Positions 1-64,000 of a DNA stretch of 64,000 nucleotides are shown here, one piece after another. Every line of letters starts with the position of its first letter. The stretch's first letter is position 1. The stretch comes from Pseudomonas sp. PH1b (GTDB lineage: Bacteria > Pseudomonadota > Gammaproteobacteria > Pseudomonadales > Pseudomonadaceae), in the NCBI RefSeq assembly GCF_000633395.1, contig NZ_AYMU01000012.1, positions 1 to 64,000 of the forward strand, written 5' to 3'. The notes beneath the pieces were generated by a model. It made no database searches, was not told where the DNA came from, and saw nothing but the letters and a program-made list of their open reading frames with translations. The position numbers and the translations under genes are program-made.

Positions 1-16
1 AGAGGGGGTGAGTTCT

Positions 17-80
17 GTAGGAGCCGGCTTGCCGGCGATGGCGGTTTGGTGGGCCTCTTCGCTGGCCAGCCAGCGCCTGC
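17..80. repeat. Degenerate REPIN (paired REP palindrome)
   Basis: The left arm GTAGGAGCCGGCTTGCCGGC is intact. The right arm reads CTTCGCTGGCCAGCCAGCGC and has lost the usual CTCCTAC end. It matches the paired REP elements found several more times in this window. It lies just past the 3' end of the metallohydrolase gene. Confidence 0.7.
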
Positions 81-90
81 ACGGGGATGG

Positions 91-1020
91 TCAGGGCAGG
101 TCGACCCGCTGCATGCGCTTGCGCTCGTAGCCCGGGTACAGGTGGCTGACGCTGCGGATCAACTCGTAACGGGTCAGGCTGATGGCGGCGAAACGCTCGG
201 GAATCGGTGCGCGGATCAATTCGGCCATGTCGTCGCCACGGGCCGCGCCGGCGCTCAGCAGTTGGTGCAGCCAACCCAGGTAGTCGCGCATTTGGGCAAA
301 GGGGGCGGCGCTGCTGGCCACCGGGCCGTGGCCAGGAACGATCAGGCGCCAGGGCAAGGCTTGCAGGCGCTGCAGGTCGTCGAGCCAGACTTCAAGCCCC
401 GGGCTGTTGGGGGTGGTCAGGGCGCGCTGGTAGAACACCAGGTCGCCGGCGAACAGCACTCCGGTGCGTTCGTCGAAAATCGCCAGGTCGGCGCCGGTAT
501 GGCCGGCCAGGGCCAGCAGCCGCAGGCGGTGCCCGCCAATCTCCAGTACCCCGGGCTCCAGGGTCCGGTTGGGCAGCACCACCTCGGTGCCGCGCATCCA
601 GTCGCCCACCAGGCGGTAGAGATTCTCGGCCATGGCGTCGCCCTGTTCGCGCAGCCGGTCGGTGGTGCCGGCCAGGGCCGCAATGGGCACGTCGCTGAAG
701 GCCTGGTTGCCCAGCACATGGTCCGGGTGATGGTGGGTCAGCAGCACCTGGGCCAGCGGTTGCTCGGTGGTGGCGGCGATCGCCTGGCGCAGGGCTTGGC
801 CGTAGCGTTTCGACGGCCCGGTGTCGATCACCAGCACGCCGGCCTCGGTGACGATGAACCCGGTGTTGACGATATTGCCGCCGTTGTCCCGGGAGAAATT
901 CTCGGTGCCGCCTTCCAGCAGCCAGGTGCCCTCGGCGATCTGCCGGGGCTTGAGGCGGTAGTCCAGTTCGGCCCAGGCCGGCAGGCTCAGGCTCAGACAC
1001 AGCAGCAGTACCCAGCGCAT
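91..1020 (-). CDS. Quinoprotein relay system zinc metallohydrolase (MBL fold)
   Basis: A 309-residue metallo-beta-lactamase-fold protein with an N-terminal signal peptide (cleavage after about residue 17, AWA). The zinc site T-H96-H-H98-P-D100-H101 is complete, and the later GHTGAD, AGDLVF and VPGHGP motifs supply the remaining ligands. It belongs to the metallohydrolases found beside PQQ-dependent alcohol dehydrogenases; their substrate is not known to me. It is the last gene of a three-gene minus-strand operon (cytochrome c, SoxYZ-like carrier, metallohydrolase) and starts 15 bases after the carrier gene. The operon diverges from exaA, so a role in maturation or electron relay of the periplasmic quinoprotein is inferred from position. 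Confidence 0.88.
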   Translation of the reverse strand: MRWVLLLCLSLSLPAWAELDYRLKPRQIAEGTWLLEGGTENFSRDNGGNIVNTGFIVTEAGVLVIDTGPSKRYGQALRQAIAATTEQPLAQVLLTHHHPDHVLGNQAFSDVPIAALAGTTDRLREQGDAMAENLYRLVGDWMRGTEVVLPNRTLEPGVLEIGGHRLRLLALAGHTGADLAIFDERTGVLFAGDLVFYQRALTTPNSPGLEVWLDDLQRLQALPWRLIVPGHGPVASSAAPFAQMRDYLGWLHQLLSAGAARGDDMAELIRAPIPERFAAISLTRYELIRSVSHLYPGYERKRMQRVDLP

Positions 1021-1035
1021 GGCTTGCTCCTCGGC

Positions 1036-1800
1036 TCAGGGAATGGTCGCTTCGAACTGATTGCCGTTGTTGTCCCGCAACAGCAGGCGGGTTTGCCCGG
1101 GGGCCTGGATATCGAACCCCAGGTTGGGGTTCTCGCTGACCGCCGGGTACAGCTCCAGGCGCGCCAGCACGCGGTTGTCGGCGTCCAGCAGTTGCGCCTG
1201 GTTGAGAAAGAATTCGGGGATGCCGCCGAGCAGGCCGTTGTCCATCGGGTGCGACACCTGCAGGCGCAAACGGCTGGCGCTGCCCCGGGGATAACGCGCC
1301 CCCAGCACCTCGCCGACGTGATCTTCCCAGCCGGGCTGGCTGCGCACCAGGCTGGGGGCGGTGCAGCCACCGCCGGCGGCGTCGATCAGGGCCGAGCCGA
1401 CGTGCCACAGGCCATCGCGGGTCAGCACCGCGGCGCGCAAAGGCGTGGCCTGTTCGATGCGGATTCGGATCGACAGCCAGGGCGCCACCCCGGCGCCGGG
1501 CTCGAAATCGACGATCCGCGGCAACGGGTTGAGCTCGGCCCAGGCGAGGATCTGCACCACCTCGCCGGCCAAGGCCCGGGCGTCGATTTCCAGCGGCACC
1601 TGGCGTGCATCCTCGGCAAACGGCGGCGCCAGCAGCTTGACCCGCTCATCGAAGACGAAGGGTGCGTCCGCCAGGATCTGCCGCTGGTAGTAGGCCCACA
1701 TCACCGACGGCACCGGGTCCGGGCCGGGCTCGATGCGGGCCGCAAAGGCCAGCGGCGCCACCAGCAGCAGGCCGCCCAGGTACAGCCCCCTGAGGCCCAT
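1036..1800 (-). CDS. Quinoprotein dehydrogenase-associated SoxYZ-like carrier
   Basis: A 254-residue exported protein. The signal peptide runs to about residue 20-21 (PLAFAA). The N-terminal half is SoxY-like and ends in a Gly-rich segment with a single exposed cysteine, GGGC(146)TAP, equivalent to the swinging-arm cysteine of the SoxY carrier. The C-terminal half, with HPMDNG at about 180, is SoxZ-like. In sulfur oxidisers SoxYZ carries substrates on that cysteine. Fused copies beside quinoproteins are known only from gene context, so the cargo here is unknown. The start is the ATG five bases after the cytochrome stop codon; longer upstream reading would run through the cytochrome gene in another frame. 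Confidence 0.85.
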   Translation of the reverse strand: MGLRGLYLGGLLLVAPLAFAARIEPGPDPVPSVMWAYYQRQILADAPFVFDERVKLLAPPFAEDARQVPLEIDARALAGEVVQILAWAELNPLPRIVDFEPGAGVAPWLSIRIRIEQATPLRAAVLTRDGLWHVGSALIDAAGGGCTAPSLVRSQPGWEDHVGEVLGARYPRGSASRLRLQVSHPMDNGLLGGIPEFFLNQAQLLDADNRVLARLELYPAVSENPNLGFDIQAPGQTRLLLRDNNGNQFEATIP

Positions 1801-1805
1801 GGCCG

Positions 1806-2264
1806 TCACTCCTCGACGTGCACGCTGTCCAGGTAGGTGCGCACCGCCCACAGGGTTTCCTGGCTCAGGTAGTCGGCCATCTTCGGCATGTACACCCGGC
1901 CATCGCGCACCGCGCCGTGGCGCACCCGTTCGACAAACCACTCGTCCCCGGCGTCGCCGACATCGAGCATGCGCAGGTCCGGGGCAATGCCGCCGGACTT
2001 GGCTTCCAGGCCATGGCAGGCGGCGCAGTTCTGGTTGTAGGCCGAGGCGCCGATTTCCACCGCCTTGTCCCGCTCGGGGCTGGCGCGGTACGGATTGACC
2101 GCGGCCCAGCCGTCGCCGTCCAGGGTCACGCCGGCGTCCTTGACCGGGGTCAGGCCCTTGGTTTCCACCGCCTGGGGCACTACGTTGCCGTGGGCCCATG
2201 CACCGCTGCTCAACAGGCCGGCCAGCAGCCCGGCGGCCAGCCAGGCGTTGTGTTTTCTTATCAT
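1806..2264 (-). CDS. pedF: Cytochrome c-550, PedF type
   Basis: A 152-residue periplasmic class I cytochrome c. The signal peptide covers about residues 1-22 (SSGAWA). One haem-binding CAACH sits at residues 80-84 and the probable axial methionine is in VYMPKM near residue 129. It takes electrons from the PQQ enzyme encoded divergently. The second of two close ATGs is chosen because GAGGG lies seven bases upstream of it; the first ATG (position 2270) has that site only two bases away. It is the first gene of the operon with the SoxYZ-like carrier and the metallohydrolase. Confidence 0.88.
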   Translation of the reverse strand: MIRKHNAWLAAGLLAGLLSSGAWAHGNVVPQAVETKGLTPVKDAGVTLDGDGWAAVNPYRASPERDKAVEIGASAYNQNCAACHGLEAKSGGIAPDLRMLDVGDAGDEWFVERVRHGAVRDGRVYMPKMADYLSQETLWAVRTYLDSVHVEE

Positions 2265-2368
2265 TGTCATGCCCTCAAGATTGCACGCGAGGCCTCTCGA
2301 CAGAGGCCGTGGCGCCATCTTAGAAACAGCCCCCGGGGCAGCCGTATGCTGCTTTGGTGGCCGGGCCT

Positions 2369-2384
2369 TACTCCCTTGGTAGTA
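2369..2384. promoter_or_regulatory. Palindromic operator TACTCCCTTGGTAGTA, exaA/pedF divergent promoter
   Basis: An imperfect inverted repeat (TACTCCC-TT-GGTAGTA, six of seven arm positions pair) in the 253-base gap between the divergent cytochrome and exaA genes. Near copies occur at 7942-7957 and 8061-8076, and related ones near 13770 and 15472. The palindromic form and the association with this cluster suggest a binding site for one of the two encoded LuxR-type response regulators; this is inference. Confidence 0.55.
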
Positions 2385-2517
2385 GGGCTTGTGGTGCGGG
2401 TCTAAATCAGGTGCCGGCTGGGAAGTTTTCCCGGCAAGCGCGGGACTTTTTCCGTATCTCCAGGCCACGCCCCGGCACACCCTAGTCAGGCCAAAACCTC
2501 CACTGGGAACTGCCACC

Positions 2518-4410
2518 ATGAGAATAAGAACGCTACCCACCCTTTCCCCGCTGACCCTGGCCATGCAGGCCTTTGTGCTCGCCGGCAGCCTGTCCCTGAG
2601 CGCCGGCGCCAGTGCCGCCACCGCGGCCGCGCCAAGCACCCGCAACGTCACCTGGGAAGACATCGCCAACGACCACCTGACCACCAAGGACGTGCTGCAG
2701 TACGGCATGGGCACCAACGCCCAGCGCTGGAGCCCGCTGGCCCAGGTCAACGACCAGAACGTGTTCAAGCTGACCCCGGCCTGGTCCTACTCCTTCGGCG
2801 ACGAGAAGCAGCGCGGCCAGGAATCCCAGGCCATCGTCAGCGACGGCGTGGTCTACGTCACCGGCTCCTACTCGCGGGTGTTCGCCCTCGACGCCAAGAC
2901 CGGCAAACGCCTGTGGACCTACAACCACCGCCTGCCGGACAACATTCGCCCGTGCTGCGACGTGGTCAACCGCGGCGCGGCGATCTACGGCGACAAGATC
3001 TACTTCGGCACCCTCGACGCCCGGGTCATCGCCCTGGACAAGAACACCGGCAAGGTGGTGTGGAACAAGAAGTTCGGCGACCACAGCGCCGGCTACACCA
3101 TGACCGGCGCCCCGGTGCTGATCAAGGACAAGACCAGCGGCAAGGTGCTGCTGATCCACGGCAGCTCCGGCGATGAATTCGGCGTGGTCGGCCAGCTGTT
3201 CGCCCGCGACCCGGACACCGGCGAAGAGGTGTGGATGCGGCCCTTCGTCGAAGGCCACATGGGCCGCCTGAACGGCAAGGACAGCACCCCCACCGGCGAC
3301 GTCAAGGCGCCGTCCTGGCCCGACGACAAGACCACCGAAACCGGCAAGGTCGAGGCCTGGAGCCATGGCGGCGGCGCCCCTTGGCAGAGCGCCAGCTTCG
3401 ATGCCGAGAGCAACACCATCATCGTCGGCGCCGGCAACCCGGGCCCGTGGAACACCTGGGCACGCACCTCGAAAGACGGCAACCCCCACGACTACGACAG
3501 CCTGTACACCTCGGGCCAGGTCGGCGTCGACCCGAGCACCGGCGAAGTGAAGTGGTTCTACCAGCACACGCCGAACGATGCCTGGGACTTCTCCGGCAAC
3601 AACGAACTGGTGCTGTTCGACTACAAGGGCAAGGACGGCAAAGTGGTCAAGGCCACCGGCCACGCCGACCGCAACGGCTTCTTCTACGTGGTGGACCGCA
3701 ACAACGGCAAATTGCAGAACGCTTTCCCCTTCGTCGACAACATCACCTGGGCCAGCCACATCGACCTGAAGACCGGGCGCCCGGTGGAAAACGAAGGCCA
3801 GCGTCCGGCCAAGCCGCTGCCGGGTGAAACCAAGGGCAAGCCGGTGGAAGTCTCGCCGCCGTTCCTCGGGGGCAAGAACTGGAACCCCATGGCCTACAGC
3901 CAGGACACCGGGCTGTTCTACATCCCCGGCAACCAGTGGAAGGAGGAGTACTGGACCGAGGAAGTCAACTACAAGAAAGGCTCGGCCTACTTAGGGATGG
4001 GTTTCCGCATCAAGCGCATGTACGACGACCACGTCGGCACCCTGCGCGCCATGGACCCGACCACCGGCAAGCTGGTCTGGGAACACAAGGAACACCTGCC
4101 GCTGTGGGCCGGGGTCTTGGCGACCAAGGGCAACCTGGTGTTCACCGGCACCGGCGACGGCTTCTTCAAGGCCTTCGACGCCAAGACCGGCAAGGAGCTG
4201 TGGAAATTCCAGACCGGCAGCGGCATCGTCTCGCCGCCCATCACCTGGGAACAGGATGGCGAGCAGTACATCGGCGTGACCGTGGGCTACGGCGGCGCGG
4301 TGCCGCTGTGGGGCGGCGACATGGCCGAGCTGACCAAGCCGGTGGCCCAAGGCGGTTCGTTCTGGGTGTTCAAGATCCCGAGCTGGGATAACCAGAGCGC
4401 CCAGCGCTGA
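2518..4410 (+). CDS. exaA: PQQ-dependent ethanol (alcohol) dehydrogenase, Ca-type quinoprotein
   Basis: A 630-residue eight-bladed propeller quinoprotein that oxidises ethanol and other alcohols in the periplasm, reducing cytochrome c. The signal peptide ends near residue 34 (ASA-ATAAA). Adjacent cysteines C146-C147 (RPCCD) form the vicinal disulfide that sits over PQQ. The catalytic base is D357 in AWDFSGNN. Residue S359, two positions on, is small; lanthanide-dependent enzymes carry an extra Asp there, so this copy is predicted to be calcium-dependent (ExaA/PedE type). Repeated DxxTGK/GKxLW tryptophan-docking motifs run along the chain. The ATG chosen precedes a clear signal peptide and the 43 codons upstream look non-coding. 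The upstream palindrome suggests two-component control. Confidence 0.95.
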   Translation: MRIRTLPTLSPLTLAMQAFVLAGSLSLSAGASAATAAAPSTRNVTWEDIANDHLTTKDVLQYGMGTNAQRWSPLAQVNDQNVFKLTPAWSYSFGDEKQRGQESQAIVSDGVVYVTGSYSRVFALDAKTGKRLWTYNHRLPDNIRPCCDVVNRGAAIYGDKIYFGTLDARVIALDKNTGKVVWNKKFGDHSAGYTMTGAPVLIKDKTSGKVLLIHGSSGDEFGVVGQLFARDPDTGEEVWMRPFVEGHMGRLNGKDSTPTGDVKAPSWPDDKTTETGKVEAWSHGGGAPWQSASFDAESNTIIVGAGNPGPWNTWARTSKDGNPHDYDSLYTSGQVGVDPSTGEVKWFYQHTPNDAWDFSGNNELVLFDYKGKDGKVVKATGHADRNGFFYVVDRNNGKLQNAFPFVDNITWASHIDLKTGRPVENEGQRPAKPLPGETKGKPVEVSPPFLGGKNWNPMAYSQDTGLFYIPGNQWKEEYWTEEVNYKKGSAYLGMGFRIKRMYDDHVGTLRAMDPTTGKLVWEHKEHLPLWAGVLATKGNLVFTGTGDGFFKAFDAKTGKELWKFQTGSGIVSPPITWEQDGEQYIGVTVGYGGAVPLWGGDMAELTKPVAQGGSFWVFKIPSWDNQSAQR

Positions 4411-4475
4411 CCGTCACCGTCCTGTCTGTGGCGAGGGAGCGTGCTTGGCTGTGTCGCGCAGCGCCCCAGAAGCCC

Positions 4476-4508
4476 GCCCCCGGGAGGTGCCAGGCACACC
4501 CCGGGGGC
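4476..4508 (+). terminator. Strong hairpin after exaA
   Basis: A perfect nine-pair inverted repeat, GCCCCCGGG (4476-4484) with CCCGGGGGC (4500-4508), and a 15-base loop. No T-run follows, so it may end or stabilise the exaA message rather than act as a textbook intrinsic terminator. Confidence 0.45.
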
Positions 4509-4602
4509 CGGGCTCTGCACGGCTGCGCCCCCGGGGCGCCGATCGAGCGCAAGCCCGCACCCTCGCCCCACCCGCCTTCACTCCCGCCTGGAGAACCGCA
4601 CC

Positions 4603-5262
4603 ATGAACTACCTGCCACTGGCCCTGATGTTGATCCTCTCCCCGGCGTTGGCCATGAACGTCGACGACGACGGCAACGACGTACCGCTGACCGTCAACGG
4701 CTGCCTGATTGCCGAATCCAGCCAATGCCCCGGGGCCAACCTGCGGGGCGCCAAGCTGGCCAACCAGGACCTGCGCAAGATGAACCTGGCCGGCGCCGAC
4801 CTGCGTGACGCCGACCTGCGCCACGCCCAGCTGGACCTGGCCAACCTGGAACAAGCCCGCCTGCAGGGCGCCAACCTGACCCGCGCCAGCCTGCAACAGA
4901 GCAACCTGCGGCTGGCGGACTTCACCGACGCCAAGCTGGTGGCGATCCAGGGCTGGGGCCTGTTTGCCCAGGGCGCGCAATTCAAGAACGCCAACCTCAG
5001 CGCGGCCTACCTGCAATTTGCCCGGCTGTCCGGAGCCAAGCTGCAGCAGGCCAACCTGCAGGCGGCGGATTTGGAAATGACCTGGTTGAGCAAGGCGGAT
5101 CTGCAAGGGGCTGACCTGAGCGATGCCAATCTGCAGGAAGCGAAGTTTGGCGAGAGCAATCTGCAGGGGGCTGATCTACGGGGAGCGCGGCAGCATTACG
5201 GGAATTTTCAGGATGCCAATATGGAGGGGTGTGAGGGGTGTCCTCGGACGTGGGATAAGTAG
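4603..5262 (+). CDS. Exported pentapeptide-repeat protein
   Basis: A 219-residue protein with a short signal peptide (cleavage after LSPALA, residue 17) followed by tandem A(D/N)LXX pentapeptides from about residue 45 to 205. Such repeats fold as a right-handed quadrilateral beta-helix. The repeat solenoid is broken once near residue 110 (VAIQGWGLFAQG). A CEGC pair lies near the C terminus. A pentapeptide-repeat gene beside the PQQ alcohol dehydrogenase is also found in P. putida, but its function is unknown. GGAG lies about eight bases before the ATG. The last 60 codons use noticeably fewer C/G-ending codons than the start of the gene. Confidence 0.85.
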   Translation: MNYLPLALMLILSPALAMNVDDDGNDVPLTVNGCLIAESSQCPGANLRGAKLANQDLRKMNLAGADLRDADLRHAQLDLANLEQARLQGANLTRASLQQSNLRLADFTDAKLVAIQGWGLFAQGAQFKNANLSAAYLQFARLSGAKLQQANLQAADLEMTWLSKADLQGADLSDANLQEAKFGESNLQGADLRGARQHYGNFQDANMEGCEGCPRTWDK

Positions 5263-5339
5263 GGGGATGAGTGCGTATCCGGTGCTGCGGTAGCGGCGGC
5301 TGATGAAGGGTTGAGTACATATCCGATGCGGCGGTAGCG

Positions 5340-5520
5340 GCGGCTGGCGGTTTCACTCTTACAGCGACTCACTTTTGAACAGCCGGAGTGCCGGCCCAGG
5401 CAAAAGTAAGCAAAACGCTTCTGCCCCTCCACTCGGTGCCTCGCTAAGGCTCGGCATGCCCGAGCTCCGGCCATCGTGTTTAAAGGGGCAGGAAAATCAA
5501 AAGCAAAAGCAAAATCTGAC
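5340..5520 (-). repeat. Large Pseudomonas intergenic repeat, partial, reverse orientation
   Basis: Read on the minus strand it contains the signature segments of a family seen again at 5650, 26400, 30850, 34350 and 51950: GGGGCAG next to GGTGCCTCGC-type text, and AGTGA.TCGC.GTAAGAG.GAAACCGCCAG. No coding potential was seen. It is followed at 5280-5340 by two copies of a short GATATGTACTCA/GATACGCACTCA-type segment. Confidence 0.55.
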
Positions 5521-5566
5521 GGCGGCCTTGCGGCCGACCTGAGGATGAGGCCGTGTGTAGCGCCCC

Positions 5567-5648
5567 GTAGGAGCTGGCTTGCCAGCGAAGGCGTCAGCCA
5601 GAACGATGCATGACTTTAGGGCCCCTTCGCCGGCAAGCCGGCTCCTAC
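5567..5648. repeat. REPIN (inverted pair of REP sequences)
   Basis: GTAGGAGCTGGCTTGCCAGC is followed after about 40 bases by its near-inverse GCCGGCAAGCCGGCTCCTAC. It forms a long hairpin in the gap between the pentapeptide gene and the response regulator. Confidence 0.85.
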
Positions 5649-5649
5649 G

Positions 5650-5850
5650 AAAAGCGCGTAATACGCGCTTGGCTCTTGCTCTTCAGGCCCCTTCCCAGCC
5701 TTAGCGAGGGGCCCATGGAGAGGCGAGCGTTGTTGGTTCTTTTTTTGCTGGGCCGGCACTCCGGCGACTGTAAAAAGGGACTCGCCGTAAGGGCGAAACC
5801 CTAAGCCGCCGTGACCGCAGCACCGGATATGTACTCCGTCCTCCTGGCCG
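5650..5850 (+). repeat. Large Pseudomonas intergenic repeat, partial copy
   Basis: It begins with GCGCGTAATACGCGC (a perfect short palindrome) and ends with GGGACTCGCCGTAAGGGCG and GCACCGGATATGTACTCC, the same order of motifs as the copies at 26400 and 30850. Together with 5263-5648 it fills the 605-base gap; no gene is seen there. Confidence 0.55.
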
Positions 5851-5867
5851 CAAAGACGAAACCGCAA

Positions 5868-6506
5868 TTAGCCCGCCACCCGCACCACCCCCATATCAAT
5901 CCCCAGATGCACCAGCTCGGCATGGGAGCTGACCTGCAGCTTGCTCTTGAGCAAGGTCAGATAGTTCGACACCGTCTTGCCACTGATACACAGCTGCTGC
6001 GCAATCAGCCGCGCCGGGGTGCCTTTGGCCAGCATCACGAAAATCTCCATCTCGCGCTGGGTCATGCTCTGCAAGCGCGGGTCGCTCTCGTCGCGCAACG
6101 GCGTGCACGCCAACTGCGTGGCCAACCCTTGCTCGATGTACGCATGCCCGGCCAGCACCCGATGCACCGCGTCGATCAGCACCTGGGGGGCCGAGCTCTT
6201 GGTCAGATACCCCGAAGCCCCCGCTTCCAAGGCCTGGCGCACCAGGGGCAGTTCGTCGTGCATGCTGAAAAACAACACCCGCAACTGCGGCAAACGCTGG
6301 CGCAGGCGCCGAGTGGTCTCCAAACCACTGATGCCCGGCAAGGCAAAATCCATGATCACCAGTTGCGGCACGTCTTCCAGCACCCGGGCCAGGGCTTCTT
6401 CACCATTGGCCGCTTCACGTACCCGCATGCTCGGCAACACCGCCTGCAACAGGCTGGCGTAACCCTGACGGACCACCGCGTGGTCATCCACCAACAAGAT
6501 ATTCAT
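5868..6506 (-). CDS. LuxR-family response regulator of the PQQ alcohol dehydrogenase cluster (PedR2-like)
   Basis: A 212-residue two-domain regulator. The receiver domain (1-120) has D7-D8, phospho-acceptor D53 (VIMDF) and the conserved K near 103. A LuxR/NarL helix-turn-helix occupies about 148-205. The start is the ATG that overlaps the kinase stop codon by one base (TGATG), with GGAGG four to five bases upstream, so the two are translationally coupled. The position next to the pentapeptide gene and exaA matches the P. putida PedS2/PedR2 pair, which controls quinoprotein choice; the equivalence is inferred from synteny, not tested. Confidence 0.88.
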   Translation of the reverse strand: MNILLVDDHAVVRQGYASLLQAVLPSMRVREAANGEEALARVLEDVPQLVIMDFALPGISGLETTRRLRQRLPQLRVLFFSMHDELPLVRQALEAGASGYLTKSSAPQVLIDAVHRVLAGHAYIEQGLATQLACTPLRDESDPRLQSMTQREMEIFVMLAKGTPARLIAQQLCISGKTVSNYLTLLKSKLQVSSHAELVHLGIDMGVVRVAG

Positions 6507-7765
6507 CAGGCCTCCAAGGGCACATTCAGGGCCAGCGCCCAACCGGCGCCGGGGCAGTTGATGATGCGCAGCTCACCACCCAGGCAGCGGGCCCGTTCGG
6601 CCATGGAATGCAGGCCGACACCCGCTCGCCGGGCCTGGGGTGCACCGCGACCGTTATCACGGATCAGCAGGCGCAGCCCTGAGCCGCTGCGTTGCAGGCG
6701 CACCCGCACCTGGCTGGCGCCGGCGTGCCGGGCGACGTTGGTCAGGGCTTCCTGCAACAGGCGATAGAGGTGGGTCTTGCTCGCCCCCGGCAATGCCGGC
6801 AGGCGCTGGCCAACCCGCAGCCGGCATTCAATCCCCTGGCGCGCTTGCCACTGCTGCACCAGCAACCCCAGGGCTTCGGCCAGGGGCAGGTGGCCCAGCA
6901 CCACCGGGTACAGGTCCTGGACCATGGCGCGAAAACCCTGTTGCAGGTGCTCGCAGTTGAGCTCCAGGGATTGGGCAGTGCTGGCCACCAGGGCCGGCTG
7001 GTCCACCACCAGACGCAGCAGGCAGGCCTGGGCGCGGATGCCGGCCAGGTATTGGCCGAGGTCGTCGTGCAGGGTCTGCGCCAGGTGGTTGCGCTCTTGC
7101 TCCTGCACCGCCAGCAGGGTCTGGGTCAGTTGCTGGTTGTCGGCATGGGCCTGCTCCAGGGCGCTGGCCATGCGGTTGAAATGCTCGGCCAACTGGCGGG
7201 TTTCCGGCAGCGCGGTGCTGCGCAGGCGCACCGCCATCTGGCCGTCGGAGACCTGGCCCAGGGCGTGCAGCACTTCATCGAGCCAGGCCCGGCCACGCCC
7301 CACCGCCCAGCCGATGCTCAGCAGGCTGAGCAGCAGCGCCAGCGCGCACAGGCCAAACCATTGCTGCAGGGCCTGGCGCACTTCCCCCAGTTCAGCGGCG
7401 GCATTCACCGCAATCAGCACGCGCCGGCCGTCATTCAGTTCCAGTAGCCGAGCACTGGGCGGGTTGTTACCCAGCAGCAGGCGCCCCAGCCAGCCATCGG
7501 CAGCGACGGTACCGAGCGGCGCCGGGTCTTCATCCGGCGCCAGCCAGTGCACCCGCACATGCCGCAGGCTGCGGGTCAGTTGCGGTTGCAGGCTGGCGGG
7601 CTGGCGTTCGGCGCTGTCCCCCAGGTACTGCACCAAGGCCTCGGCGGATTGCACTTCGCGCGCCACATCGTCCGCCGCCTGGCGCAGCAACAGCCCGGCG
7701 CAGGCCAGGGTCAGCAGGGCAAAACAGGCCGTGACCCACAGATTGATCCGCCACAGGGCCGACAT
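6506..7765 (-). CDS. Membrane sensor histidine kinase (PedS2-like)
   Basis: A 419-residue kinase. Transmembrane segments at about 9-28 and 136-156 enclose a periplasmic sensor of roughly 105 residues. A HAMP-like linker follows to about 210, then a HisKA_3 dimerisation domain with phospho-acceptor H233 (QTLHDDLGQ), and an HATPase domain with the N box EALTNVARHA (about 335) and DNGRGA. It pairs with the response regulator that overlaps its stop codon. It starts two bases after a 35-codon membrane peptide gene, so the three form one operon. The periplasmic domain would be placed to sense substrates or metals near the alcohol dehydrogenase. Confidence 0.88.
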   Translation of the reverse strand: MSALWRINLWVTACFALLTLACAGLLLRQAADDVAREVQSAEALVQYLGDSAERQPASLQPQLTRSLRHVRVHWLAPDEDPAPLGTVAADGWLGRLLLGNNPPSARLLELNDGRRVLIAVNAAAELGEVRQALQQWFGLCALALLLSLLSIGWAVGRGRAWLDEVLHALGQVSDGQMAVRLRSTALPETRQLAEHFNRMASALEQAHADNQQLTQTLLAVQEQERNHLAQTLHDDLGQYLAGIRAQACLLRLVVDQPALVASTAQSLELNCEHLQQGFRAMVQDLYPVVLGHLPLAEALGLLVQQWQARQGIECRLRVGQRLPALPGASKTHLYRLLQEALTNVARHAGASQVRVRLQRSGSGLRLLIRDNGRGAPQARRAGVGLHSMAERARCLGGELRIINCPGAGWALALNVPLEA

Positions 7766-7767
7766 GC

Positions 7768-7875
7768 CTAGCGCCCCAGCGCCGCCGGTGCCGACCGTGA
7801 GCCGTGCAGGCGATCGACGCCGATCAGGCTGAGGATCAGCAGCAACGGCAACAGCAGCACTTTCAGGATGCGCAT
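7768..7875 (-). CDS. Small 35-residue membrane peptide upstream of the kinase
   Basis: A short open frame with a strong ribosome-binding site (GGAGG eight bases before the ATG). The product begins MRILKVLLLPLLLILSLIGV: a single hydrophobic helix with a positive N terminus, followed by a short polar tail ending in ALGR. The stop codon is two bases before the kinase ATG, which suggests coupled translation. It could be a membrane partner of the kinase or a leader peptide. I do not recognise the family. Confidence 0.6.
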   Translation of the reverse strand: MRILKVLLLPLLLILSLIGVDRLHGSRSAPAALGR

Positions 7876-7941
7876 GGGGAGGTCCTCCGGGTGGCCATGG
7901 CCGCTGCAGCCCATGCTAAGGCCAGCGCAAGAGTGCCGGCC

Positions 7942-7957
7942 TACTACCTTGGTACTG
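7942..7957. promoter_or_regulatory. Operator-like palindrome, copy 2
   Basis: TACTACCTTGGTACTG in the divergent gap between the small membrane peptide/kinase operon and the CXXCW gene. It shares the TACTACC-TT-GGTA core with the exaA promoter palindrome. Confidence 0.5.
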
Positions 7958-8060
7958 CTGCCCCGCTACTTTCTGCATAGCCGGCGAACACCGGCGTCGG
8001 CCAACCGCCGGCAAGCCCCCATCCCGGCTTTGCCAACACCCTCTTGGCGGCAGGGTTTTC

Positions 8061-8076
8061 TACGACTTTGGTACTG
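8061..8076. promoter_or_regulatory. Operator-like palindrome, copy 3
   Basis: TACGACTTTGGTACTG, 119 bases from copy 2 in the same divergent gap and about 80 bases before the CXXCW gene start, a plausible activator position. Confidence 0.45.
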
Positions 8077-8156
8077 CTTTTGCTGTCGATGGTCGCATTC
8101 ACAAAAGGCCCTGCCCTGGCATGTAATGGGCCTATAACAAAAAGGATAAAAGCCTT

Positions 8157-8699
8157 ATGCCCCGTGCCTTAGAGACCCTGGCTGCGCTAACCCTGAGCCT
8201 GGCCCTGGACGCCGCCCAGGCCGCTGCCCCGCTGTTTTCCGCCGAGGGCTATCGCACCCGCCTGTACCGCAGCCCGACCCCGCTGCAGATCGACCAGGGC
8301 CGGATCATCGACACCCCGGGCCTGCAACAACTGCTCAAGGAGCAACCGGCGCCACTGCTGATCGACGTCTACCGCCGGCAATGGCTGCAGGGCCGCTTCA
8401 TCGACAGCGAGCCCCACGCCAACCTCCCCGGCAGCCACTGGCTGGCCAATACTGGCGACGGCGAACTGAGCCCCGAATGGCAGGCCTATTTCGCCGGCAA
8501 CCTGCAACGCCTGAGCCACGCCGACCCGCAACGCGCCCTGGTGTTCTATTGCCGTGCCGATTGCTGGCTGAGCTGGAACGCGGTAAAACGCGCGGCAGCC
8601 CTGGGCTATAGGAACCTCTACTGGTACCGCGACGGCCTGGATGCCTGGGAAGCCGCCGGCCTGCCCGTGGAAGCGGCCCGGCCGCAACCCTTTCCCTGA
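8157..8699 (+). CDS. PQQ-dependent catabolism-associated CXXCW-family protein (rhodanese-like)
   Basis: A 180-residue exported protein; the signal peptide ends near residue 22 (DAAQA). It has the rhodanese-like layout of a family found beside PQQ-dependent alcohol dehydrogenases. The family is named for a CXXCW motif; here the active loop reads C132-R-A-D-C136-W137, with three residues between the cysteines. The typical LIDVYRRQW and LYWYRDGLDAW segments are present. The role is unproven, probably thiol chemistry in the periplasm. AAGGA lies about nine bases before the ATG. It precedes the agmR-type regulator by 54 bases and probably shares its promoter. Confidence 0.85.
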   Translation: MPRALETLAALTLSLALDAAQAAAPLFSAEGYRTRLYRSPTPLQIDQGRIIDTPGLQQLLKEQPAPLLIDVYRRQWLQGRFIDSEPHANLPGSHWLANTGDGELSPEWQAYFAGNLQRLSHADPQRALVFYCRADCWLSWNAVKRAAALGYRNLYWYRDGLDAWEAAGLPVEAARPQPFP

Positions 8700-8753
8700 G
8701 CGCCGCAGCACGGCGTTGCCGCCCCCATAACCACAATAACGAGGTGAAAGGCC

Positions 8754-9419
8754 ATGTATAAAATTCTGATAGCCGACGATCACCCACTGTTTCGCGAAGC
8801 CATCCACAACGTCATCAGCGACGGATTTCCCGGCAGCGAGGTGATGGAAACCGCCGACCTGGACAGCGCCCTGGCCCTGACCCAGGAACACGACGACCTC
8901 GACCTGATCCTGCTGGACCTGAACATGCCCGGCATGCACGGCCTCAACGGCCTGATCACCCTGCGCAACGAAGCGCCGACCATTCCGGTGGTGATCGTGT
9001 CCGCCGAGCAGGACAAGCAGATCGTGCTCCAGGCCATCACCTACGGCGCCGTGGGTTTCATCACCAAATCCTCACCGCGCTCGCAGATGACCGATGCCAT
9101 CGAACAGATCCTCAACGGCAACGTGTACCTGCCGCCGGACATCATCCGCACCCAGAAAAGCCAGCCGGGGCGGCGCAACAGCGAGCCCCCGAGCTTCCCC
9201 CCGGAACTGCTCCAGGCCCTGACCCGCAAACAGCTGCTGGTGCTGGAACGGATGACCAAGGGCGAGTCGAACAAACAGATCGCCTACACCCTGGACATTG
9301 CCGAAACCACGGTGAAGGCCCACGTCTCGGCGATTTTGCGCAAGCTCAATGTGCACAACCGGGTGCAAGCGATCCTCAGTGCTGGGGATATTGATTTCGG
9401 CGCCTACCTGCGCCGCTGA
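8754..9419 (+). CDS. agmR: LuxR-family response regulator, AgmR/ErbR type
   Basis: A 221-residue regulator with a receiver domain (D8, D9, phospho-acceptor D55 in LLDLNMPG) and a C-terminal LuxR helix-turn-helix at about 155-215 ([20 protein letters not shown]). It closely resembles AgmR/ErbR, the regulator of quinoprotein ethanol oxidation in pseudomonads (also called PedR1 in P. putida). GAGGTG lies seven bases before the ATG. The cognate kinase is not adjacent on the same strand; the convergent hybrid kinase at 9972-12614 is a candidate. Confidence 0.88.
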
Positions 9420-9444
9420 ATTCAGATGAGCGTGCCGCCGATCC

Positions 9445-9966
9445 TGTAGGAGCCGGCTTGCCGGCGAAGGCGATCTTGCGGGCCCCTTCGCTGGCGAGCC
9501 AGCTCCTACAGCTGTCAGTGATTCCGTGGGGGGGCCTGTAGGAGCCGGCTTGCCGGCGAAGGCGGTCTTGCGGGCCCCTTCGCTGGCAAGCCAGCTCCTA
9601 CAGCTGTCAGTGATTTCGTGGGGGGCCCTGTAGGAGCCGGCTTGCCGGCGAAGGCGATCTTGCGGGCCCCTTCGCTGGCGAGCCAGCTCCTACAGCAGTC
9701 AGTGATTTCGTGGGGGCCTGTAGGAGCCGGCTTGCCGGCGAAGGCGGTCTTGCGGGCCTCTTCGCTGGCGAGCCAGCTCCTACAGCTGTCAGTGATTTCG
9801 TGGAGAGCCCTGTAGGAGCCGGCTTGCCGGCGAAGGCGGTCTTGCGGGCCTCTTCGCTGGCGAGCCAGCTCCTACGGCAGTCAGTGATTCCGTGGGGGCC
9901 CTGTAGGAGCCGGCTTGCCGGCGAAGGCGATCTTGCGGGCGCCTTCGCTGGCAAGCCAGCTCCTAC
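9445..9966. repeat. Tandem REPIN array, six units of about 91 bases
   Basis: Units start at about 9445, 9537, 9629, 9719, 9811 and 9902. Each is GTAGGAGCCGGCTTGCCGGC, a short spacer with CTTGCGGGCC, then CTTCGCTGGC(A/G)AGCCAGCTC, then a spacer with GTCAGTGATTTCGTGG. It fills the convergent gap between the agmR-type regulator and the hybrid kinase. Confidence 0.92.
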
Positions 9967-9971
9967 GGTTG

Positions 9972-12614
9972 TCAGGGATGCCGCGTTGGGCTCAGGAGGT
10001 GGCTAATGGCGGTCTTGAGTTTCATCGGCCGCACCGGTTTGTGCATCAGGGTGTGGCCCAGTTCGCGCAGTTGCTGTTTGAGCTCGTTGCTGTAGTTGGC
10101 GGTGATCATCATCGCCGGGATCACCAGGGCGCGGCGGGCGTTGATTCGCGCGACCGCATCGATGCCGTTCTGTTGCTGGTCCAGGTGGTAGTCGGCAATC
10201 AGCAGGTCGGCCTCGGCACGGTAGTCGTCCACTTGGCGCGCCAGGTCTTCTTCGGACAAGGCGGTGATCACCTGGCAGCCCCAGCCTTCAAGCAGGGTGC
10301 GCATGCCGGCGCAGATCGCCGCGTCGTTATCCAGCACCCAGATCCGCGCGCCCTGTAAACGTTCCAGCAGGGCTTCCCCCAGTTCCGGGCGCGGCGCTGG
10401 CACCGGCGCGCTGGCGCTGATCGGCACTTGCACGCTGAACACCGAACCGCGCCCCGGCCAGGAGCGCACGCCGATGCGGTGCCCGAGAATCCCGGCAATC
10501 TTCTCGACAATGGCCAGCCCCAGGCCCAGGCCGCGATCCTGGTCCGGGCGCTGTTCTTCGCCACGCTTGAACTCCTGGAAGATTTCCTCCAGGCGTTCGG
10601 CGGCGATGCCCATGCCGCTGTCCCAGACTTCCACCGACAGCCAGTGCCCCTGGCGCCGGCAGCCCAGCACCACGCGGCCCTGGCGGGTGTAGCGGATGGC
10701 GTTGCTCAGCAGGTTGCGCAGAATCCGCGCCAGCAGTTGGATGTCGCTGCGCACCAGCGCCGAGCAGGCCACGAAGTGCAGTTCCAGGCCCTCGCTGCGG
10801 GCCACCTGGGCGTACTCGGCGGCGAGGTTTTCCAGCAGTTCGCTCAAGGCAAAGGGCGCGATATCGGCCTTGATCACCCCGGCATCGAGCTTGGAAATGT
10901 CCACCAGGGTGCCCAGCAGGTTTTCCACATCCTCCAGGGAGTTGCTGACATTGCGCACCAGGGCGCTGCTGGCCTGGGGGTCGCGACGCTCGAGCAAGGC
11001 GCTGGTGAACAGCCGCGCGGCGTTCAGAGGTTGCAGCAGGTCATGGCTGACCGCGGCGAGGAACTTGGTCTTCGACAGGTTGGCTCGTTCGGCCTCGGCC
11101 TTGGCTTCGCGCAAGCGTGATTCGACCCGGCTGCGCTCTTCGATCTCGCGCAGCAGTTGCTGGTTGAGGGTGGTGAGTTCGGCGGTGCGTTCGCGTACCC
11201 GCAGTTCCAGGTTCTGGTAGGCCTGATGCAGGGCCTCGGCGGTGCGCCGGCGCTCGGTGATGTCGCGGATCAGCACGAAGATCCCCACCACCTCGCCATT
11301 GGCCAGGCGGTTGGGCACGTAGGAGCGGAGCATGTAGCGCTCCTGGTTGTTGATGTTGGTCTCGGCGAATTCGAAGGTCACGCTCTCCCCGGCCAGGGCC
11401 CGCTCCACATAGCTTTCCAGGCGCTGGTAGTGCTGCTCGCTGTGCACCTCGCGCAGGCTCTGGCCGAGCATCACGCCCCGCGGCCAGCAGTACCACTCCT
11501 CATAGACCTTGTTGGTGAACTCGTACACCAGGTCGGCATTCAGGTAGGCGATCAGCGCCGGCACATGGTCGGTGATCAGGCGGATCCAGCGTTCGCTTTC
11601 ACTCAGGGCCTCGGCGTGCTGGTAGCGTTCGGTGATGTCGGTGAAGGTGTTGACGAAACCGCCGGTGGGCAACGGATGGGTGCGAATCTCCAGCACCCGG
11701 CCATCGCTCAGGCGCTGTTCGCATTCGTGGATCGGCCGGCCGTTGGCGTCGCGGCTGTCGGGGCTCAGCAGGCGCAGTTCGCTGTCGCCGATGACCTCGG
11801 CAAACAAGCGATGCGCGGCCACTGGGGCCAGCCCGCTGAGTTCGAGGAAGCGCCGGTTCCACAACTCCAGCACGCCCTCGGCGCTGACCATGGCCACGCC
11901 CTGGGACAGGTTGTCCACCGCCCGTTGCAGCAGGTGGGACTTTTGCGCCACCGCCTGTTCCCGGCGCAGGGTTTCGCTGTGCTTGACCTCAGTGATGTCG
12001 GTGAACAGGATCACCCGCCCGCCTTCCCGGGTCGGCCGCTCGCTGACCTGCAGCCAGCGGCCGTTGTGCAGGCGATAGAGCAACTGCTCTTCACCGCCAC
12101 TGCGCGGTTCCTCGCTGAACAGCCCGGTGCTGGTCAGCAACCTGCGCACTTCCGAGAGGCGCATGCCGGCCATGATCCGCACCCGGCTGTGGCTCCAGAA
12201 GGCGCGGAAGCGGCTGTTGAACAGGACGATGCGCTGCTCCTGGTCGAACAGCACGAAGGCGTCGGAAATGCTCTCGATGGCGTCGATCAGGTGCTGGTGC
12301 GCCGTCTCGGCCCGCAGCCGCGCTTCGCTGAGCAAATGGTTGCCGGCCTTGAGCTCGGCCATGGCCTGGTTCAGGGCGTCGGTGCGTTCGCGCACCTGCT
12401 CGGCCAGCACCACCGAATGCTGGAACGCCGCATAAGGATCGTTGCCGCGGGTGATGCCGGATTCGACCCGCTCGATCAGCGCGCTGTTGATCCGCCGCAG
12501 CTTGCGGTTCTCGCGCTGCAGGCAGTCGAGCTGGGCTTGCAGCTCAGCGGCGGGCCGGAGTTCGACTGCGGGCAATGGCGACCCCGGTGAAGGTCTGGTT
12601 AATGTGCATGCCAT
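9972..12614 (-). CDS. PAS-containing hybrid sensor histidine kinase/response regulator (NahK/ErcS'-like)
   Basis: An 880-residue cytoplasmic hybrid kinase. After an N-terminal coiled coil (about 22-100) come three PAS domains (about 105-215, 235-340 and 350-460) and a second coiled coil. The HisKA domain has H524 (AVSHDLLQPLNAARL) and the HATPase domain has RNLLSNAIRYT and DSGMGI/GLGLGLAIVEK. A C-terminal receiver domain carries D808 (LIADYHLD). No transmembrane segment is visible. The assigned ATG overlaps the upstream FIST gene by 71 bases; a TTG 39 bases downstream of it would shorten the overlap. A FIST gene plus hybrid kinase next to the quinoprotein regulators is the P. putida arrangement too. 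Confidence 0.88.
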   Translation of the reverse strand: MACTLTRPSPGSPLPAVELRPAAELQAQLDCLQRENRKLRRINSALIERVESGITRGNDPYAAFQHSVVLAEQVRERTDALNQAMAELKAGNHLLSEARLRAETAHQHLIDAIESISDAFVLFDQEQRIVLFNSRFRAFWSHSRVRIMAGMRLSEVRRLLTSTGLFSEEPRSGGEEQLLYRLHNGRWLQVSERPTREGGRVILFTDITEVKHSETLRREQAVAQKSHLLQRAVDNLSQGVAMVSAEGVLELWNRRFLELSGLAPVAAHRLFAEVIGDSELRLLSPDSRDANGRPIHECEQRLSDGRVLEIRTHPLPTGGFVNTFTDITERYQHAEALSESERWIRLITDHVPALIAYLNADLVYEFTNKVYEEWYCWPRGVMLGQSLREVHSEQHYQRLESYVERALAGESVTFEFAETNINNQERYMLRSYVPNRLANGEVVGIFVLIRDITERRRTAEALHQAYQNLELRVRERTAELTTLNQQLLREIEERSRVESRLREAKAEAERANLSKTKFLAAVSHDLLQPLNAARLFTSALLERRDPQASSALVRNVSNSLEDVENLLGTLVDISKLDAGVIKADIAPFALSELLENLAAEYAQVARSEGLELHFVACSALVRSDIQLLARILRNLLSNAIRYTRQGRVVLGCRRQGHWLSVEVWDSGMGIAAERLEEIFQEFKRGEEQRPDQDRGLGLGLAIVEKIAGILGHRIGVRSWPGRGSVFSVQVPISASAPVPAPRPELGEALLERLQGARIWVLDNDAAICAGMRTLLEGWGCQVITALSEEDLARQVDDYRAEADLLIADYHLDQQQNGIDAVARINARRALVIPAMMITANYSNELKQQLRELGHTLMHKPVRPMKLKTAISHLLSPTRHP

Positions 12615-13707
12615 TGAACTGTTCTCCGTAGGTGTTGAAACCCATCACCCGCTGTTCCCGCAAAAAGGCCCCGATCTGCTCCAGGCTGCCCTGCCCCTCC
12701 AGTTCCAGGCGGCGCAAAAAGCAGTCGCAGCCAATGGTCAGCAACAGCCCGCCGAGGCGCTGCTGCAAGCCGTCGAACAGCTGTTGCAGGTTGGGCAGCA
12801 AGGGGCCGGGGGTCATGGCGGTGAGGACGATGCCGTTCTCCACCGCGCAGTAGAAACTCAGGCTCAGGTCCGGGTGCACCTGCTGCACCGCGCGCACGTA
12901 ATAGTGCTGGTTGATCCGCACCGCCAGCGGGTGGGCGGCGAACACCCGATGGTCGAGCTGCGCCAGGGGCACGCCGATCAGCCGCGCGTACTCCTCGGCG
13001 GCGGGCTCGGCGTTCAGTTCATAGACCCGGCGTAAAGTACTGTCGGCGCCGGTGACCACCAGTTTTTCTTCCCGAGGCTGGATGTGGTGGGTGGTGAACA
13101 CCTCGAAATCCAGCCAGGTGTTGACCAGCACCAGCACCGCCGCGCCGCTGTGGAACTCGCCGCCGAAATACACGTGGGTGTGGGTCAGGTAGTTGTCATC
13201 GCCGGCCGAACCGCCGAAATGCGGAATGTCCCCCAGGGCCGCGCTGAGGGCAGCCAGGACCATTTCCTCGCGGCTCGACAGGCCGTCTAGCAGGGTCAGG
13301 GCGAAGCTGTTGCCCTTGATCGGCGCCAGGGTATTGCTGCGGCAACGGCCCACCAGGCGTTCGACCATCTGCTGGGCGTCGATCAGGCTGAAGTGCTCCA
13401 TCTGGTCGATCAGTTCGGCGGCGATGGAAAAGTGCCGGTGATCGAAGCCGATGGCGGTCACGCAATTGCGCCCGTAGCCCAGGGGAGTGATTTCCCCGGC
13501 GCTGGTGCAGCCCACCAGGGGGATGCCACCGAAGCTCTGCTGCAGGGCCGGGCCCAGGGTGTACAGCGGGTATTCGGCGGAACAGAAAAACAGCACGAAG
13601 CCCAAGTGCGGATGCAGCAACTGGCCGGCCAGGTCCTGGGCCACCTGCTGCGGATCGACGGCCTGGGACATGGCACTGACCACGCCCTCGCTCTGGGCTT
13701 GCTGCAT
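12544..13707 (-). CDS. FIST signal-transduction protein
   Basis: A 387-residue protein with an N-terminal FIST domain (about 1-205; GCTSAGEITP, GGSAGDD) and a C-terminal FIST_C domain (about 220-370). FIST domains are predicted small-ligand sensors, possibly for amino acids. The start is the ATG with GGAGG five bases upstream; a 10-codon extension is possible but lacks a ribosome site. It overlaps and precedes the hybrid kinase, so the pair probably forms a sensor complex: FIST binds the signal and the kinase relays it. The promoter side carries a TACTTGGGTAGC palindrome related to the exaA operator. Confidence 0.88.
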   Translation of the reverse strand: MQQAQSEGVVSAMSQAVDPQQVAQDLAGQLLHPHLGFVLFFCSAEYPLYTLGPALQQSFGGIPLVGCTSAGEITPLGYGRNCVTAIGFDHRHFSIAAELIDQMEHFSLIDAQQMVERLVGRCRSNTLAPIKGNSFALTLLDGLSSREEMVLAALSAALGDIPHFGGSAGDDNYLTHTHVYFGGEFHSGAAVLVLVNTWLDFEVFTTHHIQPREEKLVVTGADSTLRRVYELNAEPAAEEYARLIGVPLAQLDHRVFAAHPLAVRINQHYYVRAVQQVHPDLSLSFYCAVENGIVLTAMTPGPLLPNLQQLFDGLQQRLGGLLLTIGCDCFLRRLELEGQGSLEQIGAFLREQRVMGFNTYGEQFNGMHINQTFTGVAIARSRTPARR

Positions 13708-13768
13708 CGTCGCCTCCGGCGCGGGTTGTCTGAGCAATGAGTGTACGAAGCCGGCCCCGGGGCACGAA

Positions 13769-13785
13769 TGCTACTTGGGTAGCGG
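13769..13785. promoter_or_regulatory. Operator-like palindrome upstream of the FIST/kinase operon
   Basis: GCTACTTGGGTAGC has perfect GCTAC/GTAGC arms, with a further GGGTAG just after. It lies about 65 bases before the FIST start. It resembles, less closely, the TACTACC-TT-GGTAGTA copies elsewhere in the cluster. Confidence 0.4.
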
Positions 13786-13838
13786 GTAGCCGGTTCCATG
13801 GGTGTAGGTGCCCGGCCGCCTGAATGCCCGACCACCGT

Positions 13839-14052
13839 GTAGGAGCTGGCTTGCCAGCGAAGGCGTCGGCCGGCCTGGTGCAGGGCTTACGGGCCTCTTC
13901 GCCGGCAAGCCGGCTCCTACAGGGGAAGGTGTAGATACGGGAAATAGAGGGAAAGCCGGGCGCGACCTCCGTAGGAGCTGGCTTGCCAGCGAAGGCGTCG
14001 GCCAGCCTGGTGCAAGGCTGGCGGGCCTCTTCGCCGGCAAGCCGGCTCCTAC
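13839..14052. repeat. Two REPIN units, 132-base period
   Basis: Units at 13839-13920 and 13971-14052, each GTAGGAGCTGGCTTGCCAGC then GCCGGCAAGCCGGCTCCTAC. A shared spacer (GTACGGGAAATAGAGGGAA type) follows each, so the whole 132-base unit was duplicated. Confidence 0.88.
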
Positions 14053-14090
14053 AGGGAAGGCGTAGGTACGGGAAATAGAGGGAATGCGGG

Positions 14091-14129
14091 GCGCCGGCCC
14101 GGGCGCGATGCGCACGCCAGGGCCGGCGC
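14091..14129 (-). terminator. Hairpin terminator candidate after the porin gene
   Basis: A perfect ten-pair inverted repeat, GCGCCGGCCC (14091-14100) with GGGCCGGCGC (14120-14129), five bases past the porin stop codon on the minus strand. There is an additional inner GGCG/CGCC pairing. No clear U-tract follows. Confidence 0.5.
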
Positions 14130-14134
14130 TGGGG

Positions 14135-15319
14135 TTACCAGGTCAGCACGGCACCCACGGCGAAGGTGTCGGTGTTTTCGTTCTGCGCATTGGTGTGGTG
14201 GCCGTCGATCTCGAACTGGTTGTATTCGGCCACCAGCTTGAGGTTGTCGTTGATGTCGTGGAACAGCGCCACGCCCCGGGTCTGGTAGTCGGCGCCGCTG
14301 CCGACCACGCCGTTGCCGTCGTCCTTAGTCTTGCCGTAGGACAGCGCCAGGCGGTTCTTGCCCACCTTGTACGAGCCCTGCAGCAGGTAGCCCTTGCTGT
14401 CGACATTGCGCAGGGTGGCTTCGCCGGCGTTGTTGGTGAAGAACGGATTGATGCCCTTGGCCTGGAACCCGGAACCGGTCAGGGACAAGCCGCCCATCTT
14501 GGCCTGCAGGCCATAGCCCAGGCCCTTGGAGGTCACCGATTGCACGTTGGGGTCGGTGTTGTCGGAGGTCTGGTAGCTGCCGTTGAGCCAGCTGTAGAAC
14601 TTGGCCCCGCCCAGGTCGAACTGGTAGGTGATCTCGCTCTCGGTGCGCGGGTTCTTCTGGTAGGCCTTGCCCAGGGCGCTGCTGTCGTTGGTGTCCACCG
14701 GGTCGAGGATGCCCACCGCCACCCGCAGGCCGTCCATCAGCGGGCTGCGATAAGTGATCTGCGACGACGGAAAGGGATAGGGATAACCGCTGCCGATGTT
14801 GCCGAACGACACCCCGCCGCCGTCCACCAGCCCCAGGCTGTCGCTGACCTGGCCGTACCCGGCGAGCATTTCATCGAGCAGGATGTTGGACCGGGCGAAC
14901 AGGCCGAAGTCCTTGCCGATCAGCACCTCGCCCCACTCCGGGTTGGCCACGGTGCCGTAGAACTGGCGCACGTCGATGGCGGTGTCGGTGCCGTTGGTTT
15001 CGCTGTCGTTGATGGTGACCCAGAACGAGGCCCGGGCGCCGAGCTTGAGGTCGTCCACCTGCTTGCCCATGGTGAAGCCCAGGTAGTTGGGCAGAAAGCC
15101 CATCTTCACCCGCGCCTGCCGGCGGTCGTACTGGTCGCCGGCGCGGTCGACGTCGCTGTTGACGTAGAAGGCGTTGATGTAGCCGTCGGTGGCGAAGGTG
15201 GTCTGGTCCTTGTCGTACAGCAGGATCTCGGCTTCGGCGACAGAGCCCAGGCCAAGGGTCGACAGGCCGACGATCAGGGCCGGAATCAAGGGGTACTGGC
15301 AGTTCTTATTGTTATGCAT
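14135..15319 (-). CDS. Outer-membrane porin
   Basis: A 394-residue beta-barrel porin of the Gram-negative general porin type. The signal peptide ends near residue 29 (GSVAEA). Alternating amphipathic strands, the motif RQARVKMGFLPNYLG and a terminal Trp (GAVLTW), the outer-membrane assembly signal, are visible. GGAG lies seven bases before the ATG. It sits between the alcohol-oxidation cluster and the D-lysine cluster. A weak CACTACC-TG-GAGTA motif at 15472-15485 upstream may link it to the former, in which case it would admit alcohols or acids; this is a guess. Confidence 0.85.
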   Translation of the reverse strand: MHNNKNCQYPLIPALIVGLSTLGLGSVAEAEILLYDKDQTTFATDGYINAFYVNSDVDRAGDQYDRRQARVKMGFLPNYLGFTMGKQVDDLKLGARASFWVTINDSETNGTDTAIDVRQFYGTVANPEWGEVLIGKDFGLFARSNILLDEMLAGYGQVSDSLGLVDGGGVSFGNIGSGYPYPFPSSQITYRSPLMDGLRVAVGILDPVDTNDSSALGKAYQKNPRTESEITYQFDLGGAKFYSWLNGSYQTSDNTDPNVQSVTSKGLGYGLQAKMGGLSLTGSGFQAKGINPFFTNNAGEATLRNVDSKGYLLQGSYKVGKNRLALSYGKTKDDGNGVVGSGADYQTRGVALFHDINDNLKLVAEYNQFEIDGHHTNAQNENTDTFAVGAVLTW

Positions 15320-15543
15320 GGCGCGCTCCGCAATCGGGGGACGAGTTGTCGGAGGCGATTATCGAAACCCGCCAAGGCCGCCCATAGGCTGCCTTGGGGG
15401 CAAGTTCACGGTGCTTTCGAGGGGCTGGCAGGGAGCGGCAAATCCGATCCACGACCGGCCCGCTACCGGGCCCACTACCTGGAGTAACACCAAGGGCTCA
15501 TGGACCCGGGTGCGAAGGGATCAAGCCCTTAGTCGTCGGCCGT

Positions 15544-16590
15544 TTAGTCGTCCCCCGCCAAGGCCCGCAGTCGCGCCAGCTCGGCAGCGGCCAGGGGAAT
15601 GCCCTCTTGCAGGGATTTGGCCCGGGTGCGGTAGCGCCGATCCCCCGGCATACGCTCCAGGCCCACGGCCTGCATCTGCCGCACCAGCTCGCCGCTGCGC
15701 TGGGCAAACCGCCCGCCGCCGAGGTGGTTGGGGTCGATGACGATCAGCAGTTGCCCGGTCCAGGGCGTCTGCGCCCCCGGGTGTTGCGACCAGTCGAACT
15801 CGAAGGAGAAGTTGCCACCGGTCAGCGCCGCCGCCAGCAGCTCCACCATCATCGACAGCGCCGAGCCCTTGTGCCCGCCAAAGGGCAGCAAGGCGCCGCC
15901 GTCGAGAATCGCTGCCGGATCGCAAGTGGGCTGGCCGTCGCGGTCCACCCCCATGCCCGGTGGCAGTTGCTGGCCCTGGCGCTTGGCGATCTGCACATCG
16001 CCGTGGGCAATGGCGCTGGTGGCCAGGTCGAAGACGATGGGCTCGGCGCCCTCGCGGGGTGCGGCAAAGGCAATCGGGTTGGTGCCGAACAGCGGGCGCT
16101 GGGCGCCATGGGGCACCACGCAGGTCATGCTGTTGACCAGGCTCAGGGCCACCAGGCCTTCTTCGGCGAAGGGCTCGACATCCGGCCACAAGGCCGCGAA
16201 GTGATGGGAATTGCGAATCGCCAACACCGCGATCCCGGCGCTGCGGGCCTTGCTCAGCAGCAGCGCGCGGGCCGCCGCCAGGGCCGGCTGGGCAAAGCCG
16301 CCTGCGGCGTCCACCGCCACCACGCCGGGGGCCACATCTTCCACTTGCGGCAGCGCCTGCCCATTCACCCAGCCGCTGGCCAGGGACGACAGGTAGCCGG
16401 GAATGCGAAACACCCCGTGGCTGTGGGAACCATCGCGCTGGGCCCGGGCGCAGTTGTCGGCCAGCACCCGGGCCACCTCGGCAGAGGTGCCGTGGCGAAG
16501 AAAAATCCGTTGCAGCAAGTCGGTCAAGGCAGGCAGGTCGAGGCACTCGACGGGTGCCTGCGCCAGGGTCGCGTGGTTCGCGTCGGTCAT
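15544..16590 (-). CDS. dpkA: Delta1-piperideine-2-carboxylate reductase (Ldh2/malate dehydrogenase family)
   Basis: A 348-residue NAD(P)H-dependent reductase of the Ldh2 fold. Conserved pieces are SHGVFRIPGYL (about 57), NSHHFAALWPD (about 127), FGTNPIAFAAP (about 167) and FGGHKGSALSMMVE (about 238). In P. putida the homologue reduces Delta1-piperideine-2-carboxylate to L-pipecolate in D-lysine catabolism, next to an RpiR regulator, an amino-acid ABC transporter and amaD, exactly the arrangement here. It may also reduce Delta1-pyrroline-2-carboxylate. It is transcribed divergently from the regulator. Confidence 0.87.
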   Translation of the reverse strand: MTDANHATLAQAPVECLDLPALTDLLQRIFLRHGTSAEVARVLADNCARAQRDGSHSHGVFRIPGYLSSLASGWVNGQALPQVEDVAPGVVAVDAAGGFAQPALAAARALLLSKARSAGIAVLAIRNSHHFAALWPDVEPFAEEGLVALSLVNSMTCVVPHGAQRPLFGTNPIAFAAPREGAEPIVFDLATSAIAHGDVQIAKRQGQQLPPGMGVDRDGQPTCDPAAILDGGALLPFGGHKGSALSMMVELLAAALTGGNFSFEFDWSQHPGAQTPWTGQLLIVIDPNHLGGGRFAQRSGELVRQMQAVGLERMPGDRRYRTRAKSLQEGIPLAAAELARLRALAGDD

Positions 16591-16605
16591 TGCAGCTCCA
16601 TTGGA

Positions 16606-16711
16606 ATTGTTATTGGAAGGTGCCTGACTATCGCGTCACGCCAGTTAACTGTCAAATATTGACTTAATGACAGAAAACATTCATTTTCCATTGTCAACGG
16701 CCAATAACAAT
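16606..16711. promoter_or_regulatory. Divergent dpkA/RpiR control region with an 11-bp inverted repeat
   Basis: ATTGTTATTGG (16606-16616) and its perfect inverse CCAATAACAAT (16701-16711) sit just inside the dpkA and regulator starts respectively. Between them is a second palindrome, GTCAAATATTGAC (16651-16663). The gap is AT-rich against its surroundings. This looks like a two-site operator for the adjacent RpiR regulator, possibly with looping. Confidence 0.55.
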
Positions 16712-16719
16712 GAAAACCC

Positions 16720-17595
16720 ATGAGCCAATCCATCAAACAACGCCTTGAAAGCAGCCTGTCCAGCGCCACCGCGTCGGGCCGGGCGATTGCCAGCTACATG
16801 CTGGCCAACCTCTATGAGCTGCCCTTCCAGACCGCCGCCGACATCGCCGAAAAACTCGGCGTCAGCGAGTCCAGCGTCGGCCGGTTCTGCCGCGCCATCG
16901 GCTACAGCCATTTCAAGGATTTGAAAAACGACCTGAAGAACGACCTCGGCGAAGGCCCGTGGCTGGTGGGCGACCGCCTGCAGGAATTTCGCCAGCAGCC
17001 CAACCCGGCGGCCCAGGGCCTGCCCCGCAGCTTCGAGCTGGAAGTGGCGGCGCTGGTCAAGGTCTACGAATACAGCCTGACCCCGGCCTGGCAGACCGTG
17101 GTCCAGCGCCTGGCCAGCCGGCGCCGGGTGTATGTGGCGGGGTTCCAGACCGAGCGCGGCATCGCCGCCTCCATGGTCCATCTGCTGCAATACCTGCGCG
17201 ACGGCGTGCACCTGGTGGACGGCTCCGCCGGGCATTTCGCCGACGTGCTGCTGAGCCCCGCCGAAGACTGCGCCCTGGTGGTGTTCGAGGCCCGGCGCTA
17301 TTCGCGCCACGCCCTGACCCTGTGCCACAAGGCCCGCGAGGCGGGGATTCCGGTGACCCTGGTCACCGACACCTTCTGCGACTGGGCCGAGCAGAACGCC
17401 GACGAGGTGTTCCGCGTGCCCACCGAGTTCAACCTGTTTTGGGAATCCACCGCGGCCATGCTGTCGCTGGTGCACCTCTTGATCAACGAGGTGTGCAAGC
17501 ACCTGGGACCCGAGGTGGAAAAACGCCTGGAAGCCACCGCCGCCCTGCATAACGAATTTGTTGGCTACACATCGTCCACCCGCGCAAAACAATAA
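16720..17595 (+). CDS. RpiR-family transcriptional regulator (HTH plus SIS domain)
   Basis: A 291-residue regulator with an N-terminal RpiR helix-turn-helix (about 1-80; AADIAEKLGVSESSVGRFCR) and a C-terminal SIS domain (about 115-260) that in the family usually binds sugar phosphates or, in amino-acid clusters, another ligand. It is first in a run of six same-strand genes for D-lysine uptake and oxidation and diverges from dpkA, so it probably controls both. No strong Shine-Dalgarno site is seen before the ATG, which falls nine bases after the inverted repeat, consistent with autoregulation. Confidence 0.88.
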   Translation: MSQSIKQRLESSLSSATASGRAIASYMLANLYELPFQTAADIAEKLGVSESSVGRFCRAIGYSHFKDLKNDLKNDLGEGPWLVGDRLQEFRQQPNPAAQGLPRSFELEVAALVKVYEYSLTPAWQTVVQRLASRRRVYVAGFQTERGIAASMVHLLQYLRDGVHLVDGSAGHFADVLLSPAEDCALVVFEARRYSRHALTLCHKAREAGIPVTLVTDTFCDWAEQNADEVFRVPTEFNLFWESTAAMLSLVHLLINEVCKHLGPEVEKRLEATAALHNEFVGYTSSTRAKQ

Positions 17596-17611
17596 ATAAC
17601 CGAGGTGCTCC

Positions 17612-18364
17612 ATGAACAACGTCCTTCGCTTCGCCGGCGCCTGCGCCCTGGTCATCGGCGCTTGCACCGCCCAGGCTGAAACCCTGAAGATCGCCACCGA
17701 AGGCGCCTACCCGCCCTTCAACTACGTGGACTCCAACAACCAGCTGCACGGCTTCGACGTGGACATCGCCAATGCCCTGTGCAAGCAGATGCAGGTCGAG
17801 TGCCAGATCGTCGCCCAGGACTGGGAAGGCATCATCCCGGCGCTGCTGGCGAAGAAATACGACGCCGTGGTGGCCTCGATGATCGCCACCGACGAACGCA
17901 AGAAAAAGATCGCCTTCAGCAACCACTACTACCGCACCCCGCTGTCGGTGGCGGTGGCCAAGGACTCGGACATCAGCGACGCCCAGACCAACTTCAAGGG
18001 CCGCACCGTGGGCGCCCAGGCCTCCTCGACCCAGGCCATCTACGCCGAGGACCACTACGGCCCGGCCGGCGCCGACGTGAAGTTCTACCCGACCCTCGAC
18101 GAAGCCAACAGCGACCTGGCGGCCGGGCGCGTGGATGGGGTGATCGCCGACAAGTTCCCGCTGCTGGCCTGGGCCGAAAGCGCCGGCAAGGACTGCTGCA
18201 AGATCATCGGTGACGTCAACGGCACCACCGCCGATGCCTCGATCGCCGTGCGCAAGGAAGACAACGCCCTGCGCGAGCGCCTGAACAAGGCCCTGGACGC
18301 GATCGTCGCCGACGGCACCTACAAGCAGATCTCCAGCCGCTACTTCGCCTTCGACATCTACTGA
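17612..18364 (+). CDS. ABC transporter periplasmic lysine/arginine/ornithine-type binding protein
   Basis: A 250-residue family 3 solute-binding protein. The signal peptide ends near residue 22 (CTAQA). The family signature GFDVDIANALCKQM is at about 47-60, and the ligand arm DAVVASMIATDERKK binds the amino-acid carboxylate in homologues. GAGGTG precedes the ATG. It lies 16 bases after the regulator. The cluster context points to D-lysine or another basic amino acid as substrate. Confidence 0.9.
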   Translation: MNNVLRFAGACALVIGACTAQAETLKIATEGAYPPFNYVDSNNQLHGFDVDIANALCKQMQVECQIVAQDWEGIIPALLAKKYDAVVASMIATDERKKKIAFSNHYYRTPLSVAVAKDSDISDAQTNFKGRTVGAQASSTQAIYAEDHYGPAGADVKFYPTLDEANSDLAAGRVDGVIADKFPLLAWAESAGKDCCKIIGDVNGTTADASIAVRKEDNALRERLNKALDAIVADGTYKQISSRYFAFDIY

Positions 18365-18450
18365 CCGGCCGCCTTTACCGCTGCCTAAGCCCCGCGTTCC
18401 CCCGAGCGCGGCGGCGCCCTGCACGGTTCATTCTTCCAGAGGGTTCGCGC

Positions 18451-19170
18451 ATGTTCGAACAGCTGTCACTCCTGTCCTTCGCCAGCGGCGGCTGGGGCTC
18501 GGCCCTGCTCGCCGGGGCCCTGGTGACCATCGCCCTGGCCCTGGCCTGCGTGCCCATCGGCCTGCCCCTGGGCTTGCTGGTGGCCCTGGCCGCACGCTCG
18601 AAAAACCGCTGGGCGCGGGCCTGGGCCACGACCTTTTCCACGGTGTTTCGCGGCCTGCCGGAGCTGTTGACGCTGTTGATCATCTACTACGGCTGCCAGA
18701 TTGCAGCGCAGAAAATCCTCGGTGCCCTGGGCTACCCCGGTGAAGTGGCGATCAACACCTTCGTCGCCGCGATGATCGCCTTCAGCCTGGTGTTCGCCGC
18801 CTTCTCCAGCGAGATCTGGCTGGCGGCGTTCAAGACCCTGCCCAAGGGCCAGTACGAAGCCGCCAGCGCCCTGAGCCTGTCGCGCCGTACCACCTTCACC
18901 CGGGTGCTGCTGCCGCAACTGACCCGCATCGCCCTGCCCGGCCTTTCCAACAACTGGCTGTCGCTGCTCAAGGACACCTCCCTGGTGTCGACCATTTCCC
19001 TGGTGGACCTGATGCGCCAGACCAACCTCGCGGTCAGCGTGACCAAGGAACCCATGCTGTTCTACAGCGTGGCGTGCTTTGGCTACCTGTTCTTCTCGGC
19101 GCTGTCGGGGCACTTGTTCAGCTTTCTTGAACGGCGCTTCAACCGTGCGCAACGGAGCCTGCAACCATGA
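18451..19170 (+). CDS. Amino-acid ABC transporter permease (HisQ/GltJ type)
   Basis: A 239-residue inner-membrane permease with about five hydrophobic helices. The EAA loop that docks the ATPase (QYEAASALSLSRRTTFTRVLLPQ) is at about 132-155. Its stop overlaps the start of the second permease by four bases (ATGA), so the two form a coupled heterodimer pair. Confidence 0.9.
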   Translation: MFEQLSLLSFASGGWGSALLAGALVTIALALACVPIGLPLGLLVALAARSKNRWARAWATTFSTVFRGLPELLTLLIIYYGCQIAAQKILGALGYPGEVAINTFVAAMIAFSLVFAAFSSEIWLAAFKTLPKGQYEAASALSLSRRTTFTRVLLPQLTRIALPGLSNNWLSLLKDTSLVSTISLVDLMRQTNLAVSVTKEPMLFYSVACFGYLFFSALSGHLFSFLERRFNRAQRSLQP

Positions 19171-19877
19171 GCCTGGATGACCTGCTGAACCTGTTCCTCA
19201 ACCAGGAACTGCTGGAACGCTACGGCCCGCGCTTTATCGACGGCCTGCTGGTGACCGCCAAGCTGGTGGCGATTTCCTTCAGCCTGGGCGCCGTGCTCGG
19301 CCTGCTGATCGCCCTCGGGCGGCTGTCCAGCAATCGTTTCCTGCGGCGCTTCACCGGGGCCTATGTGTACTTCTTCCGCGGCTCGCCGCTGCTGGCCCAG
19401 CTGTTCATGCTGTATTACGGCCTGGGCTCGTTCAAAGGCTTCTGGCAGGACGTGGGCCTGTGGTGGTTCTTCCGCGACGCCTGGTTCTGCACCCTGCTGG
19501 CCTTCACCCTGAACACCGCCGCCTACCAGGCGGAGATCCTGCGCGGCAGCCTGCTGGCCGTAGCCCAGGGGCAGCGCGAAGCCTGCAAGGCCCTGAGCCT
19601 GTCGCGCTGGACCGCGTTTCGCAAAGTGATACTGCCGCAGTCGCTGCTGATCGCCATCGGGCCTCTGGGCAACGAGCTGATTTTGATGATCAAGGCCAGC
19701 GCCATCGCCTCCCTGGTGACCATCTACGACCTGATGGGAGTGACCAAACTGGCCTTCTCCCGCAGCTTCGATTTCCAGATCTACCTGTGGGCCGCGGTGC
19801 TCTACCTGCTGATCGTCGAAGTGGTGCGGCGCAGCCTCAAGTACCTGGAAGGCCGCCTGGGCCGGCACCTGAACTGA
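19167..19877 (+). CDS. Amino-acid ABC transporter permease (HisM/GltK type)
   Basis: A 236-residue inner-membrane permease, partner of the preceding gene. The EAA loop QREACKALSLSRWTAFRKVILPQ lies at about 133-155, with FRGSPLLAQLFMLYYG at about 71. It completes a heterodimeric channel used with the ATPase at 21182. Confidence 0.9.
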   Translation: MSLDDLLNLFLNQELLERYGPRFIDGLLVTAKLVAISFSLGAVLGLLIALGRLSSNRFLRRFTGAYVYFFRGSPLLAQLFMLYYGLGSFKGFWQDVGLWWFFRDAWFCTLLAFTLNTAAYQAEILRGSLLAVAQGQREACKALSLSRWTAFRKVILPQSLLIAIGPLGNELILMIKASAIASLVTIYDLMGVTKLAFSRSFDFQIYLWAAVLYLLIVEVVRRSLKYLEGRLGRHLN

Positions 19878-19923
19878 ACCCTTTAGCGGGCCGCCGCGCG
19901 GCCCCTGTCATAAGGACTGAACC

Positions 19924-21165
19924 ATGCATTGCCAAACCCTCGTTCTGGGCGCCGGGATCATCGGCGTCAGCAGCGCCCTGCACCTGCAGGCCCGCGGCCG
20001 CCAAGTAGTGCTGCTGGACCGCCAGCCTCCGGGCAACGGCACCAGCCACGGCAACGCCGGGCTGATCGAACGCGCCAGCGTGATTCCCTACGCCTTCCCC
20101 CGGGAAGTGACCAAGCTGGTGCGCTACGGCCTCAACCAGCAATCGGACGTGCGCTACAGCCTGCGCCACCTGCCCAAGGCCGGCCCCTGGCTGCTGCAAT
20201 ACTGGCGCCACTCCTCGCCCAAGGGCCTGGCCGCCGCCACCCGCGCCATGCTGCCGCTGATTGAACGCTGCGTCACCGAACACCTGGCCCTGGCCCGCCC
20301 GGCCAACATGCTGGAGCTGATCGCCGACGGCGGCTGGCTCGAAGCCTTCAACGACCAGCAAGCCTTCGACTTCGCCCAGCGCGCCGCCGCCGACCTGCGG
20401 GACTACGAGCTCAACTACCGGGTACTGGACCGCGCCGAACTCTTGACCCTGGAACCCGGCCTGCACCCCGACACAGTGGGCGGCCTGCACTGGCTCGACC
20501 CCAAGACCGTGAGCGACCCCGGCGGCCTGACCCGGGGCTACGCCGAACTGTTCAAGCAGCGCGGCGGCCAATTCGTCATCGGTGATGCCCTGACCCTGAC
20601 CCAGATCGAAGGCAGCTGGCAGGTGCAGAGCGAACTCGGCCCGATCAGCGCCCAGGAAGTGGTGGTGGCCCTGGGCCCGCAAGCCAGCGGCATCTTCGAG
20701 CCCCTGGGCTACCGCATTCCCCTGGCGATCAAGCGCGGCTACCACATGCACTACGCCGCCGTGCCCGGCACCCGCCTGCAGCACCCGATCCTCGACCCGG
20801 TGGGTGGCTACGTCCTGGCACCGATGGTGGGCGGCATCCGCCTGACCACCGGCATCGAATTCGCCGACCGCGACGACCCGATCAACGAAATCCAACTGCG
20901 CCGCTGCGAAGCCCTGGCCCGAAACTTCTACCCCCTGGGCGAACGCCTCGACGCCGAACCCTGGCTGGGCCGCCGCCCGTGCCTGCCGGACATGTGCCCC
21001 GTGATCGGCCCCGCCCCGCGCCACCCTGGCCTGTGGTTCAACTTCGGCCACGCCCACCACGGCCTGACCCTGGGCCCGGTGAGCGGCCAACTGCTGGCGC
21101 AGATGGTCACCGGCGAAACCCCGTTTACCGACCCCACCCCTTACCGCGCCGAGCGCTTCAACTGA
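19924..21165 (+). CDS. amaD: FAD-dependent D-amino-acid (D-lysine) dehydrogenase/oxidase
   Basis: A 413-residue DAO-family flavoprotein. The N-terminal dinucleotide fold begins [18 protein letters not shown] (residues 8-25), followed by a [10 protein letters not shown] motif near 40. The C-terminal FAD contact is [12 protein letters not shown] at about 377. Set among lysine-type transport genes and dpkA, it matches P. putida AmaD, which converts D-lysine to the keto acid that cyclises to Delta1-piperideine-2-carboxylate for DpkA. AAGGA lies nine bases before the ATG. It sits inside the transporter operon, between the permeases and the ATPase. Confidence 0.87.
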
Positions 21166-21181
21166 CCGACGGAGAACCGCC

Positions 21182-21970
21182 ATGCAGACCCAGACCGCCC
21201 CGCTTCCCGCCGCGCCCGCCGTTGCCACCGACCACCGCGAAGTGGCGATCGATATTGCCGGGTTGAACAAGTTCTACGGCGCCTTCCACGTCCTGCACAA
21301 CATCGACCTCAAAGTGCGCCAGGGCGAACGCATCGTCCTCTGCGGGCCTTCCGGCTCCGGCAAATCCACCCTGATCCGCTGCATCAACCGCCTGGAGATT
21401 GCCGAAAAAGGCCGCATCCTGGTGGACCGCACCGACCTATCGCAAAACACCCGCGAAGCCGCCCAGGTGCGCAGCCAAGTGGGCATGGTGTTCCAGCACT
21501 TCAACCTGTTCCCGCACATGAGCGTGCTGGACAACTGCACCCTGGCACCGATGACCGTGCGCGGGTTGTCGCGGAAAAAGGCTGAAGAACTGGCGCGGGG
21601 GTTTCTGGCCAAGGTGGGGATTGAGAATCAGGCGGATAAGTACCCCAGCCAGCTTTCTGGCGGGCAGCAACAGCGCGTAGCGATTGCTCGGGCGTTGTGC
21701 ATGGAGCCGAAGATTATGTTGTTTGATGAACCGACCTCGGCGCTGGACCCGGAGATGGTGAGTGAGGTGCTGGATGTGATGGTGAAGCTGGCCGGCAGCG
21801 GCATGACCATGTTGTGCGTGACCCATGAGATGGGGTTTGCAAGGCAGGTGGCGGAGCGGGTGTTGTTTTTGGATGGGGGGCGGATTGTGGAAGATGCGCC
21901 GCCGGAGGCGTTTTTTGGGGCGCCGAAGAGTGAGAGGGCTAAGGCGTTTCTCGCGCAGATTGTGCATTGA
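21182..21970 (+). CDS. Amino-acid ABC transporter ATP-binding protein
   Basis: A 262-residue ATPase with Walker [10 protein letters not shown] (about 56), Q-loop, signature LSGGQQQR (about 157), Walker [15 protein letters not shown] (about 177) and the H-switch [11 protein letters not shown]. It energises the two permeases upstream. It has about 20 extra N-terminal residues rich in Ala/Thr/Pro before the domain. GGAG precedes the ATG. From about position 21590 the codon use becomes markedly less C/G-ending than in the operon before it, just ahead of the AT-rich insert. Confidence 0.9.
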
Positions 21971-22390
21971 AAAAATCTGAAAATTATGGAACGAACATGA
22001 GCTCTCACCACAACTACAAGCGGCATCACTCCCCCGAAACAAGGACCTAAAAATGCCGCTAAAATATCCACTGCACACCGAGGCAACACTCTTAAAATTG
22101 ATTCATCTTCACCGTCAGAAGTAGACCTTCATCAGTAGATGATAGGAGCCTCTGACTCTTTATATCCACAAGAGTTTAAAAACTAGGCTTCAGGTGAATC
22201 ATAATTTCTCTTATGTCCATTTGGCTCGCTACATAGCGCGAGCTATATCTATACACATCTGGACAGCCTAGATAGCAGTTGAAAGCTGTATGCCTCCCTG
22301 TTCAGCGCGCCAGTGATGCGCAAAGCTGATAAACCAATGGCTTCAATGAAGTCATTTTGATAGCATAACTTGAGGTCACTAAAAACAAGG
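21971..22390. other. AT-rich intergenic DNA at the left edge of the insert
   Basis: About 420 bases with no convincing gene, RNA or REP element. Base composition drops sharply compared with the operon to the left. A six-pair hairpin GCTCGC/GCGAGC at 22224-22243 is the only structure noticed. The promoter of the following gene must lie here; I could not place it. Confidence 0.5.
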
Positions 22391-25219
22391 ATGCTAGACT
22401 TGAAAAAAATGAATTGGCTCCATCTATCAGATTTTCATTTTGGGAAGAACGCTTTTCAACAAGAGTTTATAGCCAGTAAGATATTAGACCACGTAGAAAA
22501 TTTCAGAGAGAAAGAAGTCGAGCCTAACTTGATTTTTATTACCGGCGACATTTCTAACTCTGGAAAACCAGAAGAATTTGAAAAGTTCAATGAAGTGGTT
22601 ATGGACCCGTTGATCAGAATGCTGGGAAATGAATTCAAGGATCGGATATTCGTAGTACCAGGCAACCACGACCTATCTCGAAAAGTAAATAAGGGCTTCA
22701 GCAGAGAGATATTCCTTAATACTGAAGAAGGACTATTCGAGCCGACTGTCGAATCGCTAGAAGAGCGGCAAATGTTAAACGCGCGCTTCGATAATTTCTC
22801 GCAACAGTTAAACTTCACAAACTCCCATGAAATTTTCTTTCAAAAAGGCTGCTTCGTTCAAAAGCTAAAAATCAACAGTATCGAGCTAGGTATTATTGGA
22901 ATAAACACCGCGTGGTTATGTCGGGATGAATTTGACAAAGGCAAACTCTCGCCGGGAGTTGCTCTAATAAGGAATGCTCTGGAAGAAATTCAAGAGTGCG
23001 ATGTAAAGATTGTACTAGGCCATCACCCGCTTGAATGGTTTGCCCCAAACCACTCAACCCCTATAAAGTCATTATTCGGCTCCAATAATATAATCTATCT
23101 ACACGGACACATGCATTCATCTTGGGCTGAACCATCATATGGTGCTGGACAAGAGTTTCTAGCAATTCAAACAGGCGCGGCCTATCAAGCACCTGAGGGA
23201 AGCAAGTGGAAAAATGGCCTGTTGTGGGCGAAGCTTGACCTAGAGGAAGGTCAAGTTAGTCTGCAACCGCACGAATGGAGTCATGAAGCTCAAAGTTGGA
23301 TGTTGGCGGGCGGTAACCTTCACGATGCGCACAGGGATGGTGCTTGGTGGAATTACGATATACCTAAGAAACAATTAAAAAAAACATCACCCAAAAAAAA
23401 TGTTCGCCTTCCAGGTGGTTGGGCAACAGCTGACTTAGACTCTCTGAACCAATACTTAGAGCCCCTCAGCGACGCAGCAGCTCTTGCATATTTCGATGGA
23501 GCAACTCCAGATTGGAAGGTTGCGCTTTCCACATCGATTCCAAGAAGAGAAATTGTCACAAAAATAAAAAACACTTATCTTTCATCATACAGCTCATCTG
23601 AAACTACTATTTGTGCCATATTAGCAGCAGGGTGTGAAGGTAAAACCACAGCCCTACTTCAGTCAGCCTATGAAATAGTGTCTGAAAAAAATGATAAAAA
23701 AATACTAATCCGAACAAACAATATCAGGCCATTTGAAGTAGAACAACTTTACCAAACTCTAAAATCACACCATAGTTGGCTCATCGTAATAGACGAAGGA
23801 GACCAAGAAGCAAAAAAAATCCTTAACTTTATTGAGACACGCCCTGAAGAATTGCATGGAGAAATTGACTTCTTAATAGCTAGTCGCGACTCTGACTGGA
23901 AGTCCTCTGGAGCGGCAACATTACCCTGGGGATACGCTTCCACTTATAAAGAGATTATCTTAAAAGATCTAAGCGCTAAAGATGCAAACGATATAGTTGA
24001 TGCTTGGAGTTCTTACGGCCCCTCTGGTCTTGGGGCAGAACTAGCAGAACTAGATCACGAAACAAGAGTTGAAAAGTTGCGATACTATGCTAAAAAAGAG
24101 TCTAAAGGGAGTTCAGGAGCTTTCTTTGGTGCATTGCTGTTATGCCGCCACGGAGGAGATCTTCTCGATCATGCTCACTCAATGCTAGAGCGTTTAGATC
24201 AAATAAAAATAAACGATGAAAAAAGTCTAAAAGATGCTCTCGGCTATATCGCTGCGATGCACTCTGAAAACTTTGACAAGCTTAACTTTGACGCTCTTGC
24301 AGCCGTCCTCAATTTATCGATACCAAAACTCCAGAAAGAAGTAATACGAAAGCTAGGCCAAGAGGCAGCAGCTACAACAACAGCAACAGCCATATTTACA
24401 CGACACAAGTATATTGCTGACGCGATTGTCGAAATACTGGAAGTCAAATACGACAAAGACATCACAGAGTTCTTTACCGACCTTGCTTTAAGCGAATTAG
24501 AACGCAGCAAAGAAACAAAAATTCTCAACATCAACTTCTGGCGCTTTGATCTAGCCGACTCTTTATTCAACTCAGGAAAAAATCGACTTGCCATTAATCT
24601 AGCAGAAAAGCTTTTCCAAGCAGACCAAAACAACCCTTTCCTGTTGACAAAGCTTGCATACTTTTATCGAAAGAACGAAAACTCTCAGAGTGCAATCGAA
24701 TTAATCAGAGATTTTCAATACACTCCAAAACACCGAGCTTTTTTCTTTGAATGGGCAGTATGCGAAGGTACCGAACGCAACTACTTGGAAAATGCTCTAC
24801 TAGCAACTTATGCAATTTCCGACGACGCAGACTCAAACCAATTAAATATTGACGAAGCAGTCATGATGCTAAACGGGCTTTCAAGTTGTTACTCTCGTTT
24901 ATATAGAGAGCTAGGAGACCCCATATTTGAAGAAGCAGGTGAAGCCTCACTATCTCTACTTAGTATCTTCTTAAACTCCCGCCCTTCTAAAAGAGGAAAG
25001 ACAAATGTTCCCAGCTTTCTAAAGCGGGTAGATAGAAAGCGAGCTAAGCTTTACGAGCGAAAACATGCTATCGAAAAAATCAAACAAACTGGCATCCATT
25101 TAAAAAAGTACTCAATCAACCCGAGCGTCGGAAAGTTAGTAAATATTGAAAATTGTATATTTGAAAACCTTTCACTACTAACTCAAAACCTAGAGCGGAT
25201 TGATTCTAGCAAAAGCTAG
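22391..25219 (+). CDS. Metallophosphoesterase-STAND-like NTPase-helical repeat fusion, candidate anti-phage defence protein
   Basis: A 942-residue protein not recognised as a named family. Residues 8-290 form a calcineurin-like phosphoesterase with a complete two-metal site: D14-x-H16, GD53, GN92-H93-D, GH211-H and GH240-x-H242. Residues about 395-640 form a P-loop NTPase with Walker A AAGCEGKTT (K418, first Gly replaced by Ala), Walker B LIVIDE (D468, E469) and a sensor-like LIASRDSDW near 498, as in STAND ATPases. The C-terminal 300 residues are helical with TPR-like spacing (NPFLLTKLAYFYRKNENSQSA). The layout of effector, switch ATPase and repeat sensor is that of STAND defence proteins. 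AT-rich codons mark it as transferred. The start could also be ATG 22409, giving MNWLHLSDFHFG, or TTG 22370. Confidence 0.8.
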   Translation: MLDLKKMNWLHLSDFHFGKNAFQQEFIASKILDHVENFREKEVEPNLIFITGDISNSGKPEEFEKFNEVVMDPLIRMLGNEFKDRIFVVPGNHDLSRKVNKGFSREIFLNTEEGLFEPTVESLEERQMLNARFDNFSQQLNFTNSHEIFFQKGCFVQKLKINSIELGIIGINTAWLCRDEFDKGKLSPGVALIRNALEEIQECDVKIVLGHHPLEWFAPNHSTPIKSLFGSNNIIYLHGHMHSSWAEPSYGAGQEFLAIQTGAAYQAPEGSKWKNGLLWAKLDLEEGQVSLQPHEWSHEAQSWMLAGGNLHDAHRDGAWWNYDIPKKQLKKTSPKKNVRLPGGWATADLDSLNQYLEPLSDAAALAYFDGATPDWKVALSTSIPRREIVTKIKNTYLSSYSSSETTICAILAAGCEGKTTALLQSAYEIVSEKNDKKILIRTNNIRPFEVEQLYQTLKSHHSWLIVIDEGDQEAKKILNFIETRPEELHGEIDFLIASRDSDWKSSGAATLPWGYASTYKEIILKDLSAKDANDIVDAWSSYGPSGLGAELAELDHETRVEKLRYYAKKESKGSSGAFFGALLLCRHGGDLLDHAHSMLERLDQIKINDEKSLKDALGYIAAMHSENFDKLNFDALAAVLNLSIPKLQKEVIRKLGQEAAATTTATAIFTRHKYIADAIVEILEVKYDKDITEFFTDLALSELERSKETKILNINFWRFDLADSLFNSGKNRLAINLAEKLFQADQNNPFLLTKLAYFYRKNENSQSAIELIRDFQYTPKHRAFFFEWAVCEGTERNYLENALLATYAISDDADSNQLNIDEAVMMLNGLSSCYSRLYRELGDPIFEEAGEASLSLLSIFLNSRPSKRGKTNVPSFLKRVDRKRAKLYERKHAIEKIKQTGIHLKKYSINPSVGKLVNIENCIFENLSLLTQNLERIDSSKS

Positions 25220-25241
25220 TCCCCACAGAAAAAACCAATGT

Positions 25242-25265
25242 CCGAGGCGAAAAAAATCGCCTCGG
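25242..25265. terminator. Perfect hairpin after the metallophosphoesterase-NTPase gene
   Basis: CCGAGGCG (25242-25249) pairs perfectly with CGCCTCGG (25258-25265) around an A-rich loop, 22 bases past the stop codon. No T-run follows on the plus strand, so termination is only probable. Confidence 0.5.
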
Positions 25266-26116
25266 CCCTTCAAGTCGGCCTCAAACCACATATTGCCGAT
25301 TAAACAGACCTTAAAGCCCCTACGCCCTCCACACTAAGCTTACCTTCGCCCAAAAAAACCATAACCCACCCAATAATAATTCTAATAAATAGCATTAGCT
25401 ATACCACTGAGCAGTAATCCGCCATACATTAATAGACAACATAAGATTCACGTCAATTATTTACAAACAACATCCTCTTAGAGACACTCACCAGCAGATT
25501 CCGCGTCAAAAAAATCATTACATTTACTCAACGCGCCCCCTACCAGAGACCGCCCCTACTGCATAAACATTCAGAGCCCAGCACATTTGTTTATACAAAA
25601 CTTACAAAACGACCACGACCGACAAAGAACGGGACTTTACCCACCCACCAATAATAATTATATAGACCACTTTAAAAGATCCATTATCACGCACATTACT
25701 TACCGCCCGCCCCCGTCCATACTTACGCGAAATCTTCGCACTGACGCCCCTCAAATCATATATAACTACGACTCCGCAAACGGAGATATCAAGCATGTAA
25801 AACTACGTAATTACCTGAGTAGATATTGTCATTCCGACACAACCACTTAAATAATCCCTTCAATATTCAGTTGCACCACTCACTTGTCGATACTACAGTC
25901 CCCCCCGCGAAGCAAAATCCGCGACGACCTTGGCCGGTCGAATTACAACGCAGCATCAGCGTCCACAGCACCTTTGCAGTCGCCTTTCCGGTGCCCGCGA
26001 CAGGATATTATGACGGCTGTGCGCGATGGTTCTCCGGTCGTCATAGGCGCGCACAGCAGTCATTTTCTTCGTCGTCGGCAACTCAGGTGATTGCTCCCTG
26101 CACAGGAGCTGTACCG
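25266..26116. other. AT-rich region without a supported gene
   Basis: About 850 bases. The left 600 bases are AT-rich, with scattered stops in all frames. An 87-codon open frame at 25587 has no ribosome site and no recognisable product. Composition returns to the host value at about 25900, in a stretch leading to the small conserved gene. It may be the decayed end of the insert or hold an untranslated RNA; nothing specific could be supported. Confidence 0.45.
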
Positions 26117-26398
26117 ATGATTGACCAGCCACTCTCGCGCTTTACCGCCGTCGACACCCACGACGCCAACCAAGCCGTTTTCTACCTCGACACCCAAGCC
26201 TCTCTGAACGATCTGGCCAGCAGTGCGGCCCATCGTTTCACCGTGGTGCGGGATCTGATGGACACGCTGTCCACCCTTAACCTGAAAGACATTGCCGACT
26301 GCGATCTGACGCGGGTCACCCGAGGGGTGCATCTGCTCACCCGGGAGGGTTGCGCGGTGCTGGAGGTGATTCAGTGGCGGACAGGCCAAGAGTCCTGA
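26117..26398 (+). CDS. Small conserved hypothetical protein
   Basis: A 93-residue soluble protein beginning MIDQPLSRFTAVDTHDANQA, with AGGAG eight bases before the ATG. Predicted mixed alpha/beta, no signal peptide. I do not recognise the family. Its last 60 codons are repeated, with 54 of 60 residues identical and no indels, directly after hxsA (30666-30848), which makes this the intact copy of the gene at whose 3' part the hxs island is inserted or duplicated. Confidence 0.6.
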   Translation: MIDQPLSRFTAVDTHDANQAVFYLDTQASLNDLASSAAHRFTVVRDLMDTLSTLNLKDIADCDLTRVTRGVHLLTREGCAVLEVIQWRTGQES

Positions 26399-26845
26399 AC
26401 GCCATTGAATTCAATAAGCGCGTAAAACGCGCTTGGCTTTGCCCCAGCCTTTGATCTTGCTTTGGTTTTGGCTTTTGATCTTGCCCTTGATCTTCCTGCC
26501 CCTTCAGGAGGCCGAACGCAGGCGTTGCGTAGGGGGCAGCTCGGCATGGATGCCGAGCTAGCCGCCCCAGGCCATGGATGGCCTGTGGCGGCGCGCCCCC
26601 GGAGCAATGCCGGAGCGAGGGAACGCCGAGCCTAGGCGAGGCGCCGGATGCGGGGGCAGGAGCCCTTTGGTTACTTTGGGGCTTTTCCAAAGTGACCCGC
26701 TGTAAGAGCGGAACCGCCAGTGGCCGCGACCGCAGCAACGGATATGTACGCCAAGCGCCCCCAAGTGCACGCGGTAAGAAGGTAACTCCGCGTCATCGTT
26801 GACGAGTTTTGCTGGCAGCCGACACCCACAGGGAAATCGCTGATT
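26216..26845 (+). repeat. Left direct repeat bracketing the hxs island
   Basis: It contains the last 61 codons of the small conserved gene plus a non-coding large intergenic element: GCGCGTAAAACGCGC palindrome, GCCGCCCCAGGCCATGGATG, GAGCCTAGGCGAGGC, GTGACCCGCTGTAAGAGCGG, GCAACGGATATGTAC, CGCGTCATCGTTG. The same order recurs at 30666-31275. The remainder to hxsD (26846-27018) must carry the hxs promoter. Confidence 0.8.
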
Positions 26846-27018
26846 TGACAGCTGCCGTTCGCAGGACCGCCTGGCCGGGACTTCATTAAATCCAATCGAT
26901 TGCAGTCAAGAACACGAGCACAGAAATATTTTAAAGAAAGCTGCGACGAATGATGGCCAATCGCCCAGGAACTCGGCAAAATCCGCACACTCTTCAGGGC
27001 TTTCAAGGATTGATATTG

Positions 27019-27318
27019 ATGACATGGCCAGTCACTCTGCACCTCAGCGACATCGCATACCCTCTCAGCACAGCGCAAAGAACCGCCTATAGCTTGGCCG
27101 CTGAATTGGCTATTCAGATCACTCCTGAGCCTGGCTTTATCAACCTCACGATCTACCCTTCCAGCGCCCAAACAGCCCTCTCTATTGATCACGCACGGGC
27201 GCTAGTTCTTCAGCATCTGAATGACTTTGCTTTACGTGACCACATCCATAGTGAAACGGCTGGATTGCGAGAAGTCTTGGCACGTGCCGCACTCACTGGA
27301 TGTGGGTTGCCTCAGTGA
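27019..27318 (+). CDS. hxsD: His-Xaa-Ser system protein HxsD
   Basis: A 99-residue cytosolic protein, the small accessory subunit of the His-Xaa-Ser system, encoded first in hxsD-hxsB-hxsC-hxsA. By analogy with other radical SAM peptide-modification systems it may present the precursor to the maturases, but its function is untested. The start MTWPVTLHLSD has AAGGA nine bases upstream; a 23-codon longer frame lacks a site. It overlaps hxsB by 19 bases (or four if hxsB starts at GTG 27315). Confidence 0.78.
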   Translation: MTWPVTLHLSDIAYPLSTAQRTAYSLAAELAIQITPEPGFINLTIYPSSAQTALSIDHARALVLQHLNDFALRDHIHSETAGLREVLARAALTGCGLPQ

Positions 27319-28802
27319 CCTTGATAGCCACCGAAACCCAAGGTTATCGCCTCCTGCCATTTCGCTTCATGCGTATGAGCTCGGGAAATGAACGGGACAT
27401 TCTGCTTACTTCCGAAACAGGCGAGTACCTCCATGTCACCGATCCACAACTTCGAGATCTAAGTTTTAAGCGTGTACAGCCAGGAACCTCTCTATACAAG
27501 GATCTACTCGCTCGTCATTTTATTTACGAGCCAGATCAACACGATCCAATTCCGGAGATGGCGGCGCAGTACCGCAGTCGGAAAGACTTCCTCCTGCAAG
27601 GCCCTGCATTACACCTGTTTGTGGTGACTCTGCGTTGCAACCATACATGTCAGTATTGCCAAGTATCACGTGCACCTTTGGGTGGCTCTGGACATGACCT
27701 TTCCGAAGCAGATGCACGTGCTGCCGTAGACCGCATGTTCGAGTCGAACGCTCGAGCCCTCACGGTAGAGTTCCAAGGTGGCGAACCTCTATTGGCCTTT
27801 GAACGCGTCCGCCAGATCATCGAATGGATAGTGGAACGGAACGTCGTGGAACAGCGCGATATCCAATTCGTCATCACAACCACACTCCATCACTTGACCG
27901 AAGAAGTTATCGTCTTCGCCAAGAAGCATCACATCCAGTTTTCTACTTCGCTCGATGGGCCAGCGTCATTACACAACGCTAACCGCCCCACTCCCTCCCG
28001 AGACTCTTATGAACGAACCCTCGACGGCATTCGTCGCGTCCGCGAACACCTCGGCCATGAAGCTGTCTCGGCTCTAACGACGTTAACGGCCAAGAGCCTT
28101 GAGCAACCAAGAGCGATCATCGACGAGTATGTAGCCCAGGGGTTTTCCAGTATCTCCCTTCGCCCCTTAAGTCCCTACGGTTTCGCCTCGAAGGGTGCAC
28201 AACGGCTGGATTACTCGATGGAACGTTATTTGGCGTTCTACAAGGAAGCGCTGGCTTACCTGCTGGAGATCAATCAACAAGGTGTGTACTTATCAGAGAG
28301 CTACGCAAGTCTACTGCTAAAGAACATCCTCACGCCTTTCTCATCTGGCTATGTCGATCTGCGCTCACCTGCCGGTGCCGGCACCGCAGCCTTGGTTTAT
28401 AACTACGATGGCTACGTGTACCCATCTGACGAAGCAAGAATGCTGCTGGAAATGGGCGAGGATGGTTTGCGTTTAGGCAGCGTGCATCAGCCGTTAGCCG
28501 AGCTACTACGCTCACCAGTCATGGAAGCATTGCTAGCAAGTGGTGTTGCCGAAACACTACCGGGCTGCGTGGATTGCGCACTCGTCCCCTATTGCGGCGC
28601 CGACCCTGTGGAACACTTCGCACGCCAAGGCGATCCGATTGGTCACCGTGCCTTCAGTAGCTTCTGTAAGAAAAATCTAGGACTACTGCAACATCTATTC
28701 GAACTATTGAGAGATGGCGACGATGATATCCAAAGCGTCTTGCTTTCCTGGCTAAATCGTCGCGCCTACTCCGAAGTCCTCTTCCCTGGGTATCGAGGGT
28801 AG
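27300..28802 (+). CDS. hxsB: His-Xaa-Ser system radical SAM maturase HxsB
   Basis: A 500-residue radical SAM enzyme. The N-terminal 100 residues look like a peptide-binding region. The 4Fe-4S/SAM motif C113-x3-C117-x2-C120 (RCNHTCQYCQ) opens the TIM-barrel core, with EFQGGEPLL (about 155) binding the SAM amino group. The C-terminal CVDCALVPYCG and FCKKN cysteines form a SPASM-like region for extra clusters. It should install a modification on HxsA at the expense of SAM. The start used is ATG 27300; GTG 27315, overlapping the hxsD stop as GTGA, is an equally good coupled start. Confidence 0.88.
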   Translation: MWVASVTLIATETQGYRLLPFRFMRMSSGNERDILLTSETGEYLHVTDPQLRDLSFKRVQPGTSLYKDLLARHFIYEPDQHDPIPEMAAQYRSRKDFLLQGPALHLFVVTLRCNHTCQYCQVSRAPLGGSGHDLSEADARAAVDRMFESNARALTVEFQGGEPLLAFERVRQIIEWIVERNVVEQRDIQFVITTTLHHLTEEVIVFAKKHHIQFSTSLDGPASLHNANRPTPSRDSYERTLDGIRRVREHLGHEAVSALTTLTAKSLEQPRAIIDEYVAQGFSSISLRPLSPYGFASKGAQRLDYSMERYLAFYKEALAYLLEINQQGVYLSESYASLLLKNILTPFSSGYVDLRSPAGAGTAALVYNYDGYVYPSDEARMLLEMGEDGLRLGSVHQPLAELLRSPVMEALLASGVAETLPGCVDCALVPYCGADPVEHFARQGDPIGHRAFSSFCKKNLGLLQHLFELLRDGDDDIQSVLLSWLNRRAYSEVLFPGYRG

Positions 28803-28807
28803 GAACG

Positions 28808-30037
28808 ATGCTAAGAAAAGATACCCATTTCGAGATCCAGCATCTAATTGAACCTAAGTTGTTGAAGGTCGTCACCGTAGACGAGTTCATTGAACAAGGC
28901 GTATCCATCTGCGCTGGGGACGTGAGCTTCGACGATCTAATGCTGTGGCTACCAGATGCCGAGCTTCAACGTAACCCGCACTTACTATCATTACCCGTTG
29001 GAGGCTTCCTTACTCCGGAACAACTTAGCGGGAATGCAGAGGTAAGCAAGCTGCAACTTCACTCCCCAAAAGATCCAGATGTCGTTCGCCCAGGTGACGT
29101 AATTGCCATAACACCCGGAAGCCCGATCGTCCGAGTTCTCTATCGACGCGGCTCCGACAGTAACCTGCTGTTCATGACTGATCGTTGCAACAGCCTCTGC
29201 TTGATGTGTTCCCAACCACCTAAGGATATTGATGATCGTTGGCACATTGAGGAGAACCTTCGTCTGATCGATCTAATGGATCCTGGCGAGGAGAACCTAG
29301 GCATCAGTGGCGGGGAGCCCACGCTCTACCGCGACGGTTTGTTGGAAATCTTAGCCAAGTGCAAAACTGTGCTTCGACAAAAGTCTATTCATATATTGAG
29401 TAATGGCCGGCTGTTCAAGGATCCGAGTTGGATCGAGTCACTTGCTCATATCCAGCATCCGCAACTAAGTTGGGGCATCCCGCTGTATGCCGACAACGCA
29501 AGAGATCATGACCACGTAGTGCAGGCGCCAGGGGCCTTCAGCGAAACACTCCAAGGGCTGTACAACCTCGCTCGAGCCAACCAGATCATCGAGATTCGCG
29601 TCGTCCTCAACCGGCTGACCACGCCACGACTTCCAGAGCTCGCTCACTACATTTTCCGTAATTTGCCCTTCGTACGACATATTGCACTGATGGGTATAGA
29701 GAGTACTGGCTTAGCCCGAAAGCATTATGAGGAGCTGTGGATTGATCCTCTGGATTACCAAGAGTCGCTAAGTCAGGCCATTTACTTTCTGCACAACCGA
29801 GGGTTGCCGGTCTCAATCTATAACCTCCCTCTGTGCCTGGTACCTGCGCATCTCTCACGCTTTGCACGCCAGAGCATCTCAGACTGGAAAAATCTGTTCA
29901 TCGACACCTGCCAACAATGCGCCGCAGCTCATCAATGCTCGGGCTTTTTCAAATCTCATACCGCGCGCTGGCAAAGCCGTGGGATAAAACAACTATCAAC
30001 TGAGGCATTCAATGCCTACGCAAGGAGCGCACAGTGA
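28808..30037 (+). CDS. hxsC: His-Xaa-Ser system radical SAM maturase HxsC
   Basis: A 409-residue second radical SAM enzyme. The core motif C127-x3-C131-x2-C134 (RCNSLCLMC) is followed by LGISGGEPTLYRDGL (about 161). The C-terminal CQQCAAAHQCSGFF offers three further cysteines for an auxiliary cluster. It starts five bases after hxsB, with GAGGGTAGGA before the ATG. Two different maturases acting on one precursor is the hallmark of this system; which residues each changes is not known to me. Confidence 0.88.
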   Translation: MLRKDTHFEIQHLIEPKLLKVVTVDEFIEQGVSICAGDVSFDDLMLWLPDAELQRNPHLLSLPVGGFLTPEQLSGNAEVSKLQLHSPKDPDVVRPGDVIAITPGSPIVRVLYRRGSDSNLLFMTDRCNSLCLMCSQPPKDIDDRWHIEENLRLIDLMDPGEENLGISGGEPTLYRDGLLEILAKCKTVLRQKSIHILSNGRLFKDPSWIESLAHIQHPQLSWGIPLYADNARDHDHVVQAPGAFSETLQGLYNLARANQIIEIRVVLNRLTTPRLPELAHYIFRNLPFVRHIALMGIESTGLARKHYEELWIDPLDYQESLSQAIYFLHNRGLPVSIYNLPLCLVPAHLSRFARQSISDWKNLFIDTCQQCAAAHQCSGFFKSHTARWQSRGIKQLSTEAFNAYARSAQ

Positions 30038-30663
30038 AATTGCTTGATCGCTGGAAAATCCTGATTGGGGGCATGACCCTGTTGCCGGTCGCGAGTATCA
30101 ACCTTGCCCAGGCCAACCCAATGCCACTTGCCGATACAAATTGGGAGCCACGGGAGAAAAGTCAGCCACCAGTCTTTGCCGACACGCTCAATGCCCCTGA
30201 TGCGACCAATATGTACGCAGCTCACCGCTCGCATAGTTCACACCGCTCGCACAGCTCCCATAGCTCTCATTACAGTGGATCAAGTGGCTATAGCGCGCCT
30301 CGCTACTACAACCCTCCTGCCACGAGCACTCGCAGCTACAACACACCAAGCAGCTCGAATTACGGCTCAAGCAGCTCTTCCGGCTCATCAACCAGCAGCT
30401 CTTTTTACCAATCATCTGGTACATCGACAGGCTCGACCTCAACGACTACTCGAACACGACCTAGCGAAGTACAGAAAAGCAACCTGGTCATACGAGTGCA
30501 AACGGCCTTAATGGTGCGCAGGTACTACCAAGGAGCAATCGATGGCGTGATGGGCAAAGGAACTCGAGGAGCGCTGATGTCGTTTCAAACGGACAACGGC
30601 CTGACCGTGAACGGGCAGATGGACACACCAACATTAAACGCATTGGGCATTCGCATTCCTTAG
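30034..30663 (+). CDS. hxsA: His-Xaa-Ser repeat protein HxsA (putative modified substrate)
   Basis: A 209-residue exported protein. The signal peptide ends near residue 27 (NLAQA-NP). Six consecutive His-Xaa-Ser triplets lie at residues 64-81 (HRS HSS HRS HSS HSS HYS). A low-complexity Ser/Thr/Tyr linker follows (about 82-145), then a C-terminal peptidoglycan-binding domain (about 150-209; YYQGAIDGVMGKGTRGALMSFQ). The repeats are the expected targets of HxsB/HxsC, and the end domain would anchor the product in the cell wall. It starts at GTG 30034 overlapping the hxsC stop (GTGA), with AAGGAG six to seven bases upstream. Confidence 0.87.
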   Translation: MKLLDRWKILIGGMTLLPVASINLAQANPMPLADTNWEPREKSQPPVFADTLNAPDATNMYAAHRSHSSHRSHSSHSSHYSGSSGYSAPRYYNPPATSTRSYNTPSSSNYGSSSSSGSSTSSSFYQSSGTSTGSTSTTTRTRPSEVQKSNLVIRVQTALMVRRYYQGAIDGVMGKGTRGALMSFQTDNGLTVNGQMDTPTLNALGIRIP

Positions 30664-30665
30664 GT

Positions 30666-30848
30666 GCCAACAGTACGGCCCATCGTTTCACCATGGTGCG
30701 GGAGCTGATGGACACGCTATCCACGCTTAACCTGAAAGACATTGCCGACTGCGATCTGACGCGTGTCACCCGAGGGGTACATCTGCTCACTCGGGAGGGT
30801 TGCGCGGTGCTGGAGGTGATTCAGTGGCGAACAGAGCAAGAGGCATGA
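30666..30848 (+). pseudogene. Duplicated 3' end of the small conserved gene
   Basis: Sixty in-frame residues, beginning ANSTAHRFTMVRELMDTLST, match the end of the protein at 26117-26398 at 54 of 60 positions, without indels. There is no start codon or ribosome site; it begins three bases after the hxsA stop codon. It is the truncated partner of the direct repeat. Confidence 0.82.
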
Positions 30849-31275
30849 ACGCCATTGAACTCAACCAGCGCGTAAAACGCGCTTGGCTTTGCTTTGGCTT
30901 TTGATCTGGCTTTGGCCTTTGATCTTCCTGCCCCGTTAACCACGATGGCCGAACGCAGGCATTGATCCGTGGGTAACCCGGCAGGACGCCGGGTTAGCCG
31001 CCCCAGGCCATGGATGGCCTGTGGCGGCGGCCCACGGATCAATGCCGGAGTGAGGGCATGCCGAGCCTAGGCGAGGCACCGAGTGGAGGGGCAAGCGTTT
31101 TTTGGTTCCTTTTTTTGGCGTTTGAAAAAAAGGGACTCGCCGTAAGGGCGAAACCGCCAGTGGCCACACCCGCAGCAACGGATATGTACACCCCCCGCCC
31201 CCAAGCCCCCGCGGAAAAAAGGTGCCTGCGCGTCATCGTTGGCGAGCTTCGCTGGCAAGCCAGCTCCTACAGGGC
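30666..31275 (+). repeat. Right direct repeat bracketing the hxs island
   Basis: It matches 26216-26845 through the duplicated gene end and the following non-coding element, ending in CGCGTCATCGTTGGCGAG and a half REP (CTTCGCTGGCAAGCCAGCTC). With 31276-31304 it fills the gap before the MocR gene; no other gene is seen there. Confidence 0.8.
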
Positions 31276-31304
31276 TCGCTGCGAAATCGCCAGTTGCCTG
31301 CCTT

Positions 31305-32708
31305 TCACCCAACAACCCGCCCCAACCGCAGCGCCACGCTCGCCGCCTGCTCCGCACTGACCACATTGGTAAACCCCATCACCAACCCCTGCCTAACCTC
31401 TTCCCCCAGATACCACTGTGACAACGGTTCAACCGCAATCCCCTCCTCCCGAGCCCGCTGGGCAATCTGCACATCGTCCCCCTCCCCCAGCCCAGCCACC
31501 ACATGCATGCCCCCGGCCTGCGGATCTATCTGCAAACGCCCACCCAACTCGTGATGCAACGCCTCCACCAGCCACTGCCGCCGACGCGCATACAGGCCGC
31601 GCATTTTGTTCAGGTGCCGGGCAAAGTGCCCCTCGTTGAGAAAGGCCGCGACCGTCGCCTGCAGCAGGTGCGGGCAGTGGTTGTGCAAACGATCCGCCTG
31701 GCGGGCGAACGCTGGGGTCTGTTCGGCAGGCACCACCAGGTAGGCCAGGCGCAGCCCTGGAAACAGCACTTTGCTGAAGGTGCCGGTGTAGAGCACGCGG
31801 CCTTGCTGGTCGAGGCTCTTGAGGGCCGGCAAGGGCTTGCCCTGGTAGCGGTATTCGCTGTCGTAGTCGTCCTCGATGATCCAGCTGCCTTGGCGGTTGG
31901 CCCAGTCCAGCAGGGCCAGGCGCCGCGGCAGCGACAGCGACACGCCCAGCGGGCTCTGGTGGGTCGGGGTGACCACGGCAAAGCCGGCCTCTGGGGCGCG
32001 AGCGATGCCTTGGGCGACGTCCAGGCCTTGATCGTCCACGGGCACCGGCACCAGCTGTGCGCCGGCTTCCAGCAGTGCGCTCCTGGCCATGAAGTAGCCG
32101 GGTTCCTCCTGCCAGCAGGTGGCGCCCGGGCCCATCAGCGTGTGGCTGATCAGGTCGAGGCAGGCGCGGTAGCCGGCGCAGACGAAAATCTGCTCCGGCT
32201 GGCAGTTGATGCCCCGGGAAATCCCCAGGTAGGTGGCGATGGCCGCGCGCAACGGGGCGTAGCCGCGCGAGTCCGGGTAGATCAGGCCTTCGAGGCCCGT
32301 CTGTCGCAGTTGCCGGCCCGCCAGGCGGGTCCAGAGTTTGCGCGGAAAGGCATCCAGTGCCGGAAGGCCCATTTGCAGCGGCAACGGCAGCGTGCCGGCA
32401 TGGGTGGCCTGGTAGGTGGTTGGAATCACCGGGGCGTGTTCTATGGACGCGGCAACCGGCGCCAGTTGCGGTGTGACCATGGTCCCGGCGGCCCCGCGAG
32501 CAATCAGGTAGCCCTCGCCTATCAGCAACTGGTAGGCCGCTTCCACAGTGCCTCGCGCCAGGTTCAGCTGCGCCGCCAAGGCGCGAACCGCCGGCACGCG
32601 GTCACCCGGACGCAGGCGGCCATCGGCGATGGACTCGCGAAACCGCTGATAAAGCTGGCGATAGATCGGCGCCGTCTGGCTGCGGTCCAATTCGAAAGGA
32701 AGGATCAT
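31305..32708 (-). CDS. MocR-type (GntR plus aminotransferase) transcriptional regulator
   Basis: A 467-residue PLP-dependent regulator with an N-terminal GntR winged helix (about 1-75; LRPGDRVPAVRALAAQLNLARGTV) and a C-terminal class I aminotransferase-like domain (about 110-467). The PLP lysine lies in YTGTFSKVLFPG. MocR proteins sense PLP with an amino compound and control a neighbouring gene, here most likely the divergent acetyltransferase operon. No enzymatic activity is expected. AAGGA lies close before the ATG. Confidence 0.88.
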   Translation of the reverse strand: MILPFELDRSQTAPIYRQLYQRFRESIADGRLRPGDRVPAVRALAAQLNLARGTVEAAYQLLIGEGYLIARGAAGTMVTPQLAPVAASIEHAPVIPTTYQATHAGTLPLPLQMGLPALDAFPRKLWTRLAGRQLRQTGLEGLIYPDSRGYAPLRAAIATYLGISRGINCQPEQIFVCAGYRACLDLISHTLMGPGATCWQEEPGYFMARSALLEAGAQLVPVPVDDQGLDVAQGIARAPEAGFAVVTPTHQSPLGVSLSLPRRLALLDWANRQGSWIIEDDYDSEYRYQGKPLPALKSLDQQGRVLYTGTFSKVLFPGLRLAYLVVPAEQTPAFARQADRLHNHCPHLLQATVAAFLNEGHFARHLNKMRGLYARRRQWLVEALHHELGGRLQIDPQAGGMHVVAGLGEGDDVQIAQRAREEGIAVEPLSQWYLGEEVRQGLVMGFTNVVSAEQAASVALRLGRVVG

Positions 32709-32786
32709 GGCCTAGTCATTTATGCATTTTTTGGCTCTGTAGCTTAAGCCATCGACCTTCTAAAGTGGGTCATCTCTTTTCAGCGG

Positions 32787-33242
32787 ATGACGGACATGCC
32801 CTACACCCTTCAACACCTCGAAAGCGAAGCGGCCCTGGCGGCCAGTTTTGACTTGATGCGTGTCTTGCGCCCCCACCTCACCAGCCCGGCGGCCTATGTC
32901 GCCCAATTGGCCCGGCAAACCGAGCAGGGCTACCGTTTGCTCGGCGCGTGGGACGCAGAGCGCATCGTTGGCCTGGCGGGTTACCGCGAGCTGGAAAACC
33001 TGCTCTACGGGCGTTTCATCTACGTCGACGACCTGGTCGTGAGCCCAGACCTTCAGCGCAGCGGCTTGGGCGCGCGGCTGTTGAGCGCGGTGCGGGATGA
33101 GGCCGTGCAGCATCAATGCGAGCACTTGGTGCTGGATACCGGCCTGCATATGCCCCTGGCCCAGCGCTTCTATTTTCGTCAGGGGTTGCTGGCCCGGGGC
33201 ATGCACTTCACCCAGCGACTTCAGGGTGGGGAGCCGGCATGA
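32787..33242 (+). CDS. GNAT-family N-acetyltransferase
   Basis: A 151-residue acetyl-CoA-dependent acetyltransferase with core strand-loop FIYVDDLVVSPDLQRSGLGARLL (about 74-95), containing the Q/RxxGxG/A pyrophosphate loop, and a C-terminal YFRQGL. The substrate is unknown. It is divergent from MocR and overlaps the azoreductase gene by four bases (ATGA). A second ATG nine bases downstream is possible. Confidence 0.85.
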   Translation: MTDMPYTLQHLESEAALAASFDLMRVLRPHLTSPAAYVAQLARQTEQGYRLLGAWDAERIVGLAGYRELENLLYGRFIYVDDLVVSPDLQRSGLGARLLSAVRDEAVQHQCEHLVLDTGLHMPLAQRFYFRQGLLARGMHFTQRLQGGEPA

Positions 33243-33859
33243 ACAACCTGCTGCTGATCAACGCCAGCCCCCGTGGGCAAGTTTCCCGTGGCAACCAGCT
33301 GGCACTGGAACTGGTGAGCTCCCTGCGCCAACGCTATCCGCACCTTGAACTGGTCGAGCGCGATCTGGGTGCGCAGCCGTTGCCACCATTGGGCCTGGAC
33401 TACGCCCACGCCCTGACCACCGCCACGCCCTTCGACGCGCCGCTGTTCGAGGTGTCCGAAGGCTTGATTCGTGAGTTGGAGCGTTGCGATGCCCTGCTCA
33501 TCGCCACGCCCATGCACAACTTCACCCTGCCGGCGGCGCTCAAGCTGTGGATCGACTATGTGCTGCGCATTCACCGTACCTTCAGCTCCGGCCCAGAGGG
33601 CAAGGTTGGCCTGCTCAAGGACCGCCCGGTGCATGTGCTGGTGAGTTCCGGCGGCTTTCACCAGGGCGAACGGGCAGCCCAACCGGATTTTCTGACGCCT
33701 TACCTGCGCCAGGTGCTGAACACCCTCGGCCTGTTCGACCTGCAGTTCACTTATCTGCAGGGGTTGGTGTTCGGTGACGAGGCCGTGGGTGCAACCCTCG
33801 AAGAGGCCCGCAGCGCACTGTCCTTGCAGCCACTGTTCAACCCTCTCGTTTGTGCTTGA
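33239..33859 (+). CDS. azoR: FMN-dependent NADH-azoreductase-like flavoprotein
   Basis: A 206-residue flavodoxin-fold reductase of the AzoR/AcpD family. INASPRG(Q)VSRGNQLA (8-24) is the FMN phosphate loop, with APLF, TPMHNFTLPAALKLWIDYVLR (about 95-115) and SSGGFHQGE (about 137). It reduces quinones or azo compounds with NADH. It is coupled to the acetyltransferase by the ATGA overlap and is followed by an AhpD-like gene, suggesting an oxidative or electrophile stress operon. Confidence 0.85.
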   Translation: MNNLLLINASPRGQVSRGNQLALELVSSLRQRYPHLELVERDLGAQPLPPLGLDYAHALTTATPFDAPLFEVSEGLIRELERCDALLIATPMHNFTLPAALKLWIDYVLRIHRTFSSGPEGKVGLLKDRPVHVLVSSGGFHQGERAAQPDFLTPYLRQVLNTLGLFDLQFTYLQGLVFGDEAVGATLEEARSALSLQPLFNPLVCA

Positions 33860-33887
33860 TCACTTTTTCCCCTATCGGAGTTTCACC

Positions 33888-34319
33888 ATGAGCCAACTCA
33901 GACTGCCCTTTGCCACTCTGTCGCCGGCCGCCTATCAAGGCCTGCTCGCCACCAACAGCGCCCTGGCCGCCAGCCACCTGGGCTTGCCCTTGCTGGAACT
34001 GGTGTATTTGCGTGTGTCGCAGATCAACGGCTGCTCGTTCTGCCTGGGCAAGCACTCGCAGACCCTGCGCGAGTGTGGAGTGGCGCAAGACAAGCTGGAT
34101 TGCCTGGCCGGCTGGCGGGTCAGCGAACTGTTCAGCGAACGCGAGCGCGCGGCCCTGGCCTGGACCGAAACCCTCACCTACGTCCACGACAAGGGCGCGC
34201 CGGACAAGCTGTACGAACCGCTGAAAGCGCACTTTAGCGAGGTTGAGATTTCCGACCTGACCTTGGCCGTGTCTTTGATGAACGCCTTTAACCGGCTGGC
34301 GGTGGGTATGAAGCTCTGA
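33888..34319 (+). CDS. Carboxymuconolactone decarboxylase/AhpD-like protein
   Basis: A 143-residue helical protein with the redox motif INGCSFCLGKHSQTLRECG: a CxxC pair followed by His, as in AhpD peroxidase partners. GGAG lies about eight bases before the ATG. Probably the third gene of the operon; it may use the CxxC to detoxify alkyl hydroperoxides. Confidence 0.87.
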   Translation: MSQLRLPFATLSPAAYQGLLATNSALAASHLGLPLLELVYLRVSQINGCSFCLGKHSQTLRECGVAQDKLDCLAGWRVSELFSERERAALAWTETLTYVHDKGAPDKLYEPLKAHFSEVEISDLTLAVSLMNAFNRLAVGMKL

Positions 34320-34349
34320 GAGTGAGGTCGCCGTTGACAGTGTTGGCTT

Positions 34350-34515
34350 TGGGGCTTCCGGCCCCTGTAGAGAGGATGGTCGAAGGCAGGCATTGAGCCG
34401 TGGGTAACCCGGCAGGGTGCCGGGTTGGCCGCCACCCGCCTCCAGGTGCACGCGGTAGGCAGGTGCCTGCGCGTCATCGTTGGTGAGCTTCGCTGGCAAG
34501 CCAGCTCCTACAGGG
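34350..34515 (+). repeat. Large Pseudomonas intergenic repeat, internally deleted copy
   Basis: It carries GGCATTGAGCCGTGGGTAAC, GGCAGGGTGCCGGGTTGGCC, then jumps to TGCACGCGGTAGGCAGG, CGCGTCATCGTTGGTGAG and a half REP. It lacks the middle part (the GTAAGGGCGAAACC segment) present in the copies at 26400 and 30850. Confidence 0.6.
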
Positions 34516-34550
34516 GATCGGTTGCAGGTGGGCGATATCAGTCGGTCGAG

Positions 34551-34575
34551 GGGGCGCCGTTTGGCGCCCCTCTTT
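34551..34575. terminator. Intrinsic terminator between convergent genes
   Basis: GGGGCGCC (34551-34558), loop GTTT, GGCGCCCC (34563-34570), then TCTTT. The eight-pair stem with a T-rich tail on the plus strand ends the acetyltransferase/azoreductase/AhpD operon, and the stem also lies just past the minus-strand gene at 34574. Confidence 0.75.
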
Positions 34576-35119
34576 ATCCGAGGAAAGCTCCGGTGGCGCC
34601 GGCATCGGCCAATGCAAACAGCAGTTCTTCCAGCACTTCTGCTGGAACCGATCCCAAGTCAATCTTGAACCGGTACCCCTCCTCCGTAGCCTCCGGGTCC
34701 GACACAAAGTGCAGCACCCCTTGCAGCCCTTCTTCGGTTGGCGGGTTTTCATCTTCGCCATCGAACCACGCAAAGAACCACGTGCGAATCACTTCAGAGG
34801 CCTGCTCAAGGCTCAAGCCTTGCACTTCCAGGGGCAACCAGTCCCAGCCAAAGGGCGAGATCCCCACTGCCATCTGCTCAATCGCAAAACGCACTGGCTC
34901 AAAGCCCAGCTCGGCTTCGGAGTCGACCTGCACCGGTTCCCCACTCTCGGCTGCAATCACGTCCACCCGGCAAGGTGTGGCCATGGCTCCTTCAACCGCC
35001 AGCGAGCCGTCGCTGTTCCGGTAGGCCGGCTCAACATGCGCGGCCCCCTCTGCGGCGATACGCGCCAGGGTCTCGACATAGGGTTTACGAATGGCGGCAA
35101 GCAGTTCGCTGACGGTCAT
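34574..35119 (-). CDS. Conserved hypothetical acidic protein
   Basis: A 181-residue, strongly acidic cytosolic protein without signal peptide or membrane segments. It has two parts: about 1-100 (MTVSELLAAIRKPYVETLARIAAEG) and about 100-181 with many aromatics (EVIRTWFFAWFDGEDENPP). I do not recognise the family; the size, acidity and monocistronic position resemble contact-toxin immunity proteins, but no toxin gene is next to it. AAGGAAG lies about 12 bases upstream of the ATG. Confidence 0.65.
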   Translation of the reverse strand: MTVSELLAAIRKPYVETLARIAAEGAAHVEPAYRNSDGSLAVEGAMATPCRVDVIAAESGEPVQVDSEAELGFEPVRFAIEQMAVGISPFGWDWLPLEVQGLSLEQASEVIRTWFFAWFDGEDENPPTEEGLQGVLHFVSDPEATEEGYRFKIDLGSVPAEVLEELLFALADAGATGAFLG

Positions 35120-35293
35120 GGATCTGATGACTTCCTTGGCATGGGGCCCGTCGAGGGCGCTGTCTTCGACGAGCGGGTAATGGCTGGCTGAAAAATCCGT
35201 CGCAATAGTGCATTGGGCGGCAGTGCACGTCCATGAACAGCCCCTCCTGCCGAGCCAGAGTCGCGGCTCGACAATTTCTGGCTTGCTCTATAC

Positions 35294-35309
35294 ATATGGA
35301 TATCCGTAT
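35294..35309. promoter_or_regulatory. ArsR operator/promoter
   Basis: An imperfect palindrome, ATATGGATATCCGTAT, centred on GGATATCC, in an AT-rich stretch 30-45 bases before arsR. The position suggests autoregulation. Confidence 0.5.
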
Positions 35310-35338
35310 ATTCGATTTTCCACATACAAGGAGCGAGC

Positions 35339-35686
35339 ATGATCACGCCTCCCGAAGTCTTCAAAAGCCTGGCCGACGAAACCCGCGTGCGCGCCACCCT
35401 GCTGATCGCCGATCAGGGTGAGCTGTGCGTCTGCGAGCTGATGTGTGCACTCGACGACAGCCAGCCGAAAATCAGCCGCCACCTGGCGCAATTGCGCAGC
35501 AGTGGCTTGCTGCTCGATCGCCGTCAGGGCCAGTGGGTGTATTACCGCCTCAACCCCGAGTTGCCGGGTTGGGTCCAGGAGATTCTGCAGGTGACGGCCA
35601 AGGCCAACACCGCCTGGCTCAAGGACAACGCCGCGCGCCTGCAGAACATGGATGGCCGCCCCGTTCGCGAAGCCGCCTGCTGCTGA
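35339..35686 (+). CDS. arsR: Arsenic-responsive ArsR-family repressor
   Basis: A 115-residue winged-helix repressor with the metal-binding start of the recognition region E-L-C30-V-C32-E-L, a third Cys at C36, and helix-turn-helix QPKISRHLAQLRSSGLL (about 47-63). A terminal Cys pair (AACC) could add ligands. Arsenite binding releases the operator. AAGGAG lies six bases before the ATG. First gene of arsR-arsC-arsH. Confidence 0.9.
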   Translation: MITPPEVFKSLADETRVRATLLIADQGELCVCELMCALDDSQPKISRHLAQLRSSGLLLDRRQGQWVYYRLNPELPGWVQEILQVTAKANTAWLKDNAARLQNMDGRPVREAACC

Positions 35687-35749
35687 CCCTTTCGGCCCTG
35701 GCCCTGCGCCTGAGCCTCTGACGTCCGCCCCAAGCGGAGGAGCCTTCCC

Positions 35750-36220
35750 ATGCGAGTCCTGTTCATGTGCACGGCCAACAGTTGCCGCAGCATTCTTTGC
35801 GAAGCCCTGTTCAACCACCTGGCGCCCGAGGGGTTCGCGGCGGTCAGCGCCGGCAGCTTCCCCAAGGGCCAGGTGCTGCCACGTAGTCTGTCGACCTTGC
35901 AGCAAGCCGGCATCGCCACCGACGGCCTGTACAGCAAGGGCAATGACGCCTTCGCCGACAACCCGCCGGATATTGTCATTACCGTCTGCGACAAGGCGGC
36001 CGGTGAAAGCTGCCCGGTGTATTTCGGCCCGGCGCTGAAGGCCCATTGGGGGCTGGCGGACCCGTCCGATGTGCGCGGTGAAGAGGCAGCGATCGACGCT
36101 GCATTCCGCGCCACCCTGGCGCAGATCGAGCAGCGCTGCACGGCCTTCTTCGCACTGCCCTTCAACCACCTCAGCCGCGATCAGCTCAAGACCGAGCTCG
36201 ATCGCATCGGTACGCTCTAA
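35750..36220 (+). CDS. arsC: Arsenate reductase, low-molecular-weight phosphatase type
   Basis: A 156-residue arsenate reductase with P-loop C7-T-A-N-S-C12-R13-S and redox cysteines in VCDKAAGESCP (about 82-90). It reduces arsenate to arsenite using a thiol partner. It lies 63 bases after arsR. Arsenite made here would normally be exported by ArsB or ACR3, which is missing from this operon. Confidence 0.9.
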   Translation: MRVLFMCTANSCRSILCEALFNHLAPEGFAAVSAGSFPKGQVLPRSLSTLQQAGIATDGLYSKGNDAFADNPPDIVITVCDKAAGESCPVYFGPALKAHWGLADPSDVRGEEAAIDAAFRATLAQIEQRCTAFFALPFNHLSRDQLKTELDRIGTL

Positions 36221-36229
36221 GGAGGACCT

Positions 36230-36928
36230 ATGTCCGAGCACCTGCCCAACCTGGACTTGAACCTGTTCGACGGCACGCCCGCATCGACGCCGGACGCGCA
36301 CCAGCCGCGCATCCTGCTGCTCTACGGCTCCACCCGCGAGCGCTCCTTCAGCCGGCTGCTGGTCGAAGAGGCCGCGCGCCTGCTGGAGCATTTCGGTGCC
36401 CAGACGCGGATCTTCAACCCCTCCGGTTTGCCCTTGCCCGACGATGCCCCGGCGGACCATCCCAAGGTCCAGGAACTGCGGGAGCTGGTGCTGTGGTCGG
36501 AAGGCCAGGTCTGGTGTTCGCCAGAGCGCCACGGGGCGATGTCGGCAGTGTTCAAGGCGCAGATCGACTGGGTTCCGCTGGAGCTCGGCGCGGTGCGTCC
36601 GACCCAGGGCAAGACCCTGGCAGTGATGCAGGTCTGCGGCGGCTCCCAGTCGTTCAACGTGGTCAATCAACTGCGGGTGCTCGGGCGCTGGATGCGCATG
36701 TTCACCATCCCCAACCAATCCTCCGTGCCCAAGGCCTACATGGAATTCGACGACGCCGGGCGGATGAAGCCTTCGCCGTTCTACGACCGGGTGGTGGATG
36801 TGATGGAAGAGCTGGTGAAGTTCACCCTGCTGCTGCGCGACCGCCAGGCGTTTCTGGTGGACCGCTATTCCGAGCGCAAGGAAAGCGCCGAGCAACTGAT
36901 GGCCCGGGTCAACCAGCGTTCAATCTGA
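36230..36928 (+). CDS. arsH: Arsenical resistance flavoprotein ArsH
   Basis: A 232-residue NADPH-dependent FMN reductase. [16 protein letters not shown] (about 34) binds FMN phosphate; [18 protein letters not shown] (about 98) and [20 protein letters not shown] are family signatures. ArsH oxidises trivalent organoarsenicals. It lies nine bases after arsC, with AAGGAGG before the ATG. Confidence 0.92.
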
Positions 36929-36997
36929 GCGGAACCGCTGGCCTATTCATAGCCTTCGCACCGCGCTACCCCCAATTTCGCGAGGATGGGCTGAGGC

Positions 36998-37162
36998 ATG
37001 CTGGAGATCGACATCACGCCTTACCTGGGCAAGACCGAGAAGGTCAACGTGACCTTGCCCGGTTATGTGATTCAGCAGATCGACCGTTTTGTCCGAGCGC
37101 ACAACATCAAGAGCCGGTCATCCTTTCTGGCCGATGCGGCGCTGGAAAAGCTCGGGCGCTAA
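36998..37162 (+). pseudogene. HicB-family antitoxin remnant (C-terminal ribbon-helix-helix only)
   Basis: A 54-residue frame beginning MLEIDITPYLGKTEKVNVTL matches the C-terminal DNA-binding end of HicB antitoxins. The usual N-terminal domain is missing: an in-frame TGA lies six bases before the ATG, and in another frame the upstream text YPQFREDGLR resembles the residues that normally precede this part, suggesting a frameshift or deletion. GAGG lies near the ATG, so a short free domain could still be made. No HicA toxin is seen. Confidence 0.55.
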
Positions 37163-37237
37163 GCACAGGGTCAACCGAGGAACAGGGCCAATGCAGAACG
37201 CCGTCAGGTTGGAGGGTCGTCCTCAGGCCGGCATGGC

Positions 37238-37702
37238 TCATTCGCCTTGGTCTTGCTCAAGCCGATTGCGCAGTTGGTTCAGCACCCGGTGGGTTGTCTG
37301 GATCTCCTCAACCTCCAACCCCTGCGCCAGCTCGTTGATCCAGGGCGCTTGCAGCTTCAATGCCTGATCGAATGCGGCCTTTCCCGCCGCCGTCAGCAGC
37401 ACCAGCTGCGCCCGGCGGTGGTGCGGGTTGGGCTGGAATTCCAGCAGGCCATCCTTCACCAGGTCATTGACGATGCGTTGAACATTCTGCCGGTTGGCGC
37501 CCATGTCGCGGGCAATCCATGACACCGGCTGCGCCCGCTCGGCAGCCACGATCGTGCCAAGCAGTTGCCAGCGGGCGCTGGTCAGGCCGATCTCGGCCAC
37601 CAGGCGGTCGCCTGCGGTAAGCATGCGCGCACTGGCTCGAAAGAGTTCGAGGACCAGATCGGTCATGGCGCGTCCAGCGGGGGTGTGGTTTGGTTTTTTC
37701 AT
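37238..37702 (-). CDS. MarR-family transcriptional regulator
   Basis: A 154-residue winged-helix repressor with recognition region PVSWIARDMGANRQNVQRIV (about 58-77) and wing NPHHRRAQLVLLT. The start MKKPNHTPAGRAM is preferred because the longer frame runs through the divergent promoter. It probably represses itself and the divergent monooxygenase-like gene through the palindrome at 37721. Confidence 0.88.
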   Translation of the reverse strand: MKKPNHTPAGRAMTDLVLELFRASARMLTAGDRLVAEIGLTSARWQLLGTIVAAERAQPVSWIARDMGANRQNVQRIVNDLVKDGLLEFQPNPHHRRAQLVLLTAAGKAAFDQALKLQAPWINELAQGLEVEEIQTTHRVLNQLRNRLEQDQGE

Positions 37703-37720
37703 GCCGCGAACTTTTCCACA

Positions 37721-37738
37721 TTGACATGATGATGTCAA
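37721..37738. promoter_or_regulatory. MarR operator, perfect 7-bp inverted repeat
   Basis: TTGACAT-GATG-ATGTCAA, perfect arms, 19 bases before the marR ATG. The arms contain TTGACA, so the site would overlap a -35 box. Confidence 0.65.
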
Positions 37739-37798
37739 TCGAGCTAGTTTTTGCCCATCGCACCACTTTGTCATCATATTTACATTATGGAGACCGTC

Positions 37799-38167
37799 AT
37801 GTTGTCCATCCGCCCGCTCGATCCCGTGGTTCCCATTCACCAGCAACTCCAGTGCAGCGAATCGCCGGTGGTGCTGGTCAACCTATTCACCGTCGACCAG
37901 GACGATATCCCCGACCTGCTGCGTGCCTGGGAGCTGGATGCCAACTGGATGAAGCAGCGTGCCGGGTACATTTCCACCCAGCTCCATCAGGCCATAGGTG
38001 GCAGCTGCATGTTCTTGAACTACGCGGTATGGGAGTCGGTGGAGCGCTTTCGCGAAGCCTTCAGCCACCCGGATTTCGCCAACGCCCTGGGCCGCTACCC
38101 CTCCAGTGCCCTGGCCATGCCCCATCTGTTCACCAAGGTCGCCGTGCCGAATATCTGCACGGTGTGA
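37799..38167 (+). CDS. Antibiotic biosynthesis monooxygenase-like (ABM) protein
   Basis: A 122-residue dimeric alpha/beta-barrel domain protein. VVLVNLFTVDQDDIPDLLRAW (about 21-41) and the YISTQLHQ...FLNYAVWESVERFREAF segment fit the ABM fold, which handles quinols or polyketide-like substrates without cofactors. GGAG lies seven bases before the ATG chosen; an ATG 12 bases earlier is possible. Divergent from MarR, which probably controls it. Confidence 0.8.
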   Translation: MLSIRPLDPVVPIHQQLQCSESPVVLVNLFTVDQDDIPDLLRAWELDANWMKQRAGYISTQLHQAIGGSCMFLNYAVWESVERFREAFSHPDFANALGRYPSSALAMPHLFTKVAVPNICTV

Positions 38168-38199
38168 ACACAGCCCAATCGACTGACGGTAATAGCCCC

Positions 38200-38658
38200 A
38201 TGCTCAAACGACTTCACCTGAGCGCCAGCCTGCTGGCCCTGCTGTGCATCGCCACGTTCTTTGTCTCGACCCTGCTGGTGGAAAGCATGGGAAGCCGGCA
38301 TTCCATCGCTCAGCTCAAGCACCTGATCGTCAGCCCCGGGCTCTGGGTGCTGATCCCGGCGATGGCCCTGGCGGGAGCCAGCGGCATGGGGCTGAGCCGG
38401 GCACGACAGGGACGCCTGATCGCCTCGAAGAAAAAGCGCATGCCCTTGATTGCCGCCAACGGCCTGTTGCTGCTCGTGCCCTGCGCAATTGCGCTCAACC
38501 AATGGGCGTCGGCAGGCAGCTTCGACACGGGGTTTTACCTGGTGCAGATCATCGAACTGATCGCTGGGGCCACCAACCTCACCTTGATGGGGTTGAACGT
38601 ACGCGATGGTTTGCGGCTTAGCGGTCGGTTGCAGAGGGCCATGCCTCAGGGCCGGTAG
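38200..38658 (+). CDS. Small four-helix membrane protein
   Basis: A 152-residue inner-membrane protein with about four hydrophobic segments (roughly 8-28, 48-68, 85-105 and 115-135) and a basic loop KKKRM. It lies 33 bases after the ABM gene and is probably co-transcribed under MarR control. Function not recognised. Confidence 0.7.
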   Translation: MLKRLHLSASLLALLCIATFFVSTLLVESMGSRHSIAQLKHLIVSPGLWVLIPAMALAGASGMGLSRARQGRLIASKKKRMPLIAANGLLLLVPCAIALNQWASAGSFDTGFYLVQIIELIAGATNLTLMGLNVRDGLRLSGRLQRAMPQGR

Positions 38659-38679
38659 GCCATGCGTTGCCTGGACGGG

Positions 38680-39136
38680 CGCCTTCGCTGGCAAGCCAGC
38701 TCCTACGGTGGCCCAACCAGCACGCATCTCTGTAGGAGCCGGCTTGCCGGCGAAGAGGTCCGTAAGCCATGCAGCGCCTGGACGGGCGCCTTCGCTGGCA
38801 AGCCAGCTCCTACGGTGGCCCGACCAGCACACATCTCTGTAGGAGCCGGCTTGCCGGCGAAGAGGCCCGTAAGCCATGCAGCGCCTGGGCCGGCGCCTTC
38901 GCTGGCAAGCCAGCTCCTACGGTGGCCCGACCAGCACACATTTCTGTAGGAGCCGGCTTGCCGGCGAAGAGGTCCGTAAGCCATGCAGCGCCTGGACGGG
39001 CGCCTTCGCTGGCAAGCCAGCTCCTACGGAGGCCCAACCAGCAAACATTTCTGTAGGAGCCGGCTTGCCGGCGAAGAGGCCCGTAAGCCATGCAGCGTCT
39101 GGGCCGGCGCCTTCGCTGGCAAGCCAGCTCCTACGG
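38680..39136. repeat. Tandem REPIN array with an exact 107-base period
   Basis: CGCCTTCGCTGGCAAGCCAG starts at 38680, 38787, 38894, 39001 and 39108. Between these are four copies of GTAGGAGCCGGCTTGCCGGC with shared spacers (GTAAGCCATGCAGCG). It fills the gap between the membrane protein and the chemoreceptor. The near-identity of units points to recent tandem duplication. Confidence 0.92.
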
Positions 39137-39154
39137 AGGGGACAGGCCATCGTA

Positions 39155-39172
39155 GGGCAAAAAAAACGCGCT
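39155..39172 (-). terminator. T-tract at the end of the chemoreceptor gene
   Basis: On the minus strand the stop codon is followed directly by GCGCG and a run of eight T. The stem is weak and would use the last codons (CGCGG...GCGCG), so a rho-independent stop is likely but not clear-cut. Confidence 0.4.
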
Positions 39173-40797
39173 CAAACCTTGAACCGCGCCACCAATCGGT
39201 TCAACTCGATCGCCAGATTGGCCATCTCCCCGCAGGCGCTGGCCGTCTGGCTGGCCCCCGCCGAGCTCTGGATCGATAGCTCGCGAATGCTGGTCAGGTT
39301 CTGGTCCGCTTCACGCGCCACCTGGGCCTGTTCTTCCGAGGCGGTGGCGATCAGCAGGTTGCGTTCGTTGATCTGGGTAATCGCCTGGGCAATCTGCTTG
39401 AGGGACTGGTCGGCGTTCTGCGCCACGGCAATCGAGCTGTTGGCCATCTCGGCACTGACGTTCATGGCGCTCACCGCGTGGGTCGAGTCGGCCTGGATCG
39501 CGGTGATCATCTGTTCGATTTCCTGGGTCGACTGCTGGGTGCGGTGGGCCAGCGCCCGCACTTCATCGGCCACCACCGCAAAGCCGCGGCCCTGCTCGCC
39601 GGCCCGCGCCGCTTCGATGGCGGCGTTGAGGGCCAGCAGGTTGGTCTGTTCGGCAATGGCGCGAATCACTTCCACCACTTTGCTGATGTCCTGGGCGCGG
39701 CTGGACAGGGCCTTGACCTGCTCGCCAGTGCTGGCGACGTTGCCGGCCAGGCCTTCGATGGCTTTCAGGGTCTGGGCCACGTTGTCGATGCCGGAGCGGG
39801 TGAATTCCATGGACTCGCGGGAAGACTGGGCGGCAGCTTCGGCATTGCGCGCCACCTCGTCCACCGCCGCGCTCATTTCGGTCACGGCGGTGGCCGCCTG
39901 GCTGACTTCGTCGTTCTGCCGCACCAGCCCGCGGCTGGCGTCTTCGGTCACGGCGGTCATTTCTTCCGAGGCCGAGGCCAGCTGGGTGGAGGAATCGGCG
40001 ATGTGGGCGATGGTTTCCCGCAGGTTGCTCTGCATCTGCGCCAGAGCGGCCAGCAGGCGGCCGGCTTCATCGCGGCCACTGACGCCGATCTCCCGGGACA
40101 GGTCGCTGCCGGCAATGCGTTCGGCCACGGCCAGGGCGTCGCTGATGGGTGAGGTGATGCTGCGGGTCAGCACGGTGGCCAGCACCACGGTGAGCACCAC
40201 GGTCACCCCCATCAACACCAGCACCAGGGTCAGGCCGCCGCTGTAGACCGACGCGGCAGTAATCCCCGCCTGCCTCGCGCCCTCGTCATTGAAGTCCGAG
40301 AGTTTGTCCATCTTCTCTTGCATGGCATTGGTCATGGGGCTGATGCGGGTATTGATCAAGGCAATGGCCGCGGCGTTGTCGCCACTGCGCAGCAGCGGCT
40401 CCAGCTCGTCCAGCAGCTTGAAATAGCCCTGCACATCGGTCGCTACCGCCTGGTACAGCTCACGCTCCGCCGGCCCGGTGATCAGGGGTTCGTACTGGCT
40501 GATGGTGTTCTGCAGGGTGGATCGATAACCGCTCAACGAGGCGATGCGGGTCTGGCGCTGCTGTTCGTCGGTGGTCACGGTGATGCGGATGCTTTCCAGA
40601 CGCAGGCGCAAGACGCCGGTCTTCATCTTGCCGATCTCGCGGATGCTGGTCATCCAGTTGGTTTCGACATCCTGCTCGGAGTCTCGCAGCTTGCCCATTT
40701 GCAGCACCGCGACAATGCCCAGGGCGAACACCACCAGGACAATGAGCGAGAAAAAGGCGGCAGACCTGGGTGCAAGATTCATTGTCCTGACGTTCAT
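39172..40797 (-). CDS. Methyl-accepting chemotaxis protein (4HB sensor)
   Basis: A 541-residue chemoreceptor. Transmembrane helices at about 12-34 and 188-210 flank a four-helix-bundle periplasmic sensor (about 35-187). A HAMP domain (about 211-265) and a long cytoplasmic signalling coiled coil follow, with the conserved hairpin tip [20 protein letters not shown] at about 388-407. The ligand is unknown. Monocistronic. Confidence 0.92.
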
Positions 40798-41322
40798 GTT
40801 TTATCTCTCTAATAGAATGGTCGGTACTTCCCTGCTGTCGTTCCACGCTATCGACTGAGTGTCAGAGAGCGGCAAACAAGCCGACGACTGGGTCAGCGGC
40901 CCACCCGGCACGGCAACGTCGATACTCACTCGGGTCAATCCAGGCCTGTCGGGATCGCAGGCCCCACTCCGTCCTCCTGCGCCCATGAACCACCCCCTGG
41001 GCGGGTGAGCATCAGTTAAGTCGAATAACGCGGCCCGCGCCGTCTCGATTGTTCTGGGCAATGGCACCTGGAGCCCGGTGTGTATCCACCGGGGGGCCTA
41101 ACAAGCCATAGCAGATGATGGCATTTTGTCACTACCGTCGATCCGATCGCGGTTAAAAACCCCTCGCCGCCCGCTCGACAAGGTTGCGCCTGAACGAGGC
41201 AAGACCCGGCAAACCCACCCTGGCTTCGCCCACGCGCCAGAACGGCGACCACCGACTGCCCCCTGAAGAAACCAGTCGCTATGGCATACAATGCCGCCCC
41301 CCCACGTTCTGAAGGATCAGCA
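40798..41322. other. Intergenic region, nothing recognised
   Basis: About 525 bases of host-like composition between the chemoreceptor and the DUF6572 gene. No REP element, RNA or convincing gene was seen; the chemoreceptor promoter must lie in its left end. Confidence 0.4.
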
Positions 41323-41679
41323 ATGTCCATCACCAATCCAGCAGTCATCGATATCTGGGCAATCCCCAATTCCGCGCCCGACAGCCTGCTGTTGATCATG
41401 GTCGACCCCCTCGAATGGGGTGACGAAGCGGCACACAGCGAACACCTGCTCCTGCTGCAAGAGAAGATCAACACCTACATCACCTTTATCGAAAGTGACG
41501 AGATCTACAGCGAAATCCCCGATGCCTGCGGCAAGCGCCTGATTATCCGAGTGCTGGGCTTGCACGAACTGCCCGAGCAAGTCGATTGGTTTTTCAAACG
41601 CATTACCGAGATCCTCAACGAGCGCGGCATTGGCTTCGATTTCGAGCTCAAAGTGAACGCAGAAGCTCCCAGCCTGTAG
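41323..41679 (+). CDS. DUF6572 domain protein (immunity-module associated), copy 1
   Basis: A 118-residue acidic cytosolic protein (VIDIWAIPNSAPDSLLLIMVD, EHLLLLQEKINTYITFIES). It is a close paralogue of 50301-50657; most positions are the same along the whole length. Such proteins often sit among toxin-immunity genes. GAAGGA lies about six bases before the ATG. A remnant of an Imm32-type gene lies downstream on the other strand, mirroring the intact pair at 50.3-51.0 kb. Confidence 0.75.
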   Translation: MSITNPAVIDIWAIPNSAPDSLLLIMVDPLEWGDEAAHSEHLLLLQEKINTYITFIESDEIYSEIPDACGKRLIIRVLGLHELPEQVDWFFKRITEILNERGIGFDFELKVNAEAPSL

Positions 41680-41724
41680 CTCGCCCCCTGCGCGCTCCCT
41701 GATCGAGCAGCGCGCAGCAATACC

Positions 41725-41806
41725 TTATGCCGGCAGGATCAGCGCCCGATCACGCGCCATGCAATCCACATGCTGCTCATGGAAAAACCCTCGATCTCCT
41801 CTTGCC
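41725..41806 (-). pseudogene. Imm32-like immunity gene remnant
   Basis: The minus-strand frame ending at TAA 41725-41727 reads FFHEQHVDCMARDRALILPA, which aligns with the last residues of the intact Imm32-like protein at 50703-50957 (NFSPQEHVDVIALNQTLIKPA). The rest of the gene upstream is gone or scrambled. The remaining bases to 42011 hold nothing recognisable. Confidence 0.6.
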
Positions 41807-42011
41807 GGTGCGGGCGCTCGGAACAGGCTCGCGCCACCGTCATCAGTGCGCCCTCCCCCTCCTTCTGCAGCCGCACAAGTCAGTGCAGTTGGAAACACGC
41901 TTCGAGCACCCCGCCCGCGTGACGGCTGGAGCCAGCAAACCCCATGGGCCCTTGCCTGTAGTCAGGCTGCCGGCCAGGGTACTGGCGAGGTAGCCGGGCG
42001 CGAATGAAATT

Positions 42012-42443
42012 CTATTTGAACTCGAAATACTCTCTCATCATTGCAATGGGCTTCATCGGTTCCACATTCAAGAAACCCAATACCTCAAGAAACCACGAGA
42101 GGTTATCTCCCAACACGGAAAGATCGTCCTCATCATTCGCCAGCAGACAAATGGCCAGTCGTGCCTGCAACACCTCCCGATCCTTGAACCCTCGTAGTGC
42201 TCCTTGCTCATCGATTTTTGCCCACCAGACTGCAGCCTGCGCCTTGCAGCGCTCAACAGGAATTTCCCCGGCAACATAGGCTTTCGCCAGGCGCAAAGGA
42301 TCCTGCTCGCAGTCGGAGAACTGGATATCCAGTTCTTGCAGAACCTTGATCAGGAACCCGAGCTGGTGTTTGAGCGCAGCAGAGCTTTCAGTGGCCCGAA
42401 TAATTGAACCGATATTGAATTTCTTGAAGTCATCCGGATTCAT
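42012..42443 (-). CDS. Hypothetical helical protein, possible immunity protein
   Basis: A 143-residue, mostly helical, acidic cytosolic protein (MNPDDFKKFNIGSIIRATES start), without signal or membrane segments. Slightly lower GC than neighbours. AAGG lies eight bases before the ATG. It is placed next to the DUF6572/Imm32 remnant; the size and context fit an immunity protein, but I do not recognise the family. Confidence 0.6.
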   Translation of the reverse strand: MNPDDFKKFNIGSIIRATESSAALKHQLGFLIKVLQELDIQFSDCEQDPLRLAKAYVAGEIPVERCKAQAAVWWAKIDEQGALRGFKDREVLQARLAICLLANDEDDLSVLGDNLSWFLEVLGFLNVEPMKPIAMMREYFEFK

Positions 42444-42591
42444 GCATCAACCTTGAAACTGAGTAAAGGATCATGACGATGGGGCCCGATCATCATCGGC
42501 AACGCGCACATCCTATGGCCAAATATTCATTACGCAACGGTTGCTGGAAAATCGCCGGTTCGGTTCTCGCCATCAGGGCCCTGCCCCGCCA

Positions 42592-44955
42592 CTAGAACAG
42601 TTCCTGCAGCGTGCGCTGCATGTCCGCGGCGCCGTCGACGGATGCCCCCTCACCTGCGCCCACCGGCGGCGCATTGTCACTCCTGAACACCTCCATCGCC
42701 GTGCGGGAAGAATCCGCACTGGCCGCCGTGCCGTCCTCCAGGTTGATGCGCCGGGTCACGATGCCAGCCGGCTCCGCCTGGGAATAAGGCGCCGTGCCCT
42801 CAAGCGCGGCCGTCATGAACTCCATCCAGATCGGCAGCGCGATGGTCACGCCCCATTCGCGCCGTCCCAGGCTCTGCGGTTGGTCGAAGCCGGCCCAGAC
42901 GCTGGTGACGTTGTGGCCGTTGTAACCGGTGAACCAGGAGTCCTTGGCCTCGTTGGTGGTGCCGGTCTTGCCGCCGATGTCCGGGCGATGCATGGCCGCG
43001 GCGGCGCGGCCGGTGCCACGCTGGACCACGCCCTGCAGCAGGCTGGTGAGCAGGTAGGTGGTGCGGCTGTCGACGATCTGTTCCGCCGGTATCTCGGGGG
43101 CCGGCTGCTGCGGGGTGGGCGCCGCTGGCGGACGGGCCTGGAACAGGAGCGCGCCCTTGCGGTCTTCGATCCGTTCGATGAAGTACGGGCTGATCTTGTA
43201 GCCGCCGTTGGCGAAGGTACTCCAGCCGGCCACCACCTCCATGGGCGTGACCGAAGCGGTGCCCAGGGCCAGGGACAGGTTGTGGGGCAGGTCCTCGCGG
43301 TTGAAGCCGAAGCGCGCGATGTAGTCGATGGTCTTGTCCACTCCCATGGCTTGCAGCAGGCGGATGGAGACCATGTTGCGTGAACGGTTGAGGGCTTCGC
43401 GCAGGCGAATCGGCCCGAGGAAGGTGCGGTTCTCATTTTGCGGGCGCCACACCGGGCCGGCGTCGCCGCCGCCCACGACAATGGGCGCATCGTTGACCAG
43501 GCTCGCCGGGGTGTAGCCGCTGTCGAGGGCCGCGCAGTAGATGAAGGGCTTGAAGCTCGACCCGGGTTGACGCTTGGCCTGCAGCACCCGGTTGAAGCTG
43601 CTTTGCTGAAAATCAAAGCCCCCCACCAGCGCCTGGATCGCCCCGTCTTCCGGGGCGATCGATACCAGCGCGCCCTGGGCCCTGGGCACCTGGCTGAAGC
43701 TCAGCAACGAGTCGTTCTGCCGCTCGACGCGCACCACATCCCCGACCTTGACCACATCGGCCGGCCGCGCCGGCACGCGCCCCAGGGCGCTGTGGCCGAG
43801 GTAGGGACGCGCCCATTTCATGCTGCTCCAGGGCACGGAGTGTTGCTGGCCGCTGGCGTCCACCAGGCTGATGCTCTGTTCGAAGACCTGGGTCACCGCC
43901 ATCGCCTGCAAGCCGCCATAGGCCGGATAACGCTTGAGTTGCTCGGGCCATTGATCGCTGACCTTGCCGGCAAAATGGCCTTCGGGGCCGCGGTAGCCGT
44001 GGCGCTTGTCGTAGGTCTTCAAGCCGTTGCGCAACGCCGAGGTGGCCGACGCCTGCAACTGGCTGGGCACCGTGGTCACCACCCGCAAGCCCAGGGTATA
44101 GGCCTCATCGCCAAAGCGCCGGAGCATGTCCGCCCTGGCCATTTCGGCGATATAGGGGGCATCGACCTCCGGCTCCGGAGCGTGGTAACTGGCATCGACG
44201 CCTTCCGCCAACGCGGCTTGGTAACGCTGCCGATCAATGCTGCCCAGCTCGTACATGCGCCCCAGGATCCAGTCGCGACGCTGCTGGGCCCGGGCCGGGT
44301 TATTGATCGGGTTGTAGCGCGATGGCGCCTTGGGCAGCCCGGCAATCATCGCCACCTGGGCCAGGCTCAGCTGCGCTACCGGTTTGCCGTAGTAGATGTT
44401 GGCCGCCGCCGCGATGCCGTAGGCGCGCTTGCCCAGGTAGATCTTGTTCACATACAGGTTGAAGATTTCCTCCTTGCTCAGGCTGCGCTCGATCTGCAGG
44501 GCCAGGAGGATCTCGGTCAGCTTGCGCGACAGGGTTCGCTCGCGGCTGAGGAAGAAGTTCTTCGCCACTTGCATGGTGATGGTGCTGCCCCCGGAGCGCA
44601 CGTGGCCGCTCTTGAGCAGTTGCAGCGCAGCCCGCAGCAGGCCGACCGGGTCGACCCCGGCATGCTGATAGAAGTTGCCGTCCTCGGCGGCCATCAAGGC
44701 CGAGCGAAAATCCGGCGGAATGTCCGCGCTGGCAAGGGGTATGCGCCGCACCTCACCGAACTCGGCGATCAGCTTGCCATCCCGGCTGAAGACCTGCAGC
44801 GGCTCCTGCAGGTGCACGTCCTTGAGAGCCTCGACATCGGGCAGTTGGGGTTGCAGATAAAGGTAGGTGCCGCTGGCGGCGAGCAGCAGCACGCTGATCA
44901 GCGCCAGCAGGCTCCAGCCCAGATAGTGAATGACTCGCACCCGTAGTTTCCTCAT
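42592..44955 (-). CDS. Bifunctional penicillin-binding protein 1A (accessory paralogue)
   Basis: A 787-residue class A PBP. Membrane anchor at about 13-33. The family 51 glycosyltransferase domain has catalytic Glu in AAEDGNFYQHAGVD (about 90) and GGSTITMQVAKNFFL. An OB-like insert is followed by the transpeptidase domain with S-x-x-K in PGSSFKPF (about 466), SRN in NRSRNMVS (about 522) and KTGTT (about 675). It polymerises and cross-links peptidoglycan. Last of four minus-strand cell-wall genes, 116 bases after the PBP2 gene. Rod-shaped pseudomonads also have a housekeeping mrcA, so this is probably a second copy. Confidence 0.88.
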   Translation of the reverse strand: MRKLRVRVIHYLGWSLLALISVLLLAASGTYLYLQPQLPDVEALKDVHLQEPLQVFSRDGKLIAEFGEVRRIPLASADIPPDFRSALMAAEDGNFYQHAGVDPVGLLRAALQLLKSGHVRSGGSTITMQVAKNFFLSRERTLSRKLTEILLALQIERSLSKEEIFNLYVNKIYLGKRAYGIAAAANIYYGKPVAQLSLAQVAMIAGLPKAPSRYNPINNPARAQQRRDWILGRMYELGSIDRQRYQAALAEGVDASYHAPEPEVDAPYIAEMARADMLRRFGDEAYTLGLRVVTTVPSQLQASATSALRNGLKTYDKRHGYRGPEGHFAGKVSDQWPEQLKRYPAYGGLQAMAVTQVFEQSISLVDASGQQHSVPWSSMKWARPYLGHSALGRVPARPADVVKVGDVVRVERQNDSLLSFSQVPRAQGALVSIAPEDGAIQALVGGFDFQQSSFNRVLQAKRQPGSSFKPFIYCAALDSGYTPASLVNDAPIVVGGGDAGPVWRPQNENRTFLGPIRLREALNRSRNMVSIRLLQAMGVDKTIDYIARFGFNREDLPHNLSLALGTASVTPMEVVAGWSTFANGGYKISPYFIERIEDRKGALLFQARPPAAPTPQQPAPEIPAEQIVDSRTTYLLTSLLQGVVQRGTGRAAAAMHRPDIGGKTGTTNEAKDSWFTGYNGHNVTSVWAGFDQPQSLGRREWGVTIALPIWMEFMTAALEGTAPYSQAEPAGIVTRRINLEDGTAASADSSRTAMEVFRSDNAPPVGAGEGASVDGAADMQRTLQELF

Positions 44956-45071
44956 TGAGCGTTTTTGAATTCGAACGCGGCGGGCCCTGAAGCCCTGGCC
45001 GGTGTCTTGCGCGCTACAGGCTGCAGCCTCGGGCCTGCCGCGTCAGCCCCACATGGACAACGCCTGCGCGG

Positions 45072-47000
45072 CTAGCTGGCATTCACCGTCAGCGGGCTGG
45101 GGTTGGGCTCCAGGGCCGCCGGTGCCGCGAACTGCGCTTTCAGCTGGCCACGGCTATCCAGCAGCCAGGCATCCATGACCTTGCGCACCACCGGACCGGC
45201 GACCCGGGCCCCGGCCTCGCCGTTCTCGATCATCACCGCCACCACGATGGCCGGATGCTCGGCCGGGGCGAAGCCGACAAACAGCGCGTTGTCCCGATGG
45301 CGTTCATGGGTCTTGTTGCGGTTGTAGCGTTCGCCCTGCTTGATCGCCACCACCTGCGCCGTGCCGCTCTTGCCGGCGATGCGGTACTGCGCGCCCCGGG
45401 CGGCAGCGCGGCCGACGCCACGGGGGTTGTGCATGACCATCTGCATGCCCTGGATCACCTGATCCCAGGTTCGCGCCTGTTTCAGCACGATGTTGGGCAT
45501 CGGCTTGGGGTCCACCGGCGCCTGGCCGCCCACCGCCAGCGCCAGGTGCGGCCGGTGCCAGACGCCGCGGTTGGCGATCAGGCTGGTGGCCTGGGCCAGC
45601 TGCAGGGGCGTGACCTGCATGTAGCCCTGGCCGATGCCCAGAATCAGGGTTTCCCCGGGGTACCACTGTTGCCGGCGGGTGGCGCGTTTCCACTCCGGCG
45701 ACGGCATCAACCCCGCCGCCTCTTCGAACAGGTCGATGGACACCTTTTGCCCCAGGCCGAATTCGCTGAGGTAGCTGTGCAGCCGCCTGACGCCCAGCTT
45801 GTGGGCCAGGTCATAGAAGTAGGTGTCATTGGAACGCATGATCGCGTCGTACATGTCCACCCAGCCTTCGCCACCGCGGTTCCAGTTGCGGTACTTGTGC
45901 TTGTAGTTGGGCAGCTCGAAGTAGCCGCGGTCGAACACCTGGCTGGTGGGGGTGATCACGCCGCTGTCCAGGCCGGCCACCACCACCATGGGCTTGATGG
46001 TCGAGCCCGGCGGATAGAGCCCGCGCAGCACCCGGTTGAACAGCGGCATGTCCTCCGAGTCGCGCAGGGCGGCGTAACCGGGCGCAGAGATGCCCTTGAC
46101 GAAGGGGTTGGGGTCGAAGCTCGGCCGGCTGACCATGGCCAGCACCTGGCCGGTGGCCGGGTCCAGGGCCACCACGGCGCCGCGCCGGTCCCCCAGGGCC
46201 TCCTCTGCCGCACCTTGCAGCCGCACATCCAGGGTCAGGACGATGTCCTGCCCGGCAATCGGATTGTGCCGGCGCAACACCCGCATCACCCGGCCCTGGG
46301 CGTTGGTCTCGACCTCTTCAAAGCCCATCTGGCCATGCAGGGCGTCTTCGTAGAAACGCTCGATCCCGGTCTTGCCGATCAGTTGGCTGCGCAGGTATCG
46401 GGCCGGGTCGAGGCGCTTGTATTCCTGCTCGTTGATCCGCCCGACATAGCCCACCGAGTGGGCAAAATGCTCGCCCTGGGGGTACTGCCTGAGAAACTGC
46501 GCCTGGACCTCGACACCGGGCAGCAGGAACTGATTGACCGCCACCTGCGCGATCTGTTTTTCCGTCAGGTCCAGCATCAGCGTCACGGGCTCGAAGGCTC
46601 TTCTTGCGCGGCGCAGTTCTTTCTCGATCCTGCTGCGTTCGGCCTCGGGCAATTGCAGAATCCGCAGCAGATGGCCCATGACGGCACTGACATCCCCGGC
46701 GCGTTCGCGGGTCAGGGTCAAGTTGAAACTGGGTACGTTATCGGCCAGAACCACGTGGTTGCGGTCATAGATAAGCCCCCGCTCTGGCGGGATGAGCCTT
46801 AAGTGCACGCGGTTCTTTTCCGCCACCGCCACCTGGTAGTCATGTTGCGTCACTTGCAGGAAATAAAGCCTGACCACCAGTGCCCCTGTCAGCAGGATCA
46901 CCAGCACGGCACTGGCCATTATTCGTTTGGAGACGATGGCATCTTCTGTTTGCTGGTGATTGAAGTTACTGATTTGCGGCATGGGCAACTCTTGCTGCAT
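45072..47000 (-). CDS. Penicillin-binding protein 2 (MrdA-type, accessory paralogue)
   Basis: A 642-residue class B PBP with one membrane helix (about 28-48), a dimerisation domain (PPERGLIYDRNHVVLADNVP) and a transpeptidase domain with S-x-x-K in PPGSTIKPM (about 328), SND in RSNDTYFYD (about 385) and KSGTAQ (about 545). It cross-links wall peptides in elongation. Its start lies five bases after the PBP3 stop, so the two are coupled. ATG 47000 is used; ATG 46982 is the alternative. No rodA partner is present in the cluster, unlike the housekeeping mrdA-rodA pair. Confidence 0.88.
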   Translation of the reverse strand: MQQELPMPQISNFNHQQTEDAIVSKRIMASAVLVILLTGALVVRLYFLQVTQHDYQVAVAEKNRVHLRLIPPERGLIYDRNHVVLADNVPSFNLTLTRERAGDVSAVMGHLLRILQLPEAERSRIEKELRRARRAFEPVTLMLDLTEKQIAQVAVNQFLLPGVEVQAQFLRQYPQGEHFAHSVGYVGRINEQEYKRLDPARYLRSQLIGKTGIERFYEDALHGQMGFEEVETNAQGRVMRVLRRHNPIAGQDIVLTLDVRLQGAAEEALGDRRGAVVALDPATGQVLAMVSRPSFDPNPFVKGISAPGYAALRDSEDMPLFNRVLRGLYPPGSTIKPMVVVAGLDSGVITPTSQVFDRGYFELPNYKHKYRNWNRGGEGWVDMYDAIMRSNDTYFYDLAHKLGVRRLHSYLSEFGLGQKVSIDLFEEAAGLMPSPEWKRATRRQQWYPGETLILGIGQGYMQVTPLQLAQATSLIANRGVWHRPHLALAVGGQAPVDPKPMPNIVLKQARTWDQVIQGMQMVMHNPRGVGRAAARGAQYRIAGKSGTAQVVAIKQGERYNRNKTHERHRDNALFVGFAPAEHPAIVVAVMIENGEAGARVAGPVVRKVMDAWLLDSRGQLKAQFAAPAALEPNPSPLTVNAS

Positions 47001-47005
47001 AGGCT

Positions 47006-49088
<2,083 letters not shown>

Positions 49089-49281
49089 ACTTCAACCTCT
49101 GGCTTAAACCTTTGATCCCACAGCCAAGGCTTGTGCCGGCGCAGAAAAGACCGAACTGACTGGCACTCGCCAAGTATTGGCAACATCAGCAACGGCCCTG
49201 CAATTCGAGCCGCTGTTTGTTTAGGCAGGCCATTTTATGGCTGATACAATATAGATCAATGCGCCATTCAAGCTATCTGAT

Positions 49282-50193
49282 ATGAACCCTATTGATATCG
49301 AAAACATCGACCTGAATCTGCTCAGGGTTTTTGTCGCCCTGGTCGAAGAAGGCGGTGCCAGCCGGGCGGCGCTGCGGCTGGGGGTTACCCAGCCGGCGGT
49401 GAGTGCATCCCTCGCACGCTTGAGGGAGCTCTATGGCGACCCCTTGTTTGAACGCACGGGGCGCGGCCTGCGCCCGACCATGCGCGCAAACCAGCTGTAC
49501 CCCCTGGTGGAAGAAGCCATCAACCGCTGCAGGCTGGCCCTGGCCATGGCCTCCGACGGCCAGCAAGTGAAGGGCCGCACCCTCACCATCGGCCTGTCCG
49601 ATGACAGTGAAATAGCCCTGGGGCAGAAGATTCTTTCGATGGTGGAGGAGCGCCTGCCCGGCCTGCGCATCCTGTTCCGGCAAACCCACAGCGGCGTCGT
49701 GCAAGACATGCTGATGGGCCAGAAGATCGACATCGCCATCTCCGCCGGAGGCCTGTCCTCGCACCTGATTACCCGCATCAGGCTCGGCCGCGGCAACTAC
49801 CTGGGCATCGCCGACGCCCAGAACTCCATCCCGCTGACCGCAGAAGACTACGCTCAGCGCCCGCACTTGCTGGTGTCGTCCGCAGGTTATGTCGGCATCG
49901 TCGACGAAGGGCTGAACAACGTCGGCCTGACCCGCACGATCAAGGCTTCGACCTCGCACTTCGCCGCCGTTCCCTTCCTGCTGGTGGGTTCGAAACTGAT
50001 CACCACCGTGCCCACCCATGCCGCACACGCCATGCAACGGATCAGTTCACTGCAAACCTTCCCCTGCCCCGTGCCCATGCCTTCCTACGAACTGGAGATC
50101 GGCATGCGCGTGGGCAGCAAGCACGACAGCGCGCTGCAGATCGTCAAGTCACTGCTGCTGGATTCGATCAAGGAGGATTTCTTTCTGCAGTGA
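49282..50193 (+). CDS. LysR-family transcriptional regulator
   Basis: A 303-residue regulator with N-terminal helix-turn-helix (DLNLLRVFVALVEEGGASRAALRLGVTQPAVS) and a periplasmic-binding-like co-inducer domain (about 95-300), LeuO/NodD subgroup. It diverges from the cell-wall cluster with a 193-base gap (containing the AT-rich ATACAATATAGATCAAT), so it is the likely regulator of the lipoprotein-PBP operon. The ligand is unknown. Confidence 0.87.
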   Translation: MNPIDIENIDLNLLRVFVALVEEGGASRAALRLGVTQPAVSASLARLRELYGDPLFERTGRGLRPTMRANQLYPLVEEAINRCRLALAMASDGQQVKGRTLTIGLSDDSEIALGQKILSMVEERLPGLRILFRQTHSGVVQDMLMGQKIDIAISAGGLSSHLITRIRLGRGNYLGIADAQNSIPLTAEDYAQRPHLLVSSAGYVGIVDEGLNNVGLTRTIKASTSHFAAVPFLLVGSKLITTVPTHAAHAMQRISSLQTFPCPVPMPSYELEIGMRVGSKHDSALQIVKSLLLDSIKEDFFLQ

Positions 50194-50300
50194 AGGGCTG
50201 GGGTTCACAAGCGCCTCAGAACAGACACTTTGCACTGCGCCCCTCATAACCCGAGGGCCGCATCCTGTACTCCCCAACCCCGCTGCCTGAAGGATCAGCC

Positions 50301-50657
50301 ATGTCCATCACCAACCCAAGGGTCATCGATATCTGGGCAACCCCAAAACGCGAGCCCGACAGCGTGATCCTGATCATTACCGACCACCTCGAATGGGGCG
50401 GCAAGGCGGAGCAAGGCGAACACCTGCTCATGCTGCAAGAGAAAATCAACACCTACATCGCCTTCATCGAAAGTGGCGAGATCTACAGTGAAATCCCCGG
50501 CGCCTACGGCAAGTACCCGATCATCCGTGTCCTGGGGCTGTATGAACTCCCCGAGCAAGCCGAGTGTTTCATGGGCCGGGTTACAGAGACCCTCAATGAA
50601 GTAGGCATTGGCTTCGAGTTTGAGCTCAAGGCCGATGAAAGCATTCGCAGCCTGTAG
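50301..50657 (+). CDS. DUF6572 domain protein (immunity-module associated), copy 2
   Basis: A 118-residue paralogue of 41323-41679 with the same length and start (MSITNP.VIDIWA.P). GAAGGA precedes the ATG as in copy 1, so the duplication includes the leader. It converges on an intact Imm32-like gene 45 bases away. Confidence 0.76.
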   Translation: MSITNPRVIDIWATPKREPDSVILIITDHLEWGGKAEQGEHLLMLQEKINTYIAFIESGEIYSEIPGAYGKYPIIRVLGLYELPEQAECFMGRVTETLNEVGIGFEFELKADESIRSL

Positions 50658-50702
50658 CGCATGAGCTGGGCGGTTGCCGACCGAGCACAGCGTCAGGGTG
50701 CC

Positions 50703-50957
50703 TCATGCCGGCTTGATCAGCGTCTGGTTGAGGGCAATCACGTCCACATGTTCCTGAGGTGAGAAGTTCTCGATCAGGTCCTGCAGGTGCACATGCTCCA
50801 GCCCGTTCGCCGACATCTCGTGTGCCGCGTTGATCAGGAACACACCCAGCTCCCTGAGCGTGTCCGGCTCGGCGAGAATTGAAATCTCATCCAGCTGGAT
50901 GCTCTGCTCGCTGCCGACGGCGGTTCCATGAAGGGTAAATTTTTTCAGCGTGCTCAA
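50703..50957 (-). CDS. Imm32-family immunity protein
   Basis: An 84-residue protein (TLRELGVFLINAAHEMSANG, EHVHLQDL) that fits the Imm32 group of polymorphic-toxin immunity proteins. The start is taken as TTG, with AGGA eight bases upstream; an ATG at 50993 would add 12 residues but lacks a site. No toxin gene is in the window, so it may be an orphan immunity gene kept against toxins of competitors. Confidence 0.65.
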   Translation of the reverse strand: MSTLKKFTLHGTAVGSEQSIQLDEISILAEPDTLRELGVFLINAAHEMSANGLEHVHLQDLIENFSPQEHVDVIALNQTLIKPA

Positions 50958-51149
50958 AGGTTGAATTCCTGCACTGGTCAGTCGCTTCTGCATCGAGACC
51001 ACCGGCAGGATTTGACCAGTACCTGCTCGGGGCCCGAGTGCCTGCCTCTGCTCGAAAGCCACCGCCCAAATCGGCCGGCAAGTTCAGGGCGGAGCTATTC
51101 GAGATTGCTCCCTGGGGATTGCTCCCTGGCGATTGTTCCTCGCCGCCCA

Positions 51150-51533
51150 TCATCGACTTCTTGAAATCAAGCCACTCATGTATTGATTCAAATCGCGAAA
51201 GTCCTGAACGCTCCAGGCGTGCGGCGCAATCTTTACCCCATTCTCGCGCAGCGTTCTTGGAATCAAGTCTCCGTTAGGGCGCAGTATGACCGATGAGACG
51301 ATTACCCCTGGATAATCATTCAGCCGCTTCTTGAAAGCGGCAGTTGTCAGGTCCGGGGTTGGAGGATTGCTCTTATGAGCCAGTGGTCCGCTTGCCTTGA
51401 TATCGGCTCCATGGCACACGGCACACCTCTGCACATAGAGATTCTTGCCATTGGCATTATCCGCGAAGGACAGTGTTGCTTGAGCCAGCGATAACAGCCC
51501 CAGCGCAGCGATGAGCAATATTCTTGTTTTCAC
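51150..51533 (-). CDS. Periplasmic cytochrome c
   Basis: A 127-residue class I cytochrome c. The signal peptide ends near residue 24 (TLSFA). One CAVCH haem motif lies at about 36-40. The downstream RTLRENGVKIAPHAWSVQDFRDLNQYM contains no obvious axial Met before the helix except the last residues. The start is GTG with AAGGA ten bases upstream. Monocistronic; the partner enzyme is unknown. Confidence 0.78.
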   Translation of the reverse strand: MKTRILLIAALGLLSLAQATLSFADNANGKNLYVQRCAVCHGADIKASGPLAHKSNPPTPDLTTAAFKKRLNDYPGVIVSSVILRPNGDLIPRTLRENGVKIAPHAWSVQDFRDLNQYMSGLISRSR

Positions 51534-51944
51534 TTTCCATACATCCTTGTTATATAGAGCCCACATCAAACGCGCCGAATTAGTACAGCTCCCCACTAAC
51601 TCGACAACACCAGCACCGAGACTGTTCATCAGCAATGAGTTCACTTCGCGAGAGATGGACTTCAGCCCAAACGGAGTTTTACTTTAAATCTTTGCTTCAC
51701 ACAGCTGCCGTCAACTGTTTTCTTTAAACTAACACCCACTAATGGAGATCGTTAGAAGCCCGCCATTCTCCGTTGAGACGTTATTGCTTGCAAGGATCTC
51801 CTGCGGGACTAATGAATAAACTTGCCTTATAGCAACTGCCAAGCCCGCGCAGGAGACCCGGTGTCTTTATTCGCCCCTCCTGTACTTCGCCATCTAAGCA
51901 AGAGACACCTCGAAGCCCCCCCGTTCACAACTTGCGAAGAGCTC
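51534..51944. other. Intergenic region, nothing recognised
   Basis: About 410 bases of lower GC upstream of the cytochrome gene. It must hold the cytochrome promoter. No gene, RNA or repeat could be supported. Confidence 0.4.
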
Positions 51945-52335
51945 CCTCCCCCCTGATCGTCCAAGGCCGCCGTCGTGATCTTGATCTGCTGGCCCCGTTA
52001 ACCACGATGGCGAACGCAGGCATTGAACCGTGGCTAACCCGGCCGGGATGCCAGGTTAGCCGCCACCGACCATGAATGGCCGGTGGCGGCAGCCCAGGGA
52101 TCAAAGCCGGAGTGAGGGCATGCCTCGCGATGCGAGGCACCAAGTGGAGGGGCAGAAGCCTGTGGTTGCGTTGGGCTGGGCGACATTCCAGTGTTTCCAA
52201 AGTGACTCGCGGTCAGCGCCAACCCATAGAAGGCCGTTACCGCAGCACTGGAGATCTACCCCGACCTCCCAGCAAGAGCACCGCCCCAAGCAGCCATGAC
52301 CGCAGCATCGGCTACGCCCCAAAGCCAACACTGCG
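51945..52335 (+). repeat. Large Pseudomonas intergenic repeat
   Basis: Same order of motifs as 26400 and 30850: CCGTTAACCACGATGGC, GGCATTGAACCGTGGC, paired AACCCGGC/GTTAGCCGCC, GACCATGAATGGCCGGTGGC, GGAGTGAGGGCATGCC, TCCAAAGTGACTCGC, and GCAGCACTGGAGATCTACC. Several short palindromes (GGCCATTC/GAATGGCC) predict a folded RNA or DNA structure. Confidence 0.6.
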
Positions 52336-52339
52336 CCCG

Positions 52340-53200
52340 CTACCGCAACGGCACATAAATATCCGTCAACCACTGCTCCAGCGGCGTCTGCGGATAAACA
52401 CTCAGATACTCAAAAAACAACGGCTGATCCCGCAACTCCTCGCCACTGCCCGGCAGCCAATCGCGATAGATCGGATAGATGGATTCACCGATATGATCCG
52501 GCGACCCTACATGCCGCACCACCGCGCAGCGGCCCCCGGCAATGACCATCTCCCGAATATCCGACTCATTGGCCGCCACGGCTTGATGAATCTCCCCGCA
52601 GATGGCAAAGCGAAACTCCTGCGGCGGCGTGGTATCGGGATTGCCAAAGGGCACTCCAAAGCTGCGACTCGACGCCACCGGCGACTGCCCGCTCTGCATG
52701 CGCCAGTCGAGGAATCGGCGCACGCTTTCACCGACCAGCCCCGCAGGCCCACAGTGCTCCAGCGCTGCGACCCGAGTTTGGGCAAAGTCCACGATTCGTA
52801 CTTGCATGATGATGCTCCTGGAAAAATGAGGGATAGCGAACACCGCATTCCAGACCTGCCAGTTCGGCTGCTTCCTGAACACGCTCGGCGTCATGCCGAA
52901 CCCGCGCCTGAACGCCCTGGAGAATGCCTCGGGACTTTCGAAACCCGCACCCAGTGCGGCCTCCAGCACCGAGTAATCTGCCTGAGAGGCCAGGCGATGC
53001 GCCGCATCCCGTAACCGCATCAACTGCACATAACGGGACACAGGCACACCCACGAACGCCGTGAACTGCCGATGGAAATGAAACTCCGAGAAGTTCGCCA
53101 CACGGCTCAAGGTTCTCACCGACAGATCGCCTTCGAGGTTCCCATCGATATAGGCGAGTACCGCGTTGAAGCGTTTCGCATAGGCGGCGTTGATCGACAT
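52340..53200 (-). CDS. AraC-family regulator with GyrI-like ligand domain
   Basis: A 286-residue regulator with an N-terminal AraC DNA-binding domain of two helix-turn-helices (about 10-108; LSVRTLSRVANFSEFHFHRQF and FESPEAFSRAFRRGFGMTPS) and a C-terminal GyrI/SbmC-like effector domain (about 130-286), the Rob/BmrR small-molecule sensor fold. GTG 53209 would add three residues. Target unknown; probably drug or stress response. Confidence 0.87.
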   Translation of the reverse strand: MSINAAYAKRFNAVLAYIDGNLEGDLSVRTLSRVANFSEFHFHRQFTAFVGVPVSRYVQLMRLRDAAHRLASQADYSVLEAALGAGFESPEAFSRAFRRGFGMTPSVFRKQPNWQVWNAVFAIPHFSRSIIMQVRIVDFAQTRVAALEHCGPAGLVGESVRRFLDWRMQSGQSPVASSRSFGVPFGNPDTTPPQEFRFAICGEIHQAVAANESDIREMVIAGGRCAVVRHVGSPDHIGESIYPIYRDWLPGSGEELRDQPLFFEYLSVYPQTPLEQWLTDIYVPLR

Positions 53201-53427
53201 GTCAGGCACTGGGCAAAGACTCCGGGAATTACGGTAGGCAAAGGATCGGCTATCCCGGCATGAGCACGCCTAGCCGCTCTTGCTCAAGGTGCACCCGGGT
53301 TGCCCGCGGCAGCCCCTCGGGTGCGCACATCCAGGCGATGAAAAAAATCTTCTCCTGTGCTTTTGCTGCTTTACCTGTCTACAACTTCATAGTTTAGGGT
53401 GCTACGCCCTACAACGAGGGAAAGGTC

Positions 53428-54603
53428 ATGTATCGCATTTCCGAGCTGGCGCAAAAGGTCGGTCTAAGCCGTTCTACCCTGCTCTATTACGAAAAGCTGG
53501 GGCTGATTGCATCCCGGCGCCAGGCCAATGGCTACCGCGTCTATGCCGAGCATGACCTGCAACAGCTGAAGTTGCTGCAACAGCTTCAGGCCGGCGGGCT
53601 GACCTTGAAGGAGTGCCAGGCATGCCTGGACACCTGCATAGACCGCTCATTGCTGCTTCAACGCTTGCAGGCCCTGGACCAGGAGATTGCACACAAGCAG
53701 CAAGCCCGGGACCTGCTCGCCGCCATGCTGGGGCAAGCGTCCCTGCGCGGCTGGCATCAAGCCCTGGAGCACCAGGCCCCGGGCGCGCACCTGGCCTGGC
53801 TGCTGAAGCAGGGGTTCAACGAAAAGCAGGCATTGCGCCTGAAATGGTTATCCAAAGACATGAATGAGCACGACCATTACATGGCCGATTTCGAGCGCAT
53901 CGTCGAGGGCCTGGAGCGCCTCGGGCCGGGGTCTGCCGAAGACAGGTTGCAGGCCCTGCACAGCCTGCCCGTGCTGCCACAGAGCCTGCTGGACATCGGC
54001 TGCGGCCGTGGCCCCAGCAGCTTGCTGCTGGCCAGGCACAGCCAGGGGCAGGTCACCGCCCTGGACAACGACCAATACAGCCTGGCCCAACTGCAGGCCG
54101 CCGCCACCGCCGAGGCCTTGGCGCAGCAGGTCCAGCCCCTGTGCGCGAGCATGAGCGAGCTGCCCTTTGCACCAGCTTCGTTCGATGCCATCTGGGCCGA
54201 GGGCAGCGCCTACATCATCGGCTTTGCCAACGCCTTGCAAGACTGGAGGCGGTTTATCAGGCCGCAGGGATTCCTGGTGATCAGCGACCTGATCTGGCTG
54301 ACCCGGCAGCCCGCGCCGCAAGCCTCGGCGTTCTGGCACAGCAACTACCCGGACATGGCCACACTGGAGCGCCGAGTGGTGGACATCCACTCGCAGGGCT
54401 ATCAGTTGCTGCACAGTTTTCCATTGAGCCGCCAAGCCTGGGACAACTACCTGGTGCCCCTGCGTGCGAAGGTCGTCGCACTGTCCGCTCAAGGCATGGG
54501 CTCCAGGGCCCTGGCAGACATCCAGGAGGAGCTGGAGATTCACGAGCGCTTCCTGGGCGACTACGGCTATCAGTTTTTCGTCCTGCAGAAAAACCCCGCC
54601 TAG
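53428..54603 (+). CDS. MerR regulator-SAM methyltransferase fusion
   Basis: A 391-residue two-part protein. Residues 1-70 are a MerR winged helix (MYRISELAQKVGLSRSTLLYYEKLGL), followed by a coiled coil to about 115, with cysteines in ECQACLDTCID near 62-72. Residues about 170-340 are a class I methyltransferase with motif I LLDIGCGRGPSSLL (about 189) and VTALDNDQ. A regulator that carries its own methyltransferase as sensor or effector is unusual but is seen as a family in proteobacteria; the substrate is unknown. The upstream ACGCCCTACAACGAGG lies close to the start. Monocistronic. Confidence 0.85.
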   Translation: MYRISELAQKVGLSRSTLLYYEKLGLIASRRQANGYRVYAEHDLQQLKLLQQLQAGGLTLKECQACLDTCIDRSLLLQRLQALDQEIAHKQQARDLLAAMLGQASLRGWHQALEHQAPGAHLAWLLKQGFNEKQALRLKWLSKDMNEHDHYMADFERIVEGLERLGPGSAEDRLQALHSLPVLPQSLLDIGCGRGPSSLLLARHSQGQVTALDNDQYSLAQLQAAATAEALAQQVQPLCASMSELPFAPASFDAIWAEGSAYIIGFANALQDWRRFIRPQGFLVISDLIWLTRQPAPQASAFWHSNYPDMATLERRVVDIHSQGYQLLHSFPLSRQAWDNYLVPLRAKVVALSAQGMGSRALADIQEELEIHERFLGDYGYQFFVLQKNPA

Positions 54604-54771
54604 CGCTGCCTTGGCCGGCAACCCATTGCACACCCCCGAACCACGGCGCGACAGCCACCTGACGCGGCTTGGGCCTTCGGCCTGAAAGGCCGCGCGCCAT
54701 ACCGTAAAAAGCCACCGCGCTGTTTCTCACTTGGCGCGGCCTGATCCATCCCTCATGAAGGAGTCAACGAG

Positions 54772-55278
54772 ATGAACCTGACCATCCGCAACGAAAGCAC
54801 CGAAGACATCGAGACCATCACTGAACTGACTGCCGCGGCGTTCGCCCAGCAAGCCCACTCCAGCCACACCGAGCACTTCATCGTCAACGCACTGCGCCGT
54901 GCCGGGCAATTGACCCTGTCCCTGGTGGCCGAAGAGCAGGGCACCCTGGTTGGGCATGTGGCGATTTCGCCGGTCACCCTGTCGGGCGGGGAAGTCGGCT
55001 GGTACGGGCTCGGGCCCATATCCGTGCGGCCGGACCGACAAGGCCAGGGCATCGGCTCAAGCCTGATGCGAGCCGCGCTGGCCGACTTGCAGAACCTTGG
55101 GGCCCAGGGCTGCGTGGTGCTGGGCGACCCTGGCTACTACCAACGCTTCGGCTTCCAAGCCTATGACGGTTTGCAGTTGCCCGGCGTGCCTCAAGGGTAT
55201 TTCCAGACGTTGTCCTTCGGCGGTGCCTTGCCTGCAGGCACGGTGCACTACGCGGAATCCTTCGCCGCCAGCCAATAA
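54772..55278 (+). CDS. GNAT-family N-acetyltransferase (YhbS-like)
   Basis: A 168-residue acetyltransferase with LGPISVRPDRQGQGIGSSLMRAAL (about 82-105), the acetyl-CoA loop RxxGxG, and VLGDPGYYQRFGF (about 119), typical of YhbS-type GNATs. AAGGAG precedes the ATG. Substrate unknown. Confidence 0.87.
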   Translation: MNLTIRNESTEDIETITELTAAAFAQQAHSSHTEHFIVNALRRAGQLTLSLVAEEQGTLVGHVAISPVTLSGGEVGWYGLGPISVRPDRQGQGIGSSLMRAALADLQNLGAQGCVVLGDPGYYQRFGFQAYDGLQLPGVPQGYFQTLSFGGALPAGTVHYAESFAASQ

Positions 55279-55327
55279 GGCCTGAGGCGCCTGATTCAAG
55301 GGCCGCCCTGCCCCCTGGCCGAACTGT

Positions 55328-56281
55328 TCAGCGGGCGGCGACCGGACGCCGGGGGCGGTTCAATCCTGTGCTGCCGGCCGTCTCGCCCGGCGGCGCCTCA
55401 GCCGACTTCTGCAACCCTGCAATCAAAGTCTCGATAAAAAACCCCAGGCTCTGCGGCAGCACCCGCTTGGGCATGGTCAGCACCTGGATGTCCCGATCGC
55501 CCAGGCGCGGGTTGGACAGCGGCACCGACACCAGCCCATCCATGCCCTGCCCTTCGCCACTGATGGCGCTGGCAAAGGCCACCGTATCCGACTGGCGCAC
55601 AAACTCATGCAGGGCCCCGGAAAAGTTGCAGGTCATCACCTGATCGAAGCTCAGGCCGTCCAGCTGGCACACCAGGTCCAGCAGTTGCCGCTGGGTGGTG
55701 CCCTTGGGCGTCAAGGCCACGGGAAACGCCTGTACCTGCTCCAACGACAGCACCCCAGCGTTGGCCAGTGGATGCCCCGCCCGCATCAGGGCGCGAATCG
55801 GCGAGCGGATCGAGTAGCACACATTTACCCCCTCCACCGGTTCGGTGCTGAAGGTCAGCCCGACATCCGCCTCGCCGCGGCGAATGCGCTGCACGCACTC
55901 GTGGGGCGAGATCACGTCCAGGCGGTACTCGGCTCCGGGCCGCAGGCGGTAATGCTCCAGCAGCACCCGCGGCAGGAAATACCGCGACAGGCCCTCGGTG
56001 GATACCAGGCGGATCACCTTGGCTCCCGGGTAACCCTCGCCGCGCAGCTCGGCCAGGATGTTCTCCTGCTCCAGCCAGGTACGCCGGGCATGTTCGGCCA
56101 GGGCCTCGCCGGCAGCGGTGAGTTGCATGCCCCGCGGACGCCGCTCGAACAGCGCCACGCCAACGCTCTCTTCCAGCAGGGCGATCTGCCGGCTCACCGC
56201 GCTGGGGGCGATGTGCAAACGCTCCCCTGCGGCGGCCAGGGAGCCGGCATCGATCACCGCCAGAAAATACCGATAGTCCAT
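55328..56281 (-). CDS. LysR-family transcriptional regulator
   Basis: A 317-residue regulator with helix-turn-helix SLAAAGERLHIAPSAVSRQI (about 15-34) and a co-inducer domain (about 88-295). AAGGAG lies six bases before the chosen ATG (MDYRYFLAV); the eight-codon extension has no site. It diverges from the M20 peptidase/MFS transporter pair and probably controls them. Confidence 0.9.
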   Translation of the reverse strand: MDYRYFLAVIDAGSLAAAGERLHIAPSAVSRQIALLEESVGVALFERRPRGMQLTAAGEALAEHARRTWLEQENILAELRGEGYPGAKVIRLVSTEGLSRYFLPRVLLEHYRLRPGAEYRLDVISPHECVQRIRRGEADVGLTFSTEPVEGVNVCYSIRSPIRALMRAGHPLANAGVLSLEQVQAFPVALTPKGTTQRQLLDLVCQLDGLSFDQVMTCNFSGALHEFVRQSDTVAFASAISGEGQGMDGLVSVPLSNPRLGDRDIQVLTMPKRVLPQSLGFFIETLIAGLQKSAEAPPGETAGSTGLNRPRRPVAAR

Positions 56282-56397
56282 CTGCGTCTCCTTGCAGGCA
56301 TCCAATTTTTAGAATCATGCCTTCAAAAAACAGCAATATACAGATGCCTTGGCCAACTCCACCATGGGCCCGTTCCCCTTGCCCGACCGGAGTTGCA

Positions 56398-57777
56398 ATG
56401 ACCAAGCAAGCTGCCCTGACTGGCGTGCGCCAGTACCTGGACGACGGCCACTTTGAACAGGACCTGCGGCGCCGGGTGGCGTTTCGCAGTGACAGCCAGG
56501 ACCCGGCCCACGCCAGCGAGCTGCCGCGCTATTTGCTGGAAGAAATCCAGCCACTGCTGCAGCGCCTGGGCTTCGACTGCCAACTGCTGGCCAACCCCGA
56601 GGCCGGTGGGCCGTTCCTGATTGCCACGCGCCTGGAAGACCCGGCGCTGCACACGGTGCTCAGCTACGGCCACGGCGACGTGGTGCCGGGTTACGCCGAA
56701 CAGTGGCGCGCCGGCCTGAATCCCTGGCAACTGACCCTGGAGGGCGAGCGCTGGTACGGCCGTGGCACCGCCGACAACAAGGGCCAGCACAGCATCAACC
56801 TGGCGGCCCTGGAGCAGGTGCTCAAGGCCCGCAACGGGCGCCTGGGTTTCAACCTCAAGCTGCTGTTCGAAATGGGCGAGGAAGCCGGTTCCCCGGGGCT
56901 GCGCCAACTGTGCCAGGAGCAGCGCGAACTGCTGCGGGCCGATGTGTTCATCGCCTCCGACGGCCCACGGCTGAATCAGGCGCGGCCGACGCTGTTCCTC
57001 GGCTCCCGGGGCTCGGCGCAGTTCCGCCTGGAGCTCAACACCCGGGACAAAGGCCTGCACTCGGGCAACTGGGGCGGGGTCATGAGCAACCCCGGCGTGG
57101 TGCTGGCCAACGCCCTGGCCAGCCTGGTGGACCAGCACGGCCGCATCCGCTGCCGCGAACTGCTGCCGGCGCACATTCCCGACAATGTGCGCGCCGCCAT
57201 CGCCGACCTGGAGATTGATCGCGACTCCCTGGGCCGGCCCCTGGACGAAAACTGGGGCGAACCGGGGCTGACCCTGGGCGAGCGCCTGTTCGCCTGGAAC
57301 ACCCTGGAGATTCTCGCCTTCAGCACCGGCAACCCGCAAAAACCGGTGAACGCGATCCCACCCCGGGCCGTGGCCTTCTGCCAACTGCGCTTTGTTCTCG
57401 GCACCCCCTGGCAGCAGCTGGAAAGCCTGCTGCGGGCGCACCTGGACCGCGAAGGTTTCCACCAGGTCGAGATCATCATGGAGCGCTGCTCCCCGGCCAC
57501 CCGCCTGGACCCGGACAACCCCTGGGTCCGGTTCGCCAAAACCTCGATTGCAGGCAGCAGTGCGCAGCGCCTGGCGCTGTTGCCGAACCTGGCGGGCACC
57601 CTGCCCAACGACATCTTTGCCGAAGTGCTGGGGCTGCCGACCCTGTGGATTCCCCACTCCTACCCCGGCTGCTCGCAGCACGCCCCGGACGAACACCTGC
57701 TGCTGCCGGTGATTCGTGAAGGCCTGGAGATCATGACGGCCCTGTTCTGGGACCTGGGGGACCTGCCCCGGGCCTGA
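56398..57777 (+). CDS. M20-family metallopeptidase (amidohydrolase/dipeptidase)
   Basis: A 459-residue zinc hydrolase with metal ligand H92 and D94 (YGHGDVVPG), bridging D126 (GTADNKGQ), catalytic E161 and E162 (EMGEEAGSPG), and the dimerisation domain at about 215-330. It cleaves an amide bond in a small peptide or acyl-amino acid. GGAG precedes the ATG; a 27-codon extension lies in the promoter and is not supported. With the MFS transporter it forms an uptake-and-hydrolysis pair. Confidence 0.87.
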   Translation: MTKQAALTGVRQYLDDGHFEQDLRRRVAFRSDSQDPAHASELPRYLLEEIQPLLQRLGFDCQLLANPEAGGPFLIATRLEDPALHTVLSYGHGDVVPGYAEQWRAGLNPWQLTLEGERWYGRGTADNKGQHSINLAALEQVLKARNGRLGFNLKLLFEMGEEAGSPGLRQLCQEQRELLRADVFIASDGPRLNQARPTLFLGSRGSAQFRLELNTRDKGLHSGNWGGVMSNPGVVLANALASLVDQHGRIRCRELLPAHIPDNVRAAIADLEIDRDSLGRPLDENWGEPGLTLGERLFAWNTLEILAFSTGNPQKPVNAIPPRAVAFCQLRFVLGTPWQQLESLLRAHLDREGFHQVEIIMERCSPATRLDPDNPWVRFAKTSIAGSSAQRLALLPNLAGTLPNDIFAEVLGLPTLWIPHSYPGCSQHAPDEHLLLPVIREGLEIMTALFWDLGDLPRA

Positions 57778-57852
57778 GGCCATCGCTTACCCCGCTCGAC
57801 TCTGGTCGAGCACCTGTCGCTCAAAATCCAACAATAAGCAGGAGCGTCTCGT

Positions 57853-59139
57853 ATGACAGAGTTAGCCGCCACCTCGACCGCGATCCGGGTCGAACCCAAG
57901 GCCCTGTGGAAACCCATAGGCGCCGCCCTGATCGGCAACACCCTGGAGTGGTTCGACCTGTCGATCTACGCCTACTTCGCCCTGACCATCAGCCAGGTGT
58001 TCTTTCCCACGGCCGACCCGACCTTTTCCCTGCTGCTGGCCTTTGCCACCTTCGGCATCTCGTTCCTGATCCGCCCCCTGGGCGCGGCAGTGCTGGGCTC
58101 CTACGCCGACCGCCGGGGCCGCAAGAAGGCCCTGACCCTGTCGATCCTGATCATGCTGGCGGGCACCCTGCTGATCGCCATCATGCCCAGCTACGCCACC
58201 CTGGGCATCGCCGCGCCGATCGGCATTCTTGTGGCCCGGCTGCTGCAGGGCTTCTCCGCCGGTGGCGAGTTCGGCACCTCCACCGCCTTCATGCTCGAAC
58301 ACGCGCCGCCGCGCACCCGGCACTTTGTCGCCAGCCTGCAGTTCGCCAGCCAGGGTTTTGGCGTGGTCATCGCCTCGACCTTCGGCTACTTCCTGACCAA
58401 GCACCTCGATCCCCAGCAGATGCTCGACTGGGGCTGGCGCGTACCGTTCTTCTTCGGCCTGCTGCTGGGCCCGGTGGGCCTGTACATCCGCCGCACGGTG
58501 GACGAGTCGCCGGACTTCAAGGCCAGCGAACCAGGGGAGCGCCCATTGCGCGAAGTGCTGGTGACCCAGAAGACCCTGCTGTTGATCGCCATGGGCACCC
58601 TGGTGGTGTCCACCGCCTCGAACTACATGATCCAGTACATGCCGTCCTACGCTGCCACCAGCCTGAACATCGCCCAGTCCTCGGGCTTTCTGGCGACCCT
58701 CACCGGCGGCCTGATCCTGACCCTAGTCACGCCCATCGTCGGCTACCTGTCCGGCCATATCGGGCGCCTGAAAATCATGCTGGCAGCCGCGGTGGTCTAC
58801 GCCGTGGCGATCCTGCCGGCGTTCTTCTGGCTCAACAGCCGCCCCAGCGCCAGCTCCCTGCTGTTGGTGGTGGCGATGATGGCCCTGATCAAGGCGGTGT
58901 ACTTCGCCCCGTTGCCGTCGCTGATGGCGGACATCTTCCCGGTGCGCACCCGGGTCACCGGCATGTCCCTGAGCTACAACCTCGGCGTCACGATCTTCGG
59001 TGGTTTTGCCCCGGTGATCGCCACCGGACTGATTGCTCTGAGCGGCTCGCAACTGGCGCCGAGTTTCTACCTGATGCTGGCGGCAGCGTTGAGCGTCGCA
59101 GCCCTGTTGATGGCGCGCAAAAAACTTGGAATGACCTGA
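57853..59139 (+). CDS. MFS metabolite:H+ symporter (MHS family)
   Basis: A 428-residue transporter with 12 predicted helices. The MHS signatures GNTLEWFDLSIYAYFA (about 28-43), RPLGAAVLGSYADRRGRKKAL (about 74-94) and QGFSAGGEFGTSTAFMLE are complete. Family members import organic acids such as citrate, shikimate or betaines with protons. It lies 75 bases after the peptidase gene. The substrate is probably the peptidase's substrate. Confidence 0.9.
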   Translation: MTELAATSTAIRVEPKALWKPIGAALIGNTLEWFDLSIYAYFALTISQVFFPTADPTFSLLLAFATFGISFLIRPLGAAVLGSYADRRGRKKALTLSILIMLAGTLLIAIMPSYATLGIAAPIGILVARLLQGFSAGGEFGTSTAFMLEHAPPRTRHFVASLQFASQGFGVVIASTFGYFLTKHLDPQQMLDWGWRVPFFFGLLLGPVGLYIRRTVDESPDFKASEPGERPLREVLVTQKTLLLIAMGTLVVSTASNYMIQYMPSYAATSLNIAQSSGFLATLTGGLILTLVTPIVGYLSGHIGRLKIMLAAAVVYAVAILPAFFWLNSRPSASSLLLVVAMMALIKAVYFAPLPSLMADIFPVRTRVTGMSLSYNLGVTIFGGFAPVIATGLIALSGSQLAPSFYLMLAAALSVAALLMARKKLGMT

Positions 59140-59162
59140 GAGAGGGCCAAGCCAAACTCCGT

Positions 59163-59465
59163 GTAGGAGCCGGCTTGCCGGCGAACAGGCCCTTGGGCTT
59201 TGCAGCGTCTGGGCGGACGCCTTCGCTGGCAAGCCAGCTCCTACAGCAGGCAGATAGTCCGCGCCGTTCCCCGTAGGAGCCGGCTTGCCGGCGAACAGGC
59301 CCTTGGGCCTTGCATCGTCTGGGCGGACGCCTTCGCTGGCAAGCCAGCTCCTACAGCAGGCAGATGGTCCGTGCAGATCCCTGTAGGAGCCGGCTTGCCG
59401 GCGAACAGGCCCTTGGGCCTTGCAGCGTCTGGGTGGGCGCCTTCGCTGGCAAGCCAGCTCCTACT
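59163..59465. repeat. Tandem REPIN array, three units, 110-base period
   Basis: GTAGGAGCCGGCTTGCCGGC starts at 59163, 59273 and 59383, each paired with CTTCGCTGGCAAGCCAGCTC. The last right arm runs over the stop codon of the lipoprotein gene, so the final codons of that gene sit in the REP. Confidence 0.92.
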
Positions 59466-60186
59466 GGACCGGCAAGAAATTCATCAGCAACAAGCTCTGC
59501 GCATAATTGAGCCCCACCCGACGGTAGCGCTCGTCGAGCATATGCGTCAGTAGATCCAGGCGCGCGACGATCTTGCCGAACTCCACGGCAAAACTCAGGT
59601 TGCTGCCCTCTTCGGAAATCTCGTTGGAGAACAGCAACAGTACGCCGTTGGCATCCTGGCGTTGGCTCAGCAGCCAGGTGGCCTTTTCGATGTTGCGCGC
59701 GGCGTTGCTGACAAATTGCGGGTCGATGCTGTCGGTCATGTAGAACTCGGTCCGCCCGCCATGGGCCGTCACCAGCATGCTGCCAATGGCATAGATAAAG
59801 GCCCCGACCCGATCGCCCTGGAACTCCGGGCTCAGGGAATAACTCAGGGCCGCCAGGTCGCGGCGATCCCCCAGGGCCGGTAGCGGCTGGCGCTGTTCAA
59901 TGGCATTGCGGATCTGCCGCTGGGCCGTGGTGCCATCGGGATAGCCCGACTTGCGCCACTGGCTGGGGTTGCGCAGGTAGAGCTTGCTCATCAGCAGGTA
60001 CAGGCTCTGCAGGTTGTCGCGCATGCCGATGGTGGCCATGCGGTCGACGCTGGTCTGGAAGAATTCGTCAGGCTTGCCTTCACGAAACTGTTTGGCGATG
60101 TCGCGCCCTTGCTGCTGGGTGCAGGCGCTGGCGCTGAGTATCAGCAGCCCTGCCAGCAGCAGGCGCTGAAAGCGGGTTTGCATCAT
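59461..60186 (-). CDS. Conserved hypothetical lipoprotein
   Basis: A 241-residue protein with a lipoprotein-like signal (LLAGLLILSASAC, Cys about 22) and a helical mature part (GKPDEFFQTSVDRMATIGM, DDLQSLYLLMSKLYLRNP-like segment). I do not recognise a function. Longer frames reach 60414 but cross the terminator region of the aco operon. The translation start is uncertain (ATG 60186, 60183 or 60210). It lies downstream of the butanediol dehydrogenase gene on the same strand but is probably a separate unit. Confidence 0.75.
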   Translation of the reverse strand: MMQTRFQRLLLAGLLILSASACTQQQGRDIAKQFREGKPDEFFQTSVDRMATIGMRDNLQSLYLLMSKLYLRNPSQWRKSGYPDGTTAQRQIRNAIEQRQPLPALGDRRDLAALSYSLSPEFQGDRVGAFIYAIGSMLVTAHGGRTEFYMTDSIDPQFVSNAARNIEKATWLLSQRQDANGVLLLFSNEISEEGSNLSFAVEFGKIVARLDLLTHMLDERYRRVGLNYAQSLLLMNFLPVQ

Positions 60187-60321
60187 GCAAGAAGAGGGAG
60201 CGTAGGCCATCGGCACCGGGTCAGGATTCACGGGCTGCGGCGGGGATCGGCGCGGCCAGGCCTGGTGATAGAACGCAAAACTGTAAAAAAGTGCGATGAC
60301 CGCTGGCGGCCATCGCCAAAT

Positions 60322-60337
60322 CGCTCGTTTACGAGCG
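60322..60337 (-). terminator. Hairpin at the end of the aco operon
   Basis: CGCTCG (60322-60327) and CGAGCG (60332-60337) pair perfectly, with the stop codon of the butanediol dehydrogenase gene in the loop. Only ATTTGG follows on the minus strand, so terminator strength is uncertain. Confidence 0.45.
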
Positions 60338-61432
60338 TCGCAACTGACCGGGGGAAACAATGATCTTGACGTTGTGCTCCTTGTTGTTGACCAGCTCTTC
60401 GAAGCCCTGGCCAACGATCTCTTCCAGCTGAATGCGCCCAGTCACCAGGGGTGAGATATCCAGGCGGCCATCGGCGATAAAGGCGATCACATCGGCGAAC
60501 TCACCGTTGTAGGCCAGGGCCCCCAGCACCTGTTTCTCGGTGGCCACCAGCTCGAAGAAGTTGAACTCGCTGGGCTCTTCGAAGATCCCCACCAGCACGC
60601 ACTTGCCGGCCTTGCGGATCAGGTCGATGGCCAGCTTGGCGGTGTGCTTGTTGCCGATGCATTCAAAGCTGACATCGGCCCCCAGCCCGCCGGTCAGGCG
60701 CTTGACCTCGGCCAGGGCGTCGCACTCCTTGGGATCGAGCACGTGGGTCGCGCCGACTTCCAGGGCCTTGGCCTTGCGTGCGCCGGACATTTCCAGGGCG
60801 ATCACCTGGGCCGCACCGGCGGCCTTGGCGCACATGATGGTGCACAGGCCGATGGTGCCGGCACCGACCACCACCACGTTCTGCCCCAGCAGGCTGCCGG
60901 CCTTTTTCACCGCGTGCATGCCCACCGCCAGCGGCTCGATCAGCGCTCCGGCCTCGGCGGGAAAGTTGGCCGGCAAGGCGTACAGCAGGTTGGCCGGGAC
61001 GTTGACCAATTCGGCGAAGGCGCCGTTGTTCATCAGCCCGGTAAAGGCCAGGTTTTCACAGATGTTGTACAGGCCGTGGGTGCAGTAGTAGCAGGTGCCG
61101 CAGTGCTGGCAGGCGTCGGCGGCCACTGGCTGGCCGACGCTGAAACCCTGGACCCCTTCGCCCAGGGCGACTATCTCGCCGCAGAACTCGTGGCCGAGGA
61201 TGCACTGGCCCTTGATCCCGGTCAGCGGGTGCGGTGCGTCCACCGGAATGAACACCGGCCCGGCCACGTACTCGTGCAGGTCAGAGCCGCAGATGCCGCA
61301 CCAGTCGACGCGGATCTGCACCCAGCCGGCAGGCGGCGCGTCGGGCAGCGGTACGTCTTCGACGCGGATATCGTGGCGGCCGTGCCAGACCGCGGCACGC
61401 ATGCTGGGAACCGGCTTGAGGGAAACACTCAT
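60329..61432 (-). CDS. bdhA: (R,R)-2,3-butanediol dehydrogenase, zinc-type
   Basis: A 367-residue medium-chain dehydrogenase. Catalytic zinc ligands are in DWCGICGSDLHEY (about 43) and GHEFCGE (about 80); the structural zinc cysteines are CQHCGTCYYCTHGLYNIC (about 108-125). The NAD fold is VVVVGAGTIGLC (about 184). It interconverts 2,3-butanediol and acetoin, feeding the acetoin dehydrogenase complex encoded upstream. AAGGAGAAGCC precedes the ATG. Last gene of the aco operon, 58 bases after acoC. Confidence 0.9.
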   Translation of the reverse strand: MSVSLKPVPSMRAAVWHGRHDIRVEDVPLPDAPPAGWVQIRVDWCGICGSDLHEYVAGPVFIPVDAPHPLTGIKGQCILGHEFCGEIVALGEGVQGFSVGQPVAADACQHCGTCYYCTHGLYNICENLAFTGLMNNGAFAELVNVPANLLYALPANFPAEAGALIEPLAVGMHAVKKAGSLLGQNVVVVGAGTIGLCTIMCAKAAGAAQVIALEMSGARKAKALEVGATHVLDPKECDALAEVKRLTGGLGADVSFECIGNKHTAKLAIDLIRKAGKCVLVGIFEEPSEFNFFELVATEKQVLGALAYNGEFADVIAFIADGRLDISPLVTGRIQLEEIVGQGFEELVNNKEHNVKIIVSPGQLRRS

Positions 61433-61490
61433 CTTGGCTTCTCCTTATTCTTGTAGAGATGCGACGGCCCCCTGGCCGCCGCAGAACACC

Positions 61491-62603
61491 TCAGTGCTGC
61501 TGGATAAAGTCGAGGATCAGGCGGTTGACCTGCTCCGCCGCTTCCATCTGCAGCATGTGCCCCTGCCCCGGTAGCACCTCGATCTGCGCCTTGAGATCGG
61601 CGCTGTGGCTCACCGGGATGATCCGGTCATCGCTGCCCCAGATCACCAGCACCGGCTGCGGCCCGTCCTGCACCACCGGGCGCAGGTCGGCCTGCTGGCG
61701 GCCGTCGGCGAAGAGGTTGCTAGCAAGCTGCCCGAGGGCCGCCTGCACCCCTTCCAGGCGCTTGTACTTGAGCATGTCGTCGAGCATCTGCCGGTTCACC
61801 AGCTCGGCATTGCAGAACAGCTGCACCAGCTGCGGCTTGAGGGCATTGCGGTTGCTGGCCTCGACAAAGCCTTGCAGGTAGTCGCCGTTGATCTCGCGGC
61901 CCAGCCCGGCGCTGCCGATCAGGGTCAGGGAACGCACGCGGTCTGGCGCCAGCCGCGCGGTGTTGAGGGACACCGCGCCGCCCATGGAGTGGCCCACCAG
62001 ATGGGCCACGGGAATCTCCAGGTGATCCAGCAGCGCCAGCAGCACTTCGCTCAACTCGTCCAGGTCACCCCGTTGCAGGGCCTTGGTCGACTCGCCGTGG
62101 CCCGGCAGGTCCAGGGCGATCACCCGGCGCCCGACGGCCAGGGCTTCGTGGTTGAACAGCCAGTTGTTGAGGTCACCGCCAAAGCCGTGCACCAGCAGCA
62201 CTGGCGTGGCGCCTTCACCGCGCTCGAAATAACGGATCAGCCGGCCGCCGATTTCCACCTTCTGCGGCGCCGGGCCGCTGTCTTCGTCGGCGCTGTCGCC
62301 GGGCACGAAGCTGGCCTGGAACTGCTCGATCACCGCGTCGATCTCGGCGTCGCTGGCCTCGCCATCGACCACGATGCCCAGCAGCGCGCCCACCGCCAGG
62401 GTCTCGTCCTGACGGGCGATCTGCCGGCGCAGGATGCCGGAGAACGGCGCCTCGACGCTGCTGGAGATCTTGTCGGTCTCCACGTCCAGCACTTCATCGC
62501 CCTTGCTGATGCTCTGGCCTTCTTCCTTGAGCCAGGCATCGACCCGGCCCTCGGTCATCGACAGGCCCCACTTGGGCATGGTCAGGGTATGGATCTGGCT
62601 CAT
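61491..62603 (-). CDS. acoC: Acetoin dehydrogenase complex E2, dihydrolipoyl acetyltransferase
   Basis: A 370-residue E2 with one lipoyl domain (1-80; lipoyl-lysine K45 in VETDKISSS), a linker rich in Asp/Glu, and an alpha/beta-hydrolase-like catalytic domain (about 110-370) with LLVHGFGGDLNNW, nucleophile motif GHSMGG (about 198) and catalytic His in GQGHMLQ. This hydrolase-type E2 is specific to acetoin complexes, which cleave acetoin to acetyl-CoA and acetaldehyde. The ATG overlaps the acoB stop by one base (TGATG), with GGAG six bases upstream. Confidence 0.93.
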   Translation of the reverse strand: MSQIHTLTMPKWGLSMTEGRVDAWLKEEGQSISKGDEVLDVETDKISSSVEAPFSGILRRQIARQDETLAVGALLGIVVDGEASDAEIDAVIEQFQASFVPGDSADEDSGPAPQKVEIGGRLIRYFERGEGATPVLLVHGFGGDLNNWLFNHEALAVGRRVIALDLPGHGESTKALQRGDLDELSEVLLALLDHLEIPVAHLVGHSMGGAVSLNTARLAPDRVRSLTLIGSAGLGREINGDYLQGFVEASNRNALKPQLVQLFCNAELVNRQMLDDMLKYKRLEGVQAALGQLASNLFADGRQQADLRPVVQDGPQPVLVIWGSDDRIIPVSHSADLKAQIEVLPGQGHMLQMEAAEQVNRLILDFIQQH

Positions 62604-63616
62604 CAGCGGCTCCACTCGATCACGTTGAGCACGGCTTTCTCGATCTTCGCCGCGTCAGGGATGTACAGGTCTTCCAGGGCGTCGGAGAACGGCACTGGCG
62701 TATGGGGCGCGGTGACCATTTCGATCGGCGCCTTGAGGGCGGCGAAGGCTTTCTGCGCCACCAGCGCCGAGATGTCGGTGGCCATGGAGCAGCGCGGGTT
62801 GGCTTCGTCGATCACCACCAGGCGCCCGGTCTTCTCCACGCTTTCCAGGATGCTGTCTTCGTCCAGGGGGCTGGTGGTGCGCAGGTCGATCACCTCGCAG
62901 TCGATGCCGCGCGCGGACAGCGCGCGGGCCGCCTCCAGGGCGGTGTTCACCGTGCGCCCGTAGGACACCAGGGTCACGTCCTTGCCGTCGCGCAGGAAGT
63001 TGGCCTCGCCGAAGGGAATCACGTAGGACTCTTCCGGCACTTCGCCCTGCAGGCTGTAGAGCAGCTTGTGCTCGCAGAAGATCACCGGGTCGTTGTCGCG
63101 GATCGCCTGGATCAGCAGGCCCTTGGCGTCGTAGGGCGACGACGGGCAAACCACTTTCAGCCCGGGGATGTGGGTCCACAGCGAGGTGAGCATCTGCGAG
63201 TGCTGGGCCGCGGCGCGCAGGCCGGCGCCGACCATGGTGCGGATCACCAGCGGGGTCTGGGCCTTGCCGCCGAACATGTAGCGAAACTTCGCCGCCTGGT
63301 TGAGGATCTGGTCCAGGCAGCAGCCGGCGAAGTCGACGAACATCAGCTCGCACACCGGGCGCACGCCACGGGTGGCGGCGCCGACTGCGGCGCCGACGTA
63401 GCCGATCTCCGACAACGGGGTGTCCAGCACCCGCCCGGGGAATTGATGGTAGAGGCCCTTGGTCACCCCGAGCACGCCGCCCCAGGCGTCGTTGTCGCCG
63501 GGGGCGCCGGCACCGCCGGCCACGTCTTCCCCCATGATGAACACGCTGGGGTCGCGCCGCATTTCCTGGGCCAGGGCTTCGTTGATGGCCTGCTGGTAAC
63601 TGATTTTTCTCGCCAT
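62603..63616 (-). CDS. acoB: Acetoin dehydrogenase E1 component, beta subunit
   Basis: A 337-residue transketolase-like beta subunit (MARKISYQQAINEALAQEMRR; MGEDVAGGAGAPGDNDAWGG; DTPLSEIGYVGAAVGAA). It forms the thiamine-diphosphate site with AcoA. It lies 30 bases after acoA and is coupled to acoC by a one-base stop/start overlap. Confidence 0.94.
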   Translation of the reverse strand: MARKISYQQAINEALAQEMRRDPSVFIMGEDVAGGAGAPGDNDAWGGVLGVTKGLYHQFPGRVLDTPLSEIGYVGAAVGAATRGVRPVCELMFVDFAGCCLDQILNQAAKFRYMFGGKAQTPLVIRTMVGAGLRAAAQHSQMLTSLWTHIPGLKVVCPSSPYDAKGLLIQAIRDNDPVIFCEHKLLYSLQGEVPEESYVIPFGEANFLRDGKDVTLVSYGRTVNTALEAARALSARGIDCEVIDLRTTSPLDEDSILESVEKTGRLVVIDEANPRCSMATDISALVAQKAFAALKAPIEMVTAPHTPVPFSDALEDLYIPDAAKIEKAVLNVIEWSR

Positions 63617-63646
63617 GATGGTGGTCTCTTGTTGTTCTGTGGGGCG

Positions 63647-64000
63647 TTATGGGTAAGCGACGTACACATCGCTCAGCAGATCGGCCGGGCTCGGCTTGGG
63701 GTCCGACTTGGCCTTGCGCACCGCGTCCTCGATCAGCGCTTCCACCTCTGCATCGATCTGCTCCAGCTGGCTGGCCTGCAGCAGTCCGGAACGAGTGGTG
63801 CTCTGGCGAAACTGCATCAGGCAGTCGTTGTGCTCGCGGTAATGCTTGACCTCGTCGGGGGCGCGGTAGGTCTGGGCGTCGCCCTCGAAGTGGCCGTAGT
63901 AGCGGGTCAGCTTGACCTCGATCAGCGACGGCCCTTCCCCGGCCCGAGCCCGCTCCACGGCAGCGCAGGCGGCTTCGTGCACGGCGAAGAAATCAAATCC
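63647..64000 (-). CDS. acoA: Acetoin dehydrogenase E1 component, alpha subunit (partial, C-terminal part)
   Basis: The last 117 residues of the thiamine-diphosphate-dependent alpha subunit (GPSLIEVKLTRYYGHFEGD; EVEALIEDAVRKAKSDPKP). The open frame continues past the right edge of the window, so the N-terminal two thirds, with the diphosphate-binding motif, are outside. With AcoB it decarboxylates/cleaves acetoin. Confidence 0.9.
   Translation of the reverse strand, partial: GFDFFAVHEAACAAVERARAGEGPSLIEVKLTRYYGHFEGDAQTYRAPDEVKHYREHNDCLMQFRQSTTRSGLLQASQLEQIDAEVEALIEDAVRKAKSDPKPSPADLLSDVYVAYP

Follow-up and report, generated by a model that had tools for sequence, protein, structure and literature searches.

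The hxsDBCA operon of Pseudomonas sp. PH1b and the predicted modification of its His-Xaa-Ser substrate

Pseudomonas sp. PH1b carries, in the 64,000-nucleotide stretch of DNA that we analyzed (hereafter the window), a complete His-Xaa-Ser (hxs) operon, in which two radical SAM enzymes probably rewrite a regular His-Ser stretch of an exported envelope protein. Judged from its sequence, the operon is an ordinary member of a known, still uncharacterized gene set; related operons recur across many genomes, and the set is far beyond chance. Our account, to which as a whole we assign a probability of roughly 0.4, is that hxsDBCA is genuine, that a ladder of cross-links would be installed on the core of HxsA, and that the modified protein would be exported and anchored to the wall, the genes being mobile cargo. 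The family has been named, yet in the literature that we searched, with most subscription papers outside it, no publication addressed its chemistry or its role, in keeping with the earlier note, which had called both unsettled. If true, the cross-link ladder would define a novel type of envelope protein, one that is stiffened covalently.

The earlier note had proposed a complete and translationally coupled gene set between positions 27019 and 30663. All four genes were found there in the order hxsD, hxsB, hxsC and hxsA (Table 1), and the coordinates bear out the coupling: the hxsD stop codon overlaps the hxsB ATG by 19 bases, five bases lie between the hxsB stop codon and the hxsC ATG, and the hxsC stop codon overlaps the hxsA GTG by four bases (GTGA). 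HxsB, HxsC and HxsA score above the cut-offs of the NCBIfam models TIGR03978 (580.8 bits; cut-off 370), TIGR03977 (384.7 bits; cut-off 267.9) and TIGR03979 (212.9 bits; cut-off 121.65), respectively. The score of HxsD is slightly below the TIGR03976 cut-off (47.7 bits, E 1.5e-12; cut-off 50); despite this, the gene is of the small HxsD type, lying directly before hxsB and overlapping it. The M-T-W-P start of HxsD at 27019 is common to several Pseudomonas relatives, and most Pseudomonas relatives within this branch keep the MKLLDRWK-type start of HxsA. Pfam finds Radical_SAM in both HxsB and HxsC, and the suggestion of two radical SAM maturases for one substrate agrees with the presence of these two proteins beside a single HxsA. 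The four genes are those of the His-Xaa-Ser system (TIGR03976/TIGR03977/TIGR03978/TIGR03979), with no essential difference; within the family, the window HxsA is of the peptidoglycan-binding type with six units. A scan of positions 26400-31300 for sigma-70-like promoters gave 0 sites, compared with 2.8 expected in shuffles.

Table 1. Features of the hxs operon and its surroundings in the window
Feature	Coordinates	Strand	Basis or remark
Calcineurin-like phosphoesterase + STAND NTPase protein, anti-phage-like, outside the operon	22370..25219	+	PF00149, PF25199
Left copy of duplicated stretch (3' end of small unnamed ORF + multi-copy intergenic repeat)	26216..26817	+	Direct repeats D1-D6
Alternative in-frame upstream ATG of hxsD	26950	+	Would give 122 aa
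hxsD, small partner protein	27019..27318	+	99 aa; TIGR03976 match, position, alignment
hxsB, radical SAM maturase	27300..28802	+	TIGR03978; four more invariant Cys near C-terminus
hxsC, second radical SAM maturase	28808..30037	+	TIGR03977; extra N-terminal domain of ~115 residues
hxsA, presumed substrate	30034..30663	+	GTG start, 209 aa; TIGR03979
Signal-peptide-like N-terminus of HxsA, ending A-Q-A	30034..30114	+	Read from sequence
HxsA core (residues 64-81), six in-register units (HRS HSS HRS HSS HSS HYS)	30223..30276	+	Read from sequence
PG_binding_1 of HxsA (residues 150-204)	30481..30645	+	Pfam PF01471, 47 bits (gathering 23)
Right copy of duplicated stretch, 3 bases past the hxsA stop	30666..31257	+	82% identical to left copy

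HxsB and HxsC are encoded together in 138 of 140 loci (two judged from coordinates), a collection in which some genomes are present twice because of a genus scan plus named contigs, and from which distinct-protein counts remove only identical proteins. One of these loci, assigned to Paenibacillus (L150), is a 5.4-kb contig and possibly a contamination. The operon occurs in 54 of the 398 genomes of the genus Pseudomonas, its Klebsiella version was found in 354 plasmid records and in 153 of 5,426 E. coli genomes, and a further copy lies on a Leptospira phage. The trait is seen in very different bacteria, where it lies on plasmids, islands, one phage and one prophage; these sequence contexts suggest that plasmids, prophages and islands carry the operon as cargo. 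When the window operon was used as a blastn query, no match was obtained in E. coli, presumably because the DNA of the E. coli and Klebsiella versions is too diverged; these versions were reached via plasmid matches.

In an earlier measure of the HxsA core, cores were chosen by the H-x-S pattern, which made H and S invariant by construction and dropped 20 of the 140 loci; at least four of the latter (L068, L096, L157 and L158) have HxsA in an upstream-extended ORF. The measure was therefore repeated without a pattern filter, using a query in which the 18 core residues were masked, and 89 distinct HxsA proteins from 108 loci were obtained. The 12 H and S columns hold the expected residue in 1051 of 1055 ungapped cells, the exceptions being Tyr for Ser in L083 and Ser for His in the sixth unit of L089, L141 and L170, with 13 gaps in addition. 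The middle columns of the same proteins vary (R, S, A, T, Y and H). Across 62 distinct six-unit cores, each of the six S columns contains serine codons of both types, TCN and AGY, a count based on H-x-S runs picked by that very pattern. Near-invariant H and S, together with varying codons and middle residues, point to selection on a rigid H-x-S register. In three Klebsiella/E. coli pairs, residues 1-95 of HxsA show 0 non-synonymous codon differences against 25, 31 and 35 synonymous ones, whereas the linker of the same pairs has 16, 13 and 20 non-synonymous differences. A point against our account is that the Pseudomonas pairs lack conservation over the first 44 residues, with 16 and 26 non-synonymous differences. 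No Cys was found in the core columns of the 89 proteins. Over the whole ORF, Cys is present in 11 of 121 HxsA records, and the window HxsA has none.

The earlier note had described HxsA as exported and wall-binding. The former fits the signal-peptide-like N-terminus and has the status of a prediction: a hydrophobic stretch plus an A-x-A-like motif was seen in 96 of 103 other HxsA proteins, compared with 681 of 2060 shuffled N-termini. Seven HxsA proteins failed this simple test, among them the 47-aa protein of L164, which has no signal-like stretch. The latter, likewise a prediction, applies to part of the family: PG_binding_1 is predicted in 79 of 104 distinct HxsA proteins and is missing from the other 25, including short HxsA2-type substrates. 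In the HxsA2-D-B-C variant (NF038296), which is also present in Pseudomonas, the maturases are related and the H-x-S array is the same, but the substrate is about 94-101 aa long, lacks the wall-binding domain and is encoded upstream of hxsD. Three Pseudomonas substrates score 100.8-110.8 bits against the HxsA2 model (cut-off 48), and one of seven short substrates from elsewhere passes it. Because these substrates lack PG_binding_1, the H-x-S array rather than wall anchoring is the shared feature.

HxsB retains C113/C117/C120 and C423/C426/C432/C456 in all nine aligned HxsB sequences. We take the latter four to be probably one auxiliary cluster, and HxsB lacks some Cys residues expected of a full SPASM domain, a further point against our account. 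In HxsC, C127/C131/C134 and C343/C368/C371/C377 are invariant among 38 sequences. The HxsC model (pLDDT 92) is nearest, in its radical SAM part, to viperin (VIA Z 19.2, rmsd 2.8, 220 aligned), SkfB (Z 18.8, rmsd 3.3, 232 aligned) and SuiB (Z 17.5, rmsd 3.6, 253 aligned); the PDB matches cover chiefly residues 94-406 and hardly the extra N-terminal domain. Alignment with 39 HxsD proteins, picked by eye from other hxs loci, showed D69 and R73 to be invariant. The HxsD AlphaFold model (pLDDT 93) has the element order beta-alpha-beta-beta-long alpha, and fold searches gave weak matches (best VIA Z 7.6 with rmsd 10.2 and 78 aligned; best Foldseek E 0.042), the best rows, all under Z 8, being an MscS-type channel domain, aIF2, KH and Pcc1. 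A classical RRE (PqqD-like winged helix) was considered for HxsD but gained no clear support: no PDB match was confident, and the element order differs from that of the RRE fold.

HxsA would be synthesized in the cytoplasm and comprise a signal-peptide-like N-terminus, a pre-core with the conserved motif N-[ILM]-Y-A-[AG], the six-unit core, a low-complexity linker and the peptidoglycan-binding domain. With the help of HxsD, the maturases HxsB and HxsC would then modify the core, most likely yielding a ladder of three-residue cross-links, each of which would connect the imidazole of a His with the beta carbon of the Ser at i+2. We tentatively favor this ladder, at somewhat less than even odds, by analogy: the core has no Cys, and published triceptide enzymes accept His at position i or Ser at position i+2. 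According to PMC11002830, MscB forms a bond between Phe at i and the beta carbon of Ser at i+2; in the products of HaaB, ScaB and YhhB, the bond runs from C2 of His to the beta carbon at i+2. The HxsA core has this arrangement of an aromatic residue or His at i and a conserved residue at i+2, and the enzymes are likewise radical SAM proteins; the hxs system differs in its two radical SAM proteins and its long, predicted-exported substrate, its chemistry is putative, and HxsB lies far under the family cut-offs. Each cross-link would cost two hydrogens, so that the comparison predicts a loss of 2.016 Da per unit, with both His and Ser required and Cys uninvolved. A core thioether of the sactipeptide or ranthipeptide type is excluded, because the donor Cys is missing from the core.

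The next NCBIfam models matched by HxsB include PapB, the SCIFF maturase and YhhB, labeled as cross-link or cyclophane formers; HxsB falls outside each named cyclophane family by score (YhhB 69.7 bits, cut-off 445; GrrM 53.5, cut-off 310; FxsB 47.5, cut-off 370; XyeB 35.8, cut-off 450). Scores so far under every cyclophane cut-off matched count against the ladder, as distant similarity does not fix chemistry, and a single type of cross-link leaves the need for two radical SAM enzymes unexplained.

Chemistry directed at Ser and forming no cross-link, in which one or both enzymes would oxidize or epimerize the Ser of each unit (formylglycine-like or D-Ser) and His would serve recognition or later metal binding, is unlikely in our estimate. 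The anaerobic sulfatase maturase is an oxidizer of Ser or Cys; HxsB matches its model (60.1 bits) and its solved structures, anSME and EpeE are among the many structures that HxsC resembles, and Ser is as conserved as His. However, this chemistry would leave unexplained why His, exactly two residues before the Ser in almost all units, is equally conserved, and several stronger HxsB matches are labeled cross-link formers. Still less probable is a different His cross-link, such as one between the His residues of neighboring units (i, i+3), a bond of C-N or C-O type, or links that connect units instead of closing them. His does recur at every third residue, and PMC11002830 describes other enzymes that form C-N links or an ether link between two His residues, but such products have no need for a conserved Ser at the third position, and the middle position, although often Ser too, tolerates R, Y, A, T and H. 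That low-complexity His/Ser DNA merely resembles a substrate gene by accident and the genes are decaying can practically be dismissed: fragmentary hxsB loci do exist in relatives (e.g., G218 and G376), but the four window genes are intact and coupled, and the codon and column data indicate strong purifying selection on the core.

After its modification, HxsA would leave by the general secretory route and be held at the wall, where it would alter the envelope of its own cell. Among genes of 90 aa or more, each neighbor family is confined to at most 10 of the 85 context groups, and neither an exporter nor a leader peptidase was recognized by eye among the 30 commonest families. The absence of a recurrent neighbor family favors an exported, modified protein of the envelope over a bacteriocin that is released; for the RiPP-like cell-surface product of the earlier note, a modified structural protein of the envelope is therefore a better reading than a peptide that leaves the cell. 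Two radical SAM maturases and a short repetitive core recall RiPP clusters, and the mobile distribution is wide, but a released antibacterial RiPP is very improbable given that no recurrent exporter, peptidase or immunity candidate was recognized among these neighbors and that most HxsA proteins (79/104) have PG_binding_1. Unlikely, though less so, is a role of the His-rich array as a periplasmic metal ligand whose binding is tuned by the modification, the operon being a mobile metal or stress tolerance trait. The H-x-S runs are mostly 15 to 21 residues long with His at every third position, copper binding by noursin requires a His cross-link (PMC10206099), and one Klebsiella hxs copy lies ~9-10 kb from heat-resistance genes. 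Against this, no metal transporter was recognized by eye among the 30 commonest neighbor families, and hxs has other neighbors on a second Klebsiella plasmid. Our reading of HxsA as an envelope protein points to a gain for the carrier cell's own envelope. In a more specific and rather improbable version, a wall-anchored HxsA would bear a rigid ladder of five to seven consecutive His-Ser cyclophanes, the joint product of the two radical SAM enzymes, and the operon would be a moron-type trait of the envelope, mobile and protective of the host of its carrier element, for example through exclusion of phages, competitors or rival mobile elements. No structural, non-released poly-cyclophane protein is described in the literature passages that we consulted.

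The location of hxs in defense islands was considered and dropped. One Pseudomonas hxs locus was taken from each of 25 context groups out of 28, the remaining three having short contigs, and the 229 neighbors of these loci were compared, by PADLOC at E 1e-40, with 221 proteins from 25 Pseudomonas stretches whose coordinates were chosen by hand. Defense genes were not enriched beside hxs, with about 7 proteins per set among the matches listed, as inferred from per-family counts, and we thus make no claim of hxs as a defense gene. No PADLOC defense model matched any Hxs protein over its full length: HxsB and HxsC gave only partial viperin matches (best E 7.4e-8 and 1e-7, respectively), and HxsA and HxsD gave none at E 0.001.

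The duplicated stretch flanking the operon is present as a single ORF-plus-repeat copy in the syntenic interval of an hxs-less relative. The phosphoesterase-STAND protein upstream of the left copy scores 128.7 bits against NCBIfam DS8 (cut-off 790), and PADLOC matches only its N-terminus (PDLC00736 and PDC-S60). A search for literature on TIGR04141 returned no paper. Three related genomes carry different conflict genes at this site, namely the phosphoesterase-STAND gene here, a Gabija pair in G302 (GajA 699 bits, GajB 578 bits) and, in G071, a two-partner-secretion pair of the CdiA/CdiB type (Pfam TPS and ShlB). A NACHT/STAND-like reading of two further large ORFs of G071 found no support, as neither had a Pfam match at E 1e-8.

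The operon (Table) was recognised in an earlier note, made from the sequence alone, as a complete four-gene Hxs system, and this assignment was borne out. Three of the genes exceed their NCBIfam cut-offs and HxsD lies just under its own (47.7 bits against 50, E 1.5e-12), while the 19-base overlap, the 5-base gap and the 4-base GTGA overlap described there were all found as written. Pfam detected Radical_SAM in the maturases HxsB and HxsC and PG_binding_1 in HxsA, the presumed substrate. The most similar operons among named records belong to Pseudomonas, with HxsB 98% identical in the best of the matches listed. The window operon is a further example of a known, uncharacterised system, correctly recognised in the note, and is of interest because a precise prediction now makes the chemistry of this system testable. 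In a search under the system's names, with most subscription literature outside its reach, only listings and no experiments were found: hxs genes are listed among those of a P. aeruginosa clone (PMC8446631), HxsB and HxsC are clusters of a similarity network, with maturation termed putative (PMC9062424), and PMC6537148 came up as a further listing. The window's genome contains a single HxsA above the cut-off; a second stretch resembling its wall-binding part matches TIGR03979 at model positions 131-188 only (45.2 bits).

Table. Positions of the hxs operon and of features in the window and at other loci
Feature	Sequence	Positions	Remark
hxsD, hxsB, hxsC, hxsA (gene order)	window	27019-30663	coupled
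0.6-kb stretch, first copy	window	26216-26817	
0.6-kb stretch, second copy	window	30666-31257	starts 3 bases past hxsA stop
Variable chromosomal site	window	21970-31300	compared with L051, L194/L195
Large calcineurin-like phosphoesterase and STAND NTPase protein	window	22370-25219	
Stretch resembling HxsA wall-binding part	window	48813-48986 (-)	
TIGR04141 gene	E. coli locus L224	12416-14020	18-20 bases after hxsA
TIGR04141 gene	E. coli locus L226	12417-14024	18-20 bases after hxsA
hxsDBCA amid P2-like prophage genes	E. coli locus L225	8488-15940	
hxsDBCA and heat-resistance locus	Klebsiella IncFIB plasmid, L170	1-15120	
Brevundimonas HxsA	L165	5700-6671	
Brevundimonas HxsA	L157	9413-10579	

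HxsA consists, in order, of a signal-like N-terminus, a pre-core (most commonly N-[ILM]-Y-A-[AG]), the His-Xaa-Ser (H-x-S) core, a low-complexity linker and PG_binding_1, the last in 79 of 104 proteins. By a simple test of hydrophobicity and an A-x-A-like site, 96/103 HxsA N-termini were signal-like, against 681/2060 shuffled ones. Among 104 distinct HxsA selected for containing three or more units in a run, in which H and S are thereby invariant by construction, the longest in-register run comprised six units in 74 proteins, five in 15, seven in 12, and three, eight or nine in one each. The middle residue in these pattern-chosen runs was Ser (317), Arg (183), Tyr (83), Ala (25), His (5), Thr (4), Val (3), Asn (2) or Gly (1). 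Because such a choice fixes H and S, the core was recounted in HxsA from 108 loci (89 distinct proteins), retrieved by BLAST using the window HxsA as query after masking of its 18 core residues. Across the 12 columns of H or S, 1051 of 1055 ungapped cells had the expected residue, and 13 cells were gaps; among the four exceptions, Tyr replaced Ser once, and three sixth units had Ser in place of His. TCN and AGY codons, which no single serine-preserving change interconverts, were both used in all six serine columns of 62 pattern-chosen six-unit cores. In three Klebsiella/E. coli HxsA pairs, residues 1-95 were identical, with synonymous codon differences of 25, 31 and 35, and non-synonymous differences numbered 16, 13 and 20 in the linker and 10, 5 and 12 in the wall-binding part. 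Between the window and two other Pseudomonas HxsA (L053 and L054), the core and post-core carried one non-synonymous difference each, the linker 21 and 32, and the first 44 residues 16 and 26. Judged from these comparisons, the core is kept everywhere, whereas the far N-terminus is not. By eye, two Brevundimonas HxsA bear an extra C-terminal TonB_C-looking stretch past the wall-binding domain; Pfam TonB_C was found in one of the 104 HxsA scanned (bearer unspecified), a set to which L157 does not belong.

HxsB (9 sequences) and HxsC (38 sequences) each possess an invariant CxxxCxxC triad and four further invariant Cys; those of HxsB presumably fit the second SPASM auxiliary cluster, the first being missing. 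The best non-self models for HxsB were PapB (98.2 bits), nif11-type (92.6), CcpM (76.5), SCIFF (75.2), QhpD (74.9) and YhhB (69.7), and the sulfatase maturase model gave 60.1 bits. The PapB, SCIFF and YhhB labels denote cross-link or cyclophane formers, as we also take QhpD to be, and the nif11-type and CcpM labels are silent on this. Since all these scores are far under the model cut-offs, the matches show kinship, not function. The radical SAM part of the HxsC model (pLDDT 92) aligned with viperin (Z 19.2, rmsd 2.8, 220 aligned), SkfB (Z 18.8, rmsd 3.3, 232 aligned) and SuiB (Z 17.5, rmsd 3.6, 253 aligned); the HxsD model (pLDDT 93) gave no confident structural match. HxsB and HxsC occurred together in 138 of 140 loci. 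Four loci were flagged: two (L124 and L166) have hxsC in an early-beginning ORF, L088 is itself a fragment, and no hxsC was seen in L149.

A thioether cross-link in the core was ruled out because the core is without Cys. Triceptide enzymes described in the literature link the beta carbon of residue i+2 to His or an aromatic residue at position i; MscB uses Ser at i+2, and HaaB, ScaB and YhhB use His at i (PMC11002830). As H-x-S unites both precedents, combining the Ser of the former with the His of the latter, maturation would by analogy convert the HxsA core into a ladder of His-Ser cross-links, a tentative reading with a probability of about 0.4. Chemistry on Ser only is unlikely, and other His links are slightly less likely still; the pattern-free recount altered none of these odds. 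One of the two radical SAM enzymes could serve recognition or a second modification.

In the window, the operon is flanked by two copies of a 0.6-kb stretch, a partial duplication of the 3' end of a small unnamed ORF and an intergenic repeat. In the close relative G071, the conserved flanks are 96% and 93% identical and the interval between them is 20.7 kb, against 9.3 kb in the window; it contains one ORF-plus-repeat copy and one further repeat-only copy. The operon had no match in this interval, and G071 is also absent from the genus-sample HxsB matches. In another genome, G302, the operon occupies this site as well (94% over 5.3 kb), with a Gabija pair as upstream neighbour. From these alignments, we read the operon as having been gained at a variable site with an accompanying partial duplication; homologous exchange would be a plausible route because the repeat portion is an intergenic element found in multiple copies in the genus. 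In three close Pseudomonas, the site is occupied by a phosphoesterase-STAND gene, a Gabija pair or a CdiA/CdiB-type pair. The window's phosphoesterase-STAND protein may be an unlisted variant of an anti-phage-type defence protein, since anti-phage models match its N-terminus only.

HxsB was found at E 1e-60 or better in 54 of 398 genomes of the genus sample, 52 exceeding the family cut-off. Named genome contigs contained at least 80 HxsB-type loci, the best 80 being from Pseudomonas, Stenotrophomonas and relatives, Alphaproteobacteria, Methylobacter, Dyadobacter, one planctomycete and several uncultured lineages. A relative of the window HxsB (E 1e-40 or better) occurred in 408 plasmid records, always below 60% identity. 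The Klebsiella version of the operon matched 354 plasmid records (at least 80% of the operon in 310), 294 of the 354 being typed conjugative, and 153 of 5,426 E. coli genomes (at least 80% in 139), where it was chromosomal in all. Two phage records matched, and Leptospira phage vB_LnoZ_CZ214-LE1 carries hxsA, hxsD, hxsB and hxsC together.

That no partner recurs, that most HxsA have a wall-binding domain and that the distribution is mobile make an envelope trait from which the carrier benefits the preferred reading of the operon's role; metal handling is a possible alternative. Despite the striking single site in the window, hxs loci showed no general link to defence genes when PADLOC was applied to the neighbours of 25 Pseudomonas hxs loci and to 25 hand-chosen Pseudomonas stretches. 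Clustering of neighbouring ORFs of at least 90 aa, a size that small genes such as an immunity gene would escape, placed 140 loci in 85 context groups; the commonest non-hxs family, a LysR-type regulator as read from sequence, occurred in 10 of these, and no exporter or leader peptidase was recognised by eye among the 30 commonest families. Three of the 153 E. coli loci were inspected. In two (L224 and L226), the operon, about 97% and 74% identical to one same Klebsiella operon, lies in an integrated element that also encodes a relaxase, a recombinase and ParB-like proteins, and the TIGR04141 gene that follows hxsA is a possible functional partner. In the third (L225), an ogr-like gene stands on one side and tail genes on the other, possibly a moron site. 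The contexts differed again on two Klebsiella plasmids, an Aeromonas conjugative plasmid (operon near Tn7-like genes) and a Roseomonas plasmid. On the Klebsiella IncFIB plasmid, kefB-GI, psiE-GI and HtpX of a heat-resistance locus lie about 9-10 kb from hxsDBCA.
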